Assembly (NCBI RefSeq): GCF_001005825.1
Contig: NZ_LBHV01000004.1
Span: forward strand, 372,001 to 436,000
DNA length: 64,000 nucleotides
Direction of reading: 5' to 3'
Origin: Rhizobium sp. LC145
GTDB taxonomy: Bacteria; Pseudomonadota; Alphaproteobacteria; Rhizobiales; Rhizobiaceae
The notes beneath the pieces are model-generated. The model was not told the origin of the DNA, did no database searches, and saw nothing but the letters and a program-made list of their open reading frames with translations. A program made the translations under genes and the position numbers. Positions 1-64,000 of the stretch are shown piece by piece (positions within the stretch are counted from its first letter, which is position 1; each line of letters starts with the position of its first letter).

Positions 1-488
1 GAGATATCGAGCGGCGGACAATATGCCTTCGCCTGCTCCGGCGTCAGCCATTCGTTGTCGATGCCGTAGAGCCGGTTCGCATTGATATGCCGCTTGAACG
101 ACTGCTGGTCATGGACATTGTGCGACAGCATCATCACGCCGCGCGGCGAATACATGACATTATAATTGAGCTCCTGGCTCAAGCCCTCCCAGAGCTTCAA
201 CGAGTGCTCGTAGATGTCCATGCTCTCTTCATAGAGATAGTTGGAGCGGATGATGGTGGTGTTGCGCCCGGTATTGCCGCCGCCCAGCCAGCCCTTCTCG
301 ATCACCGCGACATTGGTGATGCCGTGTTCCTTGGCGAGATAATAGGCGGCGCCCAGCCCGTGCCCGCCCGCCCCGACGATGACGACGTCATAGGCGCTGC
401 GCGGCTCCGGCGAGGTCCATTGAGCCTCCCAGCCCTTGTGGGCACGCATAGCCTCGCGGGCTATGGCGAAAACCGAATACTTGCGCAT
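1..488 (-). CDS. soxB: sarcosine oxidase subunit beta, N-terminal part (runs off the window)
   Basis: The reverse strand reads from an ATG at 488 to the window edge as [14 protein letters not shown], then the FAD-binding segment [18 protein letters not shown], then [20 protein letters not shown]. This is the start of the FAD-containing beta subunit of heterotetrameric sarcosine oxidase, which demethylates sarcosine to glycine and passes the methyl group to tetrahydrofolate. The dinucleotide-binding glycines near residue 40 and the following GNTGRNT segment are characteristic. A ribosome site GAAGGGCGAG lies directly upstream. The gene continues left of base 1, where soxD, soxA and soxG would be expected from other rhizobia (inference). 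Confidence 0.88.
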
Positions 489-799
489 CTCGCCCTTCAA
501 ACTCCCTGTCCGACGGTATCGTGGGTAGAGCCATACCCATCGCAAATCAATATCCGACGCAATGGCTGTTTTGCGACGCATTCAAAGATTGTTTCGACAC
601 GCGGCATCGTGGTCCCGCATACGGGCTTTTTCGCCTACCAATTTCGTCGATGTTTGAAAGTTAGCGTCTGGACTTCGGCAGACTCATCTGCTATCTCGCT
701 TCATCAATCGCACGGCCGCGCGCCGGGCAAGAGTATTCTATCGCCTCGTGTCACGTCGATATCGGGCGAACAACCAAACCAAAGGAACGGGATTTTCAC
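489..799. other. intergenic region between divergent soxB and rpsU
   Basis: About 310 bases separate the divergent starts of soxB (minus) and rpsU (plus), so both promoters should lie here. No convincing -35/-10 pair was picked out by eye. A short inverted repeat TGGGTA/TACCCA near 524-541 sits in the soxB leader. Nothing here reads as a conserved protein. Confidence 0.4.
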
Positions 800-1027
800 G
801 TGCAGGTACTTGTCCGCGACAACAACGTCGACCAGGCTCTCCGCGCTCTCAAGAAGAAGATGCAGCGCGAAGGCATTTTCCGCGAAATGAAGATGCGCGA
901 CTACTACGAAAAGCCGTCGCAGAAGCGCGCTCGCGAAAAGGCTGAAGCCGTTCGCCGCGTCCGCAAGCTGGCTCGCAAGCGTGCTCAGCGCGAAGGCCTC
1001 GTCGCCGGCCCTCGCACCGGTCGTTGA
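800..1027 (+). CDS. rpsU: 30S ribosomal protein S21
   Basis: The 75-residue protein begins [19 protein letters not shown] and ends in a long basic tail rich in Arg and Lys, which is the S21 family in its rhizobial form. S21 sits in the small ribosomal subunit near the anti-Shine-Dalgarno end of 16S rRNA and helps initiation. The start codon is GTG at 800, with AAAGGAACGG upstream. Upstream in-frame starts were not chosen because the family begins at MQVLV. The gene is monocistronic by appearance, with its own terminator overlapping the stop codon. Confidence 0.95.
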
Positions 1028-1040
1028 TCGGCCGTTTTTT
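1018..1040 (+). terminator. intrinsic terminator overlapping the rpsU stop codon
   Basis: CGGTCG (1018-1023) pairs with CGGCCG (1029-1034), with one T-G wobble and loop TTGAT, followed by six T at 1035-1040. The rpsU stop codon TGA lies in the loop (1025-1027), so the stem includes the last sense codons. Confidence 0.65.
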
Positions 1041-1155
1041 CGACGTTTTCACGTGCTTGTAAGGCGGGGGCGACTAGGGCGCCGCCGCTTTTTTCGATTT
1101 TGTCCGGATCGGTCCAAAGACCGCTCCCGCTGCCCGATACGAGGAAACGCGCCTG

Positions 1156-2049
1156 ATGGCCGCAAAGATTGCCGTTCGCTTCCGCGGAACTGAAACTTCC
1201 GGCCTCTTGCCGTCCATCGCCTTTCCATCCCAAGGAAAAACAGCGCTATCCCTCGCGGTTCTGGCTTCGCTCGCGCTTGCCGGCTGCTCGTCCACCCAGA
1301 CGACCGACCTGATCACGGTCGATCGCGCGCAGGGTTCGCAGGAAAACATCGCCTCCCTTTCCTCCGTCATCCAGGCCAATCCGCAGGACCCGGAAGGCTA
1401 TAACGTGCGCGGTTCGGCCTATGGCCGCTCCGGCGATTTCCGCCGGGCGCTCGACGATTTCAGCCGCGCCATCCAGCTCAATCCGCAGTTCTACCAGGCC
1501 TATGCCAACCGGGCGCTGGTCTACCGCAACATGGGCAAGCCGGTCGAGGCGATCAACGATTACAACCGCGCCATCCAGATCAACTCGAGCTATGACGTGG
1601 CCTATGTCGGCCGTGGCAATATCTACCGCCAGGCGGGCCGCACCAACGAGGCCTTCAACGATTTCAGCCGGGCGATCGAACTCGATACCACGGATGGCCG
1701 GGCGTGGCACAATCGTGGCCTGATCTACCAGGTGCGCAACCAGCACGCTCAGGCGATCGAGGACTTCTCCAAGGCGATCTCGCTTTCGCCGAATTCGCCC
1801 GAGCCCTATAACGGCCGCGGCATCTCCTATGTGGCGCTGAACGACGACGAGAACGCTTTCGCCGACTTCAACCGCGCCATCGAACTTAACGGCGACATCG
1901 CCGAATCCTGGGCCAACCAGGGACTGGTCTACGAGCGCCGTGGCGACAAGGCCAAGGCTGCCCGCTCCTATTCCCATGCGGTGCGTCTCGATCCGAACTA
2001 CAAGCCCGCCAAGGACGGCCTTGCCCGCACCCGCGGCGCATCGAGCTGA
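1156..2049 (+). CDS. TPR-repeat lipoprotein, NlpI-like
   Basis: The 297-residue protein has an N-terminal export signal with lipobox LALAGC (Cys at residue 44), then about six tetratricopeptide repeats from roughly residue 75 to 285 (for example YNVRGSAYGRSGDFRRALDD). It is predicted to be lipid-anchored and face the periplasm as a protein-interaction scaffold; NlpI-type proteins recruit cell-wall hydrolases and proteases. The stretch before the hydrophobic core is unusually long. The ATG at 1156 was kept because GAGGAAA lies 8 bases upstream. The true partner is not shown by the sequence. Confidence 0.85.
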   Translation: MAAKIAVRFRGTETSGLLPSIAFPSQGKTALSLAVLASLALAGCSSTQTTDLITVDRAQGSQENIASLSSVIQANPQDPEGYNVRGSAYGRSGDFRRALDDFSRAIQLNPQFYQAYANRALVYRNMGKPVEAINDYNRAIQINSSYDVAYVGRGNIYRQAGRTNEAFNDFSRAIELDTTDGRAWHNRGLIYQVRNQHAQAIEDFSKAISLSPNSPEPYNGRGISYVALNDDENAFADFNRAIELNGDIAESWANQGLVYERRGDKAKAARSYSHAVRLDPNYKPAKDGLARTRGASS

Positions 2050-2057
2050 TCGATGCC

Positions 2058-2081
2058 GTCCGGTGACGACAGTCACCGGAC
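2058..2081. terminator. hairpin between convergent genes
   Basis: GTCCGGTGAC (2058-2067) and GTCACCGGAC (2072-2081) form a perfect 10-bp stem with a 4-base loop. It sits between the stop of the TPR lipoprotein and the stop of the convergent flavin oxidoreductase gene. The following T tract is weak, so it may act in either direction or mainly protect 3' ends. Confidence 0.6.
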
Positions 2082-2097
2082 CCGACATTTTCCCGGA

Positions 2098-3120
2098 TCA
2101 GCGCCAGCCGAGAGCCGGCGCGACATGCTTCAGGATCGCCTCGATGACATGGGCGTTGTACTCGACGCCGAGCTGGTTGGGCACGGTCAGGAGCAGCGTA
2201 TCGGCCTCGGCAATCGCCTCGTCCTGCCTCAACTGCTCGATCAGCACATCCGGCTCTGCGGCATAGCTGCGACCGAAGATCGCCCGCGTCTTCGCATCGA
2301 TGAAGCCGATCGAATCGTCCTCCTTGCCGCCACCGCCGAAATAGGCGCGGTCCCGGTCATCCACCAGCGCGAAGATGCTGCGGCTGACCGAAACGCGCGG
2401 GGTCCGCGCATGTCCCGCCTCTTTCCAGGCCTCGCGATAGGCGCGGATCTGCTGCGCCTGCTGGATATGGAAGGCTTCGCCGGTCTCGTCGTCCTTGAGC
2501 GTCGAGCTCTGAAGGTTCATGCCGAGCTTCGCGGCCCAGACAGCCGTGGCGTTGGAGCTTGCACCCCACCAGATTCGGTCCCTGAGACCCTCAGAATACG
2601 GCTCGAGACGCAGCAGTCCCGGAGGATTGGGAAACATCGGCCGCGGATTGGGTTGCGCGAAGCCCTCGCCGCGCAGCACGTCGAGGAAAACCTCCCCATG
2701 CCGCCGGCCCATATCGGCGTCGCTTTGCCCCTCGGCCGGCTGGTAGCCGAAATACCGCCACCCGTCGATCACCTGCTCGGGAGAGCCTCGGCTGATGCCG
2801 AGCTGCAGGCGTCCGCCGGCAATCAGGTCCGCCGCGCCGGCATCTTCCGCCATGTAGAGCGGGTTTTCGTAGCGCATGTCGATGACGGCCGTGCCGATCT
2901 CGATGCGGCTCGTCTTCGCACCGACCGCCGCCAGCAGCGGAAAGGGCGAGGCAAGCTGCCTTGCAAAGTGGTGGACGCGGAAATAGGCGCCGTCCGCCCC
3001 GAGTTCCTCGGCCGCGACGGCAAGGTCGATCGACTGAAGCAGGGTGTCGGAGGCCGAACGCGTCTGCGATTGCGGCGAGGGCGTCCAATGCCCGAATGAA
3101 AGGAAACCGATCTTTTTCAT
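2098..3120 (-). CDS. LLM-class flavin-dependent oxidoreductase (luciferase-like)
   Basis: The 340-residue protein has the bacterial luciferase-like TIM-barrel fold: N-terminal MKKIGFLSFGHWTP, then AEELGADGAYFRVHHFA near residues 38-53 and IEIGTAVIDMRYENPLYMAED, which are family hallmarks. Such enzymes use reduced FMN from a partner reductase to oxygenate or reduce small substrates. The substrate cannot be inferred, and no flavin reductase gene is adjacent. ATG at 3120 follows GGAGCG. The gene is single and convergent with the TPR lipoprotein. Confidence 0.85.
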   Translation of the reverse strand: MKKIGFLSFGHWTPSPQSQTRSASDTLLQSIDLAVAAEELGADGAYFRVHHFARQLASPFPLLAAVGAKTSRIEIGTAVIDMRYENPLYMAEDAGAADLIAGGRLQLGISRGSPEQVIDGWRYFGYQPAEGQSDADMGRRHGEVFLDVLRGEGFAQPNPRPMFPNPPGLLRLEPYSEGLRDRIWWGASSNATAVWAAKLGMNLQSSTLKDDETGEAFHIQQAQQIRAYREAWKEAGHARTPRVSVSRSIFALVDDRDRAYFGGGGKEDDSIGFIDAKTRAIFGRSYAAEPDVLIEQLRQDEAIAEADTLLLTVPNQLGVEYNAHVIEAILKHVAPALGWR

Positions 3121-3272
3121 GGGTCGCTCCGGAAGGGTGTGCGAAAGGATTGTTGCCCCTTACATGGCATGTCCCGCGGCTATCCGTTAGCCCGCCCCTA
3201 CCGCATTTGCCGAAACGGATTGTTCGTCGATGCTGAACGATGGCTCGGAACGAGGCTGCGGAAACTGCACGA

Positions 3273-3677
3273 TCACGCGAAGCGCTTCAGCGGATTGAAG
3301 ACCGTAAGCCCATTGATGGCCATACCGTCCTGAAGGTCTTCGGAAAACAGCACGTCGCATTCGCCGGACAAAGCCGCAGCGACGATCATCGCATCATATA
3401 CGGATAGCTGGTAGCGCGCCGCCAATAGCAATCCCTCGTCGTGAACGGCCGCCGTGAGAGGCAGAACATCAAGCACTCCGCGAATCGTCGCAAGAAAGGA
3501 TTGGACCTCGTCCCATGAAAACCCCAGCTTTCGCCAGGCGACATGCGCGAACTCGTTCAGCACCTGCACGCTGATCGATCCGCCCATTGCCACAGCCCGT
3601 TCGGCGGCATCCGCCTTGGCGGGATCGCCCGAGGCGAGATAGATCAGAACGTTCGTATCATGGAAATTACCGGGCAT
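3273..3677 (-). CDS. PIN-domain ribonuclease toxin (VapC-like)
   Basis: The 134-residue protein begins MPGNFHDTNVLIYLASGD, with the first PIN-domain aspartate at residue 7. Further acidic residues follow in NEFAHVA, VYDAMIVAAAL and FSEDLQDG, giving the four-acid Mg2+ site of a PIN RNase. It is expected to be the toxin of the pair with the gene just upstream. I chose ATG 3677 because it overlaps the antitoxin end by 11 bases; an in-frame start at 3722 would lie inside the antitoxin gene. The cellular RNA target is unknown. Confidence 0.85.
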   Translation of the reverse strand: MPGNFHDTNVLIYLASGDPAKADAAERAVAMGGSISVQVLNEFAHVAWRKLGFSWDEVQSFLATIRGVLDVLPLTAAVHDEGLLLAARYQLSVYDAMIVAAALSGECDVLFSEDLQDGMAINGLTVFNPLKRFA

Positions 3678-3897
3678 TTGCCTCTTCGCGATCGAACACG
3701 AAATCCTCGGGCAGGCGTCCACGGAATTTTCTCAGCCGCTCGAGCAGTTCCCGGCGGGTCGGCTTGCGTGCCACCTCGAATTCCAGCGTATCGACCGCGC
3801 GGATCTGGATATCGTCGCCTTCCTTGAGGTCGAGCGCCTCCACGACCGACGCGGGCAAGCGGACGGCAAGACTGTTACCCCATTTCGAAACCTGCAT
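3667..3897 (-). CDS. AbrB/MazE-type antitoxin
   Basis: The 76-residue protein begins MQVSKWGNSLAVRLPASVV, the standard SpoVT/AbrB swapped-hairpin DNA-binding domain, then LDLKEGDDIQIRAVD. The C-terminal part, from residue 45, is charged and is probably the toxin-binding tail. Its stop overlaps the toxin start, a usual toxin-antitoxin layout that couples translation. It probably binds the inverted repeat 17-32 bases upstream of its own start and represses the operon. Confidence 0.87.
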   Translation of the reverse strand: MQVSKWGNSLAVRLPASVVEALDLKEGDDIQIRAVDTLEFEVARKPTRRELLERLRKFRGRLPEDFVFDREEANAR

Positions 3898-3913
3898 GGC
3901 GCCACCTGGATAA

Positions 3914-3929
3914 ACGTTCTCGATAACGT
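3914..3929. promoter_or_regulatory. inverted repeat upstream of the antitoxin, likely operator
   Basis: ACGTT (3914-3918), CTCGAT, AACGT (3925-3929) is a perfect inverted repeat lying 17-32 bases before the antitoxin start. AbrB-type antitoxins normally bind such repeats in their own promoter. The function is inferred from position and symmetry only. Confidence 0.5.
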
Positions 3930-3953
3930 ATATCTAGCATGCCTTGCATCCAC

Positions 3954-3977
3954 GAAAAAGCCCGGCATTGCCGGGCT
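3954..3977 (-). terminator. intrinsic terminator of the pnt operon
   Basis: Read on the minus strand, AGCCCGGC-AAT-GCCGGGCT is followed by a T run (the A tract at 3955-3959 of the plus strand). It is a strong 8-bp stem directly after pntB and insulates the toxin-antitoxin operon from pnt transcription. Confidence 0.85.
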
Positions 3978-3998
3978 CTATTCGCTATTCGCTATTCG
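3978..3998. repeat. heptamer CTATTCG in three tandem copies
   Basis: CTATTCG occurs three times in a row between the pnt terminator and the pntB stop codon. It is a short tandem repeat that could vary in copy number. No function is evident. Confidence 0.8.
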
Positions 3999-4004
3999 CT
4001 ACTC

Positions 4005-5405
4005 TCAATGCTTCATCGCCTTGACGATGTCCTCGGTCATCTTCTTGGCGTCGCCGAGCAGCATCATCGTGCCGTCCTTGTAGAACAGCGTGTTGTCGAT
4101 GCCGGCATAGCCGGAACCGAGCGAGCGCTTGACGAAGAGGCAGGTCTTGGCCTTGTCCACATCGAGGATCGGCATGCCGTAGATCGGCGAGGTCTTGTCG
4201 TCGCGCGCCGCCGGATTGGTCACGTCGTTGGCGCCGATGACATAGGCGACGTCGGCCTGCGCGAACTCGGCATTGATGTCTTCCAGCTCGAAGACCTCGT
4301 CATAAGGCACGTTCGCTTCCGCGAGCAGCACGTTCATGTGGCCGGGCATGCGGCCGGCGACCGGGTGGATCGCATATTTCACCTCGACGCCGTGTTCCTT
4401 CAGCGTATCGGCAAGCTCTCTGAGCGCGTGCTGCGCCTGGGCCACCGCCATGCCGTAGCCCGGCACGATGATGACCTTTTCGGCGTTCTGCATCAGGAAG
4501 GCCGCGTCGTCGGCCGAGCCCTGCTTCACCGTCTTGTCGGAATTGTCCGCCCCCGCGCCACCGCCATTGTCGGTGCCGAAGCCACCGAGGATGACGGAGA
4601 TGAAGGAGCGGTTCATGCCCTTGCACATGATGTAGGAGAGGATCGCACCCGAAGAGCCGACCAGCGCGCCGGTGATGATCAGCGCCAGGTTGCCGAGCGT
4701 GAAGCCGATGCCGGCAGCAGCCCAGCCGGAATAGGAGTTCAGCATCGACACCACGACCGGCATGTCGGCGCCGCCGATCGGAACGATGATGAGCACGCCG
4801 AGGATCAGCGCCAAAAGCACCACCAGCCAGAAATCGAAATGGCTTTCGGTCTGCACGAGACCGACCATGAAGACGACGATCAGCACCAGGAGGCCGATAT
4901 TGATGAAATGCCGGTAAGGCAGCATGATCGGCTTGCCGGACATGCGCCCGTCGAGCTTCAGGAAGGCGATGACTGAGCCGGTGAAGGTGATGGCGCCGAT
5001 CGCCGCGCCGAGCGCCAGTTCGATGAGTGCCTGGCCGTGGATCGCACCGATTTCGCCGATACCGAAGGAATCCGGCGCATAGAGAGCCGCGGCCGCCACC
5101 ATGACGGCGGCAAAGCCGACCAGCGAGTGGAAGCCGGCGACGAGCTGCGGCATCGCCGTCATCGGAATGGTGCGGGCGATATAGGCCCCTGCCCCGCCAC
5201 CGATGGCGAGCGCCAGCACGATCAGCAGGAGGCCGCCGAAGCTCGGGGTGGCCAGGAGCAGCGTCGTGCCGATGGCAATCCCCATGCCCACCATGCCGTA
5301 GACATTGCCCTTGCGGCTGGTGGTCGGGTGAGAAAGGCCGCGGAGCGCCATGATGAACAGCACGCCGGAGACGAGATAGAGGAAGGCTGCGAGGTTCTGC
5401 GACAT
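4005..5405 (-). CDS. pntB: NAD(P) transhydrogenase subunit beta
   Basis: The 466-residue protein has about eight or nine membrane segments in its first half and the soluble NADP(H)-binding domain III in its C-terminal part, seen as VIIVPGYGMAVAQAQHALREL and YVIGANDVTNPAARDDKTSPIYGMPILDVDKA. With the two PntA subunits it couples proton entry to hydride transfer from NADH to NADP+, supplying NADPH. It is the last gene of the operon, 16 bases after pntAB, and is followed by a strong terminator. Length and motifs are normal. Confidence 0.96.
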   Translation of the reverse strand: MSQNLAAFLYLVSGVLFIMALRGLSHPTTSRKGNVYGMVGMGIAIGTTLLLATPSFGGLLLIVLALAIGGGAGAYIARTIPMTAMPQLVAGFHSLVGFAAVMVAAAALYAPDSFGIGEIGAIHGQALIELALGAAIGAITFTGSVIAFLKLDGRMSGKPIMLPYRHFINIGLLVLIVVFMVGLVQTESHFDFWLVVLLALILGVLIIVPIGGADMPVVVSMLNSYSGWAAAGIGFTLGNLALIITGALVGSSGAILSYIMCKGMNRSFISVILGGFGTDNGGGAGADNSDKTVKQGSADDAAFLMQNAEKVIIVPGYGMAVAQAQHALRELADTLKEHGVEVKYAIHPVAGRMPGHMNVLLAEANVPYDEVFELEDINAEFAQADVAYVIGANDVTNPAARDDKTSPIYGMPILDVDKAKTCLFVKRSLGSGYAGIDNTLFYKDGTMMLLGDAKKMTEDIVKAMKH

Positions 5406-5421
5406 GTTTCTTCAGAACCCC

Positions 5422-5841
5422 TCAGCGATCTTTTTTCTTGTACATGGCAAGCATCCGGCTGGTCACCAGGAAGCCGCCGAAGATGTTCACCGAGACGAGC
5501 ACCAGCGCGATGAAGCCGAAACCGGTGGCAAGCCCGCTCGCCGCAACACCGACCGCCAGCAACGCGCCGACGACGATGACCGAGGAGATGGCGTTGGTGA
5601 CGGCCATCAGCGGCGTATGCAACGCCGGCGTCACCGACCAGACGACGTAGTAGCCGACGAAGATCGACAGCACGAAGATCGCCAGACGGAAGACGAAGGG
5701 ATCGATCGCCCCGCCCGAAACGCCGTGCGCCGCGGCACCGACCGCATCGGCGACGGCGGGGGCCTGCTCGGCAGCGCTCCTGACAGCCGAAACCGCCTGG
5801 TCGAGACCTTCCAGCGCCTTGTTCATGATTTCATTCGCCAT
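5422..5841 (-). CDS. pntAB: NAD(P) transhydrogenase subunit alpha 2 (membrane part)
   Basis: The 139-residue protein has an N-terminal amphipathic stretch and three or four membrane helices (residues about 40-130) with IDPFVFRLAIFVLSIFVGYYVVW and the following TPALHTPLMAVTNAIS segment, the hallmark of the alpha-2 subunit. It forms part of the proton channel. Alphaproteobacteria split the alpha chain into two genes, as here. ATG 5841 follows GGAGGGGC and shares one base with the pntAA stop; a TTG one codon upstream is also possible. Confidence 0.94.
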   Translation of the reverse strand: MANEIMNKALEGLDQAVSAVRSAAEQAPAVADAVGAAAHGVSGGAIDPFVFRLAIFVLSIFVGYYVVWSVTPALHTPLMAVTNAISSVIVVGALLAVGVAASGLATGFGFIALVLVSVNIFGGFLVTSRMLAMYKKKDR

Positions 5842-7145
5842 CAAAGCCCCTCCTTCTTCGCGGCATCGTCTTTCGCCGGTTTCCGGCGCGACCGGACGGC
5901 TTTTTCCACCGGCGCGGCGTCCGCCGAAACAGGCTTGGACTTGCTCGGCGCGGCTTTCTTGGGCTTGGCCGGCTTAGGCTTGGCCGGCATGGCGGGCTCC
6001 CCGGCAAATGCCGCGGCAGCCGCCTCGAAGGTCGGATGCACCACCTTGCCGCCATGGGTCAGCAGGGTCGCCCTGACGAGTTCGTCCTCGGCGTTGATCG
6101 AAAACTCCTTCGTCTGCTTGTCCACGAAGGTTTCCAGGAAGGCGAAGAGGTTGCGGGCATAGAGCGCCGAGGCGGAGGCGGCGACGCGTCCGGAAACATT
6201 CGCATAGCCGATGACGGTGACGCCCTCGACCGTTGCGATCCCGCCCTTTTGCGAGCCCTCGATATTGCCGCCGCGCTCGACGGCGAGATCGACGGCGACC
6301 GAGCCCGGCTTCATGGAGGAGAGCATGGTGCGCGTCACGAGGCGGGGTGCGGGCCGGCCGGGAATCAGCGCCGTGGTGATGACGATGTCCTGCTTGGCGA
6401 TATGATCTGCCACCAGCGCGGCCTGCTTCGCTTGATAGGCTTCCGACATCGGCTTGGCATAGCCGGCCGCGGTTTCGGCCGCCTTGAACTCGTCGTCCTC
6501 GACCGCGATGAACTTCGCGCCGAGCGAGGCGACCTGCTCCTTGGCGGCGGGGCGCACATCGGTTGCGGAAACGACCGCGCCTAGGCGGCGGGCGGTGGCG
6601 ATCGCCTGCAGGCCGGCGACCCCGGCACCCATGACGAAGACCTTTGCGGCGGGAACCGTGCCGGCAGCCGTCATCATCATTGGCATGGCCCGGCCATATT
6701 CATGCGCCGCATCGACCACCGCGCGATAGCCGGCGAGGTTCGCCTGGCTAGAGAGCACGTCCATGGACTGCGCGCGGGTGATGCGCGGCATCAGCTCCAT
6801 GGCGAAGGTGGAAAGTCCCGCCCTGGCCATCTCGGCTAGCGCGGCCTCATTGCCATAGGGGTCCATGCAGGCGAAGACCGCCGCGCCGGATTTATAGGAT
6901 GAGATTTCGGCCGAAGTCGGCCGGTTGACCTTGAGCACGATATCGGCCGAACCGGCATCCGCGGAGCGCCCGATGCGCGCGCCCGCTGCTTCGTACTCGG
7001 CATCGGGAATACCCGACGCCACCCCCGCTCCGCTTTCCACCACGATGGAAAAGCCGAGGCCCGCAAGCCGTTTCACCGTTTCGGCTGAAACGGCGACACG
7101 CCGCTCCTCCTGACCTTCGCGGCCGACAAATATCACCTTTGGCAA
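5841..7145 (-). CDS. pntAA: NAD(P) transhydrogenase subunit alpha 1 (soluble, NAD-binding)
   Basis: The 434-residue protein has the alanine dehydrogenase/PNT N-terminal domain (MPKVIFVGREGQEERRVAVS) and the NAD-binding Rossmann domain around VFVMGAGVAGLQAIATARR. It carries domain I of transhydrogenase. The C-terminal 60 residues are a Lys/Ala/Pro-rich extension without membrane helices. The start codon is TTG at 7145, supported by a near-perfect GGGAGGAGG site 7 bases upstream; no ATG is better placed. It heads the pntAA-pntAB-pntB operon. Confidence 0.94.
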   Translation of the reverse strand: MPKVIFVGREGQEERRVAVSAETVKRLAGLGFSIVVESGAGVASGIPDAEYEAAGARIGRSADAGSADIVLKVNRPTSAEISSYKSGAAVFACMDPYGNEAALAEMARAGLSTFAMELMPRITRAQSMDVLSSQANLAGYRAVVDAAHEYGRAMPMMMTAAGTVPAAKVFVMGAGVAGLQAIATARRLGAVVSATDVRPAAKEQVASLGAKFIAVEDDEFKAAETAAGYAKPMSEAYQAKQAALVADHIAKQDIVITTALIPGRPAPRLVTRTMLSSMKPGSVAVDLAVERGGNIEGSQKGGIATVEGVTVIGYANVSGRVAASASALYARNLFAFLETFVDKQTKEFSINAEDELVRATLLTHGGKVVHPTFEAAAAAFAGEPAMPAKPKPAKPKKAAPSKSKPVSADAAPVEKAVRSRRKPAKDDAAKKEGL

Positions 7146-7229
7146 GAACCTGCCTCCTCCCGGTCAGAATCCCCCTCGGGACGGAGCAGCACTCCGTCCG
7201 CTTACCCCCATGCCTCCCCTGCCGCGCGA

Positions 7230-7454
7230 TCAGCGCAGCAGCAGGAAACCGGCGATATTGAGGATGATGAAGAGGATGGTGGCGCCGAGGAAGCCGGCCG
7301 CCGTGAAGAAGCCCGCCGCCATGGCGATCAGCAGCACGACGAGCATCATGGTGCCCCACTTGGTGCCTGCAATGAACAGGTCGTAGGTGCTCTCATGCTC
7401 CTCGTAGTTCATCGGCGCGCCCGTTTCCACCGGTCCGCTGTGATGATCGTCCAT
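7230..7454 (-). CDS. aa3-type cytochrome c oxidase subunit IV
   Basis: The 74-residue protein begins MDDHHSGPVETGAPM and contains DYLF-like YDLFIAGTKWG, then two hydrophobic helices (about residues 31-50 and 53-74). This is the small bacterial aa3 oxidase subunit IV family, a single-domain inner-membrane accessory of the respiratory complex. ATG 7454 is preceded by GAAGGAGAC at the right spacing; a longer in-frame start at 7487 lacks a ribosome site. It lies 84 bases upstream of pntAA on the same strand and may be co-transcribed with it. Confidence 0.85.
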   Translation of the reverse strand: MDDHHSGPVETGAPMNYEEHESTYDLFIAGTKWGTMMLVVLLIAMAAGFFTAAGFLGATILFIILNIAGFLLLR

Positions 7455-7669
7455 CAATCCGTCTCCTTCAGACAACCGCTCCGCCAAGCCGCGGAAAGGG
7501 CGGCTCTTGCGGGCGGAGAAACCCTCGCTACCGTTCCGAATCCTGCCCTCGGACAGGACGGAACGCCCGTTCTGGCCTTACACAAAGCCGCCGCAAAGCG
7601 CAATGCCACCTCGGCCCCACATCGGTACGCTTCGCCGCTGCCTGCGCGTCAGGGTCACCGCCTGCGACG

Positions 7670-8428
7670 TCAGGCCACGTAGGCCATCTCGGGCGAACCC
7701 GGACGCACAGCGCGCCGTGCGGTCGGCAGGATGGTGAGCGGCGCGAGATCGAAGCGCGAGGACCGCTCGAACATCATCCGGCGCTCATATGCTTCCGATT
7801 GGAAAACGGGGAAGCGCCGCATCAGCTTCTTGCGTATCTCCCGCGTCCGCGAGGCAAGCAAGGTCAGGTCGAAGCCGTAGGTCTTGGTCATGGTGGGCGG
7901 CACGACGGTATCCGCGTAGAAGAACCGTTTGTAGAATGCGGCATGCGCCGGCCGGATATGCTGCAGCATGCGATCCGCATCGAAATGGATGGCCGCCATG
8001 ATGGTCGGTCTGACGGTGAGATAGGGCAAGGTCGAGCGCTCGTTCGCAAACTCGGCGTCGATGGCGAACCGGGCCGGGTCGATCAGGGTCAGGCCGGCAT
8101 CGAGGAAGGCATTGATCGCATCGGGAAAAATGCCGCTCGACTGGCTGACCCGATGTTCCGGCGTCACGTAATGGACCCGCAACGTGCTGACGAGTTCTTC
8201 GTAATAGTAAACACCGAAGACATAGGCGTGGCTGTCGAAGTCTGTTTCGTCCAGCATGCTGCGCGCCGCGACCGGCAGCACGTTATGCGCCTTGTAGGCC
8301 TTGTAACGGAGCCGGGCTATATCTTCGAAATCCTCGTTACTTTGGATTCGGCGATATTCGATATGGTCAAGGGTCTCCAGAAGTCTGGACGAGAAACTTC
8401 CATCTGTGCTGTTTTGATCTATCCACAT
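7670..8428 (-). CDS. N-acyl amino acid synthase, FeeM-like (autoinducer synthase fold)
   Basis: The 252-residue protein belongs, by motif order, to the FeeM/LuxI-type GNAT-like acyltransferases: ARLRYKAYKAH near residue 40, an acidic pair in DETDFDSHAYVFGVY, LVSTLRVHYV near residue 90, then DPARFAIDAEFA. These match the conserved Arg, Asp, Arg and Glu/Arg positions of acyl-homoserine lactone synthases. FeeM enzymes transfer fatty acyl groups from acyl carrier protein to amino acids such as tyrosine. No luxR gene lies beside it. AGGA sits 8 bases before ATG 8428. Substrate and signalling role are unknown. Confidence 0.75.
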   Translation of the reverse strand: MWIDQNSTDGSFSSRLLETLDHIEYRRIQSNEDFEDIARLRYKAYKAHNVLPVAARSMLDETDFDSHAYVFGVYYYEELVSTLRVHYVTPEHRVSQSSGIFPDAINAFLDAGLTLIDPARFAIDAEFANERSTLPYLTVRPTIMAAIHFDADRMLQHIRPAHAAFYKRFFYADTVVPPTMTKTYGFDLTLLASRTREIRKKLMRRFPVFQSEAYERRMMFERSSRFDLAPLTILPTARRAVRPGSPEMAYVA

Positions 8429-8606
8429 CTTGGCAATCCTTGGCTGTTTACCAAGAATTAACCCTACACAGCGCGCCTACCGCAATGCACCAAAGGCAAA
8501 GTTTAATAGAATTTTAAGTGTTATGGTTAACAGCGAAGGCCACCCCGGCCCAAAACCCTGGATTGCGCCAGGATACTAGGATCAATCGGCACTCAGCCGA
8601 TGGTGC

Positions 8607-10928
8607 TTAGAGTGCGGGTTTGAGACCCTTTGCGGCTACGCCGGGCGGTGCCTGCGGATTTGGCGGGAGAGCCCGGCTTCGAGGCAATTTCCTCGATCGC
8701 ATCGGCAGGAACGGCGGCGAAAAGACATATCCCTGCACCAGATCGGCAAAATCGTGCTGGTTGATCAGCGCGAGCTGCCCTTCCGTCTCCACCCCCTCGA
8801 GGACGACCTTCAAGCCGAGTTCGCGCGACAGGTGGACGATGCCGCTCAAGAGCTTCAGATGCCGCGGCTCTCCTTCGATGTCCTTCACGAAGGCGCGGTC
8901 GATCTTGACGATATCCAGCGGCAGGGAATGCAGATAGCTGAGGCTGGAAAAACCCGTTCCGAAGTCGTCGATCGCGATCGTGACGCCCTTCGCCCGGAAA
9001 AGGTTGAGTATGGCGCTGACGGCAACCGGCTCGTTCATGAAGCAGCTCTCGGTCACCTCCAAGTGAAGCCTCGAAGGCTCCAGCCCGTATTTCGAGAGCA
9101 CATCCGCCGCATAGGCGACGAGATCGGAATTCTGCAGATCGTGTATCGAAAGATTGACGGAGACCGGTATCGGCCTCTTCCAGGAGGCGCAATCGCGGCA
9201 GGCCTGCTCGATGACGAACCGCGTGATCTGCGAGACGAGCGCCATGTCCTCGGCCAGCGGAATGAAGACGTTCGGGCCAATCAGCCCTTTCTCGGGATGC
9301 TTCCAGCGGACCAGCGCCTCGAAGCATTCGACCTGCGAACCATCCGGCCGGTACATCGGCTGATAGACGACGTAGAGGCCGCGATCCTCGATCGCCTGAC
9401 GCAGATCGGCCCTGAGCTTCTGCTCCTCGACATAGCGGGCATCCATCTCCTCGCGGAAGAACGTGAGCGTTCCGTTGCCCCTGGATTTCGCATCGTTGAG
9501 GGCAAGGTCGGCCCTGATCTGCCAGTTCTCCATATCGAAGCCGCCGGCTCCATCGATGACGCAGCCGCCGTTCATCGACACGGTGAGGCGCAGGTCTCCG
9601 ATCGGATAACTTCCCTGGATCCTGGCATGGAGGTCCCTGATGCGCTGCTCGAGGGCGGCGCGATCGGCGCCCCCCATGATCAACAGCACGAACTCGTCGC
9701 CGATGAGACGGCCCGCCACGACGTCGTCTCCTGCAAGTGCCGCCATGCGCATGCCGATGAAGGCCAGCAGCCGGTCGCCCACCACGTGGCCGCGCATGTC
9801 GTTGACATGCTTGAACCCGTCGACATCGAGAACGAGGAGGGCCGCAAGAGCGTTTTCATCAATGGTCTGGAGTTTTCCGGTTGCCAGTTCGCTGAAGTAA
9901 CCGCGGTTCGGCAGGGCCGTCAGCGCGTCGAAACGGACCATGTGCAGGATCTTCTCCTCGGTCGCCACGCGCGCGCTCACATCCTCGAAGATGAGAACGA
10001 CGCCGCCATCGGAGCGATGGCTGGCGGAGAATTCCAGATGGCGGCCGTCACCGAACTGCAGCAGCGCACGGCGCTGCGCTCCCTCGGCAAGACGCGCCAC
10101 CTGCCACATGATGGCCTCGGACGGCGCAACGGCTGCCTCCCGCTGCAGCACCGTCACCAGATCGCGATCCTTCACCTCGGCGACCGGATCGAGATGGAGA
10201 AGGTCGCGCGCCTGGCGGTTGATCACTTCGATCTTGCCATCGCCGTCGAGCATGACCAGGCCATGCGCCATGGTCTTGAGAGCGGTATCGAAGCGCCCGG
10301 CTATGACCGTGATGTCGCGGGTCGCAATGACGTTCTCATAAAGGAAGTCCCGAACGCCCATGGCCATGGAGCGCGTCGTCAGACCGAAGGGAATGAGCAG
10401 CAGCGACATCAGCGCCAAATGCAGCTGGCCCGAGAGAAGGCAGGCGCCCATGATCGGCAGACAGCATGCCATCGTCTGGTAATCGACGGCATGGCGCGAA
10501 CCGTAATTGCGCCCCACGATCGACATCATGGAACCCAGCGTCATCGCAATACAGGTGAAGGCGGCGAACGTGTTCTGAAGAACGAGCAGCGCATAGCCGC
10601 TGGCGATGCCGAGCAAGAGGGCGGTCAATGCCGCCCCGACGACATAACCGCATTCGACCTTGGCGATCTCCCGGCGAGACAAGGATTGCTTGTCCATCTT
10701 GTCGAATTTCGCAAAGCCGACCATGCGGTAGGCGAAGACCGCCATGAAACTTGCGGCCATGGCAAGATAGAATACGGAACCGGTACTGCTGAATACGATG
10801 AAGCACCAGACGACATGGACGACCACGCCGGTCACAAGCGTACCGCGATTTCCGAACAGCGAACTGACGAACGACAGATAGACATCTGTCGGCAACGTCT
10901 TCGCTTCCATCTGCTTCATCGGGCTCAT
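8607..10928 (-). CDS. membrane-anchored diguanylate cyclase/phosphodiesterase (GGDEF-EAL)
   Basis: The protein (773 residues from ATG 10928) has five or six N-terminal membrane helices (about residues 15-165), a PAS-like sensor region (about 180-290), a GGDEF domain and a C-terminal EAL domain. The cyclase motif reads RLIGDEF, so the first glycine of GGDEF is replaced by isoleucine and cyclase activity is doubtful. The EAL side looks complete: FEALVRW, IDDFGTGFSSLSY, KIDRAFV and EGVET. It may therefore act mainly as a c-di-GMP phosphodiesterase. An in-frame start at 10997 lacks a ribosome site. The FeeM-like gene follows it on the same strand. Confidence 0.88.
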   Translation of the reverse strand: MSPMKQMEAKTLPTDVYLSFVSSLFGNRGTLVTGVVVHVVWCFIVFSSTGSVFYLAMAASFMAVFAYRMVGFAKFDKMDKQSLSRREIAKVECGYVVGAALTALLLGIASGYALLVLQNTFAAFTCIAMTLGSMMSIVGRNYGSRHAVDYQTMACCLPIMGACLLSGQLHLALMSLLLIPFGLTTRSMAMGVRDFLYENVIATRDITVIAGRFDTALKTMAHGLVMLDGDGKIEVINRQARDLLHLDPVAEVKDRDLVTVLQREAAVAPSEAIMWQVARLAEGAQRRALLQFGDGRHLEFSASHRSDGGVVLIFEDVSARVATEEKILHMVRFDALTALPNRGYFSELATGKLQTIDENALAALLVLDVDGFKHVNDMRGHVVGDRLLAFIGMRMAALAGDDVVAGRLIGDEFVLLIMGGADRAALEQRIRDLHARIQGSYPIGDLRLTVSMNGGCVIDGAGGFDMENWQIRADLALNDAKSRGNGTLTFFREEMDARYVEEQKLRADLRQAIEDRGLYVVYQPMYRPDGSQVECFEALVRWKHPEKGLIGPNVFIPLAEDMALVSQITRFVIEQACRDCASWKRPIPVSVNLSIHDLQNSDLVAYAADVLSKYGLEPSRLHLEVTESCFMNEPVAVSAILNLFRAKGVTIAIDDFGTGFSSLSYLHSLPLDIVKIDRAFVKDIEGEPRHLKLLSGIVHLSRELGLKVVLEGVETEGQLALINQHDFADLVQGYVFSPPFLPMRSRKLPRSRALPPNPQAPPGVAAKGLKPAL

Positions 10929-11216
10929 CCCTAATTCCGCGGCGAACAGTGAAGAAAACACTTTAAAATTTGCTTGTCGGGCCTGATTTTTCCCCATAGC
11001 GATCTAGGGGTTCGCCGGAATATGCTTAACAAACTTTCAATGAAATCGGTAAACTTTAAAGCTCTCTCCACGATGTAAGGCAAGCGGCACTGGACGATCA
11101 GCCGTGTAGAACCTGAAAACACCCCGCCAATAACCGCTTTTCTTTTCAGAAGCGTTGGTTTACATCGCCTCCAAGGCGGTCGGGAGAAAAAGGAGCCGCC
11201 GGGAGAATGGGAGCAT

Positions 11217-11756
11217 ATGTCGGCACTTCTGAAGTTCAGTGCTCTGATCGATCGCGTCAGTGAGGTCATCGGAAGGTTTTCGGGATACCTCGTTCTGGCC
11301 TGCTGCATGATCAGCGCCGGCAACGCCTGCGTTCGCTATCTTTTCAACTATAGTTCGAACGGCTGGCTCGAAATACAATGGTATTTGTTCGCGTTCATCG
11401 TGCTTCTCGGCGCCTCTCACACGCTGAGACTCAATGAACATGTGCGCGTCGACCTCATCTACGGCGCAGTCTCCGACCGCGTCCGGCTTTGGATCGACAT
11501 TCTCGGCCTCGTCATCTTCCTGATCCCCGCCTGCCTCTATCTCGCCTGGCTGTCCTGGCCCTTCTTCACCGTTTCCTATGCCCAGGGCGAGATGTCGTCG
11601 AACGCCGGCGGCCTCATACGCTGGCCAGTCAAGCTCATCATCGTCTCCGGTTTTGCCCTGCTCGCGCTTCAGGGGCTCTCGGAACTGGTGAAGCGGATCG
11701 CCGGCCTGAGAGGCCTGCTCCGGGTCGACACCACCTACGAAAAGCCGCTTCAATAA
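11217..11756 (+). CDS. TRAP transporter small permease (DctQ family)
   Basis: The 179-residue membrane protein has four predicted helices (about residues 20-40, 55-75, 95-120 and 138-160) and the DctQ-type features NGWLEIQWYLFAFIVLLGAS and LNEHVRVDLIYG. It is the small subunit that links the large permease to the periplasmic binding protein in a TRAP uptake system driven by an ion gradient. It is followed after 29 bases by the large subunit gene. Confidence 0.92.
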   Translation: MSALLKFSALIDRVSEVIGRFSGYLVLACCMISAGNACVRYLFNYSSNGWLEIQWYLFAFIVLLGASHTLRLNEHVRVDLIYGAVSDRVRLWIDILGLVIFLIPACLYLAWLSWPFFTVSYAQGEMSSNAGGLIRWPVKLIIVSGFALLALQGLSELVKRIAGLRGLLRVDTTYEKPLQ

Positions 11757-11785
11757 AATCAATGCTTCGGGGGGAATAAGCGCGC

Positions 11786-13291
11786 ATGTTCGAATACGGC
11801 ATAATGCCGCCGGCAATGTTCCTGGGCATGATCATCTTCATGCTCTACGGCTTCCCGGTCGCCTTCTCGCTATCGGCCGTCGGCCTCTTCTTCGGCCTGC
11901 TCGGCATCGCCACCGGCCACTTCGAATTCGCCTTCCTGCAGGCGCTTCCGCTGCGCATCTTCGGCATCGTCTCCAACGACCTCCTGCTCGCCATCCCCTT
12001 CTTCACCTTCATGGGCGCGATACTCGAGCGCTGCGGTCTCGCCGAGGACCTGCTGGAAGGAACCGGCAAGCTCTTCGGCGCCATTCCGGGCGGCCTCGCC
12101 TATGCGGTGATCCTGGTCGGCGCCATCCTCGGGGCGATCACCGGCACTGTCGCGGCATCCGTCATCACCATGGGCGTGATCTCGCTGCCGATTATGCTGA
12201 AATACGGCTACAGCCCGCGGCTTGCCACAGGCGTCATCGCCGCCTCCGGAACGATTACCCAGGTCATCCCGCCCTCTCTCGTGCTGATCGTGCTCGCCGA
12301 CCAGCTCGGCCGCTCGGTCGGCGACATGTATCTCGGAGCGATCGGCCCCTCGATCCTGCAGGTCGTCATCTTCATGCTCTTCATCCTCGGCCTGTCGATC
12401 TTCCGGCCGAAGGACGTGCCGCCCCTTCCGCCGGAAGCGCGCGGCGAGCTGAACATGGCGCTCGTTGCCCGTGTGCTGTGGGGCATGATCCCCTCGATCG
12501 TACTGATCTTCCTCGTGCTCGGCACCATCTTCATGGGATTGGCGACCCCGACCGAAGCCGGCGCGCTCGGCGTCGTCGGCGCCATGGTGCTGGCCGCTCT
12601 GCACCGTCGCCTCACCTGGGACCTCGTCCGACAGGGCATGCACTCGACCATGACGATCACCTCCATGGTGGTCTTCATCCTGGTCGGCGCCACCTGCTTC
12701 AGCCTCGTCTTCCAGGGCATGGATGGCGGTCACTGGATCGAATACCTGCTGTCGCACGTGCCCGGCGGCGCGATCGGCTTCCTGATCTTCGTCAACATCT
12801 TCATCTTCTTCCTGGCCTTCTTCCTCGATTTCTTCGAGATCGCCTTCATCGTGCTGCCGCTCCTGGCGCCCATCGCGCAATCGCTCGGCATCGACCTGAT
12901 CTGGTTCGGCGTCTTGCTCTGCATCAACATGCAGACGAGCTTCATGCATCCGCCTTTCGGCTTTGCGCTGTTCTACCTGCGCTCGATCGCCCCGAAGACG
13001 GTCAAGACCAAGGATATCTATCTCGGCGCCATCCCGTGGCTCGGCATGCAGCTCATCCTCGTCGCGATCGTCATTTTCTGGCCGGAGTCTGTGACCTACT
13101 GGCTGGATAAGGCGGCCGATGTGGACCTCAATACGATCAAGATCGAGATCCCTGGCTTCGGCTCGGGCGGTGGAGGAAACCAGATGCCGAATTTCGGCCT
13201 GCCGCCGATGGAGGGAGCACCCGGCCAGCCCGCGCCGCCCAGCCAGCCGGCCATGCCGAATTTCGGGGAGCCGCCACAGATCAATCCTTGA
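11786..13291 (+). CDS. TRAP transporter large permease (DctM family)
   Basis: The 501-residue protein has about twelve hydrophobic segments and the family stretches GAITGTVAASVITMGVISLP, SGTITQVIPPSLVLIVLADQ and TPTEAGALGVVGA. It catalyses symport of the substrate delivered by the binding protein. After the last helix (about residue 445) there is a Gly- and Pro-rich tail of some 45 residues with two MPNFG repeats, which is not part of the normal DctM fold. A GGGGGGAA site precedes ATG 11786. Confidence 0.93.
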   Translation: MFEYGIMPPAMFLGMIIFMLYGFPVAFSLSAVGLFFGLLGIATGHFEFAFLQALPLRIFGIVSNDLLLAIPFFTFMGAILERCGLAEDLLEGTGKLFGAIPGGLAYAVILVGAILGAITGTVAASVITMGVISLPIMLKYGYSPRLATGVIAASGTITQVIPPSLVLIVLADQLGRSVGDMYLGAIGPSILQVVIFMLFILGLSIFRPKDVPPLPPEARGELNMALVARVLWGMIPSIVLIFLVLGTIFMGLATPTEAGALGVVGAMVLAALHRRLTWDLVRQGMHSTMTITSMVVFILVGATCFSLVFQGMDGGHWIEYLLSHVPGGAIGFLIFVNIFIFFLAFFLDFFEIAFIVLPLLAPIAQSLGIDLIWFGVLLCINMQTSFMHPPFGFALFYLRSIAPKTVKTKDIYLGAIPWLGMQLILVAIVIFWPESVTYWLDKAADVDLNTIKIEIPGFGSGGGGNQMPNFGLPPMEGAPGQPAPPSQPAMPNFGEPPQINP

Positions 13292-13347
13292 GGATCAGGC
13301 ATCGCTTGTCAGTTGCAAGGTGAAGGCTTATATTCGTGGAGTGGAGT

Positions 13348-13375
13348 GGAGGGCAGGGCGGCAACCCTACCCTCC
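13348..13375 (+). terminator. hairpin downstream of the TRAP permease genes
   Basis: GGAGGGCAGGG (13348-13358) pairs with CCCTACCCTCC (13365-13375) over 11 positions with a single mismatch and a 6-base loop. Only a short T run follows, so termination may be weak or factor-assisted. Confidence 0.6.
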
Positions 13376-13383
13376 GTTTGCTA

Positions 13384-13620
13384 CTAAGTTCGGAATTGGA
13401 ATCGGACGGAAACTGACCAGCCCGTCCGATTTCTCCTAACCCACAGCGTAATGCTCAGTGGTTTCCACATCGCACTACCTCCAGTTCGAGAGCAAGGCTC
13501 TTGCCTGAGTCGGTGAAGCCCGTCTTCACCGATGCTCCGGCTGGTCGCGGAGCGCGCTGCTTTAGCTCTCGATCCTGCGACAATACAGAAACGGTTGCAG
13601 TTGTCGAGCTGGCACAACCA
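13384..13620. other. highly structured non-coding interval (candidate ncRNA or mobile-element remnant)
   Basis: Several perfect stems lie in this interval. Stem 1 is 10 bp (13400-13409 with 13422-13431). A CCAC/GTGG hairpin (13441-13461) follows. An 8-bp long-range stem TCGAGAGC/GCTCTCGA (13486-13493 with 13565-13572) encloses a 9-bp hairpin (13510-13518 with 13524-13532) and a 6-bp hairpin GCTCCG/CGGAGC (13534-13539 with 13548-13553). A GGTTG/CAACC pair lies at 13593-13619. A 94-codon minus-strand reading frame covers it but shows no family I recognise. It sits between the terminators of two convergent genes. Confidence 0.5.
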
Positions 13621-13634
13621 GGCGCGTCGGACAA

Positions 13635-13666
13635 CGAAAAACCCCGGATCTTTCGAGCCGGGGTTC
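13635..13666 (-). terminator. intrinsic terminator of the TRAP binding-protein gene
   Basis: On the minus strand AACCCCGG pairs with CCGGGGTT (plus 13640-13647 and 13658-13665), followed by TTTTT from the A tract at 13636-13640. It lies 27 bases after the stop of the binding-protein gene. Confidence 0.85.
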
Positions 13667-13692
13667 ATTGAAAGCTGATCTCCAACAGTCGC

Positions 13693-15105
<1,413 letters not shown>

Positions 15106-15900
15106 ATGCCGAAACCCATCATCGCCATTCCAGCCGATATCCGCGAAATCGAAGGCGCGATATGGCATGCCTCGCCGAACCAGTATGTTCAGGCAGCACT
15201 CAAGGTCGCGGGCGCGATGTCTTTCATCATTCCCGCCTTTGAAGAGGGTAATGAGATCGATGCCATTCTCGACCGGGTGGATGGCGTTCTCGTCTCCGGA
15301 TCGGCGACCAACGTCCATCCTTCGCTTTACGGAAAGGACGCTGCGGAAGGCGACGGCCCGTTTGATCCGGCCCGCGATGCGACCTCCCTGCCGCTCATCC
15401 GCCGGGCGCTCGACCGCGGAATTCCGCTTCTCGCCATCTGCCGCGGCATACAGGAACTGAACGTCGCGCTCGGCGGCACGCTGGCAAGCGAAATCCAGGA
15501 ACAGCCGGGCATATGGGATCACCGCAAGCCCAACGTACCGGAGCGTGACAAGGCCTATGCGATCCGCCAGCCGGTGATCGTGCAGGAAGGCTCCTGCATC
15601 GCCCGCCATCTGGGCCTCGCCGGCGAAATCCAGGTCAATTCCCTGCATAGGCAGGCAATCGCCGAAACCGCGCCGCGGCTGCAGGTCGAGGCGACGGCGG
15701 AGGACGGCACGATCGAGGCTGTTTCCGTGATCGATGCGAAGAATTTCGCCGTCGGCGTGCAGTGGCATCCCGAATACTGGGCCGAGACGGACGCGCCTTC
15801 CCGCGCCCTGTTCGAGGCCTTCGGCGATGCGGTGCGCGCCTTCGCCGCCTCCAGGTCGCGGGTTACCCGCGCCGAACCGGCGTTTCCGGAACCGGCGTAA
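15106..15900 (+). CDS. gamma-glutamyl-gamma-aminobutyrate hydrolase-like class I amidotransferase (PuuD family)
   Basis: The 264-residue protein has the class I glutamine amidotransferase fold: nucleophile Cys112 in LLAICRGIQELNVALGG and the His-Glu pair in VGVQWHPEYW near the C terminus. PuuD-type enzymes cleave gamma-glutamyl-GABA in putrescine breakdown, though related proteins act on other gamma-glutamyl compounds. ATG 15106 was chosen because GGAGA lies 5 bases upstream; a GTG at 15091 is less likely. Its last 38 bases overlap the convergent dehydrogenase gene. No other puu genes adjoin it. Confidence 0.82.
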   Translation: MPKPIIAIPADIREIEGAIWHASPNQYVQAALKVAGAMSFIIPAFEEGNEIDAILDRVDGVLVSGSATNVHPSLYGKDAAEGDGPFDPARDATSLPLIRRALDRGIPLLAICRGIQELNVALGGTLASEIQEQPGIWDHRKPNVPERDKAYAIRQPVIVQEGSCIARHLGLAGEIQVNSLHRQAIAETAPRLQVEATAEDGTIEAVSVIDAKNFAVGVQWHPEYWAETDAPSRALFEAFGDAVRAFAASRSRVTRAEPAFPEPA

Positions 15901-16828
15901 GCACCTGCCCCTCGCGGAACCAGCCGATCAGATTGTTGACGACGAGATCCGCCATGGCATTGCGCGTCGGCACCGAGGCGGACGCCACATGCGGCAGCAG
16001 GCTGACATTCGGAAACTCCAGCAATTCAGCCGGCGCATTGGGTTCGTCGTAGAAGACATCGAGCCCGGCTCCGGCGATCGTGCCGCTGCGCAGGGCCGCG
16101 ATCAGCGCATCCTCGTCCACGCTGGTGCCGCGCCCGACATTGATGAAGACGCCTTCGGGACCGAGGGCGGAGAAGATCTCGGCATTGAAGATCCTGTGCG
16201 TCTCGGCAGTGCCCGGCAGGACGGAGATCAGCGTATCGACCTCCTCGGCCATCGCCTTCAATGAGGCATAGTGGGTATAGGGCAGCCCCTCGCGCGGCGT
16301 GCGGGTGTGATAGCCGATCCTGACCTTGAATGGCTCCAGCCGGCTTGCGATCTCGCGCCCGATGCGGCCGAGCCCGACGATGCCGACATGCCGCCCCTTG
16401 AGGGACAGCGGCACGAGCGGAAACGGCCCTTCGCTCTTCCAGCGCCCCTCGCGCAGCCAGGTCTCCGCCTGCGGCAGGCGGCGCACCGTGTTAAGCAGGA
16501 GCGCGATGGCGGTATCCGCCACCTCATCGTTCAGCACGTCCGGCGTGTTCGTCACCACGATACCGCGTTCGGCGGCCTTGGCCGTATCGACGCCGTCATA
16601 TCCCACGCCGAAATTGGCGATGACCTGAAGATTGGGCAGGAGGTCGAACCACTCGTTTGCGAATTTGCCCGAAAGCGCCACGCCGCGGATGCGGGCGAGC
16701 ACCGCGGGATCGATATCCGCGGAGGGCGCCTGTGAGGCGGTGACCACCTCGAAAACCTGCGCAAGCTGTTCCGGAACACGTGGATTGATCCGACCGGGCA
16801 CAAGTACGGTACCGAGCTTTTCCGACAT
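15863..16828 (-). CDS. D-isomer-specific 2-hydroxyacid dehydrogenase
   Basis: The 321-residue protein has the NAD(P)-binding Rossmann motif VGIVGLGRIGREIASRLE near residue 148 and the catalytic set Arg (INVGRG), Glu (DVFYDEPNAP) and His (LLPHVASASVPTRNAM). Members reduce glyoxylate, hydroxypyruvate or similar 2-oxo acids. AGAGG lies 8 bases before ATG 16828. It lies downstream of a LacI regulator on the same strand with a 27-base gap, so the pair may form an operon. Substrate is not resolved. Confidence 0.88.
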   Translation of the reverse strand: MSEKLGTVLVPGRINPRVPEQLAQVFEVVTASQAPSADIDPAVLARIRGVALSGKFANEWFDLLPNLQVIANFGVGYDGVDTAKAAERGIVVTNTPDVLNDEVADTAIALLLNTVRRLPQAETWLREGRWKSEGPFPLVPLSLKGRHVGIVGLGRIGREIASRLEPFKVRIGYHTRTPREGLPYTHYASLKAMAEEVDTLISVLPGTAETHRIFNAEIFSALGPEGVFINVGRGTSVDEDALIAALRSGTIAGAGLDVFYDEPNAPAELLEFPNVSLLPHVASASVPTRNAMADLVVNNLIGWFREGQVLTPVPETPVRRG

Positions 16829-16855
16829 GCTGCAAACCTCTTTGTGAAAAGAACC

Positions 16856-17878
16856 TTAGGAACGCGGACGATGGACGCCAGTCGACTGGCGGATACGCAT
16901 CTCCGGCTTGATGAGATGGAGGCCGTCCGGCTCGTGGCTGCCTGCGAGGCGGTCGAGCAGCGCGCGCGCCGCAAGCCTGCCGACTTCCGCCTGGCCGTTG
17001 GAAACCGTGGTGAGCGCCGGCGTGGCGATCGAGGCCTCCTCCAGATCGTCGTAACCGGTCACCGAAATATCCTGGCCGGGCACGAAGCCAGCGCGGGCGA
17101 TGCCGTTCATCAGCCCGATCGCCACGAGATCGTTCCAGCAGACGGCGGCAGTCGGCTTCTGCGGCAGCGAGAGGAAATGCACCGCTGCTTCGAACCCGCC
17201 CTGCTTGGAGCGCGGGCCGGGAATGCGCAGGTTCGGATCGACCTCGATCCCCGCCTTGCGAAGCGCATTCACATAGCCCTGGTAGCGGTCGCGGCCGGTC
17301 GAAGTCTGGTCCGTGCCGCCGATCATGGCGATCACGCGATGGCCCAGCCCGATCAGGTGATTGGTGGCGAGCGAAATTCCATAGGCATCGTCGCCGCGAT
17401 AGGTTGGCAGGTCGACGCCTTCCATCGAGCGGGCAACGAGGATCGCCGGCATGCCGTTCTGCTCCGCCAGCGTCGCATCCTCGACCGGCGTGCCGATCGC
17501 GGGCGACATGATGACACCGTCGCCGCCGAGCTGCAGCAGCGTTTCGATGAAGGTCCGCTGCTTTTCGACGGAATCGTAGTGATTGGAAAGGATGAAGGTG
17601 TGCCGGCTGCGATCGAGCTCCATCTCGATGGCTTTGAGGATTTCCCCGTAGAACGGGTTCATGATGTCGTGCACCACGACGCCGATAATGCCCGACCGGG
17701 AGGTCCGGAGACTGGCGGCGCGGCGATTGTAGATATAGCCGAGCGCGCGGGCCTGTTCCTTGATCTTCTCGCGGGTGTCGACGGCAACCAGCGGGCTGTC
17801 GCGCAACGCGAGCGAAATGGTCGCGGTCGAAAGCCCCAGGCTTTCCGCGATGGTCGATAACTTGATCTTCTGAGCCAC
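16856..17878 (-). CDS. LacI family transcriptional regulator
   Basis: The 340-residue protein begins MAQKIKLSTIAESLGLSTAT, the LacI helix-turn-helix, followed by the hinge and the sugar-binding-protein-like domain (GIIGVVVHDIMNPFYGEIL). The start codon is GTG at 17878 behind GGGGAGGGGG. It probably senses a carbohydrate or derived acid and controls itself and the dehydrogenase downstream. An AT-rich inverted repeat at 17921-17947 is the most likely operator. Confidence 0.9.
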   Translation of the reverse strand: MAQKIKLSTIAESLGLSTATISLALRDSPLVAVDTREKIKEQARALGYIYNRRAASLRTSRSGIIGVVVHDIMNPFYGEILKAIEMELDRSRHTFILSNHYDSVEKQRTFIETLLQLGGDGVIMSPAIGTPVEDATLAEQNGMPAILVARSMEGVDLPTYRGDDAYGISLATNHLIGLGHRVIAMIGGTDQTSTGRDRYQGYVNALRKAGIEVDPNLRIPGPRSKQGGFEAAVHFLSLPQKPTAAVCWNDLVAIGLMNGIARAGFVPGQDISVTGYDDLEEASIATPALTTVSNGQAEVGRLAARALLDRLAGSHEPDGLHLIKPEMRIRQSTGVHRPRS

Positions 17879-17920
17879 GCCCCCTCCCCGAGACAGAACA
17901 GCCGATCGGTAGCCGGCCGG

Positions 17921-17947
17921 ATTAAATGTTTAAATAAACAATTTAAT
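17921..17947. promoter_or_regulatory. AT-rich nested palindrome upstream of lacI-type gene
   Basis: TGTTTA (17927-17932), AA, TAAACA (17935-17940) form a perfect inverted repeat, flanked by ATTAAAT and ATTTAAT arms that extend the symmetry with one extra base. It lies about 45-70 bases before the GTG of the LacI-type regulator, between it and the convergent end of the MarR gene. It is a likely autoregulatory operator or promoter core, inferred from symmetry and position. Confidence 0.5.
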
Positions 17948-17988
17948 TCGACGCAGCAATCCCGCAAGAGGGGATTTCCGATGGGAAA

Positions 17989-18483
17989 TCAATCGTCCCC
18001 GAGTGCCGGCAGAAGGTTCTGGTCCACGGCTCGCAGGAGCTTGAGGAGCGTGCGGACCTCCTTGTCCGAGAGCCCCTTGGTCGCCAGCGAACCGCAATCG
18101 GCGACCGAGCGGCCGATCTGCTCGACGCTTTCGCGGCCGGCAGGCGTCAGGTGCACCTTGGTGAGCCGCCCATCCGTGCCGTCCGCCCGCCTTTCGAGAA
18201 AGCCCTGGGCTTCCATGCGGCCGATGGTGCGCGTCATGGTGGGAGCCTTCACGCCGAGGCGCTGTGCAAGCTGGCCCGGCGTCAGGCCGTCCTCTCCGGC
18301 AAGCGTCAGGATCACGCCATCCTGCCCGGCATAGAGACCGCTTTCCGCAAGGCTGCGGCTGAGCGCCGTGCGCATCGAACGCGCCGTCTGCGTGACCGCA
18401 GACGCCAGATCGGCGGCGCCAAGGCCCGCCAGATCCTTTTTCTTGCCGCCTTTGGCTTTCTTGTCGCCCTTCTTCTTGCTCAT
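17989..18483 (-). CDS. MarR family transcriptional regulator
   Basis: The 164-residue protein starts with a very basic tail (MSKKKGDKKAKGGKKKD), then a MarR winged helix: LTPGQLAQRLGVKAPTMTRT as recognition region and ADGTDGRLTKVHLTPAGRE as wing. I took ATG 18483, behind AAGGACGG, over an in-frame start at 18549 that has no ribosome site. It is divergent from the creatininase-family gene, which it may control. The lysine-rich N terminus is an unusual addition for the family. Confidence 0.87.
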   Translation of the reverse strand: MSKKKGDKKAKGGKKKDLAGLGAADLASAVTQTARSMRTALSRSLAESGLYAGQDGVILTLAGEDGLTPGQLAQRLGVKAPTMTRTIGRMEAQGFLERRADGTDGRLTKVHLTPAGRESVEQIGRSVADCGSLATKGLSDKEVRTLLKLLRAVDQNLLPALGDD

Positions 18484-18568
18484 CTGCGTCGACCGTCCTT
18501 GTCCACTTGGAGCGTGGCTGTATCCTAAGCCGCACCTATCCATAACCAAACCTGGGAATCATCGCCAG

Positions 18569-19360
18569 ATGCCTCAACCACTACCGCGCTATCACGACAA
18601 TGATCCGAAGCTCGCATCTGTGGACAGGCGGGACTGGATCGCCGTGCTGCCGCTCGGCGCGCATGAGCAGCACGGACCGCACCTGCCCTTCGAAACGGAC
18701 ACGCTGATTGCCGAGGGTCTGGTCGCCCGCGTCATCGAGGTTCTGCCGGCCGGCCTGCCTGCGACCTTCCTGCCGGCCGAACCCGTCGGCTACTCGATCG
18801 AGCACATGGACGTGGCCGGCACCAGGACGCTTGCCTACGACGAGGCTGTCGGGCGGTGGCTCGGCATTGCCGAGCGGCTTTCCGGTGAAGGCATCCGCAA
18901 ATTCGTGATGCTGAACGCCCATGGCGGCAACTCGCCCCTGACGACGATCGTCGCGACCGAAGCGCGGGTGCGCTTCGGCATGCTGGCGGTGGCGACGAGC
19001 TGGACCCGCTTCGGCCTGCCGGAAGGGATCATCACACCGGAAGAGAAGGCAATCGACATCCATGGCGGCGACATAGAAACCTCGGTGATGCTGGCGCTGC
19101 ACCCCGACAAGATGGACATGGCCAAAGCTGCGGACTTCCCTTCGCGGCAATCGGAATTCGCCCGTGAGTTCCGGCATCTGCGCGCCTATGGCCCGCATGC
19201 CTTCGGCTGGAGGATGAGCGATCTCAACGCTGAAGGCGTCGCCGGCAACGCCGCCGCCGCGAGCGCTGAAAAGGGTGAGGCGATCCTCGCCCACGTGGTC
19301 AGGGGCATCGTGGAACTGCTGGAGGATGTCGCGAAGTTTGATGCGGAGATGCTCGGCTGA
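18569..19360 (+). CDS. creatininase family amidohydrolase
   Basis: The 263-residue protein shows the metal-binding set of the creatininase/mycofactocin-MftE family: Glu33, His35 and Asp44 in GAHEQHGPHLPFETDT, and LNAHGGNS near residue 120. These are amidohydrolases using Mn2+ or Zn2+ to open cyclic amides; the exact substrate (creatinine, formamidopyrimidine or other) cannot be told. ATG 18569 gives the family's usual N terminus. A longer frame from 18368 would overlap the divergent MarR gene and was not used. Confidence 0.87.
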   Translation: MPQPLPRYHDNDPKLASVDRRDWIAVLPLGAHEQHGPHLPFETDTLIAEGLVARVIEVLPAGLPATFLPAEPVGYSIEHMDVAGTRTLAYDEAVGRWLGIAERLSGEGIRKFVMLNAHGGNSPLTTIVATEARVRFGMLAVATSWTRFGLPEGIITPEEKAIDIHGGDIETSVMLALHPDKMDMAKAADFPSRQSEFAREFRHLRAYGPHAFGWRMSDLNAEGVAGNAAAASAEKGEAILAHVVRGIVELLEDVAKFDAEMLG

Positions 19361-19383
19361 GTTCCCCGCATCGCCGCGCTTCG

Positions 19384-19647
19384 TCACCGAGGCGTTTCAA
19401 CGATCGTCGAAACGAGGCGGCGCACGAGGGGAAGCACGATCAGCAGGCTGGGAAAGGCGACGAGCCAGGACATGCCCCAGGCGCCGGGCCAATTGGCAAG
19501 GAATGGGTTGCCGATCCCCACGCTCATCACTGTCGCCACCGCCGAAACGATGGCCGACATGAAGACCGAAAGCACTAGCGGCATCACGAAGGGAGCGTAT
19601 GACGCGGGTAGCTTTCTCGACTGCGGGCTTTTCCTGATCTCAGCCAT
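19384..19647 (-). CDS. DUF2798 two-helix membrane protein
   Basis: The 87-residue protein has a short basic N terminus and two membrane helices (about residues 20-43 and 57-78), matching the DUF2798 pattern (FVMPLVLSVFMSAIVSAVAT, then WPGAWGMSWLVAFPSLLIV). Function is unknown. GGAGGAGCGG precedes ATG 19647. It overlaps the end of the NmrA-family gene by 8 bases, so the two are translated as an operon. Confidence 0.8.
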   Translation of the reverse strand: MAEIRKSPQSRKLPASYAPFVMPLVLSVFMSAIVSAVATVMSVGIGNPFLANWPGAWGMSWLVAFPSLLIVLPLVRRLVSTIVETPR

Positions 19648-20542
19648 GATTCCGCTCCTCCGCTGAAGTATTGCCCTCGCCCTGCGCCAGTCCTTGGATA
19701 TATTCAGGAAGAGAGCGAGGCGGCCGCCCGAGAGCCGCAGCAAGCGACAGGCTGTTTCCGCCGAGCCCGTATTTCCCGTAATGCTCAAAAACCCTGGCGA
19801 GCAGGCGCATTCCCCGCTCGTCATAAGGAAGCTGCGCCGCCGCAACCCATTCCTCAAAGCTCGGGGCCGCCGCCTTGATCGGCCGACCGAGTTCCTTGGT
19901 CATGACGGAGGCGATCTCGTCGCGGCTATACATGCCCGCGCTGAGTTCAAGCGTTGCATAGGCAAGCTTCTCTCCGGTAAGCGCGATCGCCGCCACCTCC
20001 GCGACATCGCGGTAATCAACACGTGCGATTTTCGCCTTGCCGGGAAACGGTTCCGCAAAGCACCCGGATTTCAGGATCGCCGGCCATGCAAGCCCGATAT
20101 TCTGCATGAGGTTTGCCGGATGCAGGATCGTATATTCCAACCTTGAGGAATAAAGTGCCTCCTCCACGGGGATCTTGCTGGCATGGTTCTCCAGCCGGGC
20201 ATTCGTCGGCTGGATGACGGATGAGAAAACGAATTTCCGCACACCGGCACGCTCCGCCGCTTCGACCGCCGCCACGCCCATGGCGGCCTCATCGACAGCA
20301 AAGGCGGGGCCGATATGAAAGACACCATCGACGCCGGTCATAGCCCTTGCAAGGCTGTCGGCATCGCGCAGGTCGCCGATCGCAAACTCTATGGCCCCCA
20401 TCCGTATGGCGATTTCGCCACGGGAGCCATCCCGTACAAACGCGCGGACAGATGCGCCGCGCCGTGCAAGCGCGGGCACGACAAGGCTTGCGAATTTTCC
20501 CGTCGCGCCGATCACTAATATTGTTGGACTGCTCAATTGCAT
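19640..20542 (-). CDS. NmrA-like NAD(P)-binding protein
   Basis: The 300-residue protein begins with the Rossmann motif ILVIGATGKFASLVVPALA, followed by VRAFVRDGS and GDLRDADSLARAM, typical of the atypical short-chain dehydrogenases of the NmrA group. Members act as redox sensors or quinone reductases. The start was set at ATG 20542; the longer frame upstream runs into the divergent LysR gene. The divergent LysR regulator probably controls this gene. Confidence 0.85.
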   Translation of the reverse strand: MQLSSPTILVIGATGKFASLVVPALARRGASVRAFVRDGSRGEIAIRMGAIEFAIGDLRDADSLARAMTGVDGVFHIGPAFAVDEAAMGVAAVEAAERAGVRKFVFSSVIQPTNARLENHASKIPVEEALYSSRLEYTILHPANLMQNIGLAWPAILKSGCFAEPFPGKAKIARVDYRDVAEVAAIALTGEKLAYATLELSAGMYSRDEIASVMTKELGRPIKAAAPSFEEWVAAAQLPYDERGMRLLARVFEHYGKYGLGGNSLSLAAALGRPPRSLPEYIQGLAQGEGNTSAEERNHG

Positions 20543-20628
20543 CGCGCTTCTCCCGATTTGGTTTTTCGAACCGCTTCGAGATATGTTGTTGCTAAAATCG
20601 ATACAATCGCTGTAAATATCCATTCTTA

Positions 20629-20650
20629 CTATCGAAAATCGAGATAATAG
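20629..20650. promoter_or_regulatory. candidate LysR-type binding site in the nmrA/lysR divergent region
   Basis: CTATCGAAAATCGAGATAATAG contains TATC and GATA half sites (T-N11-A type) with internal TCGA repeats, placed between the two divergent starts and right before the LysR start. LysR regulators usually bind such sites to control the divergent gene and themselves. No experimental match is known to me. Confidence 0.4.
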
Positions 20651-20651
20651 G

Positions 20652-21545
20652 ATGAGCAGGCTTGCGGATATCGAGGCATTCGTGGCGGTCATTGAAAGAG
20701 GCAGCCTCACCGATGCCGCCCACCATCTTGGCCGGTCGCTCCAGGCTGTCAGCCGCTCGCTTGCCTCTCTCGAATCGGATGTCGGCGTGCAGCTCGTCCA
20801 CCGCACGACGCGCCAATGCAGCGCAAGCGAGGCAGGACAGGATTTCTACAGGCGGGTGAAGCCTGCGGTGGCCGAAATCAGGGAGGCGGAGCTGGAGGCA
20901 AGCAATCGGCGTTCCGAACCGTCCGGCGTTCTTCGCATCGGCGCGCCGGTCCAGTTCGGCCCGAAATTCCTGGTGCCTGTCATCGCGGAATACATGCGCG
21001 CCTATCCGGGCGTCGAAGTCGACCTGCAGCTTTCCGACGCGCTCACCGATTTCTCGGCCGAAGGTCTCGATCTGGTGGTGAGGATTTCCGAACTGCCGGA
21101 TTCGGGATTGCAGGGAAAGCGGCTGGGCACGCTGCGAAGGGTCGTTTTCGCCGCCCCTTCCTATTTCGAGAAGCACGGCCGCCCCGCCCACCCTTCGGAC
21201 CTGCGGCAGCATTCCTGCATTGTCAGGGCGGTCGAGCCACGATCCGGCCAATGGTCGTTCCTGATCGACGGCAAGCCCCGCATGGTCACCGTCAACGGGC
21301 CGTTTCGCGCCAATACCACTGCCGCCGTCTATTCGGCGATCATCCACGGTCTCGGCATCGGATATTCTCCCCTATGGCAGGTCCGGCATCTGCTCGACGC
21401 CGGCAAGGTCGAGCTGGTTCTGGAGGAATTCGAGCCGAAGCCGGTTCCAGTCCATGTGCTTTGGCAGGAGAACCGCTTTCCTCCGGCAAAGGTCCGCGCC
21501 TTCGTGGATCTGCTGTCGGCGCGCCTCAAGCTGACCGGCCTTTGA
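20652..21545 (+). CDS. LysR family transcriptional regulator
   Basis: The 297-residue protein has the N-terminal winged helix (MSRLADIEAFVAVIERGSLT, SLQAVSRSLASLE) and a C-terminal effector-binding domain beginning around GVLRIGAPVQFGPKFLVPVI. It is of the subgroup found divergent from oxidoreductase genes. Its neighbour on the other strand is the NmrA/DUF2798 pair, the likely target. The ribosome site before ATG 20652 is weak. Confidence 0.9.
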   Translation: MSRLADIEAFVAVIERGSLTDAAHHLGRSLQAVSRSLASLESDVGVQLVHRTTRQCSASEAGQDFYRRVKPAVAEIREAELEASNRRSEPSGVLRIGAPVQFGPKFLVPVIAEYMRAYPGVEVDLQLSDALTDFSAEGLDLVVRISELPDSGLQGKRLGTLRRVVFAAPSYFEKHGRPAHPSDLRQHSCIVRAVEPRSGQWSFLIDGKPRMVTVNGPFRANTTAAVYSAIIHGLGIGYSPLWQVRHLLDAGKVELVLEEFEPKPVPVHVLWQENRFPPAKVRAFVDLLSARLKLTGL

Positions 21546-21571
21546 CCGGTTGCCTTCCCGCCGTCGCTGGA

Positions 21572-21591
21572 TGTCACCTTATAACATATGA
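21572..21591. promoter_or_regulatory. possible Zur box upstream of the COG0523 GTPase gene
   Basis: The 20 bases contain TTATAACATATGA, close to one side of the AT-rich palindrome bound by Zur in Agrobacterium-type bacteria; the other half-site matches poorly. It lies just before a plausible -35 element. COG0523 zinc chaperone genes are known Zur targets in this group, which is why the match is worth recording. Confidence 0.4.
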
Positions 21592-21597
21592 AACCCT

Positions 21598-21626
21598 TTG
21601 AACTCGCCCCGGCTTGCTCTTATATG
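21598..21626 (+). promoter_or_regulatory. candidate promoter of the COG0523 gene
   Basis: TTGAAC (21598-21603) and TATATG (21621-21626) are separated by 17 bases, the ideal spacing for the housekeeping sigma factor, and lie about 55 bases before ATG 21680. Confidence 0.5.
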
Positions 21627-21679
21627 AGGCCGACTAGGCCTTCGCGTCCTAAGACGCCATCACACTCCCGAGGTTTTCC

Positions 21680-22780
21680 ATGACCGACACAGCCACTCAA
21701 AAGCCTGTTCCCGTTACCGTGCTCACCGGCTATCTCGGCGCCGGTAAGACGACGCTTCTCAATCGCATCCTTTCCGAAAGCCACGGCAAGAAATACGCGG
21801 TCATCGTCAACGAGTTCGGCGAGATCGGCATCGACAACGACCTCATCGTGGAATCCGACGAGGAAATCTACGAGATGAACAACGGCTGCGTCTGCTGTAC
21901 CGTCCGCGGCGACCTGATCCGCGTGGTGGAAGGCCTGATGCGCCGCCCCGGCCGCTTCGACGGCATCATCGTGGAGACCACCGGCCTTGCAGACCCGGTG
22001 CCTGTCGCCCAGACCTTCTTCATGGACGACGACGTTCGCTCCAAGACCGAGCTCGATGCGGTCGTGGCGCTCGTCGATGCCAAGCACCTGCCGCTCCGCC
22101 TCAAGGACAGCCGCGAGGCCGAGGACCAGATCGCCTTCGCCGACGTCGTTCTCGTCAACAAGACCGATCTGGTGACCCCGGAAGAACTGGCGGTTGTCGA
22201 GGATGTCGTTCGCGCCATCAACCCGACGGCCCGCATCTACAAGACGAGCCGTTCCGGCGTCGATCTCGCCCGCGTGCTCGACCAAGGCGCCTTCAACCTC
22301 GAACGCGCGCTGGAAAACGATCCGCATTTCCTCGAGCATGGCCATGAGGACCATGTCTGCGGCCCGGATTGCGACCATGACCACGGGCACGACCATGGTC
22401 ATCATCACCACGATCACGACCACCATCATCACGATCATGATCACCACCATCACCACGGCGAGATGTCGCCGATCCACGACGTGACGGTGAAGTCGATCTC
22501 GCTGCGCGGCGGCGAGATGAACCCCGAGCGCTTCTTCCCCTGGATCCAGAAGATCACCCAGACCGAAGGCCCGAACATCCTGCGCCTCAAGGGCATCATC
22601 GCCTTCAAGGGCGACGAGCAGCGCTATGTCGTGCAGGGCGTGCATATGATCGTCGAGGGCGACCACCAGCGCGCCTGGAAGGAAGGCGAAAAGCGTGAAA
22701 GCCGGCTCGTCTTCATCGGCCGCGAGCTTGACCGCGAGAAGATCGAGAAGAGCTTCCTGGCCTGCCAGGCAACGGCTTGA
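21680..22780 (+). CDS. COG0523 (CobW/YciC-type) GTP-binding metallochaperone with His-rich loop
   Basis: The 366-residue protein has the P-loop GYLGAGKTT (residues 17-25), the metal-binding CxCC motif at Cys70, Cys72 and Cys73 (GCVCC), and NKTD for guanine recognition. Between the GTPase domain and the C-terminal CobW domain (from about residue 262) runs a histidine/aspartate-rich loop (about 218-260). Members insert or deliver metals, zinc in the YciC/ZNG1 group and cobalt in CobW. The possible Zur box favours zinc. It is followed by a WD40 gene and no cobalamin genes are near. Confidence 0.88.
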   Translation: MTDTATQKPVPVTVLTGYLGAGKTTLLNRILSESHGKKYAVIVNEFGEIGIDNDLIVESDEEIYEMNNGCVCCTVRGDLIRVVEGLMRRPGRFDGIIVETTGLADPVPVAQTFFMDDDVRSKTELDAVVALVDAKHLPLRLKDSREAEDQIAFADVVLVNKTDLVTPEELAVVEDVVRAINPTARIYKTSRSGVDLARVLDQGAFNLERALENDPHFLEHGHEDHVCGPDCDHDHGHDHGHHHHDHDHHHHDHDHHHHHGEMSPIHDVTVKSISLRGGEMNPERFFPWIQKITQTEGPNILRLKGIIAFKGDEQRYVVQGVHMIVEGDHQRAWKEGEKRESRLVFIGRELDREKIEKSFLACQATA

Positions 22781-22812
22781 TAGCGAGCGCCCTTTTGCGG
22801 CGTTTGCGGTTA

Positions 22813-22916
22813 CCCATCCCCAACCCCTCCCCACAAGGGGGAGGGGCTTAGCTGCGGCATCGCCCTACATTCTCTCCCCTCTTGTGGGGGAGATGGCCGG
22901 CAGGCCAGAGGGGGTG
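22813..22916 (-). repeat. RIME-like composite palindromic element, copy 1 (inverted)
   Basis: Two stems, ACCCCTCCCCACAAGGGGGAGGGG-type and CTCCCCTCTTGTGGGGGAG-type, flank a spacer of some 30 bases; the right end carries GATGGCCGGCAGGCCAGAG. It is the reverse complement of the copies near 41.5, 53.8, 60.8 and 62.3 kb. It lies between the COG0523 gene and the WD40 gene. The pattern agrees with the rhizobial intergenic mosaic elements described in Sinorhizobium. Confidence 0.85.
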
Positions 22917-22958
22917 TAATAAGCACAATCTTGTTATCCTGAAGAGACCCACCGCATA

Positions 22959-23945
22959 ATGCCCACAGTTGCACCGCTCGATCTTGAAGGCCACGTCGTC
23001 GCGGCCGAATTCCTCGGCGACGTTCCGTTCTTCGCAACCGCGGCCGGCACCATCCACCGGCTGGATGGCGGCGAGAAGGTGACGGAGGCCCATCAGGGCC
23101 TGCTCGCCTGCGTGCGCGATCCCCACAGCGCCACTCTGCTGACCGGCGGCGAGGACGGAAAGGTCCTGCGGATTGCCGCGGACGGAAGCGTGGACGAGCT
23201 TGCCCATGTCCCCCGCAAGTGGATCAGCGTCCTTGCCGGCGGCCCGCAGGGCGCGGTCGCCTATGCCTACGGCAAGTCGAGCTTCGTGCGCCAGAAGGAC
23301 GGCACGGTGAAGGAGTTCACCGAGGAGCGCAGCGTGGAAGGCCTTGCCTTCGCGCCCAAGGGACTGAGGATCGCCGCCGCCCGCTATAACGGCGTTTCGC
23401 TGCACTGGGTCGGCACCAATGCGCCGGCCGCCGATCTCGACTGGAAGGGCGCCCATACCGGCGTCACCTTCTCGCCGGACGGCCGGTTCCTCGTCACCAT
23501 GATGCAGGAAAACGCCCTGCACGGCTGGAAGCTCGAGGGCAAGCCGGGCGAGCATCGCCACATGCGCATGACCGGCTATCCCGCCAAGGTGAAATCGCTT
23601 TCCTGGTCGCCGAAGGGTAAATGGCTCGCCTCTTCCGGCGCTCCGGCCGCGATCGTCTGGCCCTTCGCCAGCAAGGATGGCCCTATGGGCAAGGCCCCGC
23701 TGGAACTCGGCACCCGCGCCGATATCATGGTCACCCAGGTCGCCTTCCACCCGGCCGAGGAAGTGCTTGCGATCGGCTTCGTGGACGGCATGATCCTCGG
23801 CGTGCGGATCGCAGATGGCAAGGAAGCCCTGCTGCGCCGCCCCGGCAAGGGCGCCATTACCGGCATGGGCTGGAGCGCCAGCGGCAAGCTTCTGGCCTTC
23901 GCCTCGGAAGCCGGCGATTGCGGCGTGATCGACATTTCCGCCTGA
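22959..23945 (+). CDS. WD40 repeat protein
   Basis: The 328-residue protein is built of degenerate WD40-like blades, for example GVTFSPDGRFLVTMMQENALHGW, then VKSLSWSPKGKWLASSGAPAAIVW and ITGMGWSASGKLLAFASEAGD. It lacks a signal peptide, so it is probably a cytoplasmic beta-propeller scaffold. Its biochemical role is unknown. It lies 178 bases after the metallochaperone gene on the same strand, with a RIME copy between them. I recall the pair being common in rhizobia, but this could not be checked here. Confidence 0.83.
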   Translation: MPTVAPLDLEGHVVAAEFLGDVPFFATAAGTIHRLDGGEKVTEAHQGLLACVRDPHSATLLTGGEDGKVLRIAADGSVDELAHVPRKWISVLAGGPQGAVAYAYGKSSFVRQKDGTVKEFTEERSVEGLAFAPKGLRIAAARYNGVSLHWVGTNAPAADLDWKGAHTGVTFSPDGRFLVTMMQENALHGWKLEGKPGEHRHMRMTGYPAKVKSLSWSPKGKWLASSGAPAAIVWPFASKDGPMGKAPLELGTRADIMVTQVAFHPAEEVLAIGFVDGMILGVRIADGKEALLRRPGKGAITGMGWSASGKLLAFASEAGDCGVIDISA

Positions 23946-24329
23946 ACGCGGCAACACGAATGCCCGCGGCGGAGGTTTCCGTCACGGCTCGTTTCATTCG
24001 GGATGGGCAGGCAGCGGGTATCGGGTAGTATGGATGTCAGGCGTTTCTGCCTGCCCGATCGTTCGGGGCTTGTCCGGAGAGCGCGGTTCCTGAGGGTCCG
24101 AATTCCGAAACCCCGCTCCTCCGGCGGGGAGCGCCCTGACGGCGCCACCCTGCCCTTACAACCATCACCGGCGCCGGATTTGCTTGCCGTTGGGCATCCG
24201 GTTCGCGACCCGGCTCCCTTCCGATGACGTGCAAAGCATAACCCCACGGCGGTAGGCGGGGATGAAACGGCGTGATTTTTTCGCTAATTCGTTGATTTCG
24301 CTACGGGGACCGACCGGGATCATCCCCGC
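23946..24329. other. 384-base gap with several potential stems
   Basis: No gene was recognised between the WD40 gene and the convergent serine hydrolase. The interval contains a perfect 10-bp long-range stem GGGCAGGCAG/CTGCCTGCCC near 24004-24060, a CCCCGC/GCGGGG hairpin near 24110-24130, a CCGGAT/ATCCGG stem near 24174-24202 and repeated GGCGCC blocks. It could hold a structured RNA, a decayed repeat or only transcription-end structures. A 65-codon minus-strand frame is not recognisable. Confidence 0.4.
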
Positions 24330-25346
24330 TCAAACCGTCTTCACCACGCCGATGATCTGCGCCAAGAGGCCGTGCAGATCGTCGCGATAGCCGTTGCGGG
24401 CGGAGGGTCCATCTTCATCGGAGGTCATGGCGACGGTCAGCTTGAGCGAGGGCACGATGTAGATCATCTGCCCGCCATAGCCCCAGCCGAACCTCACCTC
24501 CTCGCCGCCGATGTTCCTCAGAAACCAGCCATAGCCGTAACCGTCGCCGGAAAACCGGGAATGGGTGCGCACCTGCCAGGATTGATCGATCCAGCCTTGC
24601 GAGACCACCTGCCGGCCGGAAGGCGTTCTGCCGCCATTGCGGTAAAGCTCTCCGAAGGCAAGCAGCGAGCGGGCGGTCATCGCCATGTTGTTGCCGCCGA
24701 GATAGATGCCCTGAGGATCGCGGTCCCAGGCGCCGATGCGGAAGCCCGGCACCGGCTCCAGCCACTCGCGGGCCAGCGCCAGCGTCGAGCTGCGGCCGAC
24801 CCGCGTCAGAATGGCGGAGAGAAGATGCGTGGAGGCGGTCGAGTAGAGCATCTCCCCGCCGGGTGCTGCCTCGAACGGCTCGGACAGCGCGAAACGCACC
24901 CAGTTGGAACTTGCGACCCAGCGCCCGTAATTCGGCCCCGACATGCGGGCAAGCCCCGCTTGCATGGAGAGCAGATTGCCGATGGTGATCTCGTGGATGC
25001 GCGGATCGGGGTTCGCCGGCAGGTAAGCCTCGAGGATCGGCGCGATCTTCTGGTCCGGCCCTTCGAGCAAACCGCGGTCGATCGCAATCCCGACAAAGCA
25101 GGAAATGATCGATTTCGAGGCCGATTTGATATTGGTGGACTCGTCCGCCGCATGGCCGTTAAAGGCCCGCTCGGCGGTCATCGTCCCATCCTGCGATACC
25201 AGCACGACCTTCAGCGGCTCCAGCTCCTGAGCATCGCTGAGCACCGTATCGAGCGTCACCGGCGGTTGCGGCACGCCCTGCGCAAAGCCGCGCGCAGCTG
25301 TCAGGACAAACGGCATGGAGAGGAGAGTGGCGCGGCGTGTGATCAT
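24330..25346 (-). CDS. serine hydrolase of the class C beta-lactamase fold
   Basis: The 338-residue protein has an N-terminal export signal (MITRRATLLSMPFVLTAARGFAQ) and the SxxK catalytic motif SASK near residue 76, within STNIKSASKSIISCFVGIA. A Tyr-Ser motif follows in GGEMLYSTASTHLL, and FGWGYGGQMIYIVPSLKLTV lies near the C terminus. Such proteins act as esterases, peptidases or D-aminopeptidases; true cephalosporinase activity is not implied. It is monocistronic and probably periplasmic. Confidence 0.85.
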   Translation of the reverse strand: MITRRATLLSMPFVLTAARGFAQGVPQPPVTLDTVLSDAQELEPLKVVLVSQDGTMTAERAFNGHAADESTNIKSASKSIISCFVGIAIDRGLLEGPDQKIAPILEAYLPANPDPRIHEITIGNLLSMQAGLARMSGPNYGRWVASSNWVRFALSEPFEAAPGGEMLYSTASTHLLSAILTRVGRSSTLALAREWLEPVPGFRIGAWDRDPQGIYLGGNNMAMTARSLLAFGELYRNGGRTPSGRQVVSQGWIDQSWQVRTHSRFSGDGYGYGWFLRNIGGEEVRFGWGYGGQMIYIVPSLKLTVAMTSDEDGPSARNGYRDDLHGLLAQIIGVVKTV

Positions 25347-25443
25347 GGCGGCACGTTATGCCGGCAGAACGCGCGGGAATATGGCCAAGCCGCCGGATTC
25401 ACGCCAAAATGATGGGGCGTGAAGGCTTGCGGCCTCCCCGCCC

Positions 25444-26247
25444 TCAATCCCCCTCGTCGGGAATCTTGAGAAGATGGCCGCACGCCTTGCAATGCACGGC
25501 GTCGGCATCGTGCCGCTGCAGCCCGCATTGCGGACAGGGGAAATGCACCTTGTAGGGCCGCACGATCGTCTGGGCGAGCCGGACGAACAGCGATATGCCG
25601 ACGATCATCGTGACGACCGAAGTCAGCTTGCCGAGCGTGCCGGGCAGCGTGATATCGCCGAACCCGGTGGTGGTGATCGTCGCGACCGTGAAGTAGAGGG
25701 CATCCACGAAACCCTCCCCTCCCTCGCGGGCGTAGAAGAAGGTCGTGTAGACGAAACCGGTGACGAGGAAGAGGAAGACGAGGAAATTGAGGACCGCGCG
25801 CACCACTTCGTGAAAATGGAGCCATCCGTAGCGGCGCAGCCCCTCGCGCAGCAACGGGCTCTTGCCGATCGACCAGATCCGCATGACCCTGAGGAATGCG
25901 AAGTTGAACAGCGCATCCGGGAAAAGCAGCGTTGCAAGGACCACGCCGTCGATCCACGTCATCGGCTTCCTGAAGAAGGCCCGGAGCGAGGGCGCAGCCA
26001 GCGCTCGCGCGGCGAGTTCGGCGCCGACCCAGGCCGCGATCATATAGTCGATGATCAGGTAGGAAGGGCCAGACCGCAGGTATGGCCCCATGATGAAGAA
26101 AACGAGAATGCTGAGGTCTATGAAGGCCAGCAACGCCTGCCACCGCAGGGCGTTACGATCGCGGCCCCGCTCGATGCGCTGCACTGCAAGCCGCAATGAT
26201 CTCAGGTAGGAGGAGGCAGGCTCTCGCGGCGGGGAAGTCGTATCCAT
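25444..26247 (-). CDS. two-pore-helix-type voltage-gated K+ channel with C-terminal zinc ribbon
   Basis: The 267-residue protein has a hydrophobic voltage-sensor-like region (four segments, about residues 30-150, including a charged segment near LRVMRIWSIGK). A pore loop with the K+ selectivity signature TTTGFGD and a final helix follow. Unusually it ends with a zinc ribbon of two CxxC knuckles (CPQCG and CKACG). The family exports or balances K+; the ribbon may be a cytoplasmic regulatory or assembly piece. The start is uncertain: ATG 26247 fits the neighbours, but an in-frame ATG at 26337 is possible. Confidence 0.78.
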   Translation of the reverse strand: MDTTSPPREPASSYLRSLRLAVQRIERGRDRNALRWQALLAFIDLSILVFFIMGPYLRSGPSYLIIDYMIAAWVGAELAARALAAPSLRAFFRKPMTWIDGVVLATLLFPDALFNFAFLRVMRIWSIGKSPLLREGLRRYGWLHFHEVVRAVLNFLVFLFLVTGFVYTTFFYAREGGEGFVDALYFTVATITTTGFGDITLPGTLGKLTSVVTMIVGISLFVRLAQTIVRPYKVHFPCPQCGLQRHDADAVHCKACGHLLKIPDEGD

Positions 26248-26392
26248 GAGCGCAATATAGGCTGCCCGCGAAAGCGGGCAAGCGGGGCTGCCACCGCACG
26301 AGCCTGCGACTGCTCGGCCCTTCAAACCTCGGAACATAGCCGAAATCTTTGAGTTGGACGGTAGCCTGAACTCGAAACCGAGGGAGAAGACG

Positions 26393-26764
26393 ATGATCCA
26401 GATTCTTTCCGCCCCCGACAACGTGGCTGCTTTCCACGTCGCGGGCACCGTGACCGCAAGCGATTACGACCAAATGATCCCCGCCATAGAAGAGAAGCTG
26501 AGCGACCATGAGGACATAGGCATCCTGGCCGATCTCACGGGCTTCGAAGATATGACGGGAGATGCGCTCCGCCGCGATCTCGAATACGGTCTGAGCAAGC
26601 TCGGCGAATTCCACCGCTTCAAGCGCGCCGCAGTGATCTCCGACAAGCAGTGGATCAAGGCCGCCACGGAGATGACGGGCAAGCTCTTCCCGCAGGTCGA
26701 GGCGCGTGTGTTTCACGAAAACGAGAAGTCCAAGGCCATGGAATGGGTGTCGGCCGTCCACTGA
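26393..26764 (+). CDS. SpoIIAA-like (STAS/SEC14-type) domain protein
   Basis: The 123-residue protein consists of one SpoIIAA-like domain: VAAFHVAGTVTASDYDQMIPAIEEKL, then IGILADLTGFEDMTGDAL and FKRAAVISDKQWIKAATEMTG. Such small single-domain proteins are thought to bind lipids or partners; no function is established. GGGAGAAG precedes ATG 26393, which I prefer to an in-frame start at 26354. A strong terminator follows. Confidence 0.82.
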   Translation: MIQILSAPDNVAAFHVAGTVTASDYDQMIPAIEEKLSDHEDIGILADLTGFEDMTGDALRRDLEYGLSKLGEFHRFKRAAVISDKQWIKAATEMTGKLFPQVEARVFHENEKSKAMEWVSAVH

Positions 26765-26788
26765 TGGCTGCCGTGCGACATCGACAAA

Positions 26789-26820
26789 GGCGCGGGCATT
26801 TCCTGCCCGCGCCTTTTTCG
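26789..26820 (+). terminator. intrinsic terminator after the SpoIIAA-like gene
   Basis: GGCGCGGGCA (26789-26798) pairs perfectly with TGCCCGCGCC (26804-26813) around a 5-base loop, followed by TTTTT. It also lies at the 3' end of the convergent MFS gene. Confidence 0.88.
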
Positions 26821-26835
26821 TTGATGCTTTCAGCT

Positions 26836-28080
26836 TCAAGACGCCCTGACCGCGCCGCCTTCCGGCGCAAGCGCAAAGCTCGCGTCCTTCTTCTCGTAGC
26901 CGAAGCCGGCGAGAAGGGCGACGGCCGCCGCGACGATGATGGCGGTAAGCATCAGTGCCAGCGCGTAATCGCCGTTCCAGTGTTCGGCAAGCCCGGCCTG
27001 AATGGTGGCGTTACCCGAAGCGAGCAGGTTGCCGAGCTGGTAGGCGAAGCCCGGAAATGTGCCGCGAACCTCATCCGGCGAAAGCTCGTTCAGATGGGCG
27101 GGAACGACGCCCCAGGCGCCCTGCACGAAGAATTGCATCAGGAAGGCGCCGGCGGCGAGCAGCACGGGACCATGCGCATAGGTCCAGAGCGGCGCGATCG
27201 GGATGGCGACGAGTGCGGCGAGCACGATCGCCTTGCGGCGCCCGATCCGCTGCGAAAGCGCGCCGAAGAACAGGCCGCCGAAGATCGCCCCGATATTGTA
27301 GACGATGGCGATCGCCCCGACCGTGTGGGTGGAATAGGCGCGCTGGACTTCCAGGAAGGTCGGATAGAGGTCCTGGGTTCCGTGGCTGAAGAAGTTGAAG
27401 GCCGTCATCAGGACGACCGCCCAGATGAACAGCGGTATGTTTTCGCGCAGCACCGTCAGGAACGGCCGGCGTTCCCGGCCGCGGCTTTGTAAGAAAGCCG
27501 GCGATTCCTCCACATTTCGGCGGATGTACAGAACGAGCAGCGCCGGCAATACGCCGACCATGAACATGCCGCGCCAGCCGATCACCGGGAAGAGGAAGAA
27601 GAAGGCGAGCGAAGCGAGGAGATAGCCGCAGGGATAGCCCGCCTGCAGGATGCCGGAGACGATGCCGCGGCTGCGCTCCGGAACGGTTTCCATGGTGAGC
27701 GAGGCGCCCACGCCCCATTCGCCGCCCATGGCGATGCCGTAAAGCAGGCGAAGAACGATGAGCATGGTGAGCCCGGTCGAGAAGCCGGACAGGAATTCGA
27801 ACAGCGAATAGAGCATCACGTCTGCCATCAACGTGACGCGGCGGCCGTATCGGTCGGCGGCGAAGCCGAAGATCAGCGCGCCGAGCGGGCGCATGGCGAG
27901 CGTCAGGAAGATCGCGATCGAGACCGCCGAAACATCGGTCTGGAACTCATCGGCGATCGCCTTGAGGATGAAGACGAGTATGAAGAAATCGAAGGCATCC
28001 AGCGTCCAGCCGAGAAAGCTGGCGATGATCGTATTGCGCTGGTTGCGTGTGAGGGAACGAAGGTCATCGAGTGCGGACAT
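26836..28080 (-). CDS. MFS transporter, sugar/organic acid:H+ symporter type
   Basis: The 414-residue protein has twelve membrane segments and the MFS signature ADRYGRRVTLMADV after helix 2, with FLGWTLDAFDFFILVFILKA in helix 1. That helix is typical of the subgroup containing sialic acid (NanT), lactate (JEN-like) and aromatic acid carriers. Substrate is not determined. ATG 28080 has GGAGG upstream; an in-frame start at 28170 is not supported. No catabolic operon adjoins it. Confidence 0.85.
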   Translation of the reverse strand: MSALDDLRSLTRNQRNTIIASFLGWTLDAFDFFILVFILKAIADEFQTDVSAVSIAIFLTLAMRPLGALIFGFAADRYGRRVTLMADVMLYSLFEFLSGFSTGLTMLIVLRLLYGIAMGGEWGVGASLTMETVPERSRGIVSGILQAGYPCGYLLASLAFFFLFPVIGWRGMFMVGVLPALLVLYIRRNVEESPAFLQSRGRERRPFLTVLRENIPLFIWAVVLMTAFNFFSHGTQDLYPTFLEVQRAYSTHTVGAIAIVYNIGAIFGGLFFGALSQRIGRRKAIVLAALVAIPIAPLWTYAHGPVLLAAGAFLMQFFVQGAWGVVPAHLNELSPDEVRGTFPGFAYQLGNLLASGNATIQAGLAEHWNGDYALALMLTAIIVAAAVALLAGFGYEKKDASFALAPEGGAVRAS

Positions 28081-28305
28081 GAGCAATCCTCCATTCTGAG
28101 ACGGCGGCGAGGCGGGAGGTCCGGATGCCGTCGAACCGAGGTTTGGGATGCGCCGGCGGGGAGCCGGCACTGAGATTCCCGCAATGCATGTCTTGGAAAG
28201 GAAGGCAGGTATTGGCGAGAGGTTATGAACGCCGACTAAAGACGCAAGGGCGGCGAAATGTTCCCGTCGCTTTGCATGCTCGCGAATTTGTGTAGTGAAA
28301 GCCGG

Positions 28306-29199
28306 TCAGAGTTCCGCTTCCGCAAACACCTTCACGATCCAGTCGACAAAGACGCGCACTCGCGGCGCCAGTTGACGGTTCTGCGGATAAAGAACGGAAA
28401 GCGGCGTGGGAGATGGCGGAAAATCGGCGAGAACCTCGACGAGAAGCCCCTGATCGATGTCCGGCTGCAGCCGGTAGCGCGGAGCCTGCATGAGGCCGAA
28501 GCCGCGGCGGGCGAGATCGACCATCGTATCGGAATTGTTGACCGTCAGCCGGCATGGCAGGGTGATGTTGCGCACCTCGCCTTCCACCGTGAATTCGAGC
28601 GGCATGATATGGCCGGTGCGCGACGAGATGAAGCCGATAGCGGCATGTCCGTCCAAGGCATCGGGCGAGGCCGGCATGCCATGCTTCTCGATATAGGCCG
28701 GACTGGCGCAGGTGATCTCGGTGATGAGCCCCAGCTTCCGCATGATCAGCCCGCTGTCGGTGATTTCGCCCGCGCGGATGACACAATCGACGCCTTCCCG
28801 CACGAGATCCACCAGCCGGTCGCCCTGGCCGATCTGCAGATCGAGCAGCGGATAGCGGTCGAGGAATTCATCGAGCCGCGGCAGAAGGACGGTGCGGGTC
28901 AGATGACCGTGCGCATCGACCCGGAGCAGACCCCGCGGCTGGGTATCGCGAAAGATGTTCTCCGCCTCATCCACTTCCGCGAGGATCGCAAGACAGCGCT
29001 GGTAGAAGGCCTGGCCGTCGAGGGTCGGCGTGACGTGGCGGGTCGTCCGCTCCAGGAGGCGCGCGCCGACATCGCTTTCCAGTTGCTTGACCGCCTCGGT
29101 GACTGTCGAACGGGCAAGACCGAGATCGGCGGCCGCGGCGGTGAAGCTGCGCCGTTCGACGATCCGGACGAAGAGCTGCATGCGGTCGAGACGATCCAT
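28306..29199 (-). CDS. LysR family transcriptional regulator
   Basis: The protein has an N-terminal winged helix (MDRLDRMQLFVRIVERRSFT, STVTEAVKQLE) and a LysR substrate domain (GLLRVDAHGHLTRTVLLPRL). It is divergent from the SDR/tautomerase operon, which it probably controls. A GTG start five codons earlier (29214) is possible; neither start has a clear ribosome site. Confidence 0.9.
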   Translation of the reverse strand: MDRLDRMQLFVRIVERRSFTAAAADLGLARSTVTEAVKQLESDVGARLLERTTRHVTPTLDGQAFYQRCLAILAEVDEAENIFRDTQPRGLLRVDAHGHLTRTVLLPRLDEFLDRYPLLDLQIGQGDRLVDLVREGVDCVIRAGEITDSGLIMRKLGLITEITCASPAYIEKHGMPASPDALDGHAAIGFISSRTGHIMPLEFTVEGEVRNITLPCRLTVNNSDTMVDLARRGFGLMQAPRYRLQPDIDQGLLVEVLADFPPSPTPLSVLYPQNRQLAPRVRVFVDWIVKVFAEAEL

Positions 29200-29299
29200 G
29201 GCTTTGTTCACCACGGGCGAATTCTAATGTCAAATCACGCATGATTGTTCTCTATCGGTGCCAGCAATATCTCTTGCCCAACAACCAAGGAGAATTGCC

Positions 29300-30040
29300 A
29301 TGACCACAGACAGAGAACGCGTCGCGATCGTAACCGGAGCCTCGAAAGGGATCGGCGCGGCCATCGCGCGGCGGCTCGCCAGGGACGGCATCGCCGTCGT
29401 CGTGAATTACGCAACCAGCCGCGGGGCCGCAGACGCCATCGTCGCGGAGATCGAGGCGGGCGGCGGCAAGGCGGTCGCGGTCCGGGCCGATATCGGCAGC
29501 CCGAGCGGCATCGTCGACCTGTTCGACGCCGCCGAGGAAAGCTTCGGAGGCGCCGACATCCTCGTCAACAATGCCGGCATCATGAAGCTCACGCCGCTGA
29601 TCGAGACGGATGACGCGACCTTCGAGCAGCACATCGCCATCAACCTGACCGGCACGTTCCGCGGCATCCGCGAAGCAGGCCGCAGGCTGCGCGACGGCGG
29701 ACGCATCATCAATTTCTCGTCCAGCACCGTCGGTGTCTATGGCCCGGGTTACGGCCCTTATGTCGCCAGCAAGGCCGCCGTCGAGGCGATGACCCATGTC
29801 GCTTCCAAGGAGCTCGGCAAGCGCGCAATCACGGTCAACGCGGTCGCTCCCGGTCCGATCGAAACCGAGCTCTTCATGAACGGCAAATCGGACGAACTGG
29901 TGCAGAGGATCGTGGGCACCATCCCGCTCGGCCGTCTCGGCCAACCGGAGGAGATCGCCGAGGTCGTCGCTTTCCTGGCAGGCCCGCAGGGCGGCTGGGT
30001 GAACGGCCAGGTGCTGCGCGCCAATGGCGGCATGATTTGA
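29300..30040 (+). CDS. short-chain dehydrogenase/reductase (3-oxoacyl-ACP reductase-like)
   Basis: The 246-residue protein has the SDR cofactor motif TGASKGIGAAIARRLA, the NNAG motif (ILVNNAGIMKL) and the catalytic Ser/Tyr/Lys set in INFSSSTVGVYGPGYGPYVASK. It uses NAD(P)H on an unknown carbonyl substrate. CAAGGAGAA precedes ATG 29300. The gene is followed after 19 bases by the tautomerase gene, and the two form an operon divergent from the LysR regulator. Confidence 0.9.
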   Translation: MTTDRERVAIVTGASKGIGAAIARRLARDGIAVVVNYATSRGAADAIVAEIEAGGGKAVAVRADIGSPSGIVDLFDAAEESFGGADILVNNAGIMKLTPLIETDDATFEQHIAINLTGTFRGIREAGRRLRDGGRIINFSSSTVGVYGPGYGPYVASKAAVEAMTHVASKELGKRAITVNAVAPGPIETELFMNGKSDELVQRIVGTIPLGRLGQPEEIAEVVAFLAGPQGGWVNGQVLRANGGMI

Positions 30041-30059
30041 ACCCAACAAGGAGAAGCCA

Positions 30060-30278
30060 ATGCCTTTCGTCAACATCAAGACGCCGGAAGCGGCGCTGAC
30101 CCGCGCCCAGAAGGAAGAGATCGTGCACCGCACGACGGACATGCTCGTCGAATACCTGAGCGAGGCGGCGCGGCCGCACACCATGGTCCTGATCGAGGAG
30201 GTCAAGGACGGCGGCTATGGCCGCGCCGACGAGATCTTCGTCATGCCTGATGCCTACAGGGCCAAAGAGAGCGATTGA
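30060..30278 (+). CDS. 4-oxalocrotonate tautomerase family protein
   Basis: The 72-residue protein begins MPFVNIKTPEAALTRAQKEE; removal of Met exposes the catalytic N-terminal Pro1 of the tautomerase superfamily. The family isomerises unsaturated keto acids through a Pro1 base. Its substrate here is unknown. CAAGGAGAAG precedes the ATG, mirroring the site before the SDR gene. It is the second gene of that operon. Confidence 0.87.
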   Translation: MPFVNIKTPEAALTRAQKEEIVHRTTDMLVEYLSEAARPHTMVLIEEVKDGGYGRADEIFVMPDAYRAKESD

Positions 30279-30393
30279 ACAGCAGCGACGCGGTTTGCCG
30301 CGTCGCCCATCTACCGCCCTGTTGTTTATAGGAACCGGCAGGCGACCCTTCCCCTTCCCCTACAGAACGAATGCCGACTGCGCTGCGCCATAT

Positions 30394-30409
30394 GCAGGTA
30401 ATTGCCTGC
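30394..30409. promoter_or_regulatory. upstream ArsR-type operator copy
   Basis: GCAGGTAATTGCCTGC is an imperfect palindrome almost identical to the one inside the promoter 25 bases downstream, suggesting that two regulator dimers bind on nearly the same face of the helix. It ends 2 bases before the -35 element. Confidence 0.72.
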
Positions 30410-30411
30410 GC

Positions 30412-30441
30412 TTGACATGCAGGCATTTACCTGCATATTAT
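30412..30441 (+). promoter_or_regulatory. arsR-cluster promoter with embedded operator
   Basis: A consensus -35 TTGACA (30412-30417) and -10 TATTAT (30436-30441) are spaced by 18 bases. The spacer is occupied by the palindrome ATGCAGGCATTTACCTGCAT (30417-30436), with 7-bp perfect arms. A repressor bound there would block RNA polymerase directly. The ArsR start is at 30466. Confidence 0.82.
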
Positions 30442-30465
30442 AGTTTCAGACAAGAAGTGAAACCG

Positions 30466-30786
30466 ATGGACGCAGACAAGTTCTTCAAGGCGCTTGCCGA
30501 CCCGACCCGCAGAAAGCTGCTCGACCTTCTCTACGAGAAGAACGGGCAGACGCTGAGCGAGCTTTGCGAACAGCTGGACATGGCCCGGCAATCCGCCACG
30601 CAGCATCTTGGCATCCTGGAGGAAGCCAATCTGGTGAACACGGTCAGGCGAGGCCGGGAAAAGCTGCATTTCATCAACCCCGTGCCGCTCCATGAAATCT
30701 ACGAGCGGTGGGTGCGAAAATTCGAACGTCAGCGGCTCGGCCTGCTGCACGATCTCAAGAAAGAACTCGAAGGAGAGAAGAAATGA
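30466..30786 (+). CDS. ArsR family (HTH_5) transcriptional regulator
   Basis: The 106-residue protein begins MDADKFFKALADPTRRKLLD and carries the winged helix TLSELCEQLDMARQSATQHL. It lacks the CVC-type metal motif of ArsR; the only cysteine is in the helix region, so it belongs to the metal-independent group found before SRPBCC genes. It probably represses its own promoter through the two palindromes upstream. Its stop overlaps the next start (ATGA). Confidence 0.9.
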   Translation: MDADKFFKALADPTRRKLLDLLYEKNGQTLSELCEQLDMARQSATQHLGILEEANLVNTVRRGREKLHFINPVPLHEIYERWVRKFERQRLGLLHDLKKELEGEKK

Positions 30787-31247
30787 CCAGAGAGACCATC
30801 AGCTTCGTCTATGTGACCTATATCGCCGCGACACCGGAGAAAGTGTACGAGGCCATTACCAAACCCGAACTTGCCCGGCGTTACTGGGGCCATGAAAACG
30901 TGTCCGACTGGCGGCCCGGATCGAAATGGGAGCATGTCCGCGCCGATGACAATCGCAAGATTGAGCTCGTCGGCGAGGTCGTGGAGGCGGCCCGGCCGAG
31001 CCGCTTGGTCATCACCTGGGCGGGCGCTTCGCAGGCTGCCGACCCGGCAAGCTACAGCCGGGTGACCTTCGAGATCGAGGAATACGAAGACATGGTGCGG
31101 CTGACCGTAACCCATGACGAGCTCGAAGCCGGCAGCGCCATGGCGAGCGGCATCACCAAAGGCTGGCCAGTCGTTCTCTCCAGCTTGAAATCCTTCCTGG
31201 AAACCGGCCGCGGTCTCGATGTCTTCGCCAAGCCGAAGGCGGCCTGA
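30783..31247 (+). CDS. SRPBCC (AHSA1-like) family protein
   Basis: The 154-residue protein has the START-like AHSA1 pattern: FVYVTYIAATPEKVYEAITK, then ARRYWGHENVSDWRPGSKW and SRVTFEIEEYEDMVRLTVTH. The fold makes a hydrophobic cavity for small ligands, and many are encoded directly behind an ArsR gene, as here with an ATGA overlap. The ligand is unknown. It may protect against or sense a hydrophobic compound (inference). Confidence 0.88.
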   Translation: MTRETISFVYVTYIAATPEKVYEAITKPELARRYWGHENVSDWRPGSKWEHVRADDNRKIELVGEVVEAARPSRLVITWAGASQAADPASYSRVTFEIEEYEDMVRLTVTHDELEAGSAMASGITKGWPVVLSSLKSFLETGRGLDVFAKPKAA

Positions 31248-31274
31248 TCCGACAACATCCCGAGGAACGCAATC

Positions 31275-31691
31275 ATGGCCAAGTTCTATACAGGCGGATG
31301 CGCGTGCGGCGCGCTCCGTTACCAGACGAGCAGCGACCCCATCTTCGAGAACCACTGCCAATGCCGTGATTGCCAGAGGCGAAGCGGCACCGGACACGGG
31401 TCTTATCTAAGCTTCCCGCAGCGAGCCGAGGTCAGGATAATCGGCAAGGCCTCGGAGTGGAGCGTGACCGCCGATAGCGGGAGCGAGAAGGCCTATGCCT
31501 TCTGCCCCACATGCGGAACACCGGTCTACGTGACATTCGCCGCAATGCCGGAAGCGATAGCAATCCATGCGGCCAGCCTGGACGATCCGGATCAATTCAA
31601 CCCGCAAGCGCTCACATACAGCATTCGCGGCCACACATGGGACACGACCGATCCCTCGCTGCAGACATTCGAACGGCTGCCGCCGGGCTGA
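31275..31691 (+). CDS. GFA family zinc protein (glutathione-dependent formaldehyde-activating-like)
   Basis: The 138-residue protein has the GFA/CENP-V zinc sites: GGCACGALRY at the N terminus, HCQCRDCQRRSG near residue 30, and FCPTCGTPVYV near residue 77. The family was named after Gfa, which speeds the condensation of glutathione and formaldehyde, but most members have unknown substrates. It follows the SRPBCC gene by 27 bases and is probably the third gene of the cluster. Confidence 0.87.
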   Translation: MAKFYTGGCACGALRYQTSSDPIFENHCQCRDCQRRSGTGHGSYLSFPQRAEVRIIGKASEWSVTADSGSEKAYAFCPTCGTPVYVTFAAMPEAIAIHAASLDDPDQFNPQALTYSIRGHTWDTTDPSLQTFERLPPG

Positions 31692-31895
31692 ACCTCCCGA
31701 AATGCCTGATGGCGCATGTTGAGCCGCCGGCAATGCCAGCCGGAGCTCACATGCGCCGTCAGGAAATATCCCGTTCGCCCGGGTAGGATTGCGCCATCGG
31801 CAGACTTCGCGCGCTTTGAATGGCTCAAACTCATTGCCATCAGAGGTTAAGTAGATATCTTGTGGTCGGACGCGATGGAGGCGGTAAGATCACTC

Positions 31896-32345
31896 ATGAA
31901 GATTTCCGCCCTCAAGGACCGTCCCGATATGGCGGATGTGATTGCCGATCGTTGTTGGAACGCCTGGTGGACGGAGACACCAGTGTCTCAGGCGGAATAT
32001 CGCGCTCATCTGGACCCGATGATCGAAGGCAAAGGCATACCGCTCGCTCTTGTGGCACATGAGCAAGGAAAATTTCTCGGCTCGGTCCTGTTAATCGAAA
32101 ACGACCATGATGATCGGCCGCAGTATTCACCGTGGATAGCCGCTCTGTGGGTCGAGCCGGAGGCGCGGCGAAAAGGAATTGCGGCGAAGCTGATGGAGGC
32201 TGCTCGCAGCGAGGCTGTCAAGTTCGGGCACGGTGTATGCTATCTCTGTGCAACTGCCGACAATTCGCCCTACTACATGGCTCGCGGTTTCAGCCAAATC
32301 GAAGCCGATGTGTCTGGATTAAACATCTTTACGATCGGACGCTGA
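31896..32345 (+). CDS. GNAT family N-acetyltransferase
   Basis: The 149-residue protein begins MKISALKDRPDMADVIADRC and has the acetyl-CoA loop in WVEPEARRKGIAAKLMEAA (R/Q-x-x-G-x-A) and a C-terminal YYMARGFSQIE segment typical of GNATs. The acceptor is unknown. The start is uncertain: ATG 31896 is used, with GGAGG 14 bases upstream, but ATG 31875 and a TTG at 31860 are in frame. Confidence 0.8.
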   Translation: MKISALKDRPDMADVIADRCWNAWWTETPVSQAEYRAHLDPMIEGKGIPLALVAHEQGKFLGSVLLIENDHDDRPQYSPWIAALWVEPEARRKGIAAKLMEAARSEAVKFGHGVCYLCATADNSPYYMARGFSQIEADVSGLNIFTIGR

Positions 32346-32530
32346 CCGATTTATCCCGACTACTGTCACGGCATAGAAGCACCAATTGCGGTCATCTCTA
32401 TGTGTTCAAGAATGTGCGCTCTCGACGCCATCTTTGCCGTTCATGGCAGGGAGTGACGGCTTTAAAGCAGACCTTGCAGGTGGTCGTCGGTCCGATATGG
32501 TGATCGCCGAGGGGCGCGATTGAGGTGTAG

Positions 32531-33352
32531 ATGGCGATGCAAGATAAGAAATTCAGCGATGATGACCTTAAGGTTTTCGAGGCGAGCGGCGCGGCACCGC
32601 TGCCGGCAAATGGCTATGAAGGCTATGCGGATAACGAGGGCGCCCGGATCTGGTATGCAGCATACGGTTCCGGCGTCCCGGTGATCCTTTTGCATGGTGG
32701 CCTTGGCCACAGCGGCAACTGGGGCTTTCAGGTTACGGCGCTGGTCAATGCCGGCTATCGCGTAGTGCTCATCGACAGCCGCGGCCATGGCCGCAGCACG
32801 CGCGACGAGCGCCTCTACAAATACGAACTGATGGCTTCTGATGTTCTGGCCGTGATGGACACGCTGCGGCTGAACAAGGCGTCCCTGGTGGGTTGGAGCG
32901 ACGGAGCATGCACCGCCTTGATCCTCGCCATGCACGCGCCTGATCGCGTTTCAGGCGTGTTCTTCTTCGGCTGCAACATGGACCCCAGCGGCACGAAGGA
33001 AATCCAGCCAAGCCCGGTTCTTGATCGCTGCTTCAGCAGGCACTCCAAGGATTACGCCGCCTTGTCGTCCACGCCGGGCCAGTTCGACGCATTCGTCAAA
33101 GCCGTCAGCCTCATGATGGAGACTGAACCAAATTATTCGGCGAGCGATCTGGCTCGTATCCAGCTTCCCGTTGCAATCGTGCAAAGCGAGCACGACGAAT
33201 TCATCAAGCGTGAGCACGCCGAATATCTTGCGCAGAGCATTCGGTCAGCGGAACTGCTCATCCTGCCCGGCGTCAGTCACTTTGCGCCGCTGCAGAGGCC
33301 AGAGATATTCAACGAAGCGCTGCTGTCTTTCCTGGGCAAGGTCGCTTCTTGA
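32531..33352 (+). CDS. alpha/beta hydrolase
   Basis: The 273-residue protein shows the fold's oxyanion segment ILLHGGLGHSGNWGFQ, the nucleophile elbow GWSDG with Ser123, an acidic residue in VQSEHDEF and the catalytic His in GVSHFAPLQRPE. It is cytoplasmic (no signal peptide) and resembles haloperoxidase or carboxylesterase-type members. The substrate is unknown. GAGGTG precedes ATG 32531. Its flanks are more AT-rich and less gene-dense than the rest of the window. Confidence 0.87.
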   Translation: MAMQDKKFSDDDLKVFEASGAAPLPANGYEGYADNEGARIWYAAYGSGVPVILLHGGLGHSGNWGFQVTALVNAGYRVVLIDSRGHGRSTRDERLYKYELMASDVLAVMDTLRLNKASLVGWSDGACTALILAMHAPDRVSGVFFFGCNMDPSGTKEIQPSPVLDRCFSRHSKDYAALSSTPGQFDAFVKAVSLMMETEPNYSASDLARIQLPVAIVQSEHDEFIKREHAEYLAQSIRSAELLILPGVSHFAPLQRPEIFNEALLSFLGKVAS

Positions 33353-33457
33353 GGCAACGCGAGGTCAGACCCTTGGCCGGACACACGGCCGCCGTCACCG
33401 GACGGCTCGCGCACGTCTCACCACTTGGATCGAAACATATTGCTCTAGCCGGGAACC

Positions 33458-34024
33458 TCAGGCGAGCTTGCGCCCGCTTGCCACGATCATGCCCGCAGCC
33501 CCTTCCAGCCAGCCGGCCTTCAGTTCGAGCGCCAGGAAACGCGAACGCTCGAATGGGCCGGGCATGACGAGGTGCCGGGCCTTGTCGGGAAAGAAGCCGA
33601 AACGTTCGTAATAGGCGGCATCGCCAACGAGCAGGATGGCGCCGTGGTCGCGCTTATGGGCCTCGGTGATCGCAGCCCGCATCAGCGCCGAACCGATGCC
33701 CTTGCCTTCGTGGTCGGCGTCGACAGCCAGAGGGCCGAGCAGCAGCGCATCGACCGGGTTGCCCTCGGTGGTGATGCCTGCCTCGACGTTCCAGAGCCGC
33801 ACGCTGCCGATCACATGACCGTCCGAATCGCGGGCGACGAGTGCCAGGCCTTCGGCCGGAACACGGCCGCGGCGGATCTTTTCCGACGACTTCCGGCGCC
33901 GATCCGGCCCCATGGCGCGGTCGAGCAGGTTCTCGCGTGCCACGACGTCGGCCGGCGTCTCGGCGGCGATGGTGAAAGTGTTGGGCGCAAAGAGTGCGCG
34001 CACAGAATCAAGAACAGTGGCCAT
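33458..34024 (-). CDS. GNAT family N-acetyltransferase (next to ornithine/lysine decarboxylase)
   Basis: The 188-residue protein has the acetyl-CoA motif GPLAVDADHEGKGIGSALM and the YYERFGF segment near residue 140, both typical of GNATs of the small-molecule or protein-modifying type. It lies 97 bases after the decarboxylase gene on the same strand, so a role in polyamine acetylation is possible but unproven. Confidence 0.86.
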   Translation of the reverse strand: MATVLDSVRALFAPNTFTIAAETPADVVARENLLDRAMGPDRRRKSSEKIRRGRVPAEGLALVARDSDGHVIGSVRLWNVEAGITTEGNPVDALLLGPLAVDADHEGKGIGSALMRAAITEAHKRDHGAILLVGDAAYYERFGFFPDKARHLVMPGPFERSRFLALELKAGWLEGAAGMIVASGRKLA

Positions 34025-34121
34025 CCCGGCCTCCCGTTGCTCAAAACCGTTTCAGACGGTGTCGGACAATCATTGTGGATTTGCCGCCCCGGCTGGTTAC
34101 GGGGCTGGCGGGGACGAACCC

Positions 34122-35255
34122 TTAGATGACGTAGGCCTTGAGCGGCTCGAAGCCGTTGAAGGCGACCGCCGAATAGGTCGTCGTATAGGCGCCGGTGCCT
34201 TCGATCAGAACCTCGTCGCCGATCGTCAACGAGACGGGCAGCGGATACATGTTCTTCTCGTAGAGCACGTCGGCCGAATCGCAGGTCGGGCCGGCGAGCA
34301 CGCAGGGCTCCATCTCGTCCTGATCGCGCGCGGTGCGGATCGGGTAGCGGATGGCCTCGTCCATCGTCTCGGCGAGACCGCCGAACTTGCCAATGTCGAG
34401 GAAGACCCAGCGATGGTTGTCGTTGTCGGACTTCTTCGAGACGAGAACGACTTCCGCCTTGATGACGCCCGCATTGCCGACCATGCCGCGGCCCGGCTCG
34501 ATGATCGTCTTCGGCAGGTTGTTTCCGAAGTGCTTGCGAAGCGATGCGAAGATCGCCTGGCCGTAGGCTTCTGCCGAAGGCACATCGCGCAGGTACTTGG
34601 TCGGGAAACCGCCGCCCATGTTGACCATCTTGAGCTCGATGCCCTGCTTGGCAAGCTGCGCGAAGACGCGGCGTGCGTCGGCCAGCGCCGAATCCCAAGC
34701 ATCGACCTTCGTCATCTGCGAGCCGACATGGAAGGACACGCCGTAGGACTCGAGGCCCAGCTGGTGTGCGTAGACGAGCACGTCGACGGCCATCTGCGGC
34801 ACGCAGCCGAACTTGCGCGAAAGCGGCCATTCGGCACCTTCGCCATCGGTCAGCACGCGGCAGAACACCTTCGCGCCGGGAGCGGCACGGGCGATCTTCT
34901 CGACTTCCTCATGGCTGTCGACGGCGAAGAGGCCGACGCCGAGCTCGAAGGCGCGGGCGATATCGCGCTCCTTCTTGATCGTGTTGCCGAAGGAAATGCG
35001 CTCGGCGGTAGCACCCGCCTCGAGCGCCATCTGGATTTCGGCGACCGAAGCGCAATCGAAGCTGGAGCCCAGCGAAGCGAGCAGCTTCAGGACTTCCGGA
35101 GCGGGATTTGCCTTCACCGCATAGTAGATCGCGCTGTCCGGCAGAGCATGACGGAAGGCGTGGAAATTGTCGCGCACGACATCGAGGTCGACGACGAGGC
35201 ACGGGCCTTCCGGACGTCGGGTCTTGATGAAGTCGAGGATGCGAGCGGTGGTCAT
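34122..35255 (-). CDS. odc: type III PLP-dependent ornithine/lysine decarboxylase
   Basis: The 377-residue protein belongs to the eukaryote-type (fold III) decarboxylases: PLP-lysine Lys48 in IYYAVKANPAPEVL, EPGRGMVGNAG for phosphate binding, and the second-site cysteine in LAGPTCDSADVLYEK. It makes putrescine from ornithine and often cadaverine from lysine in alphaproteobacteria, feeding homospermidine synthesis. A GGGGAC site precedes ATG 35255. A long leader with an attenuator-like hairpin precedes the gene. Confidence 0.92.
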   Translation of the reverse strand: MTTARILDFIKTRRPEGPCLVVDLDVVRDNFHAFRHALPDSAIYYAVKANPAPEVLKLLASLGSSFDCASVAEIQMALEAGATAERISFGNTIKKERDIARAFELGVGLFAVDSHEEVEKIARAAPGAKVFCRVLTDGEGAEWPLSRKFGCVPQMAVDVLVYAHQLGLESYGVSFHVGSQMTKVDAWDSALADARRVFAQLAKQGIELKMVNMGGGFPTKYLRDVPSAEAYGQAIFASLRKHFGNNLPKTIIEPGRGMVGNAGVIKAEVVLVSKKSDNDNHRWVFLDIGKFGGLAETMDEAIRYPIRTARDQDEMEPCVLAGPTCDSADVLYEKNMYPLPVSLTIGDEVLIEGTGAYTTTYSAVAFNGFEPLKAYVI

Positions 35256-35640
35256 CGGTCAGTCCCCTTCAAAAATCTCAGGCTCCGGCGAGCCGGAGGA
35301 CAAAGGACGGATGAGAATGCGCTCGGCCCAGCTGGTGGAGACACCGGACCGCAAACACGCTCAAACGCGCGAACTTTGGATCAACGCCCTGCCACGAGCG
35401 AAAATCCGGCTTTGTCTGCCATGGATTGGAGGGAATATCCCAACCGCACTTCCGGCAATGATGGTGTGCCTCTTCAGTATTGCAGGCTGATGGAAAGCCT
35501 ACAGAGACCAGAAAGGCCCGCACCGTCGTTGCTTCAAGATGTCCTCGCATTTCCCGGTTGGCCGGAATAGCGACTGGAGGGGTTAGTTCCAGGTACCTTA
35601 CCGATGACCTCACCTTAGGGATAAATCCCAATTCGAGGGT
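35256..35640 (-). ncRNA. long leader of the decarboxylase gene, candidate speF-type RNA
   Basis: Almost 400 bases precede the decarboxylase start without a believable gene (a 117-codon frame is of unusual composition and unrecognised). In alphaproteobacteria a conserved structured RNA named speF lies in this place, upstream of ornithine decarboxylase. Here the leader ends in a GC-rich hairpin plus T run just before the start codon, as expected for an attenuator. I identify it by position and architecture, not by a sequence alignment. Confidence 0.5.
35271..35298 (-). terminator. attenuator-like hairpin 16 bases before the decarboxylase start
   Basis: On the minus strand CTCCGG-CTCG-CCGGAG is followed by CCTGAGATTTTT, so a terminator-like stem and T run end just upstream of the GGGGAC ribosome site. 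It could stop transcription or hide the ribosome site in response to polyamine or ornithine status (inference). Confidence 0.6.
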
Positions 35641-35798
35641 CGGCGGACACCCACAGGCACGTGCGACTTTGGGCAGCCGCGGAGATAAGAATATTCGCAG
35701 TCATAATCAAGAGATTTTTTCATCTTTCGGCTAAAAATCGCATTGCGCAATCAAGAGCAAAATCCCAACTAGGCTTCAGATTACGAGAGGGATGTGAC

Positions 35799-36695
35799 TT
35801 GGATACTTTGACGCGCATGCGCGCCTTCATCGACGTGGTCGAGGCGGAAGGCTTTTCGGCAGCCGCCCGCAAGACGGGGCGCTCCAAGGCGCTGCTTTCG
35901 AAATACGTCCGCGAACTGGAAGACGACCTCGGCGCCTTGCTGCTCAACCGCACCACCCGCCAGTTCTCCATGACCGAAGCCGGCCACACCTATTACCGCA
36001 CGGCAGCCGACATTCTGAAGGAAATCGACAATCTCGCCGACCTGGTGCGCGAGAACAATGCCGATCTCAAGGGCAGGCTACGGGTTTCGGTGCCGCGCAC
36101 CTTCATCGACGCGGAAGTCGGCCAGTCGCTGATCGATTTCGCCAAGGGGCATCCGGAGGTCTCGCTCGAAATCGTCGCGGAGGACCGCTTCGTCGATCTG
36201 ATCGAGGAGAATTTCGATCTCGCCATCCGAATCACCAAGCTGGAGGATTCGGGCCTCATCGCCCGCAAGCTCTCCGATTTCCGGGTCTACACCGTGGCGA
36301 CCGCCGATTTCGTTGCAAAGCATGGACCCTTCGAACATCCGCAGGACCTGAACCGCGTTCCCTTCATCATCGACACCAATTCCCGCTGGCACAACAATGT
36401 CCGCTTCACCGGTCCGGAGGGCAACACGATCTCCGTTTCGGTGAGCGGCCCGATCGAGGTCAACAGCCCGCAAACGACGCTGCGGGCGGCGCGCGCCGGG
36501 CTCGGCGTCGCGATCATTCCGGATTTCATCGCCGCACCCTCCATCCAGTCGGGCGAACTCGTGACGCTTTTCGACGACTACATCGCCAAGGACCGGGGGA
36601 TCTATGCGGTCTATCCGCACCGCCGCTACCTGCCGGCCAAGGTCAGGAGCTTCGTGGACTTCCTCTCCACCTGGTTCCGCAGGCATCCGCACTGA
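35799..36695 (+). CDS. LysR family transcriptional regulator (TTG start)
   Basis: The 298-residue protein has the winged helix TLTRMRAFIDVVEAEGFSAAA with SKALLSKYVRELE, and a LysR substrate domain (GRLRVSVPRTFIDAEVGQSL). The start is a TTG at 35799, 8 bases after GAGAGG; the nearest upstream ATG at 35661 would add a foreign 46-residue tail, and the next ATG downstream would cut into the first helix. It is divergent from the decarboxylase leader, but its target is not obvious. Confidence 0.88.
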   Translation: MDTLTRMRAFIDVVEAEGFSAAARKTGRSKALLSKYVRELEDDLGALLLNRTTRQFSMTEAGHTYYRTAADILKEIDNLADLVRENNADLKGRLRVSVPRTFIDAEVGQSLIDFAKGHPEVSLEIVAEDRFVDLIEENFDLAIRITKLEDSGLIARKLSDFRVYTVATADFVAKHGPFEHPQDLNRVPFIIDTNSRWHNNVRFTGPEGNTISVSVSGPIEVNSPQTTLRAARAGLGVAIIPDFIAAPSIQSGELVTLFDDYIAKDRGIYAVYPHRRYLPAKVRSFVDFLSTWFRRHPH

Positions 36696-36744
36696 GTCGA
36701 AATTCCGTCCCATTTGCGCTGCACACAACGCAGCGATATCTATG

Positions 36745-36860
36745 CCCCCTCATCCGGTCCTTCGGACCACCTTCTTCCCGACGGGAGAAGGAGAGGTGCC
36801 GCGCCGCCGCCGCTCCTCCTCTCCCTCTCGGGGAGGGTCGCCAAGCGAAGCGGAGGGGGA
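36745..36860. repeat. second type of palindromic intergenic repeat
   Basis: The element starts CCCCCTCATCCGGTCC, has hairpins GGTCC/GGACC and CTTCTTCCCG/CGGGAGAAG, and ends with CGAAGCGGAGGGGGA. It differs from the five RIME-like copies but has the same mosaic look. A short fragment of the same left end (CCCCTCATCCGG) occurs at 45719-45730, after trhO. Confidence 0.7.
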
Positions 36861-36901
36861 ATTTTTTGTTAGCCGTCAACCGGCCGGGGAACCTAGGGCG
36901 A

Positions 36902-37546
36902 ATGCGATATAGAATCCTCACCATAGCCGCGCTGGCGGCCGCCGCGGCGCCGCTGCCGGCACTCGCCCATCCCCACATCTTTGCCGAGGCGCGGCTGGAG
37001 GTGATTGCCGGCGACGACGGCATGATCTCCGAACTGCGCAATGTCTGGCGTTTCGACGAGATGTTCTCCTCGAGCGTGCTCCTCGACTTCGACAAGAACA
37101 CCGACCTGAAGCTGGACGAGCAAGAACTTGCCGAACTCGGTGAGGTAATGCGCACGTCGCTCGCCGAATTCCATTATTTCACGACAATGACGGCCGATGG
37201 CGCCAATGTGGGCGTGCAGAAGCCGGACGCTATCCATGTTTCCTACGACGAGGGGCAGATCCTCGTCTTCTTCGCGGTGAAGCCGGAAAAGCCGATACCG
37301 GCGAAAGGCAAGCTCACCTTCGGGGTCTACGATCCCTCCATGTACACGGCGATCGACTTTCCGACCGACAACGACCTCGTGGCCGAGGGCAAGGCGCTTG
37401 CTGCCTGCAAGCACCAGGTGGTGAGACCCGATCCCGACGAGATCATCTCGCAGAACAGCGCGACGCTGACCGACGCGTTCTTCAACGACCCGACGGGAAA
37501 CGATATGACGAAACTCTTTGCGACCCGACTTGAGGTGACATGCTGA
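36902..37546 (+). CDS. DUF1007 periplasmic protein, partner of the NicO exporter
   Basis: The 214-residue protein begins MRYRILTIAALAAAAAPLPALAHPH, a signal peptide whose cleavage would leave an N-terminal His-Pro-His, a possible metal ligand. The rest matches the DUF1007 family (FDEMFSSSVLLDFDKNTDLKLDEQEL). DUF1007 genes commonly precede NicO Ni/Co transporters, as here where the stop overlaps the next start by 7 bases. It may deliver or sense metal in the periplasm (inference). ATG 36902 follows AGGG. Confidence 0.86.
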   Translation: MRYRILTIAALAAAAAPLPALAHPHIFAEARLEVIAGDDGMISELRNVWRFDEMFSSSVLLDFDKNTDLKLDEQELAELGEVMRTSLAEFHYFTTMTADGANVGVQKPDAIHVSYDEGQILVFFAVKPEKPIPAKGKLTFGVYDPSMYTAIDFPTDNDLVAEGKALAACKHQVVRPDPDEIISQNSATLTDAFFNDPTGNDMTKLFATRLEVTC

Positions 37547-38571
37547 GGAAGAGCCGACCCCTCATCTTTGCCGCGCTCGCGGCGCTCCTGCTGGCGGCCG
37601 CCGGCGCCCATGCCCAATCTCCCCTCGGGGTCGGCTCCGCCGAACCCTCCTTCAGCGTCAGCGGGCCGCTCGGCGGCTTCTTCGCCTGGATCAACACCCA
37701 CCAGCAGGCCTTCTACCGGGCGCTGACGGCAGCACTCCGCGCCATGCGCGAGGACCCGTGGGCGCTGACCGGCCTGATCGGCCTTTCCTTCGCCTATGGC
37801 GTCTTCCATGCGGCCGGCCCCGGCCACGGCAAGGCGGTGATCTCCTCCTACATGGTCGCCAACGAGACGGCGCTGAAACGCGGCATCCTGATCTCCTTCA
37901 TCTCGGCTCTGGTGCAGGGCGCCACGGCCGTCCTGCTGGTCGGCGCCGCCTATTTCGCGCTGCGCGGCACCGGCATCACCATGACCCGCGCTACCTGGGC
38001 GATGGAGGTGGCGAGCTTCGCCCTCATCGCGCTGTTCGGCGCCTGGCTGCTGCTGCGCAAGCTGCACGCGCTTAAGATGCGCGTCGTCACGGTTTCCGAA
38101 CCCGTTGCGGCCGGCATCGGCAAGGGCCCGACCGGCCTGCGCTTCGAGGCGGTCGAGATCGACGACCACGAATATCGCGGCTCGGGCGGCGCCTGCGAGA
38201 CCTGCGGCAACGCCCATATCCCCGATCCGGCCCTCCTGAAGGGACGTGATTTCAGCCTCCATGAGGCCTGGTCGGCAATCATCGCAGTCGGCCTTCGCCC
38301 CTGCTCCGGCGCGATCCTGGTGATGAGCTTCTCGCTGCTCAATGGGCTCTATCTCGGCGGGCTGCTTTCGGTGCTCGCCATGTCCATCGGCACGGCGATC
38401 ACGGTTGCGATCCTCGCCATCCTCGCCGTCACCGCCAAGGACCTCGCCGTGCGTTTTGCTGGCCCCGGTTCGAGGAAGGCCATGTGGGCCGGCACGGCGA
38501 TCGAGATCGCCGGCGCCCTCTTCGTGCTCCTGATGGGGCTGATCCTGCTCGGAGCTTCGCTGCAGGGCTAG
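37540..38571 (+). CDS. nickel/cobalt efflux protein, NicO/RcnA family
   Basis: The 343-residue membrane protein has an N-terminal signal-like segment and six helices. It carries the family motif HAAGPGHGKAVISSY near residue 90 and a second signature VGLRPCSGAILVMSFSLLNG near residue 250. Between them lies a cytoplasmic loop with CETCGNAHIPD, a CxxC-plus-His site that could bind metal. It should export Ni2+ or Co2+ across the inner membrane. It is coupled to the DUF1007 gene and overlaps the convergent oxidoreductase gene by 4 bases. Confidence 0.87.
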   Translation: MLRKSRPLIFAALAALLLAAAGAHAQSPLGVGSAEPSFSVSGPLGGFFAWINTHQQAFYRALTAALRAMREDPWALTGLIGLSFAYGVFHAAGPGHGKAVISSYMVANETALKRGILISFISALVQGATAVLLVGAAYFALRGTGITMTRATWAMEVASFALIALFGAWLLLRKLHALKMRVVTVSEPVAAGIGKGPTGLRFEAVEIDDHEYRGSGGACETCGNAHIPDPALLKGRDFSLHEAWSAIIAVGLRPCSGAILVMSFSLLNGLYLGGLLSVLAMSIGTAITVAILAILAVTAKDLAVRFAGPGSRKAMWAGTAIEIAGALFVLLMGLILLGASLQG

Positions 38572-39557
38572 AGCGTCACGACGATCTTGCCGAACTGCTC
38601 GTTCGATTCCAGGAAGCGGTGAGCCTCGACGATCCGCTCGAAAGGAAATGTCCTGGCGATGACCGGCTTCAACGCGCCGGCGGCGAGACCCTTCACGATG
38701 AACGCCTTGGCGGCTTCCAGGCGATCCGGGTCGGCGCTGATCTCGTGAACGAGATAGCCGCGCAGCGTCAGGGATTTGGCGAGCACAGCAAAGATCGGGA
38801 AGGGTGTCGGATCGGGGCTCAGCGCGCCGTATTCGATGAGGATGCCGCCGCGCGACATGGCAGTCGTCAAAGGTTCGAAATTCGGCCCGCCGATCGGATC
38901 GAACACCACCCGCACGCCCTCCAGGCCGGCGATCTCGGCAAGCCGTGCCCCGAGATCCTCTTCGGCGGAAGCGATGACATGCGCGGCGCCCGTTTCCAGC
39001 AGGGCCTCTCTCTTGGCCGATGTTCGCGTGACCGCGATTGCGGTTGCGCCAACCATGTTGGTGATCTGGATCGCCGCAATCCCGACGCTGCTCGATGCCG
39101 CGGTGATGACGACGAAATCGTCGGGGCTGAGCGCCGCGATGTCGATCAACGCCCCATAGGCCGTGAGATATTGCATCCAGACGGCGGCGGCCTCCTCCCA
39201 GCTCAGCGACGGCGGATGCCTGACGACATGGTTCGCGGGAAAGGTAGCGAGCTCCCCATAGGCCGGCCAGCGGATCATCGATCGGGGCGGCACGACGCTG
39301 ACGGCATCGCCGACAGCAAAATCCGTCACCCCCTCGCCCACACTCTCCACAATGCCGGCAGCCTCCAGTCCAAGGCCCGACGGCAGGACGGCGGTCTCGA
39401 TATAGGTGCCGGACCGCAGCAATGCCTCGGCGCGATTGAGGCCGAGCGCCTTCACCCGGATGCGGACCTCGCCCTCACGTGGCGCGAGCATATCGATATC
39501 GTCTATCCGCAGGACTTCCGGACCACCAAGCTCATGAAAGCGAATAACACGCGTCAT
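38568..39557 (-). CDS. zinc-independent MDR alcohol dehydrogenase/quinone oxidoreductase
   Basis: The 329-residue protein has the medium-chain dehydrogenase fold: FHELGGPEVLRIDD, LGLEAAGIVESVGEGV and the nucleotide-binding AASSSVGIAAIQIT. The zinc-ligand cysteines of classical alcohol dehydrogenases are missing, which places it with the quinone oxidoreductases. ATG 39557 was preferred to GTG 39566 because GGAGTG is then well spaced. A LysR gene is divergent and probably regulates it. Confidence 0.88.
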   Translation of the reverse strand: MTRVIRFHELGGPEVLRIDDIDMLAPREGEVRIRVKALGLNRAEALLRSGTYIETAVLPSGLGLEAAGIVESVGEGVTDFAVGDAVSVVPPRSMIRWPAYGELATFPANHVVRHPPSLSWEEAAAVWMQYLTAYGALIDIAALSPDDFVVITAASSSVGIAAIQITNMVGATAIAVTRTSAKREALLETGAAHVIASAEEDLGARLAEIAGLEGVRVVFDPIGGPNFEPLTTAMSRGGILIEYGALSPDPTPFPIFAVLAKSLTLRGYLVHEISADPDRLEAAKAFIVKGLAAGALKPVIARTFPFERIVEAHRFLESNEQFGKIVVTL

Positions 39558-39659
39558 CGGCAACACTCCAAAACAGTTGAATGGAATGAGCTATGACAGG
39601 CGCAAATTCCGCGATAAATAGCGCTTCACGCATGATAGTAGAAACCAAAGATTTTCAAT

Positions 39660-40595
39660 ATGGACCGCCTTACCAGCATGGCCGTGTTCGTGAAAGCAGT
39701 TGACACGGGCTCCTTCGCCGCGGCGGCGCATGCGCTCGACCTTTCAGGCCCGATGGTCGGCAAGCATATCCGCTTCCTGGAGGACCGGCTCGGCATGCGG
39801 CTTCTCAACCGCACGACGCGCCGCCAGAGCCTCACCGATTTCGGACGGGCCTATTACGAGCGGTGCCGGATCGTGCTTGCGGAAACGGAAGCCGCGGAAG
39901 CGCTTGCGGCCGACCAGCTCATGGAGCCGCGCGGAAAGCTGAGGGTCACCATGCCGGTGCATTTCGGCCGGCATTGCGCCATGCCGGTCCTCATGGACCT
40001 GGCGCGGCAGTATCCGGCTCTTGAGCTGGAGCTTTCCTTCAACGATCGGCTGACCGATCTTGCGGAGGACGGCTTCGACCTCGCCATCCGGACGGGAAGC
40101 CTTCAGGACCGGGCGGACGTCATCGCCCGGCGCGTCGCGCGCCAGAGCATGATCGTCTGCGCCGCGCCTTCCTATCTTGAAACGCACGGCCGGCCGGAGA
40201 GGTTGGAAGACCTGGCGGAACACCAGGCCGTCGTCTATCGCCGGACAGGCCCGGTTTCTCCCTGGCTTTTCCCCCGCGAGGGATCGCCTCCGTTGGAAAT
40301 CGCTCCCCAAAGCCAATTCCGGCTCGATGACCTCGATGCGATCGCCGACGCCGCGACCGCAGGCATGGGGCTTGCCTGGCTTCCATGCTGGCTGGTGAGG
40401 GAACGTATCCGGACGGGCAAGCTCACCCTGCTCCTGCCCGATGAACCGACCTTTCTTTACGACGTCCAGGCGCTTTGGCTGAAGACGCCGCATCTGCCGC
40501 GAAAGGTCCGCCTCGCCGTCGATGCGCTGGCGGCGGCCCTGCCCCGGTTCATGGGCCTGAATACGGCTATTTTCCCCGCTGGTAGCGCGCCCTGA
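39660..40595 (+). CDS. LysR family transcriptional regulator
   Basis: The 311-residue protein has the winged helix MDRLTSMAVFVKAVDTGSFA with LSGPMVGKHIRFLE, then a substrate domain (GKLRVTMPVHFGRHCAMPVL). It is divergent from the MDR oxidoreductase gene across a region of about 100 bases, the usual layout of a LysR regulator and its target. Confidence 0.9.
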   Translation: MDRLTSMAVFVKAVDTGSFAAAAHALDLSGPMVGKHIRFLEDRLGMRLLNRTTRRQSLTDFGRAYYERCRIVLAETEAAEALAADQLMEPRGKLRVTMPVHFGRHCAMPVLMDLARQYPALELELSFNDRLTDLAEDGFDLAIRTGSLQDRADVIARRVARQSMIVCAAPSYLETHGRPERLEDLAEHQAVVYRRTGPVSPWLFPREGSPPLEIAPQSQFRLDDLDAIADAATAGMGLAWLPCWLVRERIRTGKLTLLLPDEPTFLYDVQALWLKTPHLPRKVRLAVDALAAALPRFMGLNTAIFPAGSAP

Positions 40596-40764
40596 GCCAG
40601 AAGACCAGAAAGAAGGCGAGCACCGCAGCAATGCCGAAGGCGGCGGCAAGCCAGGGCGAGAATTCCGCCAGCCACAGCATGATCGGCGGCATGGCGAAGA
40701 ACAGGATCAGGAAGCCTGCAAGGATGATCGCGGCCGCAATCGCCGGAGAGCGCTTCTCGGTCAT
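40567..40764 (-). CDS. small two-helix inner-membrane protein
   Basis: The 65-residue protein begins MTEKRSPAIAAAIILAGFLI, with two hydrophobic helices (about residues 9-31 and 37-57) and a short basic tail (RARYQRGK). It matches no family I can name. Its ATG overlaps the stop of the upstream acetyltransferase (ATGA), so it is translated with it. Its last 29 bases overlap the convergent LysR gene. Confidence 0.75.
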   Translation of the reverse strand: MTEKRSPAIAAAIILAGFLILFFAMPPIMLWLAEFSPWLAAAFGIAAVLAFFLVFWLRARYQRGK

Positions 40765-41456
40765 GCCGTGGCTTCCTTGGCGAGGTCGGCCCGGATCTCC
40801 TCCAGCCGCCGTTTCTGCTGCCCGGCCTCGTCGAAATTCTCCGGCGCGAGCCAGGCCTCGAATGCGGCTCTCAGAAGCGGCCATTCGCCGTCGATCATCG
40901 AGAACCAGGCGGTGTCGCGATTGGCTCCCCTGGAGATGACGTGCTGGCGGAAAACTCCCTCGAAAGTGAAGCCGTAGCGTCTGGCCGTCACCTTGCTCGC
41001 CTCGTTCTCGTTGTGGCACTTCCATTCGTAGCGGCGGTAGCCGAGGTCGTCGAAAACGTGCCTCGCCATCAGGTAATGAGCCTCGGTCGCAAGCGGCGAG
41101 CGCTTCATGTCCGCCCCATGGGCGACGGAGCCCACTTCCACCACGCCGTTCTTCGGGTCGGGGCGCATATAGCTCGCCATGCCGACGACCTTGCCGCTCG
41201 CATTGTCGCGGAAGACGAGCGTCACGAAGCCGAGATTGGCGTTCGCATTTTCGAGCCAAGCGTCCAGCTCTTCCGCCCTGGAATAGTCCTGGTTCGGGAA
41301 AAATCTGAGCAGCGCGTTGATGTCGGCGGCGCCGCCGAGCGCCTCCCAGAGCGGCTGGAGATGCTTTTCCCTCTCATAGGGTTCGAGAGTGACGAAACGG
41401 CCCTTGAGGGTGACCGGAGCGGGTACCGGGACCTTGTAGTTCGTGAGATCGCGCAT
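40761..41456 (-). CDS. GNAT acetyltransferase, RimJ/RimL-like
   Basis: The 231-residue protein begins MRDLTNYKVPVPAPVTLKGR and shows the RimJ/RimL pattern: VTLEPYEREKHLQPLWEAL, then NGVVEVGSVAHGADMKRSPL and HNENEASKVTARRYGFTFEG. Such enzymes acetylate N-terminal or small-molecule amines. AGAGG precedes ATG 41456; a start at 41510 is less likely. The gene is coupled to the small membrane protein downstream. Confidence 0.87.
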   Translation of the reverse strand: MRDLTNYKVPVPAPVTLKGRFVTLEPYEREKHLQPLWEALGGAADINALLRFFPNQDYSRAEELDAWLENANANLGFVTLVFRDNASGKVVGMASYMRPDPKNGVVEVGSVAHGADMKRSPLATEAHYLMARHVFDDLGYRRYEWKCHNENEASKVTARRYGFTFEGVFRQHVISRGANRDTAWFSMIDGEWPLLRAAFEAWLAPENFDEAGQQKRRLEEIRADLAKEATA

Positions 41457-41537
41457 GATGGCCTCTGCTTTGGAGCCAAGAGGCTTAGGCCAGAGGTGCG
41501 GGAAAGGCAACGGGGCGAGTGGCGTACACTCGACAAC

Positions 41538-41665
41538 TCCCCCTCTGGCCTACCGGCCATCTCCCCCACAAGGGGGAGAAGACCCGAGGCACCGTATCGG
41601 CCCTATTTCGAAGAGCGCGCGGCAGATCAAGCCCTCCCCATTGTGGGGAGGGGTTGGGGAGCCTG
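41538..41665. repeat. RIME-like composite palindromic element, copy 2
   Basis: The left part reads CCCCCTCTGGCCTACCGGCC and CCCCCACAAGGGGGAG; the right part CCCTCCCCATTGTGGGGAGG and GGTTGGGGAG. A variable spacer of about 60 bases lies between. It sits between DUF533 and acetyltransferase genes on the minus strand. Confidence 0.87.
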
Positions 41666-41678
41666 AATGGAGGCTAGA

Positions 41679-42392
41679 TTAAACCTTCACCTTCGCAGCC
41701 GAAACGGTCGCATCGATATGGTCGATGAGTGCGTCGGCAAGGCCGAGGCGGCCGGCAAGCATGTCGAGATAGCCGCGTTCGACGCGCGTATCCGGATCGA
41801 TGGTGAGCCTCGAGGCGGTATAGAGTTCCACCTTCTGCTCCTCGGTGCGGGCAGCCGCAATGAGACCGTCGAGATCAATCGGATTGGCGAGCTCCTTCTC
41901 GATGAAGGCTTCCGCCTCCGCGCCAAGATCGACCGCATGAACCTTGTCCATGATGCCCGCACGCTCGGTCTCGTCGATATGGCCGTCAGCCTTGGCGGCG
42001 GCGATCATCGCCCGCACCAGGGTCAGCGCGAAATCATTGGTCAGCGCCGGAGACTGGGGATGGAAAGGAGAATCCGCGGGCGGCGGCAAAAGCGGCGTGT
42101 CGGCCTGGGGTTGCGGCTGCGGCGCCGTCTGCGGCGACTGGCCGGACTGGTAATTCTTATAGGCGAGATAGCCGAGACCCGCTATCGCCGCGAGCCCACC
42201 CAGCCCGGCGGCATTGCCGGCGAGCTTGCGGCCCGTCTTGGTGCCGAGAACGGCGGCGAGGATCGCGCCGGTTGCCAACGGATTGTTGCGGGCAAGATCG
42301 GTGGCCTGCCCTGCCCGCTCCCTGACCGTTCCGGAAACTCCCGGTATCTGCGAGCCGAGGAATTGGTCGAGCAGCTTCTTGGCATCAAACAT
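41679..42392 (-). CDS. TerB/DUF533 family protein (YebE-like)
   Basis: The 237-residue protein begins MFDAKKLLDQFLGSQIPG, has one glycine-rich hydrophobic segment (about residues 45-75), a Pro/Gln linker, and a C-terminal TerB-like helical domain (ALTLVRAMIAAAKADGHIDE). YebE-type proteins are inner-membrane proteins linked to envelope stress; function is not defined. ATG 42392 has AGGGAGA upstream. Confidence 0.85.
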   Translation of the reverse strand: MFDAKKLLDQFLGSQIPGVSGTVRERAGQATDLARNNPLATGAILAAVLGTKTGRKLAGNAAGLGGLAAIAGLGYLAYKNYQSGQSPQTAPQPQPQADTPLLPPPADSPFHPQSPALTNDFALTLVRAMIAAAKADGHIDETERAGIMDKVHAVDLGAEAEAFIEKELANPIDLDGLIAAARTEEQKVELYTASRLTIDPDTRVERGYLDMLAGRLGLADALIDHIDATVSAAKVKV

Positions 42393-42478
42393 CGCGTCAT
42401 CTCCCTGTTGAGGTTCCAAGAAGATAGTGCGCCGATGTGAAATTACAAAGATGGGTTGCGGTCAGCCTTTCGGCAGCG

Positions 42479-43117
42479 TTAAGCCTTGAGAGCCGCCGCT
42501 TCGGAAGCGAGCTTGGTGATGCCCGCCCAGTCGCCCGCCGAGACGAGTTCCTTCGGCGCCACCCAGGAACCGCCAACGCAGACGACGTTCGGCAGCGAGA
42601 GATAATCCCTGGCGTTCTTGAGCGAAATGCCGCCGGTCGGGCAGAAGAACGTGCCCGTGAGCGGCGAGGAAAGCGCCTTGAGATAGGCCGCGCCGCCGGC
42701 CTGCTCCGCGGGGAAGAATTTCAGGACCTCGTAGCCCGCCTCACGCAGCGCCATGGCTTCGCTTGCCGTCGCAGCGCCCGGCAGCAACGGAACCTCGGAA
42801 CCCCTGGCGGCATCCAGCACGCCGGGCGTGACGCCGGGGCTGACGATGAAGGTGGAACCGGCCTTCACGGCGGCGTCGAAATCGCGCGCGTTGAGGATCG
42901 TGCCGGCGCCGACATTGGCCCCCTCGACTTCGCTCGCCACCGCCTTGACGGCATCGAGCGCCGCCGGCGTGCGCATGGTGATTTCGATCGCCTTCAGCCC
43001 ACCCGCGACGAGCGCTCTCGCAAGCCCGACCGCCGATTTCGCGTCGTCGACGATGAGAACCGGCACCACCGGCTGCAGCTTCAGGATGGAAAGCAGCTTT
43101 TCGGTCTTGCCGGCCAT
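42479..43117 (-). CDS. eda: KDPG/KHG aldolase
   Basis: The 212-residue protein has the class I aldolase pattern: VPVLIVDDAKSAVGLARALV, catalytic Glu in AIEITMRTPAAL, GAGTILN, FIVSPG and the Schiff-base lysine in EVLKFFPAEQAGG. It splits 2-keto-3-deoxy-6-phosphogluconate into pyruvate and glyceraldehyde 3-phosphate, the last step of the Entner-Doudoroff path used by rhizobia. GGAGAC precedes ATG 43117. The edd and zwf genes are not adjacent. Confidence 0.93.
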   Translation of the reverse strand: MAGKTEKLLSILKLQPVVPVLIVDDAKSAVGLARALVAGGLKAIEITMRTPAALDAVKAVASEVEGANVGAGTILNARDFDAAVKAGSTFIVSPGVTPGVLDAARGSEVPLLPGAATASEAMALREAGYEVLKFFPAEQAGGAAYLKALSSPLTGTFFCPTGGISLKNARDYLSLPNVVCVGGSWVAPKELVSAGDWAGITKLASEAAALKA

Positions 43118-43295
43118 GGCGTCGTCTCCGCTAAAAACGTTTGAAAACTCGGCCTGCAGATAGCGCGCGGCTTCGCTCTTGTCGAGAAAAGCTTGCCCCC
43201 TTGCCGAGAAAAAATGCCGGTGCGTGGCAAAGCGGGGCTTGTCACAACCCATCTTTGCCATAGGGTAGAAAAATTCCTGACCACGGTGATTGCAT

Positions 43296-43793
43296 ATGGC
43301 CAAGGAAATCGAACGGAAGTTTCTGGTGAAAGGCGATGGCTGGCGAAGCGAAGCCACCTCGTCGAAGAATTTCGTCCAAGCCTATATCGCTGCCATGGAC
43401 GACCGCTCGGTGCGCGTGCGGCTGGTCGACGGCAAGCGCGCCACGCTGACTGTCAAGATCGGCAGCACGTCTTTCTCGCGCGACGAGTTCGAGTACGCGA
43501 TCCCCTTGAGCGATGCCGAGGAACTGCTCTCCAGCGCCATCGGCATCATTCTGGAAAAGCGGCGCTATACCGTGGAGCACGAGGGCTTCACTTGGGAGGT
43601 GGACGTCTATGGCGGCGTCTATCGCGGCCTCGTCGTCGCCGAAGTGGAATTGCAGGACGAGGCGGACACACCCGAACTTCCCGACTGGATCGGCCGTGAG
43701 GTGACCGGAGACGGACGCTATTCCAACATGGTGATGGCCACCGAGAATGTCAGTGCGGAGCTGCGTCATGCCATTTCGCGTCCGGCCCGCTAA
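43296..43793 (+). CDS. CYTH domain protein (triphosphate tunnel metalloenzyme)
   Basis: The 165-residue protein begins MAKEIERKFLV with the ExExK signature (Glu4, Glu6, Lys8) of the CYTH tunnel, followed by RVRLVDGKRATLTVKIG and VAEVELQDEAD. CYTH enzymes hydrolyse inorganic triphosphate or related compounds. The gene overlaps the following CHAD gene by 26 bases, the usual CYTH-CHAD pairing linked to polyphosphate. Confidence 0.9.
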   Translation: MAKEIERKFLVKGDGWRSEATSSKNFVQAYIAAMDDRSVRVRLVDGKRATLTVKIGSTSFSRDEFEYAIPLSDAEELLSSAIGIILEKRRYTVEHEGFTWEVDVYGGVYRGLVVAEVELQDEADTPELPDWIGREVTGDGRYSNMVMATENVSAELRHAISRPAR

Positions 43794-44751
43794 ACCCTTC
43801 ACCGGGGAGTTCCGGGCGATCGCCCGACGCCAGCTTTCCCATGCGATCGCTTTCCTGGAGGAGCAGCCCGGAGGCCCTCACGAGGCGATCCACGACGCCC
43901 GCAAGAAGTTCAAGCGGCTGCGTGCCCTCTACCGGCTCGTCCAGCCGGACGCGAAGGAATTCCGGCGGCGCGAAAACGCCCGCATCCGCGACATGGGAAG
44001 GACGCTCTCGACGGTGCGTGACGCGACCGCACTCGTGGAGACGCTGAACTATCTGGCGGGGGAAGCCGCATCGCCGGAGGAACTGAAGGCGCTTGCCTTC
44101 GCCTCCAAGGTGTTGATCGAGCGCCGCGACCGGATCGCCGCCGAGGAAACGGATCTTCCGGCCAAGATCGCCGCAGCCGTCGCGGAATGCCGGGAGGCGA
44201 GCGCCGCGCTCGACGAACTTTCTCTCGACGATTCCCCCAAAAAGACCGCGAAACGTCTCGCCAAGGCCTGGAGCAAGCAGCGGCTGAGGGCGCTCGAGGC
44301 GCTCGAAGCCTGCGAAGAGAACGCCGATGCGGAGGCCTTCCACGCTCTGCGCAAGAGCGGACAGACCTATTGGATGCACCTTTCGCTTCTCAACGACGTC
44401 TGGCCCTCTGCCATGGCTGCCAAAAAGCGGGAGGCCAAGCACCTGGTCGACATCCTTGGCCACGAGCACGACCTTTCCGTGCTGACGGAGCTTGTCAACG
44501 AGAGCCCCGAACTCTTCGGCGACAGCGACACACTGGCGCTGCTGATCGGCGCGATCATCACCCGTCAGCAGGCGCTGCGCCGCGAAGCACTCGACCGGGC
44601 CGAGGAGGTATTCGCCGACCACGCCGCGGAAGAAAGCGCTTTGATCGCCGCACTTTGGGAAAGGGCCGCCTCCGGTCCCAAGGCCCGGGAAAAGGCAAAA
44701 CGGAAAAATTCCGGAAATGGCCAATTGGCGCATCAGTTGCGCGGACAGTGA
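43768..44751 (+). CDS. CHAD domain protein
   Basis: The 327-residue protein contains the conserved histidine alpha-helical domain: [54 protein letters not shown] and [14 protein letters not shown]. The conserved His and Arg/Lys faces bind polyphosphate granules. The C terminus is basic. ATG 43768, inside the CYTH gene, follows GGAG; a start at 43747 is in frame but less well placed. Confidence 0.88.
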
Positions 44752-44771
44752 TCTCGCTGTATTTCAGCGCC

Positions 44772-45716
44772 ATGACCGATAACCCGACCCAAACCCGCCC
44801 GGATGAAACGGGCTCCTTCCTCGTGGCCGCGCTTTACCACTTCGCGCGCTTTTCTCGCTGCGAGAGCTTTCGCGCGCCCCTGCAGGAGTTCTGCGACCAG
44901 AACGGCATCAAGGGAACGCTGCTGATCGCCGCCGAAGGCATCAACGGCACCGTCGCGGGTTCGGACGAGGCGATCGGCGGCCTTATTGCCTTCCTGCACG
45001 CTCAGCCGGAATTCGCCGGCCTGGAGCACAAGGAAAGCCGGGCCTCGAAAATGCCCTTCCTGCGCATGAAGGTGCGCGTGAAGAAGGAGATCGTCACCAT
45101 GGGCGTCGAGGATATCGACCCCAACCGCATCGTCGGCACCTATGTGGAGCCGAAGGACTGGAACGCGCTGATCTCCGATCCGGAGACGATCGTCATCGAC
45201 ACCCGCAACGACTACGAGACGGCGATCGGCATATTCAAGGGCGCGGTCGATCCGCAGACCAAGACATTTCGCGAGTTCCCCGACTGGGTGAAGAACAATA
45301 CGGGCCTGCACAACAAGCCGAAGATCGCCATGTACTGCACCGGCGGCATCCGTTGCGAGAAGGCCACCGCCTTCATGAAGGAGCAGGGTTTCGACGAGGT
45401 CTACCACCTCAAGGGCGGCATCCTGAAATACCTGGAAGAAGTGCCGGAAGAGGAAAGCCTCTGGGAAGGCGCCTGCTTCGTCTTCGACGACCGAGTCTCG
45501 GTGGAGCATGGGTTGAAGGAGGGCAATCACCGGCTCTGCCACGCCTGCCGCAACCCGATCACGGCCGAGGAGATAACCTCGCCCTATTACGAGGAAGGCG
45601 TCTCCTGCAGCAATTGCTACCACAGCCGCACGGAGGAAGACCGGTTGCGGTACCGCCAGCGCCAGCATCAGATCGCGCTTGCCAGGAAGCGTGGCGAGAA
45701 GCACCTGGGAAGCTGA
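44772..45716 (+). CDS. trhO: tRNA uridine(34) hydroxylase, rhodanese-like
   Basis: The 314-residue protein is of the YceA/TrhO family: [20 protein letters not shown] and [15 protein letters not shown] in the N-terminal domain, and the rhodanese loop [11 protein letters not shown] with catalytic Cys189. A C-terminal part with [12 protein letters not shown] and [14 protein letters not shown] forms a zinc-type site. It hydroxylates U34 of certain tRNAs using oxygen. ATG 44772 has little ribosome site and lies 20 bases after the CHAD gene, so translation may be coupled. Confidence 0.92.
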
Positions 45717-45776
45717 CTCCCCTCATCCGGCTCTGGTGAGTAATCAAGCGACACCGAGCGAAGCCGAACCAATAGC

Positions 45777-47969
45777 CTACCCGGCCACCGCCCCGCCCGG
45801 CCCGCTGCCGCGATGGAGGATTTCGATCTCTTCCGCGCTGACCGGCCTGCCGAAGAAATAGCCCTGCAGCTCGTCGCAGCCGCTGATCTTCAAGAGCGTG
45901 GCCTGCTCTTCCGTCTCAACGCCTTCCGCCGTGACCGGGATATCGAGCGAACGGGCGAGCGCCACCGTCGCCTGCAGCATGTTGACGGCGTGGCTGCCCT
46001 CCTCCAGCGCCACGATCAGCGACCGGTCGATCTTCATCCGGTCGAAGCCGAACTGGCGCAGATAGCCGACGCTCGAGAAACCCGCACCGAAATCGTCGAG
46101 CGAGACCTTCAGGCCGAGCCGCTTCAGCTTGGCGATCGTCGAGCGAGCCCGCTTCGGATTCTGGATGAAATAGCCTTCGGTGACCTCCAGCGTCACCCGG
46201 CCGGCATCGAAGCCGGTCTTTTGCAGGATCGAGGCGACATGGATGGAGAAGGCGGGATCGCGGAACTGGCCGGGCGAGATGTTGACAGCGAGATTGAGCC
46301 CCGGCCATCGGCGCAGCGTCTCGCAGGCGCGGTAGAGAACAAAGAGGCCGAGCTGGTCGATAAGCCCGGTCGACTCGGCGATGGGAATGAAGACCTCCGG
46401 CGGAACGGGGCCGTAGCCCTTGCGGTCCCAGCGCACCAGCGCCTCGACGCCGGTGAGCCGCCAATCCTCCGCTGCGACGACCGGCTGGAAGACCACCGAA
46501 AGCTCCCGCCGCTCGATGGCGATGCGTAGATCCACCTCTAGCTGGTTGCGCTCGTGCCGCTCGGCATCCATTTCCGGATGGTAGTGCTCGGCGCGTCCCC
46601 GGCCGTTTTCCTTGGCCTCGTACATGGCGAGATCGGCGCGCCGCACCAGCTCCTCGCCCTTGACCGAGCCGCGCGGCGAGATGGCGACGCCGATGCAGGT
46701 GCCAATGGCCGCGACCCGCTCGCCGATCACGAAAGGCTCGCCGAAGAAGCCTAGGATGCGGTCGCAGAGAATGCCGGCGGTCCTGCCCACTTCCTCGCCC
46801 GAAAGCGCGATCGCGAACTCGTCGCCGCCGACGCGGGCAAGGACCACCTCCTCGCCCACCAGGGTCTTCAGACCGGCAGCGACGCCGCGGATCAACTGGT
46901 CGCCCGTACCGTGCCCGTAGGAATCGTTGACCTCCTTGAAGCCGTCGAGATCGAGATAGAGGAGTGCTACATCCGAGCCGCCCTGCCGTCCCGCCTCCAC
47001 GAGATCGTCCAGCGCGGCGAAGAAACCGGTGCGGTTGAGCAGACCGCTCAAGCGGTCGAGCATGGCGAGCCTGCGCGCCGCCGCCTCCTCCGTCTCCAGC
47101 CTTTTCAGCGCCTTGGTGCCGCTCACGAAGAGGAGGAGGAAGAACAGGCCCACCATGGTGAGCGCGGAGAGCACCAGCGGCCGGACCTGGGCATAGCTCG
47201 CGTCTCCCGGCAGACGGGAACGCCAGGTGAGCTTCGCGAGAATATTGCCGTGGGGGCTTCTCACCTCCACCGCGTTCTGCGGCTCCTCACCGGCTTTCGC
47301 GAAACGCAGCCCGTCGATCACATAGGTCTGGGCAAGCCTTTCCACCCTGGCCGGCGTCAGATGGCGGGCGAAGATCAGGTAACGGTGCTGATCCCTCGGC
47401 TTGTCGAGCGCGCCCGACTTCTCCCGGATAAGCGCGACACCGACGGCCACGACACCTTTCTTCGTGCTCGAAAAGCCGACGGCCTCGGGCTTCGTCCCGG
47501 AGCCGGCCGTGCTTGCCAGATCGAAGAGCGTCCACAGCGACGGACCGAAATATTCCCGTGGCGACCACGTCGCCGGCACCCCGTCCTGATAGGACATCAG
47601 CACGTTCTGCCGGATATCCATGACGATCGCGATATCGAAGAGATCGCTGTTGACCGTCATGTCGCCGAAATTGCTGACGATCCATTCCCGGTCGTCTCCA
47701 TAGACGAACTGCGCGGCATCGTCCCAGGCGGCGTAATCGTTCAGCGTGGCCTGGAGCTGATCGCGGAAAGTGTGGATCGCGCCGGTAGTCGTTTCGCGGG
47801 ATCGCTCGTCATCGAGCCGGTTGGCGTTGTCCGTTACCCGGTTGAGAGCCGTCAGCACGAAAAGCGTGACCAGCACCACGACGATCGCGAACACAAGCAG
47901 CACCGCAGTCACGGCGGAGCGACGTCCGACCGCGACAGTCCGCCGGAAACGTGTCGGTAGAAGCCGCAT
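45777..47969 (-). CDS. CHASE4-GGDEF-EAL membrane signalling protein
   Basis: The 730-residue protein has a first membrane helix (about residues 18-42), a periplasmic CHASE4-type sensor (NDYAAWDDAAQFV) and a second helix near residue 275. A GGDEF domain with intact RVGGDEF near residue 380 and an EAL domain follow, with VEALVRW, LDDFGAGFSSVGY, KIDRSLI and EGVET. Both catalytic sites look complete; the RxxD inhibitory site before GGDEF is absent. It should make or break c-di-GMP in response to an external cue. GAGG precedes ATG 47969. Confidence 0.9.
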   Translation of the reverse strand: MRLLPTRFRRTVAVGRRSAVTAVLLVFAIVVVLVTLFVLTALNRVTDNANRLDDERSRETTTGAIHTFRDQLQATLNDYAAWDDAAQFVYGDDREWIVSNFGDMTVNSDLFDIAIVMDIRQNVLMSYQDGVPATWSPREYFGPSLWTLFDLASTAGSGTKPEAVGFSSTKKGVVAVGVALIREKSGALDKPRDQHRYLIFARHLTPARVERLAQTYVIDGLRFAKAGEEPQNAVEVRSPHGNILAKLTWRSRLPGDASYAQVRPLVLSALTMVGLFFLLLFVSGTKALKRLETEEAAARRLAMLDRLSGLLNRTGFFAALDDLVEAGRQGGSDVALLYLDLDGFKEVNDSYGHGTGDQLIRGVAAGLKTLVGEEVVLARVGGDEFAIALSGEEVGRTAGILCDRILGFFGEPFVIGERVAAIGTCIGVAISPRGSVKGEELVRRADLAMYEAKENGRGRAEHYHPEMDAERHERNQLEVDLRIAIERRELSVVFQPVVAAEDWRLTGVEALVRWDRKGYGPVPPEVFIPIAESTGLIDQLGLFVLYRACETLRRWPGLNLAVNISPGQFRDPAFSIHVASILQKTGFDAGRVTLEVTEGYFIQNPKRARSTIAKLKRLGLKVSLDDFGAGFSSVGYLRQFGFDRMKIDRSLIVALEEGSHAVNMLQATVALARSLDIPVTAEGVETEEQATLLKISGCDELQGYFFGRPVSAEEIEILHRGSGPGGAVAG

Positions 47970-48030
47970 CAGATACCTCGCACTGCGTGCATCCGTTTTG
48001 GGCCTTAATCCTTCAAATCCGGTTAAACCC

Positions 48031-48063
48031 AAGAAGAAGGCCGGTTCCCCGCGGAAACCGGCC
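48031..48063 (-). terminator. intrinsic terminator of the metNIQ operon
   Basis: On the minus strand GGCCGGTT pairs with AACCGGCC around a 9-base loop and is followed by TTCTTCTT. It lies about 30 bases after the metQ stop. Confidence 0.75.
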
Positions 48064-48091
48064 TCCAACCATCACAATAATGCTTGGCGGA

Positions 48092-48868
48092 TTACCAGCT
48101 CGGGATGAGCGCGCCCTTGAACTCTTCGTTGATGAAGGTCCTGATCTTGTCGTCGTGGTAGGATTCTACCAGGGTCTTGACCCACGGCTTGTCCTTATCT
48201 TCTGCGCGCACGGCGATGACGTTGGCGTAAGGAGACTTCTCGCCTTCGATGGCGATGGCGTCTTCCTTCGGATGAAGGTCGGCTTCCAACGCGTAGTTGG
48301 TGTTGATCACGGCCGCATCGACATCGGCGAGCGAGCGCGGAAGCTGGGCCGCGTCAAGCTCGGTGAACTCGATGTTCTTCGGGTTTTCGGTGACGTCGGC
48401 CGGAGTAACCGTCAGGCCCTTCGTCTCGTCGACCTTGATCAGGCCCTTCGACGCAAGCACCAGCAGCGCGCGGCCGCCATTGGTCGGATCGTTCGGGATG
48501 GCGATCGTCGCGCCGTCTTCCAGCTCGTCGAGGCTCTTCACCTTGCTGGAATAGACGCCCATCGGCGTGGTGATGGTGGTGCCGACGCTGACGAGATCGA
48601 ACTTGCGATCAGCGATCTGGTTGTCGAGATAGGGCTGGTGCTGGAAGGAATTGGCGTTGAGATCGCCATCGGCGAGCGCCTGGTTCGGAACCACGTAATC
48701 GGAAAATTCGAGGATTTCGATGTCGAGACCCTTGGTCTTGGCGATTTCCTTCACCTGTTCCATGATCTGGGCGTGCTCGCCGGGGGTCACGCCGACTTTG
48801 ATGGTTTCGGCAAGGGCGGTGCCGGCTGCAAGCGCTGCAAAGGCCGCCGCGAGAATGAGTTTCTTCAT
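48092..48868 (-). CDS. metQ: methionine ABC transporter substrate-binding protein
   Basis: The 258-residue protein has a signal peptide ending TALAETIKVG and the NlpA/MetQ fold (VKVGVTPGEHAQIMEQV-like start, VPNQALADGDLNANSFQHQP, AIPNDPTNGGRALLVL). Unlike E. coli MetQ it has no lipobox cysteine, so it should be a free periplasmic protein. It is the last gene of metN-metI-metQ. Confidence 0.92.
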   Translation of the reverse strand: MKKLILAAAFAALAAGTALAETIKVGVTPGEHAQIMEQVKEIAKTKGLDIEILEFSDYVVPNQALADGDLNANSFQHQPYLDNQIADRKFDLVSVGTTITTPMGVYSSKVKSLDELEDGATIAIPNDPTNGGRALLVLASKGLIKVDETKGLTVTPADVTENPKNIEFTELDAAQLPRSLADVDAAVINTNYALEADLHPKEDAIAIEGEKSPYANVIAVRAEDKDKPWVKTLVESYHDDKIRTFINEEFKGALIPSW

Positions 48869-48904
48869 GGGTGTCTCCTTGGTTTGCGTTGGTTTTCTTG
48901 GAAT

Positions 48905-49573
48905 TCAGGTCTTGCGGTTGCGCTTGTCGAACCGGCGGGCGAGCGCGTCACCCGCACTCTGGACGAGCTGCACGAGAAGGATCAGCACCGCCACGACGGC
49001 GAGCATCACTTCCGGCATGAAGCGCTGGTAGCCGTAGCGGATGCCGAGATCCCCAAGCCCCCCGCCGCCGACCGCGCCCACCATGGCCGAATAGCCGATC
49101 AGGCTGACGATGGTCATGGTGAAGGCGAGCGTGATACCGGGGCGCGCTTCGGCAAGCAGCACCTTGAAGACGATCTGGACGGGCGTGGCGCCCATGGCGC
49201 GCGCGGCCTCGATCAGTCCCTTGTCGATCTCGCGGATTGATGCCTCGACCAGCCGCGCGAAGAAGGGAACGGTGGCGATGGTGAGCGGCACGATCGCCGC
49301 ATTGGTGCCGATCGACGTACCGGTGACGAGACGCGTGAACGGAATGATCGCCACCACCAGGATGATGAACGGCGTAGAGCGGGCGGCATTGATGATGAGG
49401 CCCATCACCCGGTTGGTGACGGGTGCGGGAAAGAGTTCGCCCTTGCCGCTGGTGGCCAGGAAGACGCCGATCGGCAGCCCGATCAGCGAGCCGATGAGGC
49501 CGGCGATCGCGACCATCTGCAGCGTCTGCCCAAGCGATTTCGTAAGCAGATTGACGAGCATCTCAAGCGACAT
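48905..49573 (-). CDS. metI: methionine ABC transporter permease
   Basis: The 222-residue protein has five or six membrane helices, the family stretch [21 protein letters not shown], and the EAA loop [20 protein letters not shown] that contacts MetN. ATG 49573 overlaps the end of metN by 11 bases. The longer frame upstream lies within metN and was not used. Confidence 0.92.
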
Positions 49574-50660
49574 AGCCGAGCACCTCCGTGGCAAGGCCGG
49601 TTTCGGCATAGAAGCGGTTGGCGCGCTCCAGCACATCGGGATCGGAGGGATACGCCACGACGAGCGAACCATAGGGCTCGCCGGCAATCTCTTCGATGCT
49701 TCCCGCCAGTATGTTGACGTCGGCGCCAAGTTCGGTGACCAGCCGCCCCGTCAGGGGCTGAAAGGCCGTCGTGCCGAAGAAAATCAGCCGCACCACGATA
49801 CGGTCGCCGGCAGAAGGCTCCGGCTTCAAATTGGGGCGAAGCCATTCCGGCAGCTTGGTTCCGAGCGCTGCCGAAAGCAGCGCCCGCGTGGTCTCGTGCT
49901 TTGCGCCGGTGAAGACATCGAAGGTACGGCCCGCCTCGACGATCTTGCCGCGGTCGATCACCGCGACATCGGAGGCAATAGTCTTCACCACCTCCATTTC
50001 ATGGGTGATGAGCAGCACGGTCAGGCCGAGCTCGGCATTGATCTGCTTGAGAAGGTCGAGAATGGACTGGGTGGTTTCCGGATCGAGCGCGGAGGTCGCC
50101 TCGTCGGAGAGTAGGAGCTTCGGCTCAGTGGCGAGCGCACGGGCGATGCCGATGCGCTGCTTCTGGCCGCCGGATAGCTCCGCCGGATAGCGGCCGGATT
50201 TGTCTCCGAGCCCGACGAGTTCGAGGAGCGGACCGACGCGGTCCCTGATCTTCTGCCGATCCATGCCGGCGATCTCGAGCGGCAGCGCCACGTTATCGAA
50301 GGCCGTGCGGGAGGACAGCAGGTTGAAGTGCTGGAAGATCATGCCGACCTGGCGGCGCAGGTCCCTGAGGCCGGTTTCGCCGAGTTCGCCCACCTCGACG
50401 CCATCCACCACCACGCGGCCGGAGGTCGCCTTTTCAAGGCCATTGACGAGGCGGATGAGCGTGGACTTGCCCGCGCCCGAACGACCGATGATGCCGGTGA
50501 TGGCGCCCCGCGCGATCGTAAGGTCGATGCCGTCGAGGGCGGTGAACTGGTTTTCGTCGTCGCCGCTTCCGAAGCGCTTGGTCACGGCTTCGAATGCCAC
50601 CATTGGCCTGGCACCCGCCTCGGCCGGCGCGGATCGAACCGCTGCAAATTGGATCGTCAT
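49563..50660 (-). CDS. metN: methionine ABC transporter ATP-binding protein
   Basis: The 365-residue protein has Walker [10 protein letters not shown] (Lys65), signature LSGGQKQR, Walker [13 protein letters not shown], and a C-terminal NIL domain (about residues 280-355) that binds methionine and inhibits transport. It powers D/L-methionine import with MetI and MetQ. ATG 50660 was used although its ribosome site is weak; an in-frame ATG at 50603 is a shorter alternative. Confidence 0.93.
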
Positions 50661-50918
50661 CTGGTACTCACGGATTGGGTCTGGTCACTCGGCGGCTTTG
50701 TAACCGCTCCTGCATGCTTTAGCCAAGCAGGCTGCACATTCGATGACAGACAATGTTCCGGAGCATCAAGTCGGCTTTCACTTCAAGGGGCCGGAGCGGC
50801 CTCGTTTCTGCCGCATAGATGCCCGCAGTCCGTTTATTTTGACAGGGATGTTTTTCCCTTTCAACGCGAAATCAGGAAAAATCTTCTCGCAAGCGCGAGT
50901 GCGCCCGTTTGCTTACGC
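50661..50918. other. metN leader region
   Basis: The region between metN and the next gene upstream holds a hairpin CCTGC/GCAGG around a GGCTAAAGC loop (near 50710-50735) that might matter for metN expression, but no known SAM riboswitch could be matched. A CTCGC/GCGAG hairpin lies at 50886-50899. No gene is seen. Confidence 0.35.
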
Positions 50919-50960
50919 AATTTCGGACGGAAAACCGGTTCCCACTTTTCCTGGAATTGC
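50919..50960. repeat. short Rhizobiales-type intergenic repeat
   Basis: The stretch contains CGGAAAACCGGTTCCCACTT followed by TTCCTGGAATTGC. From general knowledge this pattern recurs in intergenic regions of many Rhizobiales genomes. It directly abuts the stop codon of the beta-glucosidase gene. Only one copy occurs in the window, so its repeat nature is not shown here. Confidence 0.5.
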
Positions 50961-52325
50961 TTAGTGGTTGCCCTTCGGGAACTGCGAGGCAAGCTCGCGA
51001 TACCACTTGCCGCTTTTCTTGACGGTGCGCTCCTGGGTGCCGTAGTCCACGTGCACGAGGCCGAAGCGCATGCGATAGCCTTCCGCCCATTCGAAATTGT
51101 CCATCAGGCTCCAGGCGAAATAGCCGCGCAGCGGATAACCGTCCGCAACGAGATCGGCGGCGACCGAAAGATGCTCGGCGTAGTAGTCCAGCCGCGGCTG
51201 GTCGTCCACCTCGCCATCCACCACGCCCATGTTATAGCACGCGCCGTTTTCGGTGATGTAACAATCCGGCAGGTCGTAGCGGCGATAAAGCTCCTCCACC
51301 AGCGACTTCAGCGCCGGCGAATAGACCTCCCAGCCGATATCGGTGACCGTTTCGGCGACGAAGGGCGCCGGTGTCGTCGCGGGGAATTCCGCGCCTTCCG
51401 CGGGATCGGCAAGGACGCGCATCGGCGTGTAATAGTTGAGGCCCCACCAGTCGAGCTTTTGGCTGATCACGTCGAGATCGCCCTCCTCCACCGGAGGCAT
51501 TCGGTCACCCAGAGCCTCCACGAGACTTGCCGGATACTCTCCCTTGAAGACCGGATCGAAGAAGGAACCGTTGTGGAAATCGAAGGCGCGTTCGGCCGCC
51601 GCCTTGTCTTCCGCGCTCTCGCTGCCCGCGATGACGGAATGGGCATTCAGCACCAGCCCGACCGGCACGTTCGGCGCCACATGGCGGATCGCCTCGACGC
51701 CGAGGCCGTGCGCGAGGTTAGTGGTGTGCATGGCCGCAAGCGCCGCTTCCATATTGCGCTCGCCGGGTGCATGCACGCCGTAGAGATGGGAGAGCCAGAC
51801 CGAACACCAGGGTTCGTTGAAGGTGGCGACCGCATCCAGCCGGTCGCCGAGCCGCGCCATGACCACTTTCGCATAGCGCTGGAAGGCATAGGCCGTGGAG
51901 CGGGCCGTCCAGCCACCCTCGCCCATCAATGCCAGCGGCAGGTCCCAATGATAGAGCGTCGCATAGGTCTTGATGCCGCGCGCCTTGCAGCCGTCGAGCA
52001 GCCGGTCGTAGAAATCGAGCCCTTTTTCGTTCACCCGGCCGATGCCGTCAGGAATTATGCGCGGCCAGGCAATGGAGAACCGGTAGGCTGCCACGCCCAT
52101 CTCGCTGATGAGATCGAGATCCTCCTCCCAGCGATTGTAATGGTCGCAGGCGACATCGCCGTTATGACGATTGTAGACGCGCCCCGGCATGTTGGAGAAG
52201 GCGTCCCAGATGGAGGGTTTGCGGCCATCCGCCTTGGCGGCCCCTTCGATCTGATAGGAGGCCGTGGCCACGCCGAACAGGAAATCGCCGGGAAAGCGGG
52301 AGGCGAGGGTCTTGGGATCGATCAT
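50961..52325 (-). CDS. GH1 family beta-glucosidase
   Basis: The 454-residue protein has the glycoside hydrolase family 1 barrel: FLFGVATASYQIEGAAKADG, acid/base Glu in TFNEPWCSVWL and nucleophile Glu in YITENGACY. It is cytoplasmic (no signal peptide), so it would cleave an imported beta-glycoside. It is the last gene of the sugar transport and catabolism set that begins at 58.7 kb, separated from it by the compound palindrome. Confidence 0.92.
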   Translation of the reverse strand: MIDPKTLASRFPGDFLFGVATASYQIEGAAKADGRKPSIWDAFSNMPGRVYNRHNGDVACDHYNRWEEDLDLISEMGVAAYRFSIAWPRIIPDGIGRVNEKGLDFYDRLLDGCKARGIKTYATLYHWDLPLALMGEGGWTARSTAYAFQRYAKVVMARLGDRLDAVATFNEPWCSVWLSHLYGVHAPGERNMEAALAAMHTTNLAHGLGVEAIRHVAPNVPVGLVLNAHSVIAGSESAEDKAAAERAFDFHNGSFFDPVFKGEYPASLVEALGDRMPPVEEGDLDVISQKLDWWGLNYYTPMRVLADPAEGAEFPATTPAPFVAETVTDIGWEVYSPALKSLVEELYRRYDLPDCYITENGACYNMGVVDGEVDDQPRLDYYAEHLSVAADLVADGYPLRGYFAWSLMDNFEWAEGYRMRFGLVHVDYGTQERTVKKSGKWYRELASQFPKGNH

Positions 52326-52453
52326 GGTGCCTGCCTCTCTGTTCGTTGCCGGAAAACCGGCGTTCCAGCGGCGATTTAATCAACGAGAGCGCGGTTGTAC
52401 AGGTTTGCGGCGGAGATTTCTGCAACGTTGCAGGGGTGAGCACGGCCTATTCT

Positions 52454-52588
52454 CCGTCATCCCTGTGCTTGTCACAGGGATCCAGCCACGGCGCGTCTGC
52501 GCCGTGAATGAATTCATTTATCCAATGGGTCTCTCGCGCCCAAAGACTTGGGCGCGCTGGATTCCTGTGACAAGCACAGGAATGACGG
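52454..52588. repeat. compound palindromic element (cruciform type)
   Basis: Two 33-base outer arms (52454-52486 and 52556-52588) are inverted copies with only two mismatches; each contains CTGTGCTTGTCACAG-type sequence. Between them lie two perfect hairpins, CACGGCGC/GCGCCGTG (52487-52506) and CGCGCCCAA/TTGGGCGCG (52535-52556). The whole could fold into a four-way or cloverleaf structure. It lies between the GH1 gene and the Gfo/Idh/MocA gene. Confidence 0.85.
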
Positions 52589-52623
52589 TGTCATGCGTAA
52601 CGCAACGACACCGCATAACGCTC

Positions 52624-53796
52624 TCAAACCTTCACCCAGGCCCCGTTCTTCTTCGAGGAGGCCACGCAGGCCTCGACGAAGGCGACGCCCTTAACGCCGT
52701 CGTCGACGGTCGGGTAGATGACGCCCTTGTCCAGCTTGGCGCCCTTCTTCTTCGCGTTGATGGCGTGGGCGGCTTCCGTATAGATCGTCGCGAAGGCTTC
52801 GAGATAGCCTTCCGGATGGCCGGACGGAATGCGGGAGACGCGGGCGGCGGCCGCACCTGCACCCGCGCCGTTGCGGGTGATGAGCCGCTTCGGCTCGCCG
52901 AACGGCGTGAACCACAGATAGTTCGGATCGGCCTGCACCCATTCGATGCCGCCCTTGGTGCCATAGACGCGGATCTTCAAGCCGTTCTCATGGCCGGGCG
53001 CCACCTGGCTGCACCAGAGCATGCCCTTGGCACCGCCTTCGAAGCGCAGCAGCACATGCGCGTTGTCATCGAGCCTGCGGCCCTCCACGAAGCTGTCGAG
53101 ATCGGCGGCGAGGCTTTCGAGCGTCAGCCCCGTGATGAAGGAGGCGAGGTTATAGGCATGCGTGCCGATATCGCCGGTCGAACCGCCCACCCCCGACTGC
53201 GCCGGATCGGTACGCCACACGGCCTGCTTGGCGCCGGTCTGTTCCACAGCTTCCGTCAGCCAGTCCTGCGGATATTCCACCTGCACGACGCGGATCTTGC
53301 CGAGATCGCCGTTGGCGATCATCTCGCGGGCCTGACGCACCATCGGATAACCGGTGTAGTTATGGGTGAGGATGAAGAGCGCATCGCTCTCGTCCGCCAC
53401 CTTCTTGAGCTTTTTCGCGTCAGTGAGATTGGAGGTGAGCGGCTTGTCGCAGATCACATGGATGCCGCGCCGGAGAAATTCCTTCGCGGCCTCGTAGTGC
53501 ACATGATTGGGCGTGACGATCGATACGGCCTCGATGCCGTTCTTCAGCCGCGCCTCGCGGATCGCCATTTCCTTGTAGCTGCCATAGGTGCGGGCGGGAT
53601 CGAGCCCCAGATCGCGGCCGGAAGCGATCGCCTTTTCCGGCGTGGAGGAAAGCGCTCCCGCCACCAGATCGAACTGGTCGTCCAGCCTTGCGGCCATGCG
53701 GTGCACCGCGCCGATGAAGGCGCCCGCTCCGCCGCCCACCATGCCGAGCCTAATGCGGGGCTCGCGCGCCTGTTCGTCCTTACCTTCGATTGCCAT
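52624..53796 (-). CDS. Gfo/Idh/MocA family oxidoreductase
   Basis: The 390-residue protein has an N-terminal Rossmann domain (LGMVGGGAGAFIGAVHRMAA), the conserved CDKPLT lysine motif and the C-terminal alpha/beta domain with SGVGGSTGDIGTHAYNLASF. Members oxidise or reduce sugar and cyclitol hydroxyls. Together with the neighbouring epimerase and GH1 enzyme, a path through 3-keto-glycosides is plausible but unproven. GGAGAGG precedes ATG 53796. Confidence 0.88.
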   Translation of the reverse strand: MAIEGKDEQAREPRIRLGMVGGGAGAFIGAVHRMAARLDDQFDLVAGALSSTPEKAIASGRDLGLDPARTYGSYKEMAIREARLKNGIEAVSIVTPNHVHYEAAKEFLRRGIHVICDKPLTSNLTDAKKLKKVADESDALFILTHNYTGYPMVRQAREMIANGDLGKIRVVQVEYPQDWLTEAVEQTGAKQAVWRTDPAQSGVGGSTGDIGTHAYNLASFITGLTLESLAADLDSFVEGRRLDDNAHVLLRFEGGAKGMLWCSQVAPGHENGLKIRVYGTKGGIEWVQADPNYLWFTPFGEPKRLITRNGAGAGAAAARVSRIPSGHPEGYLEAFATIYTEAAHAINAKKKGAKLDKGVIYPTVDDGVKGVAFVEACVASSKKNGAWVKV

Positions 53797-53835
53797 GAAA
53801 TATCCTCTCCTGAACCTCTTGTTTGCGAGGAAGAT

Positions 53836-53963
53836 TCCCCCTCTGGCCTGCCGGCCATCTCCCCCACAAGGGGGGAGAAAACTCGCGGCACTGTCTCTGC
53901 CCTAGGCAACAACGGTGCGGCAGGTTAAGCCCCTCCCCCTTGTGGGGAAGGGTTGGGGAGGGG
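53836..53963. repeat. RIME-like composite palindromic element, copy 3
   Basis: It has the same two-part plan as the other copies (CCCCCTCTGGCCTGCCGGCC left part; CCCCTCCCCCTTGTGGGG right part) with a spacer of about 60 bases. It lies inside the presumed sugar operon, between the epimerase gene and the dehydrogenase gene, so it would be transcribed. Confidence 0.88.
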
Positions 53964-53972
53964 AATTCTTCT

Positions 53973-55025
53973 TTAAAGCCCCAGCATCCGCCGGTTGGCC
54001 GCTTCGTCCGTGCCGCCGGAGGCGAAGTCGTCGAAGGCCTTTTCGGTGACGCGGATGATATGCGCCTTGACGAACTCGGCGCCCTCGCGCGCGCCGTCTT
54101 CCGGATGCTTCAAAGCGCATTCCCATTCGACCACGGCCCAGCCGTCGAAATCGTTCGCCGCCATCTTGGAGAAGATCGACCCGAAATCCACCTGTCCGTC
54201 GCCCGGCGAGCGGAAGCGCCCCGCCCGCTGCACCCAGCCCTGATAACCGCCATAGACGCCCTGCCGGCCGGTCGGATTGAATTCCGCGTCCTTGACGTGG
54301 AACATCTTGATCCGGTCCTTGTAGATGTCGATGTTGTCCAGATAATCGAGGCACTGCAGCACGTAGTGCGACGGGTCGTAGAGCATGTTGGCGCGGGAAT
54401 GATTCTTCACCCGCTCCAGGAACATCTCGAAGGTGACGCCGTCATGCAGGTCTTCGCCCGGATGGATCTCGTAGCAGACGTCGACGCCGCATTCGTCCGC
54501 ATGATTCAGGATCGGGGTCCAGCGGCGGGCGAGTTCGTCGAAAGCAGTTTCCACGAGACCGGCCGGGCGCTGCGGCCAGGGATAGATGAAGGGCCAGGCG
54601 AGCGCGCCGGAAAAGGTCGCATGCGCCTTGATGCCGAGGTTCTTCGAGGCGGTAAGCGCCATCTTCACCTGATCGACGGCCCATTCCTGGCGCGCCTTCG
54701 GATTGCCGCGCATCTCCGGTACGGTGAAGCCGTCAAAGGCCTCGTCATAGGCCGGGTGCACGGCCACGAGCTGGCCCTGAAGATGGGTGGAAAGCTCGGT
54801 CACCTCGACGCCGTTCTGGCGGGCGATGCCGGCGAATTCGTCGCAATAATCCTTCGAGGTGGCGGCCTTTTTCAGGTCGATGAGCTGGCTCGCCCAGGTC
54901 GGCACCTGCACGCCGACATAGCCCTTCTCGGCGGCCCATTTGGTGATGCCGTCCCAGGTATTGAACGGGGCTGCATCGCCCGCGAACTGGCCGAGGAAAA
55001 TGGCCGGGCCCTTGATCGTCTTCAT
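53973..55025 (-). CDS. sugar phosphate isomerase/epimerase (xylose isomerase-like TIM barrel)
   Basis: The 350-residue protein has the AP-endonuclease-2 type TIM barrel with metal-binding Glu, His and Asp residues in CYEIHPGEDLHDG, NMLYDPSHYVLQ and IKMFHVKDAEFN. Such enzymes isomerise or epimerise sugars or act in inositol-like pathways. It lies between the binding protein and dehydrogenase genes. ATG 55025 follows GAGGAGAAA; a frame extending to 55202 runs into the binding-protein gene. Confidence 0.87.
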   Translation of the reverse strand: MKTIKGPAIFLGQFAGDAAPFNTWDGITKWAAEKGYVGVQVPTWASQLIDLKKAATSKDYCDEFAGIARQNGVEVTELSTHLQGQLVAVHPAYDEAFDGFTVPEMRGNPKARQEWAVDQVKMALTASKNLGIKAHATFSGALAWPFIYPWPQRPAGLVETAFDELARRWTPILNHADECGVDVCYEIHPGEDLHDGVTFEMFLERVKNHSRANMLYDPSHYVLQCLDYLDNIDIYKDRIKMFHVKDAEFNPTGRQGVYGGYQGWVQRAGRFRSPGDGQVDFGSIFSKMAANDFDGWAVVEWECALKHPEDGAREGAEFVKAHIIRVTEKAFDDFASGGTDEAANRRMLGL

Positions 55026-55164
55026 GATGTTTCTCCTCGTCTGAAACGCGATGATCGGGAGGATCGCGAAAATGCCGTGCGCCGAAACAAGCGGCTGGCG
55101 GATGACTGGAAAGGAATGATCGAAAGAGGGCGCGCACGAAGGCCGTGCGCGCCCCGAGATTTCA

Positions 55165-56130
55165 TCAGAACGGAGAATCCGGGAAGTAGAACTGCTCGGC
55201 ATTGTCCTTGGTCACCAGCGTGGCGTCGAGGATGTATTCGCCGCTGACCGGAACCTGATCGTAGAAATTGGCGGCGGTGAGCTGCATGGCGGTCGCCACC
55301 ATCGCCGGCGGATAGAGAACATCGACCGGCACCATCTTGTCCCCGTCGATGACCCGCTTCACCATGTCCTTCGAGCCTGCGCCGCCGACGACATACTGAA
55401 TGTCGCTGCGGTTCGCCTGCTGGATGGCTTCGAGCACGCCGACCAGCATGTCGTCGTCCTGAGCCCAGACCACGTCGATCTTCGGATACTTGGTGAGGTA
55501 GTCCTGCATGACGCGGAAGGCGTCGTCGCGGTTCCAGTTGCCGTACTGGCGCTCCAGAACCTTGACGTTCGAGCCCTTGATACCTTCATCGAAGCCGTCC
55601 TGGCGCTGCTGGTCGATCGGAATCGGCAGGCCGCGGATGACGACGACCTCAGCCTCCGGCGTGGTCTTGGCGATGTATTGGCCCGCCACGCGGCCGAGAG
55701 CCGGGTTGTTGCCGGCCACATAGAGGTCGCGGATCGTGTTGTCGTTGACGCTCGGCGCGCGGTCGACAAGAGCGACATAGGTGCCGGCGTCCTTGACCTG
55801 CTGGATGGCGTTGACGAGCTGATCCGGGTCCGTCGGCAGGATGACGAGGGCATTGATGCCCTGGACGGCAAGGTCCTGCACGGCATTCGCCTGGCTCGCC
55901 GGATCGGCGGAGGTCTTGACGATGACGTTGAGGCCTGGATGCTCTTCCATCAGAAGCTTGGCGACGCGTTCGGCATGAAAGACGACGCCGGCCGTCCAGC
56001 CGTGGTCGGCGGCCGGAATGGAGACGCCGATCGTCACCTTCTTTTCCTCCTGCGCCCAGCCGAGGCTGGGGCCGAGGGCAACCGAAGCGGCAAGCGCGGC
56101 GGCGGCCAGCCCGAAAGTTCTTCTACGCAT
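55165..56130 (-). CDS. sugar ABC transporter substrate-binding protein (RbsB-like)
   Basis: The 321-residue protein has a signal peptide ending SLGWAQEEK and the type I periplasmic binding fold of the ribose family: VTIGVSIPAADHGWTAGVV, AVQDLAVQGINALVILPTDP and VDVVWAQDDDMLVGVLEAI. It captures the sugar for the permease/ATPase encoded upstream. The sugar cannot be deduced. GGGAGAGAG precedes ATG 56130. Confidence 0.9.
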   Translation of the reverse strand: MRRRTFGLAAAALAASVALGPSLGWAQEEKKVTIGVSIPAADHGWTAGVVFHAERVAKLLMEEHPGLNVIVKTSADPASQANAVQDLAVQGINALVILPTDPDQLVNAIQQVKDAGTYVALVDRAPSVNDNTIRDLYVAGNNPALGRVAGQYIAKTTPEAEVVVIRGLPIPIDQQRQDGFDEGIKGSNVKVLERQYGNWNRDDAFRVMQDYLTKYPKIDVVWAQDDDMLVGVLEAIQQANRSDIQYVVGGAGSKDMVKRVIDGDKMVPVDVLYPPAMVATAMQLTAANFYDQVPVSGEYILDATLVTKDNAEQFYFPDSPF

Positions 56131-56204
56131 GTTCTCTCTCCCAAGATGTTTTGCGGGGTATTCGATACTTGAGCCAGGCGCCCCCGATCCGCCCGGCCTG
56201 TCTC

Positions 56205-57209
56205 TTATGATCTGCGCATCAGCGACCGCTGCACGAGCATGGCGATGATGATGATCGCCCCCTGAATTGCGCCGATCAGGTATTCGCTGACGAAGTTCGA
56301 AAGCAGCATGATGTTGCCGACGATCTCCAGGATGAAGGCGCCGCAGACCGTGCCCCAGATGCGCCCGACCCCGCCGCGCAGCGCCGTGCCGCCTACGACG
56401 ACCGCCGTGATCGCCTGCAGCTCCCACAGGATGCCGGTGGTGGCGGATGTGGAACCGAGGCGCGGGACGTAGAGCAGCACGGCGACAGCGACGCAGAGGC
56501 CCTGGATGACATAGGCGATGGTGCGCACCTTCCTGACCGAGATGCCGGAATAGCGCGCGACGTCCTCGTTGGAGCCCACCGCGATCACGTGCCGTCCATA
56601 GCGCGTGCGGTAGAGCACGAAGGCGGCGAGCGCGGCTGTGACGAAGATCGCCACGATCGGCACGGGAACGCCGAAGATGTCTCCGAAATAGACCGGGCGG
56701 TAGAGCGCTTGCAGCTCGCGGTCGCGCAGCGTGATGGCGCCGCCCTGGGAAAGCCAGGTGGTGAGCCCGCGATAGATGCCCATCGTGCCGAGCGTGGCGA
56801 TGAAGGGCTCGATCCTGCCCACGGTGGTGATCAGACCGTTGAAAAGGCCGCAGGCAGCACCCAGCAGAAGGGCCAGCAGCATGCCCGCGATCAGCAGCAT
56901 CATCGGATCGGCGATCGGCGCTGCGTTCAGGAACAGGATCATCAGGCTCGCAACGAAGGCGACCATGGAGCCGACCGAAAGATCGAGCCCGCCCGACGAG
57001 ATGACATAGGTCGCCCCGAGCGCGATGATGGCGATGAAGGCGCTGCGGGTGACGACGTTGAGGATATTGGCGACCGAAACGAAGTTCGGATTGGCGAAAT
57101 AGCCGAGGATGAGGAGCAGCGCGAGCGCGATGAAGGGCGCGATCGCGGCCATGTCCCAATCCCGCGAGGTCTTCGGCGCCTTGGCTGTTTCGGTGGCGGC
57201 GGTGGTCAT
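56205..57209 (-). CDS. sugar ABC transporter permease (RbsC-like)
   Basis: The 334-residue protein has eight to ten membrane helices and the RbsC signatures ATYVISSGGLDLSVGSMVAF, RIEPFIATLGTMGIYRGL and VGSNEDVARYSGISVRKV. ATG 57209 overlaps the stop of the ATPase gene by one base; a GTG one codon earlier gives a 4-base overlap. It forms the channel for the ribose-type importer. Confidence 0.91.
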   Translation of the reverse strand: MTTAATETAKAPKTSRDWDMAAIAPFIALALLLILGYFANPNFVSVANILNVVTRSAFIAIIALGATYVISSGGLDLSVGSMVAFVASLMILFLNAAPIADPMMLLIAGMLLALLLGAACGLFNGLITTVGRIEPFIATLGTMGIYRGLTTWLSQGGAITLRDRELQALYRPVYFGDIFGVPVPIVAIFVTAALAAFVLYRTRYGRHVIAVGSNEDVARYSGISVRKVRTIAYVIQGLCVAVAVLLYVPRLGSTSATTGILWELQAITAVVVGGTALRGGVGRIWGTVCGAFILEIVGNIMLLSNFVSEYLIGAIQGAIIIIAMLVQRSLMRRS

Positions 57210-58732
57210 CACGCGGCCTCCCCGGTCTTCACGCCCGTTGCCAGCACCACGATCTCATTCTCGTTCATATGGTCTCCCGTGACTTCGCCGACGATCCGGC
57301 TGGACCGCATGACCAGGATGCGGTCGCAGATGCCGATCAGTTCCTGCATTTCGGAGGAGACCACGATGATCGAGCGCCCCTCCTCCGCGAGTTTGGCGAT
57401 GAATTTATAGATCTGTTCTTTGTTGCCGATGTCGATGCCGCGCGTCGGCTCGTCGATAATGACGATCGAGGGATCGAGCATCATCATCTTGGCGAGCAAC
57501 AGCTTCTGCTGGTTGCCGCCCGAAAGCTGGCCAGCGAGAATATCCTTCCGGCCGGTGCGGATATCGAATTCGCGGATCGCCTCGTCGAGCGCATCGCTCT
57601 CGCGCTTGCGGTCGATCTGGAGGGCGTTGACGAACTTGCCGAGCGAGGCGAGCGTCAGGTTGACGCGCAGGTCCTTCGTCAGCAGCAGGCCCTTGCCCTT
57701 CCGATCTTCCGAAAGGTAGGCGATGCCCGCCTTCAGGCTCGCATGCACATCCTGGAAACTGATCGGCTTGCCGTTGAGACGAACCGTGCCGCGGCTCGGC
57801 CTCAAGCCCACGAGACCTTCCATCAGCTCCGTGCGCCCGGCGCCGACGAGACCGGCAAAGCCGAGAATTTCACCCTTGCGGAGCTGGAAGGACGCATCCT
57901 GCGCATAGCCGGGAACGTCGAGATGCTCGACTTCCAGCACCACTTCGCGCGCAACGCCGGCATGACGATCCGGATAAAGCTTGGCGACGTCGCGCCCGAC
58001 CATCAGCCGCGCCATGTCGGCGGGCTCCAGTTCGCTCGCATCGTGCGAGGCGACGAGTCGGCCGTCGCGCAGCACCGTCACGCGGTCGGCGATCTCCTTC
58101 ACCTCCGGCAGGCGGTGAGAAATGTAGAGGACGGCGACGCCCTTGGCGCGGATATCCTTGATGACCTTGAGCAGCGCCTCGGTCTCGTGCGGCGTCAGCG
58201 ACGCGGTCGGCTCGTCGAAGATCACGACCCGATGCGGCACGAGCAGCACGCGGGCGATCTGCACGAGCTGGCGCTGGGCGATCGACAGCCGCGAGACGAT
58301 GGCGTTCGGATCGATATCGCCGCCGAGATCGCGGATCGCCTTTGCCGCGCTCTCGTTCATGGCGCGGTCGTCCACCGTCAGGCCCTTTTTGAGTTCCCGG
58401 CCGAGATAGATGTTCTGCGCGACCGTGAGGTCGGGCGCGAGGAGGATTTCCTGATGCACCAGCACGATGCCGCGGTTTTCGGCATCCACCGGACCGGAAA
58501 AGGTAACCGGCTGACCATCCATCCGCATCTCGCCGCGCGTCGGCGGCTGGTTGCCGGCAAGAATTTTCATCAGCGTCGATTTGCCCGCACCGTTCTCGCC
58601 GATGATGGCGTGAACCTCACCTGCCTTGACAGTCAGGCCGATGTCGCGCAGCACTTCCACGATGCCAAAGGTCTTGGAAAGGCCGACCGCCTCCAGAAGC
58701 GGAGCGCTGTCGTGCGAGATCGCCGCAGTCAT
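57209..58732 (-). CDS. sugar ABC transporter ATP-binding protein (RbsA-like, two ATPase domains)
   Basis: The 507-residue protein has two fused ATPase domains. The first has Walker A GENGAGKST, Walker B VIFDEPTAS and a variant signature LSIAQRQ. The second has the degenerate GLVGAGRTELM loop normal for RbsA, signature LSGGNQQK and VIIDEPTRGID. It powers the importer. ATG 58732 overlaps the stop of a short upstream frame (ATGA); a GTG at 58774 is an in-frame alternative start. Neither has its own good ribosome site. Confidence 0.9.
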   Translation of the reverse strand: MTAAISHDSAPLLEAVGLSKTFGIVEVLRDIGLTVKAGEVHAIIGENGAGKSTLMKILAGNQPPTRGEMRMDGQPVTFSGPVDAENRGIVLVHQEILLAPDLTVAQNIYLGRELKKGLTVDDRAMNESAAKAIRDLGGDIDPNAIVSRLSIAQRQLVQIARVLLVPHRVVIFDEPTASLTPHETEALLKVIKDIRAKGVAVLYISHRLPEVKEIADRVTVLRDGRLVASHDASELEPADMARLMVGRDVAKLYPDRHAGVAREVVLEVEHLDVPGYAQDASFQLRKGEILGFAGLVGAGRTELMEGLVGLRPSRGTVRLNGKPISFQDVHASLKAGIAYLSEDRKGKGLLLTKDLRVNLTLASLGKFVNALQIDRKRESDALDEAIREFDIRTGRKDILAGQLSGGNQQKLLLAKMMMLDPSIVIIDEPTRGIDIGNKEQIYKFIAKLAEEGRSIIVVSSEMQELIGICDRILVMRSSRIVGEVTGDHMNENEIVVLATGVKTGEAA

Positions 58733-58821
58733 GCCCGGCCACCGCGAAAATAGCGCCCGCACGACTTCGGACACCCGGTCGCGACGTCCACGCCGGCATC
58801 AATGTAATCGATTACCTTCAC
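58729..58821 (-). CDS. short upstream reading frame coupled to the ABC ATPase gene
   Basis: A 30-codon frame starts at GTG 58821 with a strong GGGAGGAG site 5 bases upstream and ends at TGA 58729-58731, overlapping the ATPase ATG (ATGA). It begins VKVIDYIDAGVDVATG and is unlike any family I know. It may be a leader peptide that brings ribosomes to the ATPase start, which lacks its own site. It could also be an accident of a displaced ribosome site. The operator palindrome lies inside it. Confidence 0.4.
   Translation of the reverse strand: MKVIDYIDAGVDVATGCPKSCGRYFRGGRA
58804..58815. promoter_or_regulatory. LacI-type operator candidate in front of the sugar operon
   Basis: GTAATCGATTAC is a perfect 12-bp palindrome with the central CG typical of LacI/GalR family operators. 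It lies 72 bases before the ATPase ATG. No LacI gene is adjacent to this operon; the two in the window are at 16.9-17.9 kb and beyond 63.9 kb. Confidence 0.6.
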
Positions 58822-58928
58822 CAATACTCCTCCCATCGGAATTAGACGCTAACCTAGTTTCTGAGGTACGTAAAGCAGGTTTGTGCTTGCGACTACATCC
58901 CCAATTCGTCGGAGCGCGAAGGGACTGT

Positions 58929-59831
58929 CTATGCGTGGTGTGCCTTGATGAAGTCGATGAATGCCCTAAGCGGCGCCGGCACCAGCCGCCGCCCCGGATA
59001 GTAGAGGAACGGGCCTGAAAAACGCAGCCACCAGGGTTCCAGAACCGGCTCCAGTGCTCCGCTGTCGAGGTGCGGACGCAGCCATTCCTCGAACAGGGCC
59101 ACGACGCCGAGCCCCGACACGGCCGCGTCGATGGCGAGATCACTTGCTCCCCCCGCCTGGACGATGAGCGGACCGGTCGGATCGACGACGACGAGCTCGC
59201 CATCCTTCTCGAATTCCCAGGGGGGCATCCGGCCGCTGGCGAAGCGGTGACGCAGGCAGGTATGGCGCAAAAGATCACGCGGATGCTCGGGCCGCCCGTG
59301 ACGGTCAAGATAGGCGGGCGATGCGGCGGCGGCAAAACATTGAACCCTCGGGCCGATCGGCACGGCGATCATGTCCTGCTCCAGCCGCTCTTCATAACGG
59401 ATACCCGCATCGCAGCCCACCTTCAGGACATCGACGAAGCTCTCGTCCGTCATCACCTCCAGACGCACATCGGGATAGGCCTTGAGAAATTCCGGCACGA
59501 TGTGCGGCAGCACGAGCCGGGCGGCGCTGGCGGGCACATTGAGGCGAAGCGAACCGACCGGCCGGTCGCGGTAGCCGTTCACCACGTCGAGCGCCGCTTC
59601 CATCTCGTCGAACGCCGGGCCGACCCGCTCCAGCAGCCCTCGGCCCGCCTCGGTTGCGATGACGCTTCGCGTGGTTCGGTTCAGCAGCCGCACGCCGAGT
59701 TTCGTTTCAAGGCGCCTGACCGCCTCGCTCAGGCTGGAAGCGCTGGCATCCGATGACCGTGCAGCCTCCCGAAAGCCTCCGGCTCGCGCCACCGCAACGA
59801 AAGCCTCAAGATCGCTCGTCTCGATTTTCAT
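58929..59831 (-). CDS. LysR family transcriptional regulator
   Basis: The 300-residue protein has the winged helix MKIETSDLEAFVAVARAGGF with SASSLSEAVRRLE, then a LysR substrate domain (GSLRLNVPASAARLVLPHIV). It is divergent from the aldo/keto reductase gene, about 93 bases away, and probably regulates it. Confidence 0.9.
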   Translation of the reverse strand: MKIETSDLEAFVAVARAGGFREAARSSDASASSLSEAVRRLETKLGVRLLNRTTRSVIATEAGRGLLERVGPAFDEMEAALDVVNGYRDRPVGSLRLNVPASAARLVLPHIVPEFLKAYPDVRLEVMTDESFVDVLKVGCDAGIRYEERLEQDMIAVPIGPRVQCFAAAASPAYLDRHGRPEHPRDLLRHTCLRHRFASGRMPPWEFEKDGELVVVDPTGPLIVQAGGASDLAIDAAVSGLGVVALFEEWLRPHLDSGALEPVLEPWWLRFSGPFLYYPGRRLVPAPLRAFIDFIKAHHA

Positions 59832-59924
59832 TGTTCGCTATTCCGCACAACCCGTCCGAATTGTAGCGCCTTATCCCGCCTATCGCCAACCTCTATCTTT
59901 TGCTCATCAGCAAAGGAGACGACC

Positions 59925-60800
59925 ATGCCCCTCGACACCGTCGGAACATTCACCCTCGGCAACCGCACCGTGAAACGGCTCGGCTACGGCGCCATGCAGC
60001 TCGCCGGCCCCGGCGTTTTCGGCCCGCCGAAGGATCGCGCCGCCGCCATTGCCGTCCTGCGGGAGGCTGTTGCCGCCGGCGTCGACCATATCGACACGAG
60101 CGACTTCTATGGGCCGCATGTCACCAACCAGATCATCCGCGAGGCCCTTCACCCCTATCCGGATAATCTCACCATCGTCACCAAGGTATCGGCCAGACGC
60201 GGCCCGAATGCCGAATGGCTCCCGGCCACATCCAAGGAGGAACTGACCGCCGCCGTCCACGACAACCTTCGCAATCTCGGCGTAGACGTCATCGACGTCG
60301 TCAATTTCCGCTCAATGCTCGATGTGCACGGTCCGGCCGAAGGATCGATCGAGGAACAGGTGACGGTGCTCGCGGACCTGCAGCACCAGGGCCTGATCCG
60401 CCATATCGGCCTTTCCAACGTCACCGCGAAACAGGTGGCCGACAGCCGCAAGATCACCGAAATCGTCTGCGTGCAGAACATGTACAATGTTGCTCATCGG
60501 CAGGACGATGCTTTGATCGACCAGCTTGCCGGCGAGGGCATTGCCTACGTGCCCTTTTTCCCGCTCGGCGGCTTCTCGCCGCTCCAGTCCTCGACGCTTT
60601 CGAACGTCGCGGAACGGCTCGGCGCCACACCCATGCAGGTGGCGCTTGCGTGGCTCCTGCAGCGCGCGCCGAACATCCTTCTCATCCCCGGCACCTCGTC
60701 GGTCACGCACTTGAAGGAAAACCTTGCGGCTTCCGAGCTGACCTTGCCGGAAGATGCGGTCCGCGAGCTGGATGGGATTGGGGGCAAACAAGCTGCGTGA
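59925..60800 (+). CDS. aldo/keto reductase
   Basis: The 291-residue protein has the AKR TIM barrel: MQLAGPGVFGPPKDR, catalytic Tyr in HIDTSDFYGPHVTNQ, Lys in IVTKVSARRG, and C-terminal LIPGTSSVTHLKENLAA for NADP binding. It reduces carbonyls of unknown identity. AAAGGAGAC precedes ATG 59925. It is followed by a RIME copy and the convergent xylA gene. Confidence 0.9.
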   Translation: MPLDTVGTFTLGNRTVKRLGYGAMQLAGPGVFGPPKDRAAAIAVLREAVAAGVDHIDTSDFYGPHVTNQIIREALHPYPDNLTIVTKVSARRGPNAEWLPATSKEELTAAVHDNLRNLGVDVIDVVNFRSMLDVHGPAEGSIEEQVTVLADLQHQGLIRHIGLSNVTAKQVADSRKITEIVCVQNMYNVAHRQDDALIDQLAGEGIAYVPFFPLGGFSPLQSSTLSNVAERLGATPMQVALAWLLQRAPNILLIPGTSSVTHLKENLAASELTLPEDAVRELDGIGGKQAA

Positions 60801-60824
60801 CGCGAGCAGTCACCTCCCCCTCTG

Positions 60825-60955
60825 GCCTGCCGGCCATCTCCCCCACAAGGGGGGGGGGGGGAGAAAACAAGCCGCCCCGCCTCCGTCCCCATCGGCACGG
60901 AAAACAGCGCGGCAGGTTAAGCCCCTCCTCCTTGTGGGGAGGGGTTGGGGAGGGG
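60825..60955. repeat. RIME-like composite palindromic element, copy 4, with a G tract
   Basis: Same plan as the other copies. Here the loop stem continues into a run of 13 G at 60849-60861, longer than in the other copies (five or six G). The element lies between the convergent aldo/keto reductase and xylA genes. Confidence 0.88.
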
Positions 60956-60962
60956 AATGCCC

Positions 60963-62273
60963 TCACACATACCGGTTGACGACGTTCTCCAGATATTCCT
61001 GACGGCCGGAGACCGGTTCCGGATTGATGTTTTCGCGCTCCACCATGGCGGCGATCTCATCGAGCTTGTATTCGCCGCGCAGCATCTTCTGGGCTTCCGG
61101 GCTTTCCCACTTCTCGTAGCGGGCATCGAGCGGCTTCTTCAGCGCGCCGTCCTCCAGCATCCGGGCGGCTGCCTTCAAGCCCCGCGCGCAGCAATCCATG
61201 CCGCCGATATGGCCGATCAGCAGATCCTGCGGATCGAGCGACTGGCGGCGCAGCTTGGCGTCGAAATTGGTGCCTCCGTTCTTGAAACCGCCGCCCGCCA
61301 GCACGTGATAATAGGCAAGCGCCATTTCCGGCACGTTGTTGGGGAACTGATCGGTATCCCAGCCGGACTGGTAGTCGTTGCGGTTCATGTCGATCGAGCC
61401 GAAAATGCCGAAGGCGTTCGCCATGGCGAGCTCATGCTCGAAGGAATGACCGGCCAGGATCGCATGGCCCTGCTCGATATTGACCTTCACTTCCTTCTCC
61501 AGCCCATGCTTCTGCAGGAAGGCATAGACGGTGGAAACGTCGTAATCGTACTGGTGCTTGGTGGGCTCCTGCGGCTTCGGCTCGATGAGGATCGTGCCCT
61601 CGAAGCCGATCTTGTACTTGTATTCGACGACGAGGTTGAGGAAGCGGCCCATCTGGTCGAGCTCGCGGGAGAAATCCGTGTTGAGGATGGTTTCATAGCC
61701 CTCGCGGCCGCCCCACAGCACATAGTTGGAACCGCCGAGGCGCTTGGTGGCATCGAGGCAGGTCTTCACCGTCGCCGCGGCGAAGGCAAAGACGTCCGGA
61801 TCCGGATTGGTAGCCGCGCCCGCCATATAGCGGCGGTGCGAAAACATATTCGCCGTGCCCCAGAGGAGTTTCACGCCGGTTTCGGCCTGCTTCTTCTCGA
61901 AATAGTCGACGATCTCGTTGAGGTTCTTCGTGTTCTCCGCGAAATTATTGCCTTCCGGGCGAACGTCCGCGTCGTGGAAGCAATAGAAAGGCGCGCCGAG
62001 CAGCGAGAAGAATTCGAAGGCGACATCCGCCTTCATCTTCGCCGCTTCCATCGTGTCGGAGAACCAGGGGCGCTGGAAAGTCTGGCCGCCGAACGGATCG
62101 CCGCCCGGCCAGGTAAACGAATGCCAGTAAGCGACCGCGAAGCGCAGATGATCCTCCATGCGCTTGCCGGCGACGATCTCGTCCGGATTGTAGAAGCGGA
62201 AGGCCAGCGGATTGGTGCTGTCCGGTCCCTCGTATTTGATCTTCGAAATATCGCCGAAAAATCCTGTGCTCAT
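60963..62273 (-). CDS. xylA: xylose isomerase
   Basis: The 436-residue protein is a class II xylose isomerase: [19 protein letters not shown], active-site His in [22 protein letters not shown], and metal-ligand Glu in [18 protein letters not shown]. It converts D-xylose to D-xylulose. ATG 62273 is preferred because AAGGAGG is then 8 bases away; an ATG at 62279 is only 2 bases from that site. It lies downstream of xylB, separated by a RIME copy. Confidence 0.95.
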
Positions 62274-62312
62274 GGTCATATCCTCCTTGGCAACTCGTTA
62301 AACTACGAAAAG

Positions 62313-62437
62313 TCCCCCTCTGCCTGCCGGCATCTCCCCACAAGGGGGAGAGGACCAGAGCATCGCCTGCCCATTCGGGAAAGCGAAGTTCGGGGCACTG
62401 GAGCCCCTCCCCCTTGTGGGGAGGGGTTGGGGAGGGG
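62313..62437. repeat. RIME-like composite palindromic element, copy 5
   Basis: It lies between xylB and xylA, both on the minus strand. Its left part (TCTGCCTGCCGGCATCTCCC) lacks one base at each of three short G or C runs compared with the other copies, while its right part is standard. It should be part of the xyl transcript. Confidence 0.87.
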
Positions 62438-62464
62438 TCTTCACCCTTCCCGATCAGGATCAAT

Positions 62465-63919
62465 TCAATGCGCCAGCGCCTTCAGCGCCGGATAGAGCGC
62501 CCGGTAGCGGGCATAAGCCGTCTCGTAGGCTTCCGAGAGCGGCCCGACCGGCTCGATCGTCTCGGCCGTCTCGGGTGCCGAGCACACCGCGAGCGGGTGC
62601 GCACCTGTCGCCGCGATGAGGCCGAGGCGTGCCGCGCCGAAGGCCGCGCCGAAATCGCCGTCCGCCGGGATATCCACCGGCACGCCGAGCGAGGTGGCGA
62701 TCGAGGCAAGCCAGTAGCGGGAGCGCGAACCGCCGCCGATCGCCGTAACGCGGGAGATCGAGGTGCCGGCGGATTTCAGCGCTTCGAGATTATCCCTGAT
62801 CGCAAAAGTGACGCCTTCCAGCACCGCCTGGGTCAGCACCGCGCGGCTCGATTCGTGCTCGAGCCCGATGAAGGCGCCGCGAATGGCGGCATCGTTGTGC
62901 GGCGTGCGCTCGCCGGAAAGATAGGGCAGGAAGGTGACGCCCGTCGGCGCTTTCAGTTTATCGCCGAGCTCGGCGGTAAGATCGGCGGCGGATTTGCCGG
63001 TCACATGCGAATGCCAGTTGAGCGCGTCGGTTGCCGACAGGATGACGCCCATCTGATGCCAGGTCTTCGGGAGCGCATGGCAGAAGGCGTGGACGGCGCT
63101 TTCCGGCTTCGGCAGATAGGAAGCGTTTGCGGCAAAGAGCACGCCGGAGGTCCCGAGCGAGACGAAGGCATGCCCCTCGCCGACCGTGCCCATGCCGCAG
63201 GCCGAGGCCGCGTTGTCCCCTGCCCCGCCGGCCACCACCACGCCTGCGCCCATGCCCCAGTTAAAGGCGAGTTCGCCGCGCAGCCTGCCGGCCTGATCGG
63301 TACCCTCGACCAGCGATGGCATCTGCCTTTCGGAAAGGCCGGTCGCAGCGAGCAGTTCGCCGGACCACTTGCGAGCCCCCGTATCGAGCCAGGAGGTGCC
63401 GGCCGAGTCCGACATTTCCGAAATGTGCTCGCCGGTCAGCCAGAGGCGCAGATAATCCTTCGGCAGCAGGACCTTGGCCACTTTTGCGAAGATTTCGGGT
63501 TCATGCTTCTTCACCCAGACGAGCTTGGGCGCGGTGAAGCCCGGAAACACGATATTGCCGGTGATCTGGCGGAACCGGGAATCGGCGTCGAGAGCCGCCG
63601 CCTCTTCATGGGAACGCGTATCGTTCCAGAGGATGCAGGGGCGCAGCACCTTGTCCTCGGCGTCGATGAGCGTCGCGCCATGCATCTGGCCGGAAAGGCC
63701 GATGCCCTTCACGGCGGCGAGCTCCTTCGGGAACTTGGCCTTCAGCCCGGCGACAGCTTCTTCGGTCGCGCGGATCCAGTGCGCCGGGTCCTGTTCCGAC
63801 CAGCCCGAATGCAAGCGCGAGACTTCCAACGAGCCGCTGGCCGAACCGACGATCTTCTGATCGCCGTCGATCAGCATGGCCTTCACGCCGGAGGTTCCGA
63901 GGTCGAGCCCTAGATACAT
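62465..63919 (-). CDS. xylB: xylulokinase
   Basis: The 484-residue protein is a FGGY sugar kinase: GLDLGTSGVKAMLIDGDQ at the N terminus, KGIGLSGQMHGATLID, catalytic region GGAGDNAASACGMG and GGGSRSRYWLASIA. It phosphorylates D-xylulose to enter the pentose phosphate path. GGAGAAGC precedes ATG 63919. It follows the end of a LacI-type gene by 28 bases. Confidence 0.95.
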   Translation of the reverse strand: MYLGLDLGTSGVKAMLIDGDQKIVGSASGSLEVSRLHSGWSEQDPAHWIRATEEAVAGLKAKFPKELAAVKGIGLSGQMHGATLIDAEDKVLRPCILWNDTRSHEEAAALDADSRFRQITGNIVFPGFTAPKLVWVKKHEPEIFAKVAKVLLPKDYLRLWLTGEHISEMSDSAGTSWLDTGARKWSGELLAATGLSERQMPSLVEGTDQAGRLRGELAFNWGMGAGVVVAGGAGDNAASACGMGTVGEGHAFVSLGTSGVLFAANASYLPKPESAVHAFCHALPKTWHQMGVILSATDALNWHSHVTGKSAADLTAELGDKLKAPTGVTFLPYLSGERTPHNDAAIRGAFIGLEHESSRAVLTQAVLEGVTFAIRDNLEALKSAGTSISRVTAIGGGSRSRYWLASIATSLGVPVDIPADGDFGAAFGAARLGLIAATGAHPLAVCSAPETAETIEPVGPLSEAYETAYARYRALYPALKALAH

Positions 63920-63947
63920 GGTGCTTCTCCTAATGGGATGCGCTGCC

Positions 63948-64000
63948 TCACGGCAGATTGTCTTTCAGGAATATGTCGATACGAATGCGCTCCTGCGCGG
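63948..64000 (-). CDS. C-terminal end of a LacI family regulator (runs off the window)
   Basis: The minus strand reads AQERIRIDIFLKDNLP followed by TGA at 63948-63950, which is a typical C-terminal tail of LacI-type sugar regulators. Its place directly before xylB suggests a xylose repressor (xylR). Only 17 codons are visible, so the call rests on tail resemblance and context. Confidence 0.7.
   Translation of the reverse strand, partial: AQERIRIDIFLKDNLP

Follow-up and report, generated by a model that had tools for sequence, protein, structure and literature searches.

What controls the promoter ahead of a small arsR gene in Rhizobium sp. LC145, and to which kind of signal might it answer? 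The window, a stretch of 64,000 nucleotides (contig NZ_LBHV01000004.1, positions 372,001 to 436,000 of the forward strand), places this gene behind an unusually explicit promoter. A promoter scan located a -35 hexamer TTGACA (30412-30417, forward strand) and a -10 hexamer TATTAT (30436-30441, forward strand), which together match the consensus at 11 of 12 positions. The entire spacer between them is taken up by an 18-nucleotide palindrome, TGCAGGCATTTACCTGCA (30418-30435, forward strand), the putative primary operator, with 7 of 9 pairs complementary. Another palindrome, TGCAGGTAATTGCCTGCG (30393-30410, forward strand; also 7 of 9 pairs), was found upstream by repeat search and genome pattern search and is a candidate auxiliary site. 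The two palindromes lie 25 bp apart from centre to centre, and in the repeat search they match each other as reverse complements at 19 of 20 positions. Two promoter-like sites were found in 2 kb against 0.5 expected, both of them being the arsR promoter in two registers. The original prediction had described twin palindromes, with centres 25 bases apart, around a consensus -35, the second of which fills the 18-base spacer up to TATTAT; the sequence, the repeat search and the promoter scan agree with it in coordinates and letters. The pair is not a product of chance, because TGCAGGYAWWTRCCTGCA, allowing at most one mismatch, occurs at these two places only in the 5.88-Mb genome of the strain (G000, 35 contigs).

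The arsR gene (30466-30786, forward strand, ATG start) encodes an ArsR/SmtB-type winged helix-turn-helix repressor of 106 residues, with start and length as first claimed. The protein matches HTH_20 (PF12840, 5.2e-14) and HTH_5 (PF01022, 6.8e-10) above cut-off, and the winged-helix fold is supported by a fold search of its structure model (pLDDT 85.7), which returned ArsR folds. The recognition helix comprises residues 41-53 of the model; the codons of Q42, S43, A44, T45 and Q46 are at 30589-30603 (forward strand), and residues 42, 43 and 46 are the proposed specificity residues. The stop codon of arsR overlaps the start of the next gene on the same strand (ATGA at 30783-30786). This gene encodes an SRPBCC/AHSA1 protein of 154 residues (30783-31247, forward strand; AHSA1 PF08327, 1.4e-23), placed as COG3832-type on its Pfam match. 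After a gap of 27 bp follows a gene of the GFA family (glutathione-dependent formaldehyde-activating type; 138 residues, 31275-31691, forward strand, 3.7e-26), which is probably the third gene of the arsR operon.

Judged from sequence, this promoter very probably drives an ArsR-SRPBCC(-GFA) operon that controls itself, with ArsR acting as an autorepressor that would block RNA polymerase. We infer that an ArsR dimer binds the palindrome in the 18-bp spacer and so keeps sigma-70 RNA polymerase out, and that another dimer, bound to the upstream palindrome, would cover the -35 from its upstream flank and strengthen repression. A signal would release ArsR and let the strong promoter fire the operon, whereupon newly made ArsR would shut the promoter again. 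The SRPBCC protein, made together with ArsR, may serve as sensor or co-sensor.

The generality of this arrangement was assessed in 236 non-duplicate arsR loci, including that of the window. A first set of 128 comprises four places in the strain's own genome, 49 more from 297 genomes of the family and 80 named loci, minus five duplicates; a second set of 108 was sampled from the phylum and from two classes, that of genome G385 and that of a Streptomyces genome, minus seven duplicates. Exact duplicates alone were removed, and near relatives inflate the counts. The scan for the architecture was blind to operator letters and required, within 700 bp upstream, a 5/6 match to TTGACA, followed by an 18-base stretch in which 5 or more of the 7 outer pairs are complementary, and then a T. 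The spacer dyad was found in 181 of the 236 loci, as compared with 33 of 4,720 shuffled regions, and only 1 of 236 equal stretches taken from the gene onward passed the same scan. The -35 is TTGACA in 153 of these 181 loci, and the mean -10 score across the 181 peaks at a spacer of 18. The hosts include Rhizobiales, Variovorax, Rudaea, Archangium and Streptomyces. Thus, a palindrome in the spacer is usual in the ArsR-SRPBCC family rather than a curiosity of the window, and the sites, whose lack of conservation at orthologous loci would have spoken against the original prediction, are conserved there. The dyad is below the scan threshold in 55 of the 236 loci (13/128 in the first set, 42/108 in the second), and the 42 misses of the second set are rich in distant helix classes. 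One relative whose ArsR is 82% identical (L115) was missed by the scans and by inspection has a degenerate version of the promoter.

The upstream twin is less general. Among 167 loci with an operator within 200 bp, 42 have another site whose arms match the half-site of the same locus at 10 or more of 12 positions, as compared with 17 of 3,340 shuffles. It is upstream in 26 loci, at -25 in 12 (including the window), at -28 in 10, at -29 in two, and at -30 and -59 in one each; in 16 other loci the extra copy is instead 24-37 bp downstream and can fall downstream of the -10. The remaining 125 of the 167 loci have no second palindrome by this criterion, a close orthologue (L022, 90%) among them. 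This absence would suit the explanation that the spacer palindrome alone is functional and that its upstream copy is decaying and has no effect. We regard this explanation as rather unlikely, although it is the strongest of the alternatives, since the excess over shuffles, the spacings of 25 or 28-30 bp in 25 of the 26 upstream cases and the downstream counterparts in 16 loci all count against it. The twin palindrome is real and optional; of the twin-palindrome control first proposed, the spacer palindrome stands as a general feature and the twin does not.

Across the loci, the letters of the operator half-site vary with the recognition helix of the ArsR protein. The helix MARQSATQH goes with the half-site TGCAGG, MTRQGVTQH with mostly GCAAG, MTRQAVTKH with TGCAACC, and MTRFGVMKH with GTGAC. 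A rule was fixed before testing: at half-site position 4, Q at residue 46 demands G and K demands C; at position 5, S at residue 43 demands G and A or G demands A. T43 and R46 fall outside the rule. The first test concerned loci with a leading gene or a longer leader before arsR, which were pooled with the training set in later counts. All five S43/Q46 loci have TGCAGG, and the four A43/Q46 loci have TGCAAG, in both halves in two of them and in one half in the other two. In the second test, the operator was found in 66 of the 108 new loci, and the held-out half-sites match the rule in 125 of 128 cases at position 5 and in 123 of 130 at position 4. For the 63 new loci to which both parts of the rule apply, 246 of 252 letters match, as compared with a mean of 154 and a maximum of 192 when the labels were shuffled (5,000 shuffles). 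The pair S43/K46 had no training example, and GC, as the single parts of the rule demand, is present in 13 of its 16 half-sites. A further association was noticed after testing: Q at residue 42 goes with CA at positions 7-6 (291/294 half-sites), and F with TG (50/56). Position 8 is G in 361 of 362 half-sites.

The training set departs from the rule in three half-sites of 230 at position 5 and in eight of 230 at position 4; these include 8 of 182 S43/Q46 half-sites, both half-sites of L131 (G43/Q46, with AT) and one of L133 (A43/Q46, with GG); L126 (A43/Q46), which was too weak for the training scan, also has one GG half. In the test set, position 5 departs in one half of L226 and both halves of L241, both S43/K46 loci, and position 4 in one half each of L172, L177 and L178 and in both halves of L196 and L260, which encode T43/Q46 proteins and have T at position 4. 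On a tree built by a quick method from 181 rows with the recognition helix masked, residue 43 and residue 46 have each changed at least five times, position 5 at least eight times and position 4 at least four times. A strict test of independent pairs retains one supported pair per residue, too few for power, so the argument for a code rests on the fixed rule, the held-out loci and the combinations of residues.

These results suggest that residue 43 is predictive of operator position 5 and residue 46 of position 4, which appears to be new: our literature search, with most subscription journals outside its reach, found no published recognition-helix code for ArsR proteins, and the comparable work on specificity codes that it did find concerns the LacI, GntR and IclR families. 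Structures of NolR or CzrA with DNA exist. The code is probably modular: position 4 would depend on residue 46 and position 5 on residue 43, and positions 7-6 vary with residue 42 (Q with CA, F or Y with TG, P with TA), with G8 fixed. Since the operator is at the same time the promoter spacer, promoter and repressor would be mutually predictable across phyla. The autoregulation of arsR through its palindromes, as originally proposed, gains strong support from this covariation of protein and operator together with the conservation described above. As a circuit, the arsR promoter is ordinary; what gives it value is its shortness, its occurrence in several phyla and a regularity that lets the letters of the repressor be matched to those of the operator. 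If the code were confirmed, regulons could be predicted for a large ArsR subfamily and a ready set of orthogonal switches would be at hand, since genomes could supply orthogonal pairs of repressor and promoter.

How many targets the repressor has was addressed by the genome search that had been recommended with the original prediction, which at up to one mismatch returned the arsR promoter pair and nothing else. Allowing up to three mismatches to TGCAGGYAWWTRCCTGCA, 28 sites were found in the strain's own genome, as compared with 7 for the reversed control pattern. Two of these are the arsR promoter sites, and 13 of the other 26 (L009-L021) were inspected. Nine of the 13 are inside open reading frames of at least 300 codons (L010-L012, L014-L019), and L009, with two mismatches, lies between rpoA-like and rplQ-like genes, recognised by eye from their first residues. 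No additional target was found among these ten weak sites, and L013, L020 and L021 are unassigned. The detectable regulon in this genome is therefore its own operon, comprising arsR, the SRPBCC gene and probably the GFA gene. The site at L020 (contig C9, 35502-35519) reads TGTAGGTAGTTACCTACA, an operator-like palindrome with T for C at position 7.

The exact sequence TGCAGGNANNTNCCTGCA was also searched in 30 orthologue genomes. It gives 26 forward matches in 23 genomes and is missing from the other 7, and the reversed control gives none. By comparison with the arsR places, 25 of the 26 matches are the arsR promoter, and in genomes G207 and G214 both palindromes match. The exception, at 321099-321116 in G207 (L247, contig C1, 319500-322700), is a TTGACA-operator-TATCTT promoter outside the arsR operon; about 190 bp downstream, on the same strand, begins an open reading frame of 256 codons whose product resembles an NAD(P)/F420-type reductase. 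It is a possible extra target in G207.

The locus belongs to the ArsR-COG3832 (Aha1/SRPBCC) operons published by Makarova et al. in 2009, an ArsR subfamily without metal-binding motifs (PMC2701414, available in part): it has the arsR helix-turn-helix, the adjacent SRPBCC gene and no CxC pair. The same gene pair is reported there, with several copies in each genome for Rhodococcus, Mesorhizobium and others, whereas operators, promoter architecture, a specificity rule and a GFA third gene do not appear in the available part of that account. In the structure database the best match by sequence (7.6e-9) and by fold (1.0e-5, 36% identity) is 3F6O, the solved ArsR-family structure of RHA00566 from Rhodococcus, the record title of which gives no function.

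The one member of the subfamily with a mapped operator in the literature that we could reach is Rv2034 of Mycobacterium tuberculosis, an ArsR autorepressor footprinted on CCGTAAGT-N4-ACTTACGG (PMC3338718, available in part). As in the window, the next gene, Rv2035, is of the polyketide-cyclase type, and the palindrome can be aligned in the same register (G8, A5, G4); the half-site is GTAAGT as opposed to GCAGG, and further targets (dosR, phoP, groEL2) are claimed in the available text, whereas none was detected for the window's ArsR. From G8, A5 and G4 in the half-site of Rv2034, the rule demands A or G at residue 43 and Q at residue 46. In 394 actinobacterial genomes, searched with the footprinted site alone and with at most one mismatch allowed, the Rv2034-type site was found in nine, once in each. 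Seven of the nine sites have an adjacent ArsR, all of them A43/Q46 (helix.SRPAVSQH), and no ArsR-like gene was found at the other two.

An ordinary ArsR metalloregulator, sensing a metal or a thiol by binding the inducer itself, would be a second explanation of the circuit. ArsR scores 65.9 bits against the NCBIfam model HTH_metalloreg (cut-off 55), and 106 of the 107 proteins of the window's helix class retain a helix-3 cysteine, C34. Against the SdpR autorepressor family NF033789 it is ArsR's 52.9 bits that stay below the curated cut-off of 100. The protein shares the winged-helix fold of the metalloregulators ArsR, SmtB and CzrA without their CxC thiolate site. A CxC pair is absent from all 236 ArsR proteins, which bears out the initial statement that the protein has no metal-thiolate motif and leads us to reject classical CxC metal sensing. 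By eye, no His/Asp metal-site motif of the helix-5 kind was seen in the ArsR sequence. The "metalloregulator" label of the matching model finds no support in the sequence. C34 is absent from all 34 F42-G43-K46 proteins, 28 of which are behind the same promoter architecture. According to the available part of the report, none of seven metals elicited a response of Rv2034 in a reporter strain, and five of the metals were also tried in vitro, although the single cysteine of Rv2034 is needed for activity (PMC3338718). We thus consider a metal- or thiol-sensing ArsR improbable. The earlier suggestion that the inducer is probably not a metal is reasonable, given the lack of CxC, and in view of C34 a thiol-based signal is conceivable.

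In the first set of 128 loci, the SRPBCC gene is next after arsR in 102, fused to it in 16, divergent in 5 and not found in 5; a GFA gene comes third in 63 of 92 S43/Q46 loci and in none of the 36 others. The least probable account, which we consider very unlikely, is a toxin-antitoxin module with ArsR as antitoxin-repressor, the SRPBCC (COG3832) protein as toxin and twin operators serving conditional cooperativity: the pair was nominated as toxin-antitoxin-like by genome statistics and, as here, consists of small adjacent genes in an operon, but the 2009 paper itself, in its available part, ranked antibiotic resistance as more plausible (PMC2701414), a predicted COG3832-ArsR pair of Stenotrophomonas maltophilia, not necessarily an orthologue of the window's, was non-toxic in E. 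coli, with the same outcome stated for the native host although those data are not presented (PMC7650669, available in part), and the common GFA third gene and the ArsR-SRPBCC fusions are a poor fit to a releasable toxin.

The same fusions make the SRPBCC domain the first candidate for a sensor. The SRPBCC fold is known to bind hydrophobic ligands, and we tentatively propose, as a speculation with somewhat less than even chances, that the SRPBCC protein is the sensor or co-sensor of the operon; the fusion could instead reflect shared regulation. Fused proteins are encoded in Streptomyces, Saccharothrix, Symbioplanes and alphaproteobacteria, and both Pfam domains are present in all nine that were scanned. 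The model of a fused protein has a mean pLDDT of 79.8, with the linker (residues 99-112) under 50. In eight actinobacterial fusions (L128-L130, L135, L138, L140, L148 and L149) the ArsR part is about 68-73% identical to that of the window, and the operators are of the TGCAGG type, with one altered half in L140 and in L138. The occurrence of such similar fused ArsR proteins with TGCAGG-type operators in actinobacteria is a hint that repressor and promoter may have been transferred horizontally as a unit.

Other arrangements are found within the collection. At L152 the sole TTGACA-operator is 944 bp upstream of arsR, before an open reading frame of 280 codons with a signal-peptide-like stretch, and this operon may have gained a leading gene. 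Seven paralogues (L002, from the strain's own genome, and L064-L069) encode ArsR proteins about 41-44% identical to that of the window, with the helix DRCTVMQH, and have an AT-rich palindrome (GTTATA...TATAAC) right at the start codon; the SRPBCC gene is divergent in five of the seven. These represent a different operator placement within the same wider family. In the window itself, a separate small unit beside the arsR operon (28306-30278) consists of a short-chain dehydrogenase gene, a tautomerase gene and, divergent from both, the gene for a LysR-type regulator. Just past the tautomerase stop codon is a perfect 9-bp inverted repeat with a 4-nucleotide loop and without a T run (30285-30306), which may shield arsR from the upstream dehydrogenase and tautomerase genes.
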